This document shows positions 1 to 23,612 of a DNA stretch of 23,612 nt, one piece after another; the first letter of the stretch is position 1, and each line of letters begins with the position of its first letter. Location of the stretch: IMG/VR virus record IMGVR_UViG_3300006925_000153, positions 1 to 23,612 of that record; one strand, written 5' to 3'. The notes under the pieces were generated by a model that searched no databases, was not told where the DNA came from, and was given only the letters and a program-made list of their open reading frames with translations. Source of the DNA: a virus. Position numbers and translations under genes: made by a program.

Positions 1-1008
1 ATAGGTTACTGTGATCCCACTTTCAGTATTGCCTGTAAGCATCCCGCCTACAATGTCTTGAACTGTCTCGTTCGAAAGCTGGGTATTTGAAGTTACATAC
101 CCTTGATTTTTAACATAAGCAGTTGTTGCTATCTTGGTGCTGTTTTCGCTTGAGGATTGTGTAGTTGCTGTACTAAGCTTTGCAGCAGGAATAACACTTC
201 CAGTCCATGCTCCAGAACTACTAATTACCTGAGTAGTCGTCGAATTAGTTGTCCCCAAAAGGGTTCCAACATAATAACCATTAGCAGTAGAAACATGATC
301 GGATGTGAATATACCTGCTCTTACAAGCCCACCATCATTAGACCCATCACCACGAATATAAATTACAGCTCCAGTAGCTTTACTATTATGTGTTGGGTTT
401 GAATCATTGTAAGTAAATACATCGCCATCGCCATCAGCATTCCAAATAGATGTTGCACCATCAATAATGTTTTCATCACCCGCTGTAGCATAACCTTGAG
501 ATTTAACATACGCTGTCGTTGCTATCTTAGTGCTGTTTTCGGCAGAACCCTGTGTAGGAGCTGTAGGATTGCCTGTTAATGCAGGACTTGCTAAAGGTGC
601 GAATGAAGTACTATTAAAAGCATTAGATCCAAGAGCCCTTTTAACAACCTGATTACCAGCGTTAATAAGCAAAGCAGTTGTTTCTGAAGAAGTGGCTAAG
701 CCTGTTAATGTTAAACTGGGAGCAGAGAAATTCTGATTAGATGTCCAAGAATCTGTCGAGTTAACCCAGTTAATCGTTTTATCACTAGCACCTTTCAAGG
801 TAATACCACCACCATCTGCTGTACTATCAGTAGGAGATGATACATCACCGATAATTATATTCTTGTCTTCAACTAATAGGTTAGCCGTGTCAATGGTCGT
901 AGTAGTACCATTGATATTTAGGTTACCGCCTATCGTAACGTCTCCATTACTTTCGTAAGTATTAGAGGTATGTGTTAGTTGTCTTTTTGATGAAGTTACT
1001 GTTGCCAT
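1..1008 (-). CDS. Tail fibre / fibre-like virion protein, 3' end cut by window edge
   Basis: The frame is open from ATG at 1008 to base 1 with no stop (336 codons), so the C-terminus lies outside the window. Residues 29-54 carry NGTTTTID followed by LLVEDKNIII, a module common in marine T4-like phage fibres and also present near the C-terminus of the 684-aa fibre in this window. Residues 157-173 and 288-304 are two copies of ENSTKIATTAYVK(S/N)QGY, the 'iATTAYV' type of repeat known from tail fibres. The composition is rich in Thr, Ser, Asn and Gly with no membrane segment, as expected for a beta-rich trimeric fibre. The start is the first ATG after the previous gene's TAA, 4 bases away. A late-promoter octamer (GATAAATA, 1033-1040) lies 24 bases upstream. 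Its likely role is host attachment or a decoration fibre; the receptor cannot be told. Confidence 0.85.
   Translation of the reverse strand, partial: MATVTSSKRQLTHTSNTYESNGDVTIGGNLNINGTTTTIDTANLLVEDKNIIIGDVSSPTDSTADGGGITLKGASDKTINWVNSTDSWTSNQNFSAPSLTLTGLATSSETTALLINAGNQVVKRALGSNAFNSTSFAPLASPALTGNPTAPTQGSAENSTKIATTAYVKSQGYATAGDENIIDGATSIWNADGDGDVFTYNDSNPTHNSKATGAVIYIRGDGSNDGGLVRAGIFTSDHVSTANGYYVGTLLGTTNSTTTQVISSSGAWTGSVIPAAKLSTATTQSSSENSTKIATTAYVKNQGYVTSNTQLSNETVQDIVGGMLTGNTESGITVTY
97..540 (-). repeat. Pair of imperfect 51-bp direct repeats in the fibre gene
   Basis: Bases 97-147 and 490-540 align over 51 positions with 7 differences by eye and start 393 bp (131 codons) apart. Both encode ENSTKIATTAYVK(S/N)QGY. 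The copies are in the same frame, so they represent repeated fibre modules rather than a mobile element. Confidence 0.85.
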
Positions 1009-1012
1009 GATA

Positions 1013-2824
1013 TTAGTGCCTTAGCCTTTTTCTATTTATCTTAAATTTAATGTTTGAATCTTTTGCTGCTGCATGAAGTGAGGAATAATCACAGATCATC
1101 GGACCTCGTGAAGTCAGAAATGGCGATTTGTTTGGATGCCCACTTGCAGATAATTTTACTTTTAATTGTGTCCCTGTAGTTGCAAAAATGTGAGCATTAG
1201 CAGAGTTAAAATCATAAGTTTCCCAGTTAGAACCGTTATTATTACTGACATACACGTTCATTGAACACGATGATGGAATTGTAAAATTCTCAACTCCTGA
1301 AATAAAAACCTGATCTATAGCTGCACTGTTCTCCAAAGTGAAAGCTCCATACACTATTTCCCAATCACCATCACCTGCAAACTCCATCGGTTTAGTAGCT
1401 TCAGGCCAAATTCTAAAGCTGTGCCCATCGCTACCGTAGCCCATTCTTATCCAGTATTTACTACCATTAGCAGAAGACATTAGGACTGGGTTTACACCAT
1501 AGTCAGACTGATAACTTCTACCTCTAGCACTTCCTCCATACTGAGTAGTTTGGTCTTCAACATAATTGCTCATCTGTCTCCTAGAATAAACTTTAAAAGT
1601 GCTTAGATCTAAGAACCCACCATCAACCCTACCATAACCCCGATCTCCAACTACAGGTATGTAATCCCCAGCATAAGATGGTAATTTATCCATAGGAGTT
1701 CCGCTTGTCTTTTGGAATTTTGTACCAAATCTTGTTATACCGTTGAAATCAATACCTTCTGTGTAGTTCCTTAAATACGTCCTTTGAGTTATATTGGGCG
1801 AACTACCGCTAAAGCAGTTAGTATAATCAACCTTTAAAAGATAATCATAACCAGCCATTATGACAACATTAGGAGCACCAGAGGGGTCTGGAACAAATAA
1901 GCCTGACTCTCTGCAATAACCATTCTGAGTAAATGAAGATCCAGAACCAGCTACAGTATCTTCAAGATCGCACCAAAGAGTCTCTGGAGTCGATGTCGAA
2001 GCGTCTAATATAACAGTGAAAGCTCCATTGCCCTCATAGTCCCAATAATACATCCTATCATTGACTTCATCATAAGATAGGAATGCTCTATACCCATTTC
2101 TATCGTTGTCCGAAGATCCACTATATTTATCAGATCCAGTCCCAGCCCCGTCTAAAAATTCTTGCGCTCCAGTTGCTAAGTTTCTTCTCGGAAATTGTTT
2201 GTAGTGTCTAGCATCATGCTCTGAAGCGTAAACCCATTCTCCAGCAGCGCATAAACCACCAGCATACCAATAACCAACTCGTCTTACGTAATCACTATTG
2301 GCTCGCGAGTTAGTTCCTGAAGGATCAATAAAGTCAGTAGGGTTAGTGTGTGATGGTCGGTCTTCTCTAATAACCGCTCCACCATTCGATGTTCCATCGA
2401 TAGCCCCGCTATAATCTATAATAGAATATCCATACACGTTATATGACATGACTACAGCTTTCTTACACCCTTTGGCCATAGCAACTGATTGCATATGATT
2501 GTATGTGCTGCCTGTATCTCTCCACAGACCATTGTTATCGTGATATAGTTTTGTCATCGATCCGTCATTATTTAAACGTCTGACTGCTATACCATCACCC
2601 CAACCAACACTAATAAGTATGTCTCCATCAATATCATAACCATTATGAAATCCGATCACCCTATCTCCACCATCATATTGACCAGAAGATGAAGATACTA
2701 ATGGGTTCCCAGTTCCACCTTTTAAGACTGGGCCAATAACAACTCCATCTAATTCGTATTGCCCAGCATTTGTAATTGTCGAGATTTCGCTCCTAGATAA
2801 CTTTTGACTTTTAAATTTACTCAT
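1013..2824 (-). CDS. Putative adhesin / receptor-binding structural protein (603 aa)
   Basis: No family is recognised with certainty. The protein is rich in Gly, Tyr, Trp and Asp. Through residues 40 to about 400 it shows irregularly recurring strands of the form 'hydrophobic-strand, Gly-Asp turn' (for example DGDILISVGWGDG, NVVIMAGYDYLLKVDY), which looks like a beta-propeller. Residues of about 490-580 resemble a small beta-sandwich ligand-binding module: VYVSNNNGSNWE, then a strand ending in GTQLKVKLSASG. The last dozen residues are basic. There is no signal peptide. It lies between two fibre genes, its start overlaps the end of the 52-aa gene by 8 bases, and it ends 4 bases before the next fibre. 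The likely role is a fibre tip or receptor-binding protein. A virion glycan-binding or degrading protein is an alternative, but no catalytic motif is visible. Confidence 0.6.
   Translation of the reverse strand: MSKFKSQKLSRSEISTITNAGQYELDGVVIGPVLKGGTGNPLVSSSSGQYDGGDRVIGFHNGYDIDGDILISVGWGDGIAVRRLNNDGSMTKLYHDNNGLWRDTGSTYNHMQSVAMAKGCKKAVVMSYNVYGYSIIDYSGAIDGTSNGGAVIREDRPSHTNPTDFIDPSGTNSRANSDYVRRVGYWYAGGLCAAGEWVYASEHDARHYKQFPRRNLATGAQEFLDGAGTGSDKYSGSSDNDRNGYRAFLSYDEVNDRMYYWDYEGNGAFTVILDASTSTPETLWCDLEDTVAGSGSSFTQNGYCRESGLFVPDPSGAPNVVIMAGYDYLLKVDYTNCFSGSSPNITQRTYLRNYTEGIDFNGITRFGTKFQKTSGTPMDKLPSYAGDYIPVVGDRGYGRVDGGFLDLSTFKVYSRRQMSNYVEDQTTQYGGSARGRSYQSDYGVNPVLMSSANGSKYWIRMGYGSDGHSFRIWPEATKPMEFAGDGDWEIVYGAFTLENSAAIDQVFISGVENFTIPSSCSMNVYVSNNNGSNWETYDFNSANAHIFATTGTQLKVKLSASGHPNKSPFLTSRGPMICDYSSLHAAAKDSNIKFKINRKRLRH
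1033..1040 (-). promoter_or_regulatory. Putative T4-type late promoter (GATAAATA)
   Basis: The minus strand reads GATAAATA, a one-base variant of the T4 late-promoter core TATAAATA. It ends 24 bases before the ATG at 1008 and lies inside the last codons of the upstream 603-aa gene. The spacing resembles that of the TATAAATA copies ahead of the 684-aa gene and gp8. Transcription would start inside the end of the upstream gene. Confidence 0.55.
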
Positions 2825-2975
2825 TTAACTGAACTATTTTTTGTTTAGCCTCCTCTAAAGCAGTTATTAGTATATTCATTAACTCCTTATCTGGATCTCC
2901 AATGTTTTCTTGGCACTGGATATCCTCCAACCGTTGATCACGTATATTTTCCCAATATTCTAAATCTTCTTCCAT
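2817..2975 (-). CDS. Small acidic helical protein (52 aa)
   Basis: A complete frame runs from ATG at 2975 to TAA at 2817-2819. It begins MEEDLEYWENIRDQRLED and ends EEAKQKIVQLNE. It fills the only space between two fibre genes: its ATG is one base after the TAA of the 1090-aa gene (2977), and it overlaps the start of the 603-aa gene by 8 bases. This packing is typical of real translationally coupled phage genes. The protein is strongly acidic and predicted helical, with hydrophobic positions spaced for a short amphipathic or coiled-coil helix (residues of about 31-50). The function is unknown; a small fibre-assembly chaperone or a linker peptide is conceivable from its position only. Confidence 0.65.
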   Translation of the reverse strand: MEEDLEYWENIRDQRLEDIQCQENIGDPDKELMNILITALEEAKQKIVQLNE

Positions 2976-2976
2976 C

Positions 2977-5900
2977 TTATGCTATTGTTGTTTCTACCCA
3001 AAATTGGTGAAAGTTATTATTATTAGTTCCGCTTATTTGGTACATATAGTTAGTATTCGTTCCTGAGTAAACCAAAGATGCTGAACCTCTACTTAAGCTA
3101 CCTTGTGTCGCATGCTCATGTTTATATACATTATAAGCTGTAACAAATCTTGCATTAGAGCTTGGTGGATTCCATTGTACATAATAAGCATTGTTAAGAT
3201 TAACCACACTCATTGATGTAGGTTCAGCAGAAGAAACTGAGTAAGAAACACTGTCCGATGCAGCACTTGATAGAATGCCATATTTCATTGCATACACGCG
3301 ATATGCTTGTGTGCCTGTCTCATCAAAGGCATTGTCAATAATGCTCATCGAAGCAGCAAAATCATCAGGTGGGACAATCGATATCAGACCATAATCACTA
3401 CCATCAATTGAACTATAAACAAGGTAAGCATCGATGTTTGATGTAGTAGATTCTGCAAACGTAACCTCTACTGTTTCTCCAACAATCGCTACTGATGCGC
3501 TTGCTGGCGCGTTAGGCGCAGATATTGAAGCTTGGCCACCAATATCACTAAGAACTTCTGCTCCAGTTCTAAACTTAACATCGCCGCTATCTGACACAAG
3601 AAACTTATCAACATCCGAACCTGCGTTTGCAAGAGCGCTGAAATTCACTGCCGCTCCAGCTTCAAAATCAGTACTAACAGTTAAGTCTCCTGAAACTGTA
3701 GCGTTGTTAGTAACTATTATATCGTTATTAAAATATGCCGCACTTGTTGTTCTTAATGTTCCATTAACGTCTAGTTTATATGAAGGTGTTGTGTCTCCTA
3801 TACCAACGTTACCAGAAGCATTGATGCGAATTCTTTCAGCACTCGCTGAATATATTGCCGTCTGAGAACCACCTTCTGAACCGAATAGCAGAACCCCTGT
3901 ACCCGGTTCAGCTAACATTACAGCCCCGCCCACTCTAAACTTACCCGTTACCTTCCCCTCTCCAGCGACATCTAGTTTATAAGATGGACTTGTTGTTCCT
4001 ATACCAACATTGCCAGAGGAGTTAATATACAAGCGGGATGTGCCAGCAGCTCCACCTGTAGTAACACTTACATTATTACCACCAGCAAATACTGTAGATG
4101 CTGATGTATAATCTATAGCTCCTACTTGAATTACATTACCACTAGTTAACCCAGCTAACTTATAATTAGTACCTAAAGTACTCTCCGCTGCATAGAATTG
4201 ATTATTACTTATTAAAACGTCACCACTCGCAACATGGAGTTTTGAATCTGGACTCGTTATTCCTATACCAACTTTGCCTTCAATGATCGCTCCGCCTGTT
4301 GGGGGAGCGATCCCACTTGAGGCACTATATGTCAATCCTAATCCCAACCCACCTGTATCAGAAATTTTGGCTACAGGAGTCCCATTTTTATAGAAAGTTG
4401 TTCCGTAAAAACCATTACTATCCACTCCAATTCCTCTACCATTCGACCCCTCTGAGGTGTGTCCGTAACGTATATACTCATCCCACCCACCTTGAATGGT
4501 TAATTTTCTTGTCGGACTATTTGTTCCTATACCAAAGTTACCATTATCCAAAATGATAGCTTTATCCGATCCAGCGTTGTTTTTGAATTTTATAGAACCA
4601 CTGGAAGTCGCAGCAGTTATCTGATTAACAACAGCGGCATTAGCTAGCATAGAGCCAGTGACTGATACGCCGCTACTTGTTGTTTGTATCTTAACACTAT
4701 CTTGATACCTTAAATTAACACCTCCAGCATTTCCTTGGAACCAAACTTGACCATTCGTATCTCTAATAAATACATTTTGAGAACCATCAATATATAAACT
4801 TCCAGTACCAGTATCCTTAATAAAGCTATTAGAACCATCATGGTAGATTTTAAGATCAGGACTTGCATAGTCACCAAATCTTAACTCAACATTATCGTCA
4901 AAGTGAAGGTTTTTAGTGGCAAGCATTTGAGTATGACTACCATCTAATCTAAGGTAATCTGTTACACCACCAGAACCATTGTCTGATTTAAAAACAATAT
5001 CATTATCATTGGCATCGTTCTGTATGATCAGTTCACCTGTAAGATTTTGAATATATGAATTACCAGAAACATGATAAATACCTAAGTCATTACCCTCTCC
5101 AGCATAAAGAGCTTTACCGTCAGCCATTCGCAAATGTTGGCTAGCTACAGAGTAACCTAACCCACCATCTATTCTAAAGTACTCTTCTAGAGTCCCTGAT
5201 GAATTTTCAGCCTGAAGTTTAATATCACCCCCGTGTACAGTATTACGTATATCTAAAACACCAGTTTTATTTACTATATAACTATCACCAGCCGAAGAGT
5301 GGTATAATTCTAAATCTTGAGCATTTCCAAAACGAACTTTAACATCATCGTTCAGATTTATATTACCCGTTATCGTACCACCTGCTAGTGGTAAGTACGA
5401 TGATAACGCGCTTGAGGAAACATAAGTACTGCTATCTACACTACCGTCGGCTTTAAGGAATTGCGATGAAGTTCCTCCTGATTTGATAAGTGATGTGGCA
5501 GTAACTGAACCTGCAAAGGTTGCGTTACCAGTAGAACTAATAGTTAAAGCTGTTGCATCAGGAGAAATAAATTGGAACCCGTTACCTGTCGCTCCTGTAG
5601 TCGCTTTCCATACACCAGCGAAGTTTCTGAACTGACCACTAGTGCCACTATAAACATTTGCAGAAGAAACTATACCACTATTATTAAACTGCGCTCTAAG
5701 TGTACCTCCAGTTGTGATACCTAAATGATCAGCTTCTATTCTATAAATTCCAGTATTAGAATCATTATTAAATGTAATTGCCGGAGCTGTCGCGACTCCG
5801 TCTTGAACATATAATCTGGATGTTCCTCCATTTGTGCCGAGCCTAACATCACCACCATCATTCTGTAAATATAATATACTAGCACTTCCGTTACTACGGG

Positions 5901-6249
5901 ATATAATCTCGTTATTATCAATAATGAGGTTCTGCCCACTTGATGTACCTACTTGAAAAGCGTGATCAGTACTAGTAAGACTTGCATCACTTCCATTTGT
6001 AAGTCTAAGTTTATCAAATGTAGGAGTTGAAGTCGTAAGAACGTTTTGGTTTAAATGAAAACCGTCAACCGTGTCTGCGTTATCTGCGTTATTTGCGTTA
6101 ATCTTATGTACAGCTGGTGATAATTCATCGTCGCGATAAAATAAATAACCATCTTTGTAGTTTAAGGCAATTTCACCGAGTGAGAGAGTTCCTGTAGTAG
6201 GAACTCTTCCTGCAACTCCGGATTTTTTAAGAGTAATAGTATTGGCCAT
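2977..6249 (-). CDS. Long tail-fibre protein with repeat shaft and C-terminal FN3-like domains (1090 aa)
   Basis: The N-terminus (MANTITLKK ... LSLGEIALN ... GYLFYRD, residues 1-42) is a common fibre-attachment head that also starts the 684-aa gene. The shaft has three repeats with an E/DLxIYHxSxxSxI core (near residues 300, 380 and 451; one reads LKIYHDGSNSFIKDTGTGSL), then four GNxGIGxxxPxxKLxV repeats (near residues 570, 657, 746 and 812). Both repeat types are typical of marine T4-like fibres. From about residue 909 the style changes: two consecutive fibronectin-III-like units (about 909-1005 and 1008-1090) have proline-rich openings, a core xVxVTF or YVQWNPP, and YxVY strands. No intramolecular chaperone motif is seen. 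The gene has its own promoter and follows a terminator, so its dose may be set separately from the upstream fibre. The likely role is host attachment, with the FN3 units binding surface sugar or pairing with the downstream adhesin. Confidence 0.8.
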   Translation of the reverse strand: MANTITLKKSGVAGRVPTTGTLSLGEIALNYKDGYLFYRDDELSPAVHKINANNADNADTVDGFHLNQNVLTTSTPTFDKLRLTNGSDASLTSTDHAFQVGTSSGQNLIIDNNEIISRSNGSASILYLQNDGGDVRLGTNGGTSRLYVQDGVATAPAITFNNDSNTGIYRIEADHLGITTGGTLRAQFNNSGIVSSANVYSGTSGQFRNFAGVWKATTGATGNGFQFISPDATALTISSTGNATFAGSVTATSLIKSGGTSSQFLKADGSVDSSTYVSSSALSSYLPLAGGTITGNINLNDDVKVRFGNAQDLELYHSSAGDSYIVNKTGVLDIRNTVHGGDIKLQAENSSGTLEEYFRIDGGLGYSVASQHLRMADGKALYAGEGNDLGIYHVSGNSYIQNLTGELIIQNDANDNDIVFKSDNGSGGVTDYLRLDGSHTQMLATKNLHFDDNVELRFGDYASPDLKIYHDGSNSFIKDTGTGSLYIDGSQNVFIRDTNGQVWFQGNAGGVNLRYQDSVKIQTTSSGVSVTGSMLANAAVVNQITAATSSGSIKFKNNAGSDKAIILDNGNFGIGTNSPTRKLTIQGGWDEYIRYGHTSEGSNGRGIGVDSNGFYGTTFYKNGTPVAKISDTGGLGLGLTYSASSGIAPPTGGAIIEGKVGIGITSPDSKLHVASGDVLISNNQFYAAESTLGTNYKLAGLTSGNVIQVGAIDYTSASTVFAGGNNVSVTTGGAAGTSRLYINSSGNVGIGTTSPSYKLDVAGEGKVTGKFRVGGAVMLAEPGTGVLLFGSEGGSQTAIYSASAERIRINASGNVGIGDTTPSYKLDVNGTLRTTSAAYFNNDIIVTNNATVSGDLTVSTDFEAGAAVNFSALANAGSDVDKFLVSDSGDVKFRTGAEVLSDIGGQASISAPNAPASASVAIVGETVEVTFAESTTSNIDAYLVYSSIDGSDYGLISIVPPDDFAASMSIIDNAFDETGTQAYRVYAMKYGILSSAASDSVSYSVSSAEPTSMSVVNLNNAYYVQWNPPSSNARFVTAYNVYKHEHATQGSLSRGSASLVYSGTNTNYMYQISGTNNNNFHQFWVETTIA
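3771..4542 (-). repeat. Four GIGTTSP-type repeats in the fibre shaft
   Basis: Copies lie at about 3771-3814, 3972-4013, 4235-4279 and 4500-4542. Each encodes a variant of GNVGIGTTSPSYKLDV. At DNA level the plus strand shares 'cctataccaa' in every copy. The spacing is irregular (about 200-265 bp), so these are dispersed module repeats within one protein rather than a tandem array. Confidence 0.85.
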
Positions 6250-6285
6250 GATTATAGAATCTGTAGAAAGGAACTATAGAGCCCC

Positions 6286-6330
6286 TTTAAAAAATAAGCA
6301 TTGTAAGGTAATCCCCTACAATGCTTATTT
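6286..6330 (-). terminator. Intrinsic terminator after the 684-aa fibre gene
   Basis: A perfect 14-bp inverted repeat (6292-6305 against 6317-6330, core AAGCATTGTA) surrounds an 11-base loop. On the minus strand the 3' arm runs into a six-T tract (6294-6289), the usual form of a rho-independent terminator for minus-strand transcripts. The stem is AT-rich and so may be only partly efficient. It lies 25 bases after the TAA of the 684-aa gene. Confidence 0.75.
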
Positions 6331-6333
6331 ATA
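6326..6333 (-). promoter_or_regulatory. T4-type late promoter TATAAATA, overlapping the terminator stem
   Basis: The minus strand reads TATAAATA exactly, in a non-coding gap of 105 bases. It precedes the ATG of the 1090-aa fibre by 76 bases. Five of its bases (6326-6330) belong to the first arm of the terminator hairpin, so a transcript started here would begin inside or just after that arm. It should escape the full hairpin while upstream transcripts form it. Confidence 0.65.
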
Positions 6334-6354
6334 CTTATTTCCAGTTAAGATTTT

Positions 6355-8409
6355 TTAAAATGTGCCGCCATCAACAACTGTGTCATAGAGACCTCCTGAA
6401 ATATGTAGGCCAATATCTTTTCCACCTCCTACACCAGTAAGTGCCATACGCTTGTCTGCATCGGCTGCGCCATTGACATATTTGAATTCAACCACTCCTT
6501 GCGATACATTGTTGCCAGTAGTCTTACCAAGCAATATGCCAGCAGCGTCGATACCCGCATGAGTTGTTTGGTCTTCTGCGAGACGCATGTGCTTATCAGC
6601 AATGGAAATCTGAGTTGAATTGATTGTCGTTGTTGTTCCATCAACTTGAAGATCACCACGAATAACAACTGTTCCACTAGCGGCTGGGCTATCATTACTG
6701 TGAGGAGAATCGTTCGGCGCTGGATCAATGTAGAATGTTGAAGGACCAATTAAATTTCCAGCAGTGACTATAAGATCTCCCGCTGTAATATCAACATCGC
6801 CAGTAACAGTAAGATCATCAAGAGTACCAACGCTTGTAATAGAATCTTGGTGCTGAGTAACGTTAGAAGCTTTAATCCTGCCATCAAGAAACGTTCCAGA
6901 CGTGATCTTAGATGTAGGAAGGTTTCCAACATTGGCTGAAGGTAGAGCGCCCGTAACATCATCTGTAAGATCAATCTTATGTCTTGTAATTTGTTGACCA
7001 CTAATAGTGATATAATCAGGAGTACCTGTTAGTGTAACATTGGTTGAGTTGTCTGTACCTGCGGCATCAACACCAAGATTAGTTCTTGCACCTGCTGCGC
7101 TTGATGCTCCCGTACCACCGTGTGCCACGGCAATATCAGTAGCTGCCCACGTACCTGTTGTAATAGTACCAACACCTGTGATAGATGTGTCCACATCGGT
7201 TTTAAATCCACTGATAGGGTATGTATCAATCGCCCTTGCTTTTGGATTTTCATAGCCACCAGAGCCTCCGGGATGAATAATAAACGCGTCAAGGGTTGAA
7301 GTACCGGTGTGCGTTGCCATATTATCAGCATCGAGTCTAAACTCAGTACCATTCAATACTAAACCGCCGTTTGACTCTGCTGTATATGTTGTATTGGTAA
7401 AAGAACTTGCAACCGTTAATTTTGTTGCACTTGTTCTTGTAACAGTAACATTAGATCCACCAGTAATTTCTACAAAATCATTCGTAGAATCTGAGCCAGC
7501 TAAGTTGATTTTTGTTGTACTAGCAGGGACTGATAAATCATAGGTTGTATTAGTGTCGCTTAAATCGTTATTAAATATACTAAGAGGAATTTCACTCGCA
7601 GCTTTTCTCTTTTGTACACTTGAACCGGTTGCAGGGACGTCTAATACAACAAACTCGTCACTGCCAGTGATGGAGGCTGTCATATCAGCCAATTCAGTAA
7701 GATCGACACTTACCGTTTGAGTCGCTCCGCTATCTGTGCTTGCTACATCTATCAAAGCACCAGGTGAGACGCTAGTGACTGCTCCAAGTTCTGCCCTGAG
7801 TTCGGCCGAGGAAATTCCTTCTAAACCATTCGCAGTGAACTTAGCGTAATCATTATCTTCAACACTAGCATGATCAATTTTTACTGCATTAGTGTCATTA
7901 ATACCAAATGTAAGAGTATCTTGTTTGCCATTGAGCTGACCTTGAATACCTGATGTAACACCAGTGACATAGTTTAATTCGGTAGTTGAGGCAGTTGCTC
8001 CGTCAAGTTTGTTAAGCTCAACCGCGGTAGCATCAACAGCTGCAAGTTTTGTAAAGTCTGCTTTAACTAATCCACTGACATCGTCAAGAAGATTAAGCTC
8101 AGCTGCTGAAGCACTTACAGTTGTTCCATCCAACTTAAATGTGCCTGTAACATCGAGTGTACCACTTGCAGTCGTAGTTCCACTAAACGTTTTATTGCCG
8201 GTAACAGTTTGAACAGTATCTGTCGTAACATAATTCAGGCCGTCTCCTGCAATGGCTAAAACGGTATCACCTCCAGAGGATCCAGCTCCAATATAAAGTG
8301 TCCGGTCGTTATCGTTGAACGCTAATTCACCTAGCGATAGGGCAGCTGGCGCGCCGGAATTGCCTCCTGACGTATATGTCCTTCTTTTAATTCTAATTGT
8401 GTTTGCCAT
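6355..8409 (-). CDS. Tail-fibre protein with ELN-type repeats (684 aa)
   Basis: The N-terminus MANTIRIKRR ... LSLGELAFND matches the head of the 1090-aa fibre, suggesting the same docking site or trimerisation mode. Residues of about 100-162 carry the 'AELNLLDxV / ELNKLDGATAST / ELNYVTGVTS' repeat seen in many marine T4-like fibres, ending in QLNGKQ. The middle is Thr/Ser/Gly-rich beta sequence. The C-terminal module (about residue 584 on) has VDGTTTTINSTQ followed by IADKHMRLAE, the same module that opens the leftmost fibre gene. The protein ends in VVDGGTF. The first ATG after the upstream stop is used, 23 bases after a TATAAATA element. The likely role is a baseplate-attached side or short tail fibre; T4 gp12 or gp34-37 cannot be assigned. 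Confidence 0.8.
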   Translation of the reverse strand: MANTIRIKRRTYTSGGNSGAPAALSLGELAFNDNDRTLYIGAGSSGGDTVLAIAGDGLNYVTTDTVQTVTGNKTFSGTTTASGTLDVTGTFKLDGTTVSASAAELNLLDDVSGLVKADFTKLAAVDATAVELNKLDGATASTTELNYVTGVTSGIQGQLNGKQDTLTFGINDTNAVKIDHASVEDNDYAKFTANGLEGISSAELRAELGAVTSVSPGALIDVASTDSGATQTVSVDLTELADMTASITGSDEFVVLDVPATGSSVQKRKAASEIPLSIFNNDLSDTNTTYDLSVPASTTKINLAGSDSTNDFVEITGGSNVTVTRTSATKLTVASSFTNTTYTAESNGGLVLNGTEFRLDADNMATHTGTSTLDAFIIHPGGSGGYENPKARAIDTYPISGFKTDVDTSITGVGTITTGTWAATDIAVAHGGTGASSAAGARTNLGVDAAGTDNSTNVTLTGTPDYITISGQQITRHKIDLTDDVTGALPSANVGNLPTSKITSGTFLDGRIKASNVTQHQDSITSVGTLDDLTVTGDVDITAGDLIVTAGNLIGPSTFYIDPAPNDSPHSNDSPAASGTVVIRGDLQVDGTTTTINSTQISIADKHMRLAEDQTTHAGIDAAGILLGKTTGNNVSQGVVEFKYVNGAADADKRMALTGVGGGKDIGLHISGGLYDTVVDGGTF

Positions 8410-8432
8410 CGTTTCTGTAAGTTATATTTTTC

Positions 8433-8440
8433 TATTTATA
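8433..8440 (-). promoter_or_regulatory. T4-type late promoter TATAAATA
   Basis: An exact TATAAATA on the minus strand lies within the 34-base gap between the 127-aa gene and the 684-aa fibre, 23 bases before the fibre's ATG. It would give a short leader of roughly 15-18 bases if initiation follows T4 spacing. Confidence 0.7.
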
Positions 8441-8443
8441 TAT

Positions 8444-8827
8444 TTAAAAGTTTCCACCGTCCATAGAATCGCTATTAATAAATTTTGATGTGGTCCCATT
8501 ATACTTTATTAAATCATCTTCGCCAACGCTTGTTATAGTAACATCGCTAAGCTGATTTAAACCAGTGTCAGTGAAAGTTTTTGTTCCTTCAATCGTTTGA
8601 TCTCCTGTAGTTTTAACAACTGTATCATCAGTCGTACGAAGAACAGTACCATCGACAGAAATTGTTTTCGGAGCAGTTCCAGTATATGTTACGTCGCTTA
8701 TTCCATCTCCATCGGTAAGAGGAGCTCCTCCTCCACCACTCGAAACTTGCTTAGGTATAATCTTTTTATCGGGATTAACCTGAGCGTTTATAGTGTTTTG
8801 TGTGGTTACCTTTGCTTTAATGGACAT
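8444..8827 (-). CDS. Small fibre-like virion protein (127 aa)
   Basis: The chosen start is the ATG at 8827 (MSIKAKVTTQNTINAQ), 7 bases after the TAA of the preceding gene. An in-frame ATG at 8884 would lie 50 bases inside that gene and would add an unrelated 19-residue leader (MTLHLESRLI...). Residues of about 35-42 are a glycine hinge (SSGGGGAP). After it comes fibre-type sequence TTGDQTIEGTKTFTD. The C-terminus is SMDGGNF, echoing the DGGTF end of the 684-aa fibre. This looks like a short trimeric connector or a fibre base with an N-terminal docking tail, a hinge and a small beta domain. The exact role is unknown. Confidence 0.75.
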   Translation of the reverse strand: MSIKAKVTTQNTINAQVNPDKKIIPKQVSSGGGGAPLTDGDGISDVTYTGTAPKTISVDGTVLRTTDDTVVKTTGDQTIEGTKTFTDTGLNQLSDVTITSVGEDDLIKYNGTTSKFINSDSMDGGNF

Positions 8828-8834
8828 TAGTATA

Positions 8835-9185
8835 TTATGTTTCTGGAGCAGAAGAATCAAACGTGACTCCAGGTGTAACGTCAATCTGCCCTTCTAAAAC
8901 CCTTGTTATTACAGAAGGATTATCAGGAGACACAATAATAATATCATACACATACCGGCCAGGTTTTAGCCCTGCAGTTTGTTGTGCGGTTAAGTTAATA
9001 GTTACTACCTTAGACGTACTATCAACAGATGCAGTGAATGTCGCCTTTGTTGATCCATCATATGATTTAGCAACCTTACCTGCAGCAGTATAATTAGTAA
9101 GTATTAAACCTGGAGTATCGGATAGATCAATCGTCGTATTAAAGTTCGACCCTTGATCTATGAATAAGTTTGAAAATGTTGCCAT
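8835..9185 (-). CDS. Small beta-sandwich virion protein (116 aa)
   Basis: The sequence alternates polar and hydrophobic residues as in an immunoglobulin-like or baseplate upper-protein (BppU-type) N-terminal fold: an opening IDQGSNFNTTIDL, a middle VVTINLTAQQT, then LKPGRYVYDIIIV and a last strand RVLEGQIDVTPGVT. The 'LxPGxYxYDI ... GxxxVxPxVT' pattern recurs in small phage virion proteins. It has no Cys, no signal peptide and no membrane segment. It sits 4 bases after the 317-aa gene's stop and 7 bases before the 127-aa start, so it is cotranslated with them. The likely role is an adaptor between the baseplate and a fibre; this is inference from fold style and position. Confidence 0.7.
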   Translation of the reverse strand: MATFSNLFIDQGSNFNTTIDLSDTPGLILTNYTAAGKVAKSYDGSTKATFTASVDSTSKVVTINLTAQQTAGLKPGRYVYDIIIVSPDNPSVITRVLEGQIDVTPGVTFDSSAPET

Positions 9186-9189
9186 ATAA

Positions 9190-10143
9190 TTATCCGCGGA
9201 TGTGGTTTTCTATTTCGTATTGTGCTTCGTCAGGAGTAAAGTGATGTAAACTTGCGTTATTAGATCCTGTCATCGTCACCCATGGCAACTTAGTAATTGT
9301 TTTTGTTGATCCGGTAATACCGATACGTATATCCATTGAATAGCTTGGCACTACAGCGTAATCTTGAAAGTCGTAATCAGCAGCTGAAGATGAAATTGTT
9401 GCTTGCGGCAAAACAATGTGCATTTCGTTCTCATAATTCGAAATAGCAGATCCAAAGACTTTATTATTTTCCCAATCAATAACAATTGTTCCGAAAGTCA
9501 TTTCTTCAGAACTGTCCCCTCCAACATCCCAATTCCAACGGCATCTCATAATTGTTTTTTCAACATTAGAAGCGAATGTCATTGGAAGAATGTTTGCCCA
9601 ATCTAATGATGATGGAGCAGCCGTATTACTACTGTCGTAGATTCCCGCGGCTGCCAGGGTGCCGCCAAGGCCTGCTGAAGAAGGAGAGAGGGCTGTAGTA
9701 GAAGTAACACAACCAGCCAGCTCGTCGGCTGAATGTCCTGGAAAGCCAGTTCTTCTGTCCGAGGTGGCAGAAATCAGTCTATATGTTTTAGAAAATTTAA
9801 GACTATCAACGTAAGCTTCAATATGATCTTTAACAGCTTTAGATGTAGGAATTGTATCATCAGAATCTTGAAGACCTGATGCAGTAACATCAATTTCAAC
9901 CTGTGCAACATTGCCATTGCCCGATCCAACCTTACCTAAAAGTTTATTGCCTGCTACTTGTTGTACCTTACCAAGACCAATTGAGTTATTAGCAACATTA
10001 GAATTATCAACTTTATTCTCTAAAGAAGTTATTTTTTCGATGATGCCGTTCGTCTTCTTTCTCCAATCGTTTAGATTATCACTAAGTTCAACACCACCCG
10101 CTGGTGAGTCAAATATATCAAAATTTGTAGAATCCATTGCCAT
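9190..10143 (-). CDS. Outer-baseplate / fibre-socket candidate (317 aa)
   Basis: Residues of about 18-45 (VELSDNLNDWRKKTNGIIEKI) recall the short N-terminal helix of T4 baseplate proteins gp9 and gp10 (the 'INxxFxxxY' type), followed by a coiled-coil-like stretch. Residues of about 55-110 contain NSIGLGKVQQVAGNKLLGK and DDTIPTSKAVKDHIE, both common in phage fibres. The C-terminal 130 residues form an unfamiliar beta-rich domain (MRCRWNWDVGG ... TFGTIVIDW). By position, two genes after gp8, it could fill the role of T4 gp9, the socket for long tail fibres, but similarity at that level is not visible by eye. It has its own late-promoter-like element only 5 bases upstream of the ATG. Confidence 0.65.
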   Translation of the reverse strand: MAMDSTNFDIFDSPAGGVELSDNLNDWRKKTNGIIEKITSLENKVDNSNVANNSIGLGKVQQVAGNKLLGKVGSGNGNVAQVEIDVTASGLQDSDDTIPTSKAVKDHIEAYVDSLKFSKTYRLISATSDRRTGFPGHSADELAGCVTSTTALSPSSAGLGGTLAAAGIYDSSNTAAPSSLDWANILPMTFASNVEKTIMRCRWNWDVGGDSSEEMTFGTIVIDWENNKVFGSAISNYENEMHIVLPQATISSSAADYDFQDYAVVPSYSMDIRIGITGSTKTITKLPWVTMTGSNNASLHHFTPDEAQYEIENHIRG

Positions 10144-10147
10144 GTTA

Positions 10148-10336
10148 CTATTTATCTAATATTAAAGTGTTAAGTATTTGTTTTAGCTCGCTAATTTCAG
10201 TCTTTAGAGATTCTATTTCTTCTTCTTGAAACTGTTGTTTTTGACTATTTTTCTTTGCCGACATTCTTGCATTATAAGCCGATTCATCTTTATTAATAAG
10301 TACTCCTCGACTTTTTCTTATAAATTTGCTTTTCAT
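10148..10336 (-). CDS. Small coiled-coil protein (62 aa)
   Basis: The frame starts MKSKFIRKSRGVLINKD with a basic N-terminus. Residues 36-60 form a clear heptad helix with hydrophobic a/d positions (IESLKTEISELKQILNTLI). Its ATG overlaps the TAA of the 1898-aa gene by one base (TAATG), the classic arrangement for translational coupling, and it ends 4 bases before the 317-aa gene. It is too small for an enzyme. A trimeric coiled-coil clip or an assembly helper for its large neighbour is plausible from position. Confidence 0.75.
   Translation of the reverse strand: MKSKFIRKSRGVLINKDESAYNARMSAKKNSQKQQFQEEEIESLKTEISELKQILNTLILDK
10149..10156 (-). promoter_or_regulatory. Late-promoter-like GATAAATA next to the start codon
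   Basis: The minus strand reads GATAAATAGTAAC directly before ATG. The octamer overlaps the last two codons and stop of the 62-aa gene and ends only 5 bases from the 317-aa start. If it is a promoter, the message would be leaderless or nearly so. Because the bases also encode Asp-Lys-stop, chance is a real alternative. Confidence 0.4.
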
Positions 10337-13300
10337 TATAGAGATGCAATAATTCTAAGGTTTTTAATTTCAGGGACGTAGGCCAGATTTGAAGATCTAA
10401 ACAGAATTTTAATAGCAACTTGATCAAATTCTTCGCCATCATTAGATGAACCTTCGTAATGTACTTCACCGAATTGATAGTTAGAACTCACTGGAACTAT
10501 ACTATCTGTTTCAATCTTAGTCCACGGAATAGCATCGAAAGATTTGCCAGAAGTTCTATCACCAAATCTAGCATAAACTTCAATCGATGTAGATTCATCT
10601 GGTCGAACAGCATCAAAGTAAACATCAACTTGATCAGAAGGATTTTCGAGTTTAACACTCTTTGTAATATACCTTGCAGCACATTGGCCGTCATCTTCTG
10701 TTGTTTCAAACTCGTTTGAGTCGTTAACAATATTATCAAATGTAACGAGGGAAATACGATCTAAATCGACCACCGGGGAAATTTTAGAATCGGTTGTAGT
10801 AAGCTCCGCTTGAAGTTTTAGCTGATCTATACCAGACTCACCGTGTCCACTATTAAAATCATGTGTAACACGCTTACCTGTATAAATCAATTCTCCGGGA
10901 AATACTGTATATGCATCAGTTGCACTATCATTTAATGTATAATCAACACTTACTTCAGGAAGAAGCATATCTTGAATAATAGGAAGATATGCAGAAGCTT
11001 TCCAAACATCTCTTTGGGCTTCGGCCGTTGCGGTTGAAACAGGAAGAAGGGTTTGTGGTGCTCCACCATTATCGGTTAAGGTAATTAATGCCCCTGGGCT
11101 TCCACTATTATCTGCTCTTAATTGAATTAGGTGGCTGTGAGAAACTTCATTTCCATTAGAGTCAACTGTTAATGCGTGGTATGTATCTCCGTCCGTTAAA
11201 CCACCAATTTCGTTTCCACCATTCTTTTTATAGGTAAATTGTTGACCGTTAACTGCTTCAAGGACATTAGAAGGAAGAATGATTCTATTATTAGGATGAT
11301 CAACACCTGTATCATCAGCTTTAATACTGATTTCACTAGGAGCAGCAATAACAACATCAGGAATAGATGTATAACCAGCGCCGTTTGTTACAACTTCGAT
11401 ATAATCAATAACTCCTCCTTTTTTAATAAAGGCTTTAGCAGTTGCTTGATTTTCACTTGTAGCTCCTCCACTTGTTACTCCTCCAATAGTTATTTTAGGA
11501 GGACCACCAAGATAACCAGAACCTCCGTTAGTAACATTAATGTATGTGACTTGCCCTCTTTGTGGTGAAAGGCCTGTGAACAATCCTGTCTGAGAAGTGG
11601 TTTTAAAATCAGCCCTGTTTAGTGTAAACTTAAGATCTTTATTTTGATCAGGTGTCCATGTTGATGCGTTCTGACTCTTAAGAAGAACACCCATATTGAC
11701 ATTCTTATTAATAGTTTCAGCATTTGTTCCAACATCTGTGCCACCAACCTCAGCGTGCCATACTCTGTATCTTGCGCTATTTGATATTAGAACGATAGCA
11801 TATTCAACACCAGGCTGTAAGTAAACTGGTGTATCAAACATAAACTTTGTTGCCAATGCCGCAGTAGCATTCGGAATGACTGCTCCAGGAAGCTTAGTTA
11901 CTCGTGAGAATGGAATTGTTTTTTGTGTAGGAATTCCATTCTCAACCGAAACAATACTCAGTTCAACAGGTAAGTTAGGATCTCTTTCTTGGAAGAAAAT
12001 ATCAACTGAAGAAAGGAAAATGCCGGTAGGCTCATTTCCAATCATAAATGTTTGTGCAATAGGATCTCTACGAACCACACGTGAACTTATTAGCACGTTT
12101 CTTCTTTCTTGAAGACGTGTTCTTTCTAATACAAGCTGCCGCGTTGAAAGAATTGTTTGTTGACGAGTTTCTAATAATCCTTTAGCATGGTAAGTACTTT
12201 CAGCCGAGGAAAGTTCTAAAACTCTGTTATTAAGTGCACTGTCGGTGAGTCGAACTTGTCGTGAACCTGTACGGAACCTGAGAACATCGTTATTAGGAAT
12301 AACAAACCAACCATCAACTTCACCAGCATCATCTGAAACTATTCCTGAGTTAATTGACGGTGTAGCTCCTGGTGACATAAGAGCAGGTCCTTCTAGGCCT
12401 TCGTATCTTGTAACATCTGTTCCTCCTACGGCCGCAACCTCACCTCCGAATTGAACAAATGCTTCATCGTCAGTAGCGTAAGATGTAATGTTAACATCAT
12501 CAAAATAAAGGAAGAAAGTAGTATTCGGCTTAAGCATACTTGCTTTAAAGTGCACCTTTCGAGAACGAATAAATGGAACAAAGGTGACATTCAATACTCT
12601 ATCATCAATTACTTCTCTTTGGAAGTTTTCTACAAGAGATGTTTGGATACCTTCTCGCAATTCTCTACGGAATGTGTCGATACGTCTCCTTCTTCGGGAA
12701 ACGCGTGTCCTTGTGCTAAACGTATCTGTTCTTCCCGTTCTATTCCAGAATGACCACCGAGCTGGTGACCATTCACTTTCCCATTCATTCCACTCTGTGC
12801 CTAATATGTTTGGATCATTTGCAATCTGTTGTATAACAGCGCTATTATCACCGTCAATGTTTGTGATAATTTCAGGAACATTATTAACGTCTTTCCATTC
12901 ATCACTAGATGGTGAAAGTTCAAGGTTCCCGCTCCAAGTTGCAACATCATAAGGATTAACACTAATGTGATCTGAAGCATATGGTTGATCAACTAGTACC
13001 TTTTCAATAAAGTCAAGTGTAAGAGAATTTTTACGTTTTCCAGAATATGATGTAGTTGAAATGGTCTCACCGTTCCAAGAACTAACAGGCTCTCCGTTCC
13101 CACCCATTCCGCTAATATAACTCCACCGAGCATTATCGGAAAGATACATCGGACGTGCTGTAAAGTTATCTCGATCAATTGCAGCGCGATAACCAGAACT
13201 ATTAGTATCTCCAACGCCGTGTCCTCTAAACGAATCAGTAATAATACCACCTTTAAATCTTGGAAGACCGTCACCATCGTTGATTTGTGTTTCAGTAGCT

Positions 13301-16032
13301 TCAGATTCTAATTGTGATAATGCTGTGTAATATTCAAGATTGTGAATACGCTGTTCAAGACCACCAATATCACTCATCGTATATCTACGATTTTTGGCTA
13401 CATCAATTTCCAAATCATCAAGCGAATATAAATACCCTGGCTTTTCAATTCTGTAAAGTATTAAAGAATCCGAAGGTATTGACGGATATATTGGATTTTG
13501 AGATGCGTTACCTTTTACATATTTAAGTTCACCTAGCTGAGATAAAGCTATAATATCTCGTCGTGCTTTATAGTAAGTAAAATCGACATTAGTAATTGAA
13601 TTTGGTTTAGTCTCTCCACCTTCAGTAGAAATTTCAATTGATTGTCTAAAGTCTAAACAATTTGATAATTTAAGATCTTCATATTGTGGAATATCTTCTA
13701 AATCAACAAGTGTTGAACCATTAGATTTATAGTATGAATTAGCTGCAAATACTCCAGATGTTGTATGAGTATAATGATCAAAACTAACAACTACAGCTGC
13801 AGATTTTAAACTTTGCGATCCTTTATAAACAACTTGTGAAAAACCATAATGTGTGTCGGATTGTCCGCTAAACAATTCAAAATCAGAAACAGGCAACAAA
13901 TCGTTTCCATCGTGTGTTACACCAGTAATACTATATACATCCACTTTATTCAAAGTAATAATATCGCCATGCCCTAAAGTCCGTGTTTCTGTATATGTTG
14001 AAGACGTTTGTGTTTTAACACCTAGTTCTGCTTTTACTTCAGCAGGATAAAAAACTACAATAGCATCAGTATTTGAAGGAGCAGTTGTTCCACCTGCCCG
14101 CCTAAGTTTAATTGTGGCAGTTGTACCACTAATCGTAACATCCTTTGCGAATGTTTCGCCATTTGTGCTATCAGTTCCGGCATTAGCCTGAACAATTACA
14201 TAATCTTCTGGATCTGTACTTATAAAATTTTCTCCGGTTCCTGCGGCAATTGTAATAACCCCGGCCGAAACATGAGTAGCTGCTTTACGTCTCTGAACAA
14301 TACGTTTTGAATTTGTGTCGTTGATTTCTTTTACATCGTATCCTCCAAGAGGATACACCATCCGCGAAGCATTTTCACCAGTATCTTTAAGTTCAAACCC
14401 GGTGCTATTTTGTAAAACTGTATTTGATTCAGCATCAGTAGCACTAGGATCTAACGCAAGAGCTTTCGCTTCTTTAAGCTTTTTACCGGCTATTAATTGT
14501 ATATCAAATATGTAAAGCCTTTTAGAAGCTTGCGCTCCTGTTGGTGCCGGTGTGCTAGAAATGTTATCAAGACCATTTTCAATTGCATGAATTCTGCAAG
14601 TGCCAATTACCACGTTCGAGTCAGAACCAGTAGCAGCTTTAAAAAGTTTATATTGTTTATTCGGAGCAAACTGAAAAAGATTAACATCAGCAATTTCTAT
14701 TTTTCCTGCGTTATTATTACCATCATTAGAATCAGTAAGTGATCCTTCAATAAATTGTCCACGATTAGTTGATAGCTTATAATTAGTTTCAGTTCCTTCA
14801 TCAGAAGATTCTCTTCCTTTATCGCAAACAACATCCTGTTTATCTTCAAGCTCTACACGATAACCTTGGACATATGCAACTCCGGGTTCAACACCTACAA
14901 CAAATCTTTTCTTACCCTCAGTCGTAGCAGTTGCAGTATCAGTAACATTTGGAAGAAGAGCGTTTGCTTCTGATCCATTAAATATCTCAGCCGCTGTATA
15001 TTTACCGCGGTTACCAGAAGAGTCATTAAAGTATTCACGAACTTCGTTCTTAAATGGATTAAGAACATATGAACCACTTTCTTCTTGAGTTCTTTCTGCA
15101 AGTGCTTTACCAAGCTCGCCATATTCAGTACGAGCAGGGTTTACAACACCATCTTCTTTAATATCAAGAAGGTTAATACGCTGCTGACCACTTTCAACAT
15201 TATCGTCATCTAAAGGAATAAACTTAAGATCGAGGGAAATTTTATAACGATCCGCACCGGGCGCATTAATATTTGGCTCGCCATTTGCGTTATCATTAAG
15301 TGAAGAATCTGCAGAACTTGTTACAACACTTTCCGTGATATCAAACACAGCAGAACCACTTAACTTAGAAATAACACCAGTATTATCGACTGCTTTAACA
15401 GAAAAAGCTGATGCAGCATCAGTATGAACAAAGTGGCCTTTAATAAAAAACACACCTTCATCTTGAAAAACACCACCTGCATAAGCAAGAACACCTTTAT
15501 TAGTTCCACCAACATTTACGTTGTACGTAGCAAAATTTTCAGTATCAGTAATTGGAGAGTTGGATACACCATTGAGATTGATACTTCCACCTCCATCAAT
15601 TGAAAGAGCAAAAACATTATTATTTGAAATATTATCAAAATCGTCTCCCCCTATTGGTTTAAGATAAAAATAATAACCATCAACATTGTCCGTAATCTTT
15701 TCAGCTTTTAAGATCTTAGCTCTTTTGGTGCCGAGGGTTATCTCTTTACCAGCCAGAGAAGTGAGCTCTGCTGCAGTTATAATAGCTGAACCAAGAGTAA
15801 CACCAATTCTTCGAATACTTGAATCATATGTTGTATAACCTCCTAAAACTCGGTCGCCTTCTTTAAATATGTGACGACCAAATTTATCAATCTGATCTTG
15901 AATATTAGATTGAAGCTGGTTAAGCTCTCTTACTTGAACGCTTCTCCCAGGACGAAATAAGATGCGAAGATATTTATTATCTTGATCAAAATCATCAAAA
16001 TGGGGTGTGTCAGAATATGTGGTGATTGCCAT
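10336..16032 (-). CDS. Giant outer-baseplate / virion structural protein (1898 aa)
   Basis: The N-terminal 60 residues (HFDDFDQDNKYLRILFRPGR, then ELNQLQSNIQDQID, then HIFKEGDRV) fit the signature of phage structural proteins catalogued as DUF4815. The body is a long series of beta domains. Residues of about 1095-1125 are arginine-rich (TRVSRRRRRIDTFRREL). Next come a strand-rich block (VTFVPFIRSRKVHF ... FFLYFDDVNIT) and a 'RRDPIAQTF ... LSSVDIFFQERD' block (about 1310-1350), both recurring in large marine T4-like baseplate proteins. Residues of about 1490-1565 hold two GGSGY/GAGY 'P-xx-VxI' repeats. The C-terminus ends in a beta domain (YVPEIKNLRIIASL). It follows gp8 with a 12-base gap, the place of gp9/gp10 in T4, and is about three times longer than T4 gp10. 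It probably forms the wedge periphery and may take over functions of the missing part of gp7. Confidence 0.8.
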   Translation of the reverse strand: MAITTYSDTPHFDDFDQDNKYLRILFRPGRSVQVRELNQLQSNIQDQIDKFGRHIFKEGDRVLGGYTTYDSSIRRIGVTLGSAIITAAELTSLAGKEITLGTKRAKILKAEKITDNVDGYYFYLKPIGGDDFDNISNNNVFALSIDGGGSINLNGVSNSPITDTENFATYNVNVGGTNKGVLAYAGGVFQDEGVFFIKGHFVHTDAASAFSVKAVDNTGVISKLSGSAVFDITESVVTSSADSSLNDNANGEPNINAPGADRYKISLDLKFIPLDDDNVESGQQRINLLDIKEDGVVNPARTEYGELGKALAERTQEESGSYVLNPFKNEVREYFNDSSGNRGKYTAAEIFNGSEANALLPNVTDTATATTEGKKRFVVGVEPGVAYVQGYRVELEDKQDVVCDKGRESSDEGTETNYKLSTNRGQFIEGSLTDSNDGNNNAGKIEIADVNLFQFAPNKQYKLFKAATGSDSNVVIGTCRIHAIENGLDNISSTPAPTGAQASKRLYIFDIQLIAGKKLKEAKALALDPSATDAESNTVLQNSTGFELKDTGENASRMVYPLGGYDVKEINDTNSKRIVQRRKAATHVSAGVITIAAGTGENFISTDPEDYVIVQANAGTDSTNGETFAKDVTISGTTATIKLRRAGGTTAPSNTDAIVVFYPAEVKAELGVKTQTSSTYTETRTLGHGDIITLNKVDVYSITGVTHDGNDLLPVSDFELFSGQSDTHYGFSQVVYKGSQSLKSAAVVVSFDHYTHTTSGVFAANSYYKSNGSTLVDLEDIPQYEDLKLSNCLDFRQSIEISTEGGETKPNSITNVDFTYYKARRDIIALSQLGELKYVKGNASQNPIYPSIPSDSLILYRIEKPGYLYSLDDLEIDVAKNRRYTMSDIGGLEQRIHNLEYYTALSQLESEATETQINDGDGLPRFKGGIITDSFRGHGVGDTNSSGYRAAIDRDNFTARPMYLSDNARWSYISGMGGNGEPVSSWNGETISTTSYSGKRKNSLTLDFIEKVLVDQPYASDHISVNPYDVATWSGNLELSPSSDEWKDVNNVPEIITNIDGDNSAVIQQIANDPNILGTEWNEWESEWSPARWSFWNRTGRTDTFSTRTRVSRRRRRIDTFRRELREGIQTSLVENFQREVIDDRVLNVTFVPFIRSRKVHFKASMLKPNTTFFLYFDDVNITSYATDDEAFVQFGGEVAAVGGTDVTRYEGLEGPALMSPGATPSINSGIVSDDAGEVDGWFVIPNNDVLRFRTGSRQVRLTDSALNNRVLELSSAESTYHAKGLLETRQQTILSTRQLVLERTRLQERRNVLISSRVVRRDPIAQTFMIGNEPTGIFLSSVDIFFQERDPNLPVELSIVSVENGIPTQKTIPFSRVTKLPGAVIPNATAALATKFMFDTPVYLQPGVEYAIVLISNSARYRVWHAEVGGTDVGTNAETINKNVNMGVLLKSQNASTWTPDQNKDLKFTLNRADFKTTSQTGLFTGLSPQRGQVTYINVTNGGSGYLGGPPKITIGGVTSGGATSENQATAKAFIKKGGVIDYIEVVTNGAGYTSIPDVVIAAPSEISIKADDTGVDHPNNRIILPSNVLEAVNGQQFTYKKNGGNEIGGLTDGDTYHALTVDSNGNEVSHSHLIQLRADNSGSPGALITLTDNGGAPQTLLPVSTATAEAQRDVWKASAYLPIIQDMLLPEVSVDYTLNDSATDAYTVFPGELIYTGKRVTHDFNSGHGESGIDQLKLQAELTTTDSKISPVVDLDRISLVTFDNIVNDSNEFETTEDDGQCAARYITKSVKLENPSDQVDVYFDAVRPDESTSIEVYARFGDRTSGKSFDAIPWTKIETDSIVPVSSNYQFGEVHYEGSSNDGEEFDQVAIKILFRSSNLAYVPEIKNLRIIASL

Positions 16033-16038
16033 AAAATT

Positions 16039-16046
16039 TATTTATT
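16039..16046 (-). promoter_or_regulatory. Late-promoter-like AATAAATA next to the start codon
   Basis: The minus strand reads AATAAATAAATTTT then ATG. The octamer overlaps the gp8 stop codon and ends 6 bases before the ATG of the 1898-aa gene. It differs from TATAAATA in the first base only. The extreme AT content makes a chance match easier here than at the other sites. Confidence 0.35.
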
Positions 16047-17622
16047 ATAATTGTATGATAAGCTTTACTTCTTCAGTTTGAGAAGATCCGCGTTGGAATG
16101 GTGCTCTATTCTCATGAAAAATAACTTCACCGTTTGTTATACCAGTCGGAGGAGAGTCATACGCGTTATACTCTGGTCTGTATGTACCTACAGTGTCTGT
16201 ACTTGCGATTGTAGACGAACCTGATTGAACTCCAGTGACTGGTAGAGGATCAATAAAATTAACATCAGGATTTGAATTCTGGTGATAGTAAAGATTCTTT
16301 GTAGCAGCATCGTAATAATCAAAATAGAACTTAGCAGATCCGCACGTAAGAACATCACCTTGAGAAAGACCATCAATAACTGAAGCACTTGGTGTACCAG
16401 TGAGCTTAACATATTTAAGAGCATCCAAAACACTTTCACCTGTAGCACCAGAAGTTTCGTTTTTGTCTGTGGGATTCTCTCTTGTAAAGTTTTTTAGAAG
16501 TGATACCTGTCTGAAATCAATAATTGCTGCATCATTGTCAGTTTCTTGATTTACAAACTCAGCTGTAAGACCAACAAACCATGTTGGAAGAATATTGATT
16601 GCGTTAGCAGCATAACCATCTACAGGCGCAACAGTAGCATGAGCTGTTGCTCGTGTTCCACTTGATGCAGCGATCGCAACTGTCACATATTTAACACGAC
16701 CTGGTATATCGACGGGCGAACTTAAATGATTGGTATCAATGTGATCCCAATAGCTTTCTGAACCGTCAGGGTATGGACTTTGGTCCGCGTCAACCAAATC
16801 TATGCGAGTAACAGCCCCACCGTCTACAATTGCTCGAGCAGTGATACCGGTATCGACCACATCACCATCATAATCAACTGCTGTGATAACTACTTGTGGA
16901 GGGTTGCTATATCCGCTTCCTCCATTCGTAATTCCAATGTGGCTAATAAGGCCACCGGTTTTTTGTTTTTCAGCAGGCTGAACATTAGGCGAACTATTAA
17001 TAGGAACAAACTGATTAGTTACAAGAGGATCACTACTATCAATATTAGCAACGTGCGCCCAAACATAACCTTGCGCATCACCTTTAGCAGTAACTCCATA
17101 AGTGGAAGCAGCTGCTGGTTCTGTAGTAGAACCGGCCACTGCAGTAAAATTAGATGTTGTAGCAGTGTTAGAAAGGCAAAGATAAACTTTATTATTGTTT
17201 GTTACTACACAAGGATAAAGATCGCCTGAGGTATAAAACATATCATCATCAGCTTCGTCATAAACCTTATACTTTCGGCCGTTTTTCCATGGGTTTTTTG
17301 CAATAAGCTGTTTAACACCTGTAGCTGCTACGTCTTTCAATACTGAAAGATTTGAAATAACATCATGATCTTCTTGAATTGTTCCTTCTGGTGAAGGCGG
17401 CGAGAATCCAGTAGTGCTTTCTAAATTGCCATTAGCATCAGCTTCCCAAGGATCAGCTTTACCAAGACCAATAGAATATCGGTTATTAGTTCTGTATGGC
17501 CAGGAAGTCGCGCTTGGGTTTTCTGATGATGAATCAAAATTTGAATCAGCAGAAGCTTTTATATCGTTCACTAAAAGTCTAGCTTGATTTCTACGAAAAT
17601 CGTCTGTAATAATTGCAGGCAT
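16045..17622 (-). CDS. gp8: Baseplate wedge subunit gp8
   Basis: In T4, gp8 is a dimer in the baseplate wedge that binds gp7 and gp10. Three landmarks match T4 gp8 as I recall it: near the N-terminus IGLGKADPW (T4 ITFGRSEPW), GYVWAHVANID (T4 GYVWEYLFEIP), and at the C-terminus GEVIFHENRAPFQR followed by TEEVKLIIQL (T4 GEMIYMENRPPI ... TEEINILFTF). The protein is 525 aa against 334 in T4. Part of the extra length is an inserted segment around residues 228-275 with the NGGSGYSNPPQVVIT repeat also found in the downstream giant protein. Order after gp6 and gp7 agrees with T4. The start is the first ATG after the promoter at 17643-17650. Confidence 0.92.
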   Translation of the reverse strand: MPAIITDDFRRNQARLLVNDIKASADSNFDSSSENPSATSWPYRTNNRYSIGLGKADPWEADANGNLESTTGFSPPSPEGTIQEDHDVISNLSVLKDVAATGVKQLIAKNPWKNGRKYKVYDEADDDMFYTSGDLYPCVVTNNNKVYLCLSNTATTSNFTAVAGSTTEPAAASTYGVTAKGDAQGYVWAHVANIDSSDPLVTNQFVPINSSPNVQPAEKQKTGGLISHIGITNGGSGYSNPPQVVITAVDYDGDVVDTGITARAIVDGGAVTRIDLVDADQSPYPDGSESYWDHIDTNHLSSPVDIPGRVKYVTVAIAASSGTRATAHATVAPVDGYAANAINILPTWFVGLTAEFVNQETDNDAAIIDFRQVSLLKNFTRENPTDKNETSGATGESVLDALKYVKLTGTPSASVIDGLSQGDVLTCGSAKFYFDYYDAATKNLYYHQNSNPDVNFIDPLPVTGVQSGSSTIASTDTVGTYRPEYNAYDSPPTGITNGEVIFHENRAPFQRGSSQTEEVKLIIQL

Positions 17623-17642
17623 AAGTTGTTTCTATTTAAAGT

Positions 17643-17650
17643 TATTTATA
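17643..17650 (-). promoter_or_regulatory. T4-type late promoter TATAAATA
   Basis: An exact TATAAATA on the minus strand lies in the 47-base gap between gp7 and gp8, 20 bases before the gp8 ATG. It gives gp8 and the genes after it a transcription start separate from gp25-gp6-gp7. Confidence 0.7.
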
Positions 17651-17669
17651 ATGTTTACGCAAGGATATT

Positions 17670-18812
17670 TTATTCTTGTACACAATTTTCTACACCACCA
17701 ACCAAGGTACAAACTTCACTGCCCTTTGGATATTTAAGTTCAACTGATGGTTGCGGTGCTTCTTCGGCGTCAAGTCTATTTGCTACATATTCTTGCTGGT
17801 ATTCATTAATTAGTGATGAAAGAGGTTGTTGAAAAATGTTTAATTTAGAAAGTTGTGTTGGATCATCCCAAAAACCTCTTTCGTAATAATGAGCAGCGTT
17901 AATTTGGTTTGACCAGTTGGTTGATACATATTGCATCTTCGCTTTAATACCAATACTACGATTTAAGTTATTAGCGTTAGGCCTTCCAAAAAGTGGAAAG
18001 TAGTTTTCTGCAACTGAAATAATTTGCTCATTGATGTATGTTGAAAACCAACCTGGTTGATATCTTGGTGTGTGTGAACCTTCGTATGAATCAAAACCGC
18101 GAAGTCTAGGAGGCCTTAAAGACGCGAACCATCCTTCAGTGTCATCGGGTGTTTGTTCGTATTTTTCAAACTTATCCCATCGGCTATTTGAATTAGCAAA
18201 TATGTCGACTAAAACAAAAAATTTCATACCAGCCGGATGTACTAATCGTTGGAATGCGCTTTCCCACCTTGAAGCTTCAACATTAGTTCTAATCCTATAA
18301 CTATAATCCTGCCAAAAGTTCGAATCTTGAATTTTATCAGCATTTGACAGAAATCCTGAATCCTTTGTATAGACGCCACTAACACCTTCACCATTAAATG
18401 TTCCTGCAGAAAGTTTAAATAAGTTGTCTCCTGGATAATAAACATCAACTAACGAATCAAACATTATTTGAAAGAAAACACTAACACTTTCTGGTGTACC
18501 TTTTATTCGATAATAGTGAACAATTCTTTTATATAGAGTATTGCGATCAACAACATTCGAATTAGGAACGATCTTAGCAATTTCACTTTGAATAGCATCT
18601 AAATATTTTTCAGATGTTACATCAATATCACCTTCATCAATAATATGATCTAGCTCATAGGAAGCATATCCTTCACGATTTAAATAGCTATAATATTCCT
18701 CCATAAAGGAAATAAGATTCGCTGCAGAATCACGAAGATATTGCGGAACCAATTCCCGAACTTTGTCTCTTTCGTGATTTGAAGGTCTATAATTTGCTAT
18801 TGAAGTGTGCAT
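17670..18812 (-). CDS. gp7: Short baseplate wedge gp7-like protein (P2 gpI-type core)
   Basis: In T4, gp7 (1032 aa) joins two gp6 chains to form the wedge core. This protein is only 380 aa and corresponds to the C-terminal third of T4 gp7. Residues of about 95-130 (YRIKGTPESVSVFFQIMF) parallel T4 YSTKGIEASYKFLFKVLY, and residues of about 177-205 (SRWESAFQRLVHPAGMKF) parallel T4 SRWKSDVIRFVHPVGFGF. The first 80 residues are helical (VPQYLRDSAANLISFMEEYY), as in the tail-initiator part of gp7 and of the P2 gpI family. The large N-terminal domains of T4 gp7 are absent. The gene lies 5 bases after gp6 and before gp8, the T4 order. The identification rests on remembered T4 sequence and synteny. 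Confidence 0.8.
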   Translation of the reverse strand: MHTSIANYRPSNHERDKVRELVPQYLRDSAANLISFMEEYYSYLNREGYASYELDHIIDEGDIDVTSEKYLDAIQSEIAKIVPNSNVVDRNTLYKRIVHYYRIKGTPESVSVFFQIMFDSLVDVYYPGDNLFKLSAGTFNGEGVSGVYTKDSGFLSNADKIQDSNFWQDYSYRIRTNVEASRWESAFQRLVHPAGMKFFVLVDIFANSNSRWDKFEKYEQTPDDTEGWFASLRPPRLRGFDSYEGSHTPRYQPGWFSTYINEQIISVAENYFPLFGRPNANNLNRSIGIKAKMQYVSTNWSNQINAAHYYERGFWDDPTQLSKLNIFQQPLSSLINEYQQEYVANRLDAEEAPQPSVELKYPKGSEVCTLVGGVENCVQE

Positions 18813-18817
18813 TAATT

Positions 18818-20614
18818 CTAGCGAGGTGTTGTTACATAATCATCTATACCTGAGGTTCCTCGGGTTGCGATAGTGTCGACAGTAGATGTAATATTAGTGT
18901 TTTGTAAATCAATTTCGATTATTTGATTTCTCTTAGGTGCGATGTCATTTGATTCGGGTCTAGCGAATAAAGTAATTATCGTATCTGTGTCAACATTAAA
19001 ATCATTAATTTCTATAATACCTGTTGAGGTATCAATTGTTCCAACATTTCTAGCATCTACAACTTTAACCCCGTCAGAACTAAAAAAGCAGCGCGATATG
19101 CTACGAATATTTTCAACACTTGTTTCTTCATCCTGTAAGTAGTATGTGATTCCTCCACTTACAAAACCGCTTGTTGAGATTAAAGACTCTGTAGGATCAG
19201 AAGGATTATCAAGAGGGAAATTGAATTCTAATTTGTATGTTGTCGTATTTGCGTTTCTAGCTATGAATTTTTTCAAACAATAAACACGGGCGTATGAACT
19301 AACGATAGAAGGATCTAAGTCACTAATGTATTCTAAGAATTGCGAGTAGCGGAATACTCCATCGAATGTTTCAAGATTGTCGTCGCTAAACTTTGAAACA
19401 CCATCTCTGACTAACGCTGAAATGCTACCAGCACCTTTATTTGTAGTAGCAGAGTTGTAGTTAACAAAAATATCAAAATAAATAAATGTAAATTCAGGAT
19501 CTACGAATTTTGGTCGAACAGTTAAAATACCTTTTGAATCTAAGATAGGAAGTAACGTATTTTTTTCTGTTTCTGTAAGTGTTGCCGCATTTGCTGGTTT
19601 AGCTGAAATAAATACTCGGCCGTATTCTGGAGGATCGTTATCTTCTCCGCCCCATACTGAAATTGCTACTGCTGTTGAGTTAGAACGAATTAATGCTTTA
19701 TAGTCATCAGTTGTAACTGCTCGGTTTTGGGAAAGAAATTGTAAAGGCGCGTTTGATCGAATACTTTCAACACTTTCCTTGCTGCCTCCACCTGAAGATG
19801 CCCCCGCAATACTAATTGTTGGTGCGGGCGATAAGCTAGTGTTTGTAAATACAGAAACTCCATTTGCTGCAGCACCTTTTGTGGAAAGATATTTAATTTG
19901 TATAACAGAACCTGGGAGAGGTTTCTTACCAATAACATTGTCTCCAAACGAGATTTCAAATCTTCCGTTAGGATTTTCATTAATAAAGTAAACATTTGAA
20001 TTGCCATCAATTCCAGGCAACTCAGAAAATTGTGTGTATGTTTCTGTTTGTGTAGTACCGATTGAATCACTTACGCTAACAACAATTTTTGAACGATCAA
20101 CATTGACATCTGGTATTTCAAATTTAAGGTTTGCTACTTTATCATCAAAAAGATATTCCTTTCTTTTAATTGCACCTTCATGCGCAGAAAACGGCAAAGT
20201 AGGATTGTCAACATCATCAAATACAACAAACGAATATGATTGATTATTAAGAGTATCAGTTGCTGTAAATGTTGTACCTTCTTTAATTTCTGTAATAGAA
20301 GAATCTAAATTGCTTAATGTTATTGTGATAGCAGCAGCAGAAACACTTTTTGGTGTGTACCCTAATGATTTCGCACGAGCTACAACATTCTTACGAAGTT
20401 GGGCCGAAGAAATAAATGTTTCATTCGCAGCAAGGTGTGCAAGAACAGCATTATAGTGTGTGTTATGGGCAAGGATGTCAAGAATAAGATTTAAACCAGA
20501 ACCATCAAAATCAAAATCCTTAAATGGACTATCAGTAAGTTTATAGTAATTTTTAATTTCGTCTTTAATCGAATCGAAATCAAGTTCAGTAATATTGAAT
20601 TGTTTAATGGCCAT
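18818..20614 (-). CDS. gp6: Baseplate wedge subunit gp6 (baseplate J family)
   Basis: gp6 forms the inner ring of the T4-type baseplate that holds the wedges together and moves during sheath contraction. The length (598 aa) is near T4's 660. Landmarks of the gp6 / baseplate-J family are GRFEISFGDNVIGKKP around residues 219-235 and SIRSNAPLQFLSQNRAVT followed by TDDYKALI around 280-308. The N-terminal part (LILDILAHNTHYNAVLAHLA, residues of about 45-64) is also typical. The gene sits 5 bases downstream of gp25 and 5 bases upstream of gp7 and is probably cotranscribed with both from the promoter at 21069-21076. Confidence 0.93.
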   Translation of the reverse strand: MAIKQFNITELDFDSIKDEIKNYYKLTDSPFKDFDFDGSGLNLILDILAHNTHYNAVLAHLAANETFISSAQLRKNVVARAKSLGYTPKSVSAAAITITLSNLDSSITEIKEGTTFTATDTLNNQSYSFVVFDDVDNPTLPFSAHEGAIKRKEYLFDDKVANLKFEIPDVNVDRSKIVVSVSDSIGTTQTETYTQFSELPGIDGNSNVYFINENPNGRFEISFGDNVIGKKPLPGSVIQIKYLSTKGAAANGVSVFTNTSLSPAPTISIAGASSGGGSKESVESIRSNAPLQFLSQNRAVTTDDYKALIRSNSTAVAISVWGGEDNDPPEYGRVFISAKPANAATLTETEKNTLLPILDSKGILTVRPKFVDPEFTFIYFDIFVNYNSATTNKGAGSISALVRDGVSKFSDDNLETFDGVFRYSQFLEYISDLDPSIVSSYARVYCLKKFIARNANTTTYKLEFNFPLDNPSDPTESLISTSGFVSGGITYYLQDEETSVENIRSISRCFFSSDGVKVVDARNVGTIDTSTGIIEINDFNVDTDTIITLFARPESNDIAPKRNQIIEIDLQNTNITSTVDTIATRGTSGIDDYVTTPR

Positions 20615-20619
20615 AGTTT

Positions 20620-21063
20620 TTATCTAATTCGGTCGAGGTAAAAAGACACCTCGGTGTTTATATTTGTATTCCTTATTTGAAAAATGATAGTTGCAAGAAG
20701 TCTGTTATAATCTGCATCCAATTGTATTTCAACCTTTGGATCAGTGACACGAGGTTCGTGTTCTTTGATAACACGAAGCACTTCGTCTCGTATACCAAGA
20801 GCTGTGAATTGATCAGTGTTTTCGAAAAGATATTGTGTAACATTACACCCAAGTTCAGGGTGAAACGGCCGGTCGGAAAAATTACTTAGCACAAGTATCT
20901 TAACAGCTTGTCGTATTGCCTGAATATCTGTAACAGGACGAATGTCTTTTGTGTTTGGATGAGGAATAAAATTAAGTGGGATGTCAGCAAAAAGACCAGA
21001 AGAGTCTACAGCAAGATCTCTTGGTGCTTGCTCGTTAACATTGAAATCTGATCTTAATCCCAT
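20620..21063 (-). CDS. gp25: Baseplate wedge subunit gp25
   Basis: gp25 is a small core wedge protein that clamps the gp6-gp7 bundle and starts sheath polymerisation. This 147-aa protein has the family marks: FSDRPFHPELGCNVTQYLFEN at about residues 61-81, where the RPFxPExG segment is diagnostic, and the later EPRV motif (residues of about 101-104). Length is close to T4 gp25 (132 aa). Being next to gp6 differs from T4, where gene 25 lies in another cluster, but agrees with marine T4-like and many other contractile systems. It starts 5 bases after a perfect TATAAATA. Confidence 0.93.
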   Translation of the reverse strand: MGLRSDFNVNEQAPRDLAVDSSGLFADIPLNFIPHPNTKDIRPVTDIQAIRQAVKILVLSNFSDRPFHPELGCNVTQYLFENTDQFTALGIRDEVLRVIKEHEPRVTDPKVEIQLDADYNRLLATIIFQIRNTNINTEVSFYLDRIR

Positions 21064-21068
21064 ATTAC

Positions 21069-21076
21069 TATTTATA
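21069..21076 (-). promoter_or_regulatory. T4-type late promoter TATAAATA next to the gp25 start
   Basis: The minus strand reads TATAAATAGTAAT then ATG of gp25. The octamer overlaps the stop of the 141-aa gene. With T4-like initiation spacing the transcript would start at or within a base or two of the ATG, giving a leaderless gp25 message. Confidence 0.55.
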
Positions 21077-21497
21077 TCGAAACTACCCCGATTACGTCAG
21101 GAAGATTACCTTCTCTTAATATTAATTCTTCATATAATCGAATACCTTCTTTTACATTCACCTTTGGATCAAGAAGCTCCCGAATATTCACATTTGGACA
21201 GGTCAGTGGATTAATACTAAACAGGCCTAAGCGTTGAACTTCTTTCAAATTGCCTGTTGAGGAATATGATCGAGTGGTTGTTATAAAGTTTGCGTTTAAC
21301 TTCGAAGACTTTTTCATAAGAGATATGAAGTAGTTCGCATATTCTTCAGGATCACCATTAGTGACTTTATGGACTACTGAATTTCCAGGAACAAATTTAT
21401 TGAGCTTCGATGCACGAACTCTTTCTTCGATTTCAACACGAAGAAACTTTTCCCGCACAATTCCATTTACATCTGGTTTAAGATAGATTGATTTCAT
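21072..21497 (-). CDS. Unidentified virion-region protein (141 aa)
   Basis: I do not recognise this protein. It is a mixed alpha/beta sequence starting MKSIYLKPDVNGIVREKFLR. It has a central helix (YANYFISLMKKSSKL), a basic Ser/Thr stretch (FITTTRSYSSTGNLKE), and an end with RELLDPKVNVKEGIRLYEEL. It has no membrane segment or signal peptide. It lies between the hub/lysin gene (32-base gap) and gp25 (8-base gap). T4 has gene 53 in this general neighbourhood, but the sequence shows none of the gp53 features I know. A small baseplate or hub-wedge connector is the best guess from position. Confidence 0.75.
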   Translation of the reverse strand: MKSIYLKPDVNGIVREKFLRVEIEERVRASKLNKFVPGNSVVHKVTNGDPEEYANYFISLMKKSSKLNANFITTTRSYSSTGNLKEVQRLGLFSINPLTCPNVNIRELLDPKVNVKEGIRLYEELILREGNLPDVIGVVSI

Positions 21498-21529
21498 AAG
21501 ATTAATTGTTGATTATATAGAGTCTTTAT

Positions 21530-23612
21530 TTACCCCGCTATTTCAAGGTGCGGTCCATCGTAAAAGGTCTTAAAGTCACCACCCCACTTAACTGTTACAC
21601 CTTGCTCTCTACCAGCTTGTTGAAATAATCTAGCCATTTTTTCTAACTCAACTGGATCATATAATGTACCCTTAGGATTACGGTTATTGATACCTTTGCC
21701 CTTTTGCCACACGATATCAATTGCGCGACCTGTTTGATGCTTAGATCGTCCACCTCTCACGTATGTTACAATCGGTCCTGGTGTAGTTCGGCCCTGAGCA
21801 TATAATTGATTCTGTCTTTCTGGAGAACGATACCCTTCAGTAATTCGGAAGTCTGCTCCTAATTCTCTTGCTCTTTTTATTATCGAAGGCCATCTTGGAT
21901 CTAACCCTTCTTCAGCTTTCGCTTGAGGTGTTGCAGTGCTTGTTACAGGAGTAGAATCTTTTTTCGCTTGAGGTGTTGCAGTGCCTCTTACACGAGTAGA
22001 ATCTATTTCCCCCGCAGTAATTTGTTCAACAATGGCAAGAAGACCTACTACTAATATTTTCTCGTCAATAAGACTATGAAGTTTATTAATAAGTTTATCA
22101 AAGAAGTTTACGTCGTCTTGATCTACAGTACTAACGATAGCGCCTGGATAAAGCGCACCCTTTTCAACATATTCAACAGGAGTCCATAATTGAACAGACT
22201 TTATATCAGGAGTGATTTGTGAATTAGTTGATTTAAATAGTGCATTTTCGATTTGTTCTCTTGCTCCAGCAACTAATGATTCAAAATATTGTATTCTATA
22301 ATAATCTTTAAAGGTATCCTTTTCTTCTAATTTTAGCCATGTTTGCAAGCCCTGGATGCTTCCCTGCGCCTTCGCCGTCTGATATTCAGGCGTGTGAAGC
22401 AGGCGATCATGTCTTGTTGTAATCGGTTCCTTCTCAGAATAATTTACACCTTCTGTCTTATTTTGGTTCGCTGTGGTGTTATCCGGTCTAAATCCTGTCG
22501 GATTACTACGAACTTCGTCATTCGTTCTATTTCCACCTGTAATATCAACAGCGTCTTGACCACGTGTTAAGCCTTGCCTTTTAAAATTGTAGATTTCTTC
22601 GAGCCCTCCGGTCTGTTTTCCAAACTCATCGAATTTAACGTTCTCGGCACTAATACGAATCGATTCTATCTCAGGATCTCCGAGATAAAACCCTTCTGCT
22701 GTCGGAATGTTATCTTTGGGATCCCTTATAATACGGTTGACACCCGCGTCATCGATATAAGATGCTATTCCCGTTACTGGGTCAATAAAATCTGCTGCTG
22801 AATTGCTCGTAAAAGCGCCCATTCCATCGAAGCTTTTTGGAATATTATCTTCCCCCAAAATATTTGCTAAATCGATTCCTGCCTGATCGACATCTGAAAT
22901 AGGCTCAATAGATCCACTATTCGAAGATTGAGAACCAAATTGAATAAAAGGATCCAATAACAACTTTCTCCACTCCTCATTATAGATCTCGCGAGCAGCT
23001 CTCGCCATTTCCTCGTTATAACCAGTATTGTTTTGTACATCATCCTGCGACACACTATCCTGAGGCATTGGTCTTATAAATCCTCGCTCGGCCGGCACGA
23101 TAGGCCTATCTGGCGGACTCGGAGCTTTTTCCTTCTTGACTAATTTACCATCATCATCTGTCTTAGCCTTATCAGTAACAAACTGACATATATCGAATCC
23201 TCCGAGGTTCCTCACACTATCAATGACACCTTCGATATCGTCAACAAGACCATCCCACTTTTCTACTAACTTCTGATACGCATCTTCTCCTTTATCCTTT
23301 AGATCACTAATATCCTTAGCCAGATTTTCTATTTCAGTAGTGTCTGGTAGCATGTCATTTAAACCGTCCTTAAACCCCTGGACCATTTCGTCGATTTTAG
23401 AAAGGCCTATTGAGTCCACTGCGGAGTCGACTGCTGCCTTCACACTATTCTTTAATTCGTTGATTGATGGTATATCTATGTCACCGACTTTAAGACCTAA
23501 GTCTGCAAGGTTACCACACTTAGTTATATCTAAACCTGGGAACGCACCAGCGACTGCACCATACACAGCTAATGCATCTTCTAAACTTGGTGTATCGTCA
23601 AAGCCATCACCA
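21530..23612 (-). CDS. Baseplate hub / tail lysin with C-terminal M15-type peptidase, 5' end cut by window edge
   Basis: The frame stays open from the TAA at 21530 to the right edge. A GTG at 23566 is only an internal valine candidate, because in-frame sequence (GDGFDDTPSLEDALAV) continues upstream of it. The C-terminal domain (21533 to about 21905) has the zinc-peptidase pattern of the M15 / L-Ala-D-Glu endopeptidase group: EGYRSPERQNQLYAQGRT, SKHQTGRAIDIVW (zinc-binding His and Asp) and WGGDFKTFYDGPHLEI (third ligand His). It would cut peptide cross-links in peptidoglycan. Before it lies a Thr/Pro-rich linker with a 15-residue tandem repeat. The N-terminal part has helical, coiled-coil-like sequence (LAKDISDLKDKGEDAYQKLVE). 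Its position beside gp25 and gp6 suggests the role of T4 gp5, which instead carries a lysozyme-type glycosidase. A free endolysin is unlikely at this size. Confidence 0.8.
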   Translation of the reverse strand, partial: GDGFDDTPSLEDALAVYGAVAGAFPGLDITKCGNLADLGLKVGDIDIPSINELKNSVKAAVDSAVDSIGLSKIDEMVQGFKDGLNDMLPDTTEIENLAKDISDLKDKGEDAYQKLVEKWDGLVDDIEGVIDSVRNLGGFDICQFVTDKAKTDDDGKLVKKEKAPSPPDRPIVPAERGFIRPMPQDSVSQDDVQNNTGYNEEMARAAREIYNEEWRKLLLDPFIQFGSQSSNSGSIEPISDVDQAGIDLANILGEDNIPKSFDGMGAFTSNSAADFIDPVTGIASYIDDAGVNRIIRDPKDNIPTAEGFYLGDPEIESIRISAENVKFDEFGKQTGGLEEIYNFKRQGLTRGQDAVDITGGNRTNDEVRSNPTGFRPDNTTANQNKTEGVNYSEKEPITTRHDRLLHTPEYQTAKAQGSIQGLQTWLKLEEKDTFKDYYRIQYFESLVAGAREQIENALFKSTNSQITPDIKSVQLWTPVEYVEKGALYPGAIVSTVDQDDVNFFDKLINKLHSLIDEKILVVGLLAIVEQITAGEIDSTRVRGTATPQAKKDSTPVTSTATPQAKAEEGLDPRWPSIIKRARELGADFRITEGYRSPERQNQLYAQGRTTPGPIVTYVRGGRSKHQTGRAIDIVWQKGKGINNRNPKGTLYDPVELEKMARLFQQAGREQGVTVKWGGDFKTFYDGPHLEIAG
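21918..22007 (-). repeat. Two tandem 45-bp repeats in the peptidase linker
   Basis: Bases 21918-21962 and 21963-22007 are adjacent copies differing at 4 of 45 positions by eye. They encode DSTRVRGTATPQAKK and DSTPVTSTATPQAKA. The first 22 bases of each copy are identical, which points to a recent in-frame duplication that lengthened the linker ahead of the peptidase domain. Confidence 0.9.

What the first reader, a model, noticed from the sequence alone, without database searches (positions are those of the whole stretch)
6286..6333. Terminator hairpin and late promoter share bases
The TATAAATA at 6326-6333 overlaps the upstream arm of a 14-bp terminator stem. RNA arriving from the 684-aa gene contains both arms and can terminate, while RNA started at this promoter lacks the first part of the arm and cannot form the full hairpin. 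This compact switch would insulate the two fibre genes and prevent self-termination of the new transcript.
Basis: partly seen in the sequence, partly recalled or inferred. Interest (0 to 1): 0.6.

Follow-up and report, generated by a model that had tools for sequence, protein, structure and literature searches.

The report
Late promoter inside a conserved hairpin
Between two tail-fibre genes of a T4-like marine phage, the late-promoter word sits in the first arm of an RNA hairpin, so passing transcripts make the whole hairpin while transcripts started there keep only a short hairpin at their tip; eight related contigs keep the arrangement, which looks like a compact stop/start signal, a variant of tricks known from phage T4.

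Summary
On the minus strand TATAAATA (6333-6326) runs into the 5' arm of a hairpin at 6330-6292 (14 Watson-Crick plus 3 G-containing pairs, loop 5). The stem is longer than any in 25 shuffled windows, and the RNA z-score is -5.4. The arrangement is not a one-off: eight other IMG/VR contigs carry it at the same fibre-fibre junction. TATAAATA is invariant there, and the stem shows compensatory changes (5 of 12 pairs, 100% pairing). It was found at no other junction of these relatives.

The U-tract is good in the window but mediocre in relatives, so strong termination is not conserved. Best reading: one stem used twice, as a weak-to-moderate terminator or 3' end for read-through RNA and as a 5'-terminal cap on late RNA. 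Both roles are inferred; no RNA data exist.

Known precedents: T4 gene e and I-TevI (late start inside an inhibitory stem) and PeSL promoter/terminator cassettes. Side finding: NATAAATA-N5-ATG units that predict leaderless late mRNAs.

The parts
6326..6333 (-). Late-promoter word TATAAATA, probably at -13 to -6
   Evidence: invariant in 8 orthologous junctions
6320..6320 (-). Predicted late transcription start (+1; could be 6319)
   Evidence: T4 geometry from PMC1524935; inferred; the NATAAATA-N5-ATG spacing peak in relatives fits the same geometry
6314..6330 (-). 5' arm of the full hairpin
   Evidence: 12 inner pairs covary
6309..6313 (-). Loop GAUUA (variable in relatives)
6292..6308 (-). 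3' arm of the full hairpin
6289..6297 (-). U-tract UUAUUUUUU of the terminator reading (partly paired with the promoter's A-rich bases)
6302..6320 (-). Residual 5'-terminal hairpin UGUAGGG-GAUUA-CCUUACA of the late RNA
   Evidence: fold from +1: -9.9 kcal/mol; equivalents of -10.0 to -12.9 in all six relatives folded
6267..6288 (-). Small leader hairpin with loop UCUAUA (AAAGGGGC-UCUAUA-GUUCCUUU); stem changes on both sides in relatives
6250..6261 (-). GAU-UCUAUA-AUC directly before the AUG, conserved
6355..8409 (-). Upstream 684-aa fibre-like gene, ends ..DGGTF*
   Evidence: orthologous C-terminus in relatives
2977..6249 (-). Downstream 1090-aa tail-fibre gene, begins MANTITLKKSGV
8433..8440 (-). 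Late promoter of the upstream fibre gene, no hairpin

Best explanation
This is a conserved fibre-gene boundary element in which one stem serves two transcripts. The late promoter TATAAATA overlaps the outer, A-rich pairs of the hairpin. RNA running in from the upstream fibre gene contains both arms, folds the full 17-bp hairpin and, helped by the U-tract, terminates there at least part of the time, leaving a hairpin-capped 3' end. RNA started at the promoter begins about 6 nt after TATAAATA, inside the arm. It therefore cannot form the terminator, but it keeps the loop-proximal 7-8 bp as a hairpin with no unpaired 5' nucleotides, which probably protects the 5' end (RppH and RNase E need single-stranded 5' ends). 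Shown by sequence: the overlap, its conservation, the covariation and the two alternative folds. Inferred: promoter activity, exact start, termination and protection. Estimates: promoter used about 0.85; partial termination in this phage about 0.55; 5' protection about 0.45.
For: The hairpin exceeds chance. Eight other contigs (7 distinct sequences plus one almost identical to the window) carry it between a gene ending DGG(T/S)F* and one starting M[AS]NT[IL]xLKKSGV. TATAAATA is invariant while the 30 columns upstream are only 37-53% identical to the window. Of 12 inner pairs, 5 change on both sides and all 96 cells pair (0 of 500 shuffles for paired cells, double changes and covariation score; slid controls 40-56% paired). 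All 11 non-Watson-Crick cells are G-U in the sense RNA, so only 85 of 96 pair in the antisense, which points to the transcript. Where the 3' partner of the promoter bases changes (window, L184), TATAAATA does not, so it is kept for itself. Terminator score: read-through RNA +17.5 (window) and +2 to +8 in five relatives; late RNA -35 to -55 in all. 5'-terminal hairpin of -9.9 to -12.9 kcal/mol in all seven folded. Stabilisation by 5' structure: PMC3997798.
Against: No RNA data. Scores in relatives are well below ordinary terminators of T4 and cyanophages (21-62), and L184 is negative. The late start is extrapolated from T4. The terminator formula was applied from memory with ViennaRNA energies, so only comparisons inside that table count. 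More distant fibre leaders with NATAAATA often have some hairpin in the leader but no U-tract, and about half are no better than shuffles.
Confidence: 0.5

Rival explanations
1. The hairpin is only a 5'-leader element of the late fibre mRNA (stability or translation). It does not terminate read-through RNA to a useful degree; the good U-tract of the window is accidental.
For: The residual hairpin is conserved in all members folded while the U-tract is not. The leader holds further conserved small hairpins up to the AUG. At this junction the leader is 76-98 nt, against 5-32 nt at the other TATAAATA genes of the family.
Against: The outer pairs upstream of the predicted start are kept with compensatory changes (columns 46, 47). 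These bases are absent from late RNA, so selection seems to see the longer RNA too.
Confidence: 0.25
2. It works like T4 gene e and I-TevI: read-through RNA folds the long hairpin to block translation of the downstream gene, and late RNA escapes.
For: The T4 precedent uses the same geometry, with late promoters encoding the 5' strand of the inhibitory structure (PMC3014915). My scan recovers T4 gene e as a hit.
Against: In T4 the Shine-Dalgarno or AUG is inside the stem; here the stem ends about 43 nt before the AUG.
Confidence: 0.08
3. The long hairpin is an RNase processing site that cuts fibre-fibre read-through RNA.
For: A perfect 17-bp stem that covaries.
Against: Short for RNase III; does not explain the promoter overlap or the polarity of the U-tract.
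Confidence: 0.07
4. Coincidence: an ordinary terminator whose A-tract happens to read TATAAATA.
For: AT-rich terminator flanks resemble the motif. S-CAM7 shows AATAAATA next to a normal terminator.
Against: TATAAATA is invariant in 8 contigs and is the only late-promoter word in each leader.
Confidence: 0.05
5. A mobile promoter/stem-loop cassette that serves recombination between fibre modules (PeSL-like).
For: It lies at a boundary of variable fibre genes; PeSLs are known in T4-like phages (cited in PMC4503421).
Against: A covariance model finds only the orthologous junction, once per contig, in 1.46 Mb; a pattern scan of all IMG/VR found hairpin-forming copies only at this junction.
Confidence: 0.05

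Closest known systems
T4 gene e, soc, 49 and I-TevI leader hairpins (PMC3014915)
   Same: The late promoter lies in the DNA encoding the 5' strand of an RNA stem; upstream RNA folds it, late RNA starts inside and escapes.
   Different: There the stem hides the ribosome-binding site; here it ends about 43 nt before the AUG, is followed by a U-tract, and leaves a residual 5'-terminal hairpin.
PeSL promoter/stem-loop cassettes of T4-like phages (Arbiol 2010; Comeau 2014; cited in PMC4503421, primary papers not held)
   Same: A composite of promoter and terminator-like stem-loop in a T4-like phage.
   Different: PeSLs use early sigma-70-like promoters and occur in many copies at variable loci; this has a late promoter and one fixed junction. 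Fine PeSL geometry is from memory.
Intrinsic terminators of T4 and cyanophages
   Same: Stem-loop followed by a U-rich tract at the end of a gene.
   Different: Longer, AU-rich stem and weaker U-tract, with the promoter word in the A-tract.
5'-terminal stabilising stem-loops (ompA, papA; PMC3997798)
   Same: The mRNA begins with a hairpin and almost no unpaired 5' bases.
   Different: Here the hairpin is the inner part of a larger one that read-through RNA can form.

Membership tests
T4-type late promoter | TATAAATA/NATAAATA on the coding strand just upstream of late genes | tested here: met
   4 of 5 in the window and nearly all in relatives lie on the coding strand 5-98 nt before an ORF
T4-type late promoter | Initiation 6 nt after the word with gp55/gp33/gp45 | not testable with these tools
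   The window is a 23.6-kb record without these genes; no RNA data
Intrinsic terminator | Stable stem-loop in the transcript | tested here: met
Intrinsic terminator | U-rich tract directly after the stem | tested here: inconclusive
   Good in the window (UUAUUUUUU), weak in relatives
Intrinsic terminator | RNA 3' ends at the U-tract | not testable with these tools
   needs 3'-end mapping
T4 gene e-type late-start switch | Late promoter in the 5' arm; late RNA cannot form the full stem | tested here: met
T4 gene e-type late-start switch | Stem sequesters Shine-Dalgarno or AUG | tested here: not met
   Stem ends at 6292, AUG at 6249
PeSL cassette | Early sigma-70-like promoter | tested here: not met
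   The only promoter word at the element is the late TATAAATA; no sigma-70-like site was listed there
PeSL cassette | Many copies at different loci | tested here: not met
Rfam RNA families | Score above a family's gathering threshold | tested here: not met
   Best 29.7 bits against a threshold of 55

The most novel reading that the evidence does not exclude
A single stem gives the upstream RNA its 3' end and the downstream late RNA its 5' cap hairpin, and because the stop point lies about 30 nt downstream of the promoter start, polymerase released there could slide back and restart at the same promoter (terminate-and-reinitiate, as shown in vitro for E. coli polymerase in PMC6978380).
Probability: 0.2. 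Interest if true: 0.65.

Novelty: new variant of a known kind. Interest (0 to 1): 0.45.

Why it matters
It would show how a compact phage genome separates neighbouring late genes without spending bases: the promoter decides which part of one stem is transcribed, and so whether the RNA stops or begins there. It gives a conserved, covarying, testable example at tail-fibre genes of uncultured marine T4-like phages, for which earlier workers could not predict late promoters satisfactorily (PMC7029224).

Tried and rejected
Recurrence at other junctions: 205 distinct TATAAATA sites in about 1.3 Mb of relatives gave promoter-abutting hairpins only at this junction; 96 NATAAATA sites in 340 kb of eight isolates gave only T4 gene e and one S-CAM7 terminator, plus an S-CAM7 hairpin with an internal mismatch at L262:38244; neither S-CAM7 site was found in records other than S-CAM7. 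Isolate DNA homologous to the cassette: none. Rfam: nothing. Whether hairpins with loop UCUAUA are enriched genome-wide: not enriched (3.4% against 2.1-3.2% for control loops), so they are specific to this leader. Sequestration of the ribosome-binding site: geometry does not fit. The built-in terminator scan missed the hairpin, probably because its stem runs into the U-tract. The primary PeSL papers were not held.

Full report
What the window is. The window is a complete 23,612-base IMG/VR record with the late structural cluster of a T4-like marine myovirus, its main genes on the minus strand: tail-lysozyme-like, gp25, gp6 and other baseplate-wedge proteins, a 1898-aa protein at the position of VrlC in HTVC008M, then fibre-like genes. 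In a sampled ranking of isolates its gp6 matched Pelagibacter phage HTVC008M best (37%), so it is probably a pelagimyophage or a close relative (inference).

Observation. Minus strand: TATAAATAAGCATTGTAGGGGATTACCTTACAATGCTTATTTTTTAAAGGGG. TATAAATA occupies 6333-6326; the hairpin occupies 6330-6292 with 17 pairs, 14 of them contiguous Watson-Crick. Folded in context it has z = -5.4 with 0 of 200 shuffles as stable. The longest Watson-Crick stem in 25 shuffled windows was 11 bp. The GC-closed core is 6324-6298, followed by UUAUUUUUU. The promoter overlaps the outer A-rich pairs of the stem and abuts the core.

Is TATAAATA a promoter? In the window, 4 of 5 copies lie on the coding strand at 5, 20, 23 and 76 nt from a start codon, and relatives show the same pattern. 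The site at this junction is the only late-promoter word in the leader of each member.

Conservation. Searches with the flanking protein, the fibre amino terminus and a DNA pattern brought in eight other contigs with the same junction: a gene ending DGG(T/S)F* and a gene beginning M[AS]NT[IL]xLKKSGV. One of them is almost identical to the window. Across 8 distinct sequences TATAAATA is invariant; the 30 columns upstream share 37-53% with the window, the arms 50-75%, the loop 25-38%. Of 12 inner pairs, 5 change on both sides, all 96 cells pair, and sliding the partners drops pairing to 40-56%. All 11 wobble cells are G-U in the sense strand; in the antisense only 85 of 96 cells would pair. The changes are few and the sequences are related, so the shuffle counts are not probabilities. 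Where the 3' partner of the promoter bases has changed (window, L184), TATAAATA has not, so the word is kept for its own sake. A covariance model finds only this junction, once per contig, in 1.46 Mb.

Mechanism. T4 late promoters lie at -13 to -6 (PMC1524935), which puts +1 at T6320 (or G6319). The peak of NATAAATA-N5-ATG spacing in relatives (below) fits that geometry. From there the RNA can form only the inner 7-8 bp, and does so with no free 5' nucleotides in all seven members folded. A d'Aubenton-Carafa-type score (formula from memory, ViennaRNA energies, useful only within this table) gives read-through RNA +17.5 in the window, +2 to +8 in five relatives and -10 in L184; reference hairpins of T4 and cyanophages score 21-62; late RNA scores -35 to -55. 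The conserved features are the promoter, the long stem, and the 5'-terminal residue of the stem. Outer pairs that late RNA never contains still show compensatory changes, which argues that the full stem in read-through RNA matters too. I therefore favour double use of one stem: 3' end or terminator for upstream RNA and 5' cap for late RNA. Stabilisation by paired 5' ends is established in bacteria (PMC3997798); its action here is inference. The stop point lies downstream of the promoter, so the element cannot keep passing polymerase off the promoter.

Known relatives of the idea. T4 genes e, soc, 49 and I-TevI have leader stems that inhibit translation in longer RNAs; for e and I-TevI the late promoter sits at the 5' strand of the stem (PMC3014915). 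My scan recovered gene e. There the stem hides the ribosome-binding site; here it does not. PeSL cassettes combine early promoters and stem-loops (cited in PMC4503421). I could not read the primary papers. In isolates I found one comparable site with a true terminator (S-CAM7, AATAAATA next to CCTCCC-TATAT-GGGAGG-T7, L262:16406-16433), found only in S-CAM7 records.

Side finding. In these contigs and HTVC008M, NATAAATA is often followed by exactly 5 (or 6) nt and then the ATG of a gene: 84 distinct sites in several gene families. T4 and six cyanophage segments show no spacing of 5-7 (their range is 13-39). In whole genomes, gap-5 matches number 9 in HTVC008M against 1 for the reversed-pattern control, and 0-2 in the seven other phages. 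With T4 geometry this puts +1 on the A of ATG, predicting leaderless late mRNAs, including for gp25 in this window. It also shows how unusual the 76-98 nt leader of the hairpin junction is.

Verdict. Real, conserved and partly understood; a new variant of the known late-start-inside-a-stem design, with the terminator part only moderately supported.

Noticed in passing
window 21069-21076 (-, gp25 start 21063), 16039-16046 (-), 10149-10156 (-); HTVC008M and L024-L097: Composite NATAAATA-N5/6-ATG at many late genes (84 distinct sites), absent at that spacing in T4 and the six cyanophage segments sampled; predicts leaderless late mRNAs in pelagimyophage-like viruses. May deserve its own study.
   Followed up: partly
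window 6250-6288 (-) and orthologous leaders L182-L187: Two or three small hairpins with conserved loop UCUAUA and variable, mostly complementary stems, the last ending right before the AUG (GAU-UCUAUA-AUC-AUG); could be an RNA or protein operator for the fibre gene.
   Followed up: partly
window 2977-6249 (-) versus L003:8161-11925: The downstream fibre protein is 100% identical for about 575 aa to a co-occurring phage, then diverges completely, then regains identity in a late segment: modular fibre exchange.
   Followed up: partly
L188-L225, leader of the same fibre amino-terminal family in more distant phages: GATAAATA-type promoter 54-61 nt before the AUG, a variable hairpin, then GAGTATATACTC just before the AUG; similar leader plan without a U-tract.
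   Followed up: partly
L262:16406-16433 and L262:38244 (Synechococcus phage S-CAM7): Late-promoter word abutting a true terminator (AATAAATA-GAG-CCTCCC..GGGAGG-T7), and TATAAATA in a hairpin arm upstream of a baseplate gene; both found only in S-CAM7 records.
   Followed up: partly
T4 L261:15349-15371: TATAAATAGATAATATATTTATA: two late promoters head to head in one palindrome between genes 4 and 53.
   Followed up: no

Follow-up and report, generated by a model that had tools for sequence, protein, structure and literature searches.

What kind of protein carries the peptidase encoded at the end of this virus contig, and is it the tail spike gp5 with its lysozyme exchanged for another enzyme? 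The window, by which we mean the whole stretch of DNA that was analysed, is an entire IMG/VR record of 23,612 bp and represents a fragment of a virus genome. An earlier note had placed its last gene at a hub position comparable to that of gp5 and had proposed a modular exchange of lysin chemistry. We consider it probable that the gene encodes a tail-tip (hub) protein of a T4-like phage that carries the entry lysin, next to a gp5 without lysozyme, and that its M15C peptidase domain replaced an ancestral LAS-fold domain. The domain and its active-site residues, the gene order, the gp5 without lysozyme, and the domain replacement with its direction are all read from sequence.

The Window Gene Ends in an M15C-Type Peptidase Domain

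On the minus strand, 693 codons are open from 23611 to 21533, followed by a stop codon at 21530-21532. The 5′ end of the gene is the end of the contig, and the first ∼290 residues, which make up the N-terminal domain, fall beyond it. The M15 peptidase occupies the last ∼124 residues. In Pfam, the window protein matched PF13539 (E 3.1e-9, 37.7 bits) and the VanY family PF02557 (E 8.1e-8, 32.6 bits), each with a curated cut-off of 25; in PHROGs, the C-terminal domain matched phrog_465 (E 2.5e-31). Matches in the PDB were Ply500 (2vo9, E 2.2e-17), LysB4 (6akv, 2.1e-14), and EndoRB49 (23ri, 2.4e-14). The zinc ligands, catalytic aspartate, and essential tryptophan of such enzymes have been described for EndoT5 and EndoRB49 (PMC10487532). 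This M15C signature is complete in the window protein, with the H, D, and H ligands, the W, and the catalytic D, which precedes the last H by three residues (Table 1). By these matches, the domain is of the M15C type (L-alanyl-D-glutamate peptidase-like), with hydrolytic activity predicted. The earlier note was therefore right that the gene ends in an M15-type peptidase with zinc ligands (PF13539, phrog_465, 2vo9; H625, D632, and H688). Its suggestion that the tail would cut peptide cross-links is inexact: the nearest enzymes to have been characterised are L-Ala-D-Glu endopeptidases, which cut within the stem peptide and strip stem peptides, cross-linked ones too, rather than cutting the cross-bridge itself.

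Directly ahead of the domain, the linker is duplicated (2 × 45 bp, 91% matches), as the earlier note had reported. Only the window's own type has the duplication; the sister loci L005 and L006 share the domain and have one copy, which separates the duplication from the exchange to which it had been tied. Farther toward the N terminus, the first part of the window protein is probably helical according to a low-confidence model. An AF2 prediction of the full 986-aa protein together with nine homologues reached a pLDDT of 38, and the model was set aside.

Table 1. Features of the window around the peptidase gene
Feature	Position in window	Strand	Basis
gp6 baseplate wedge protein	18818..20614	-	PF21379 E 4.8e-14, phrog_219 E 5.8e-142
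gp25 baseplate wedge protein	20620..21063	-	PF04965 E 3.1e-13, phrog_261
Conserved 141-aa ORF in the interval between peptidase gene and gp25	21072..21497	-	ORF; no family
5′-truncated gene of the putative tail-tip peptidase protein	21530..23611	-	ORF; 693 of about 986 residues, stop included
C-terminal M15C-type zinc peptidase domain (predicted)	21533..21904	-	Pfam PF13539/PF02557, phrog_465, PDB 2vo9/6akv/23ri
Zinc ligand H688	21548..21550	-	Alignment to 23ri and 2vo9
Catalytic D685, DGPH motif	21557..21559	-	Alignment to 23ri and 2vo9
W676, conserved M15C tryptophan, KWGGD	21584..21586	-	PDB alignment, PMC10487532
Zinc ligand D632	21716..21718	-	Alignment to 23ri and 2vo9
Zinc ligand H625, SKHxxGxAID motif	21737..21739	-	Roles from PMC10487532
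Thr/Pro/Ala/Gln-rich linker with in-frame 2 × 45-bp duplication, directly before peptidase	21917..22008	-	91% matches
Probably helical region, two invariant cysteines, D-x-x-x-D-G acidic loop at start	23126..23611	-	Alignments

The Complete Gene Follows a gp5 Gene Without Lysozyme

A related record, L003, carries the gene complete (986 aa, 9122-12082), with one substitution over the 693 shared residues. A separate gp5 gene encoding 434 aa ends 15 bp upstream of it. Its product matched Gp5_OB (E 3e-16) and Gp5_trimer_C, the latter below cut-off, and phrog_430 ("hub and tail lysozyme") matched it in two stretches, the best of which covers profile positions 312 to 530. No lysozyme family matched this 434-aa gp5, and the lysozyme family PF00959 had no match in the L003, L005, or L006 records. 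By its domain content, the spike gp5 of the window lineage is a complete protein with OB fold and beta-helix that lacks a lysozyme. A complete gp5 also lies directly upstream of the peptidase gene in L005; in L006, the helix part of gp5 is found there. The 986-aa protein itself matched neither Gp5_OB or Phage_base_V nor Gp5_trimer_C or Gp5_C; the earlier note had looked to the missing 5′ part for a gp5-type OB fold and beta-helix, and both are absent from the complete copy.

On the 5′ side of gp5 in L003 lie a gp27-like hub gene, gp53, and the tail tube cap gene (gp48). The order gp48/gp53/gp27-like/gp5/peptidase gene/141-aa/gp25/gp6 was found, where covered, in L003, L005, L006, and their relatives, so that the peptidoglycan-hydrolase domain on a tail-block protein is here an M15C domain on the gene between gp5 and gp25. 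The hub position proposed by the earlier note stands insofar as the gene belongs to the baseplate-hub block, but a separate, complete gp5 lies upstream. The same note had named a separate gp5 lysozyme nearby as evidence against its reading; a separate gp5 does exist, but it is without lysozyme.

The small ORF between the peptidase gene and gp25 (140-141 aa; window 21072-21497) is kept wherever a locus spans the site, the deep L055 group among them. It matched no family in Pfam or PHROGs.

Relatives Carry a Different, Probably LAS-Fold Domain

Further loci were found using the alignment as query, and the deeper ones were reached through gp5. In eleven of them (L017, L019, L020, L021, L022, L024, L033, L048, L055, L057, and L059), the body of the protein is kept and the C-terminal domain is different. 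Scanning six relatives returned no Pfam or PHROG family for this other domain. Its motif, RHDxGxAAD...HxDI, resembles that of LAS peptidases, and a profile built from it matched EndoRB49 (23ri, E 0.0046). An AF2 model of the domain reached a pLDDT of 78.5 and a pTM of 0.79. Nearly all of its top structural matches were M15, LAS, or Hedgehog proteins (1lbu, Z 7.0; ChiX, 6.8; Hedgehog, 6.3; then MepA, VanX, and EndoT5; Z 5 to 7), and the best Foldseek match was LysB4 (E 5.2e-3). The Hedgehog fold is homologous to M15/LAS peptidases. Combining profile, motif, and fold, we regard the other domain as probably a LAS/M15-fold zinc peptidase, with support that is moderate because the Z scores are below 8, although the profile match helps.

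Both zinc motifs, RH(D/N)xG(Y/F)AxD and H(L/V/I)D(I/V), occur in 63 of 66 loci with the domain; one of the remaining three is truncated, and two vary at the second motif. Direct comparison of the two peptidase types alone by hhalign was weak (E 0.017, probability 2.7), with the zinc motif aligned. Every complete homologue that we read ends in a LAS-fold domain with the zinc motif, and the LAS-fold peptidase family represented by the other domain is probably undescribed.

The Domain Was Exchanged at the Linker

The bodies of the L003 and L017 proteins are 67.5% identical over ∼490 residues, whereas their C-terminal domains align only marginally, scoring 54 against a best of 44 from 200 shuffles. 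Between L017 and L055, the C-terminal domains are 51% identical over 140 residues. The L019 and L020 proteins match the L003 protein to residues 827 and 813, respectively, and the M15C domain begins at residue 863; in window coordinates, homology to the relatives with the other peptidase domain stops about at the linker (21917..22008).

To polarise the exchange, we used trees of gp6, gp25, gp5, and the 141-aa protein rooted on Pelagibacter and Methylophilales phages. Trees without the L055 group left the exchange unpolarised, and adding this group polarised it. The window clade is sister to L017 with support of 100/93, or 100/100 when the distant outgroup is left out, and the L055 group (L055/L057) is outermost (89.7/81), which leaves the window clade nested inside the set that carries the other domain. 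Because of this nesting, the simplest reading makes the M15C domain the derived state, a newcomer in the window lineage.

In IMG/VR, the closest M15C domain outside the clade is a 67% match that includes the GLDPRW start of the domain. It forms the C terminus of a 365-aa protein with a Phage_base_V OB domain on a 197-kb viral contig, and both states are therefore peptidase-like domains on proteins of the tail-tip type. Bacterial genomes searched for an M15C donor yielded one distant match, in Aneurinibacillus. As judged from these alignments and trees, the modular exchange proposed by the earlier note is real and took place at the linker, but another LAS-fold domain was replaced rather than a glycosidase. 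Since close relatives carry a LAS-fold domain at the same place, peptidase chemistry was probably kept across the exchange.

Entry Is the Likelier Role of the Peptidase

T4 gp5 works once the spike has reached the periplasm (PMC3004832), and it is by analogy with this protein that we propose a mechanism for a hub-associated peptidase. The hub would reach the periplasm on tail contraction, the linker-tethered peptidase would cut the stem peptides of peptidoglycan locally, and the tube would pass. In the window lineage, the ancestral, divergent LAS-fold domain would have been replaced at the linker by an M15C domain like that of another phage's OB-fold baseplate protein. Gene order supports the protein as a putative virion component; its presence in the virion, its location in the hub, its enzymatic activity, the exact bond cut, and its role in entry are what we infer.

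Three relatives' records (G004, G007, and G009) contain a PF00959 lysozyme gene whose product has a hydrophobic N terminus, with an Amidase_2 gene directly after it; in G009, the amidase is read from sequence likeness alone. In G004 and G007, the pair lies ∼15 kb from the peptidase gene. This pair is plausibly a lysis cassette, seen in relatives, the contigs of the window lineage ending short of that region. Because relatives carry this separate pair, entry is likelier than lysis as the role of the peptidase. The M15 families matched in PHROGs are mostly annotated as endolysins, which is a point against entry. That the protein is a phage endolysin or another part of the lysis system, expressed late and acting outside the virion, would fit with the annotation of phrog_465 and its relatives and with free-standing M15C endolysins being common. 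Such a protein would hardly be expected to have ∼860 residues of conserved noncatalytic body or a fixed place between gp5 and gp25, and the relatives have their separate lysozyme and N-acetylmuramoyl-L-alanine amidase; we think this explanation quite unlikely. For the body, a tblastn search against 50,697 phage records returned chance matches only. A 507-position N-terminal profile found nothing convincing in the PDB and nothing in nine cultured phage records, the latter search being only suggestive, as it had no positive control. Thus, the cultured phages searched held no detectable homologue of the body.

The gene could also encode gp5 itself, an M15 peptidase having taken the place of the lysozyme. 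It sits in the same genomic neighbourhood, and other phages do have true gp5 proteins that end in a LAS domain (L186 and L187) or in which an M15-like domain follows the OB fold (Melnitz P0002). With a complete gp5 of its own immediately upstream in L003 and L005 (the helix part in L006) and no gp5 domain in its 986 residues, this identity is highly improbable. Another unlikely explanation is a receptor-facing, fibre-like protein of the baseplate whose N-terminal domain binds the surface and whose peptidase either plays an accessory part, clearing outer peptides, or has lost its catalytic activity. It draws on the N-terminal ∼290 residues, which occur as distinct alleles and are exchanged independently: L005 and L003 are 97% identical in the 165 residues after the N-terminal domain and 44.7% within it, and the N-terminal domain of L005 is nearer to those of L025 and L048 (55.7 and 53.0%). 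This pattern suggests a domain that is surface-facing and diversifying. Against a lost or accessory activity, no zinc or catalytic residue is missing, and every complete homologue read terminates in a LAS-fold domain that has the zinc motif. We therefore retain the hub protein with an entry lysin as the preferred reading.

The independently exchanged N-terminal domain corresponds to L005 2179-2991 and L003 9122-9988. Elsewhere in the relatives (L040 6753-7478 and 11199-11522, L041 7617-8024, and L042 1212-1670), the encoded products comprise small EF-hand-like proteins and one protein whose C terminus is PEP-CTERM-like (NCBIfam NF038120, E 0.0044, below cut-off). The PEP-CTERM-like and EF-hand-like proteins might point to the host group.

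The Unannotated LAS Domain Occurs on gp5 Spikes and Other Proteins

We classified 66 loci as carrying the unannotated LAS domain, and 14 of them belong to the family of the 986-aa protein. A single-linkage cluster of 27, in which chaining is possible, includes the true gp5 spikes L186 and L187. These two matched Gp5_OB (E 2e-21 and 1e-21), carry the LAS domain at the C terminus, and have gp25 and gp6 as the next genes. The rest of the 66 have the domain on other proteins, several of them in baseplate blocks. In isolated phages, LAS-domain matches were weak and confined to tail or structural proteins of Rhizobium and Agrobacterium phages. The helical region showed weak, suggestive homology to a 407-aa LAS protein of L211 (hmmsearch E 0.03-0.08; hhalign E 0.08). 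We favour, if only by a little, the view that this unannotated LAS-fold zinc peptidase family is a general, movable C-terminal lysin module of marine T4-like tail-tip proteins, carried by gp5, by the product of the gene that follows it, and by further proteins of the baseplate block, and exchangeable for M15C, which would make peptidase a common entry chemistry.

Long tail proteins with an internal, weak LAS match are encoded in Rhizobium phages, by RHph_TM30 (L038 6493-9705) and at L039 5117-7786. In Melnitz (EXVC044M; L009 10625-13668), gp5 is split into two ORFs with an M15-like domain on each, and the paper on this phage describes it as having no other lysin-like genes (PMC9004378). A similar split of gp5, into 95 aa (OB) and 303 aa, occurs in deep relatives (L066 5001-6196; also L064 and L065).

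Comparison with Known Systems

Annotations of marine T4-like phages routinely call gp5 "tail lysozyme." Despite this label, gp5 has no lysozyme domain in the lineages read here. Our data indicate a possible location of the entry lysin and suggest a mobile zinc peptidase, moving among tail-tip genes. They also provide a testable set of unannotated enzymes. A tail-associated lysin is of a known kind, and the probably undescribed peptidase domain family is the newest part. A literature search, with most subscription journals outside its coverage, found no description of the arrangement.

The likeness to T4 gp5 is that of a tail-tip peptidoglycan hydrolase encoded in the hub/wedge block and probably used in entry. 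In T4, the glycosidase is inserted between the OB fold and the beta-helix of gp5 (PMC3004832), whereas the gp5 of the window lineage lacks this glycosidase and the next gene has a C-terminal zinc peptidase. With the M15C peptidases Ply500, LysB4, EndoT5, EndoRB49, and LysECD7, the window protein has in common the domain, the zinc ligands, the catalytic aspartate, and the tryptophan. Those enzymes are lysis endolysins, whereas the window's is the C-terminal domain of a ∼986-aa baseplate-block protein.

Cultured marine T4-like relatives infect Gram-negative hosts. Virion-associated lysins with endopeptidase activity resemble the proposed system in being tail-borne peptidases that open the wall locally. 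According to a 2018 review, endopeptidase domains in such lysins come almost exclusively from phages of Gram-positive bacteria (PMC6116005). If our reading is true, it would revise the picture of peptidase entry lysins as nearly confined to such phages. The Methylophilales phage Melnitz, a cultured marine T4-like phage, offers a further likeness in the M15-like domains on its spike pieces. There, the domains are on pieces of gp5, after the OB fold and after the helix, whereas in the window lineage, the domain is on a different protein.
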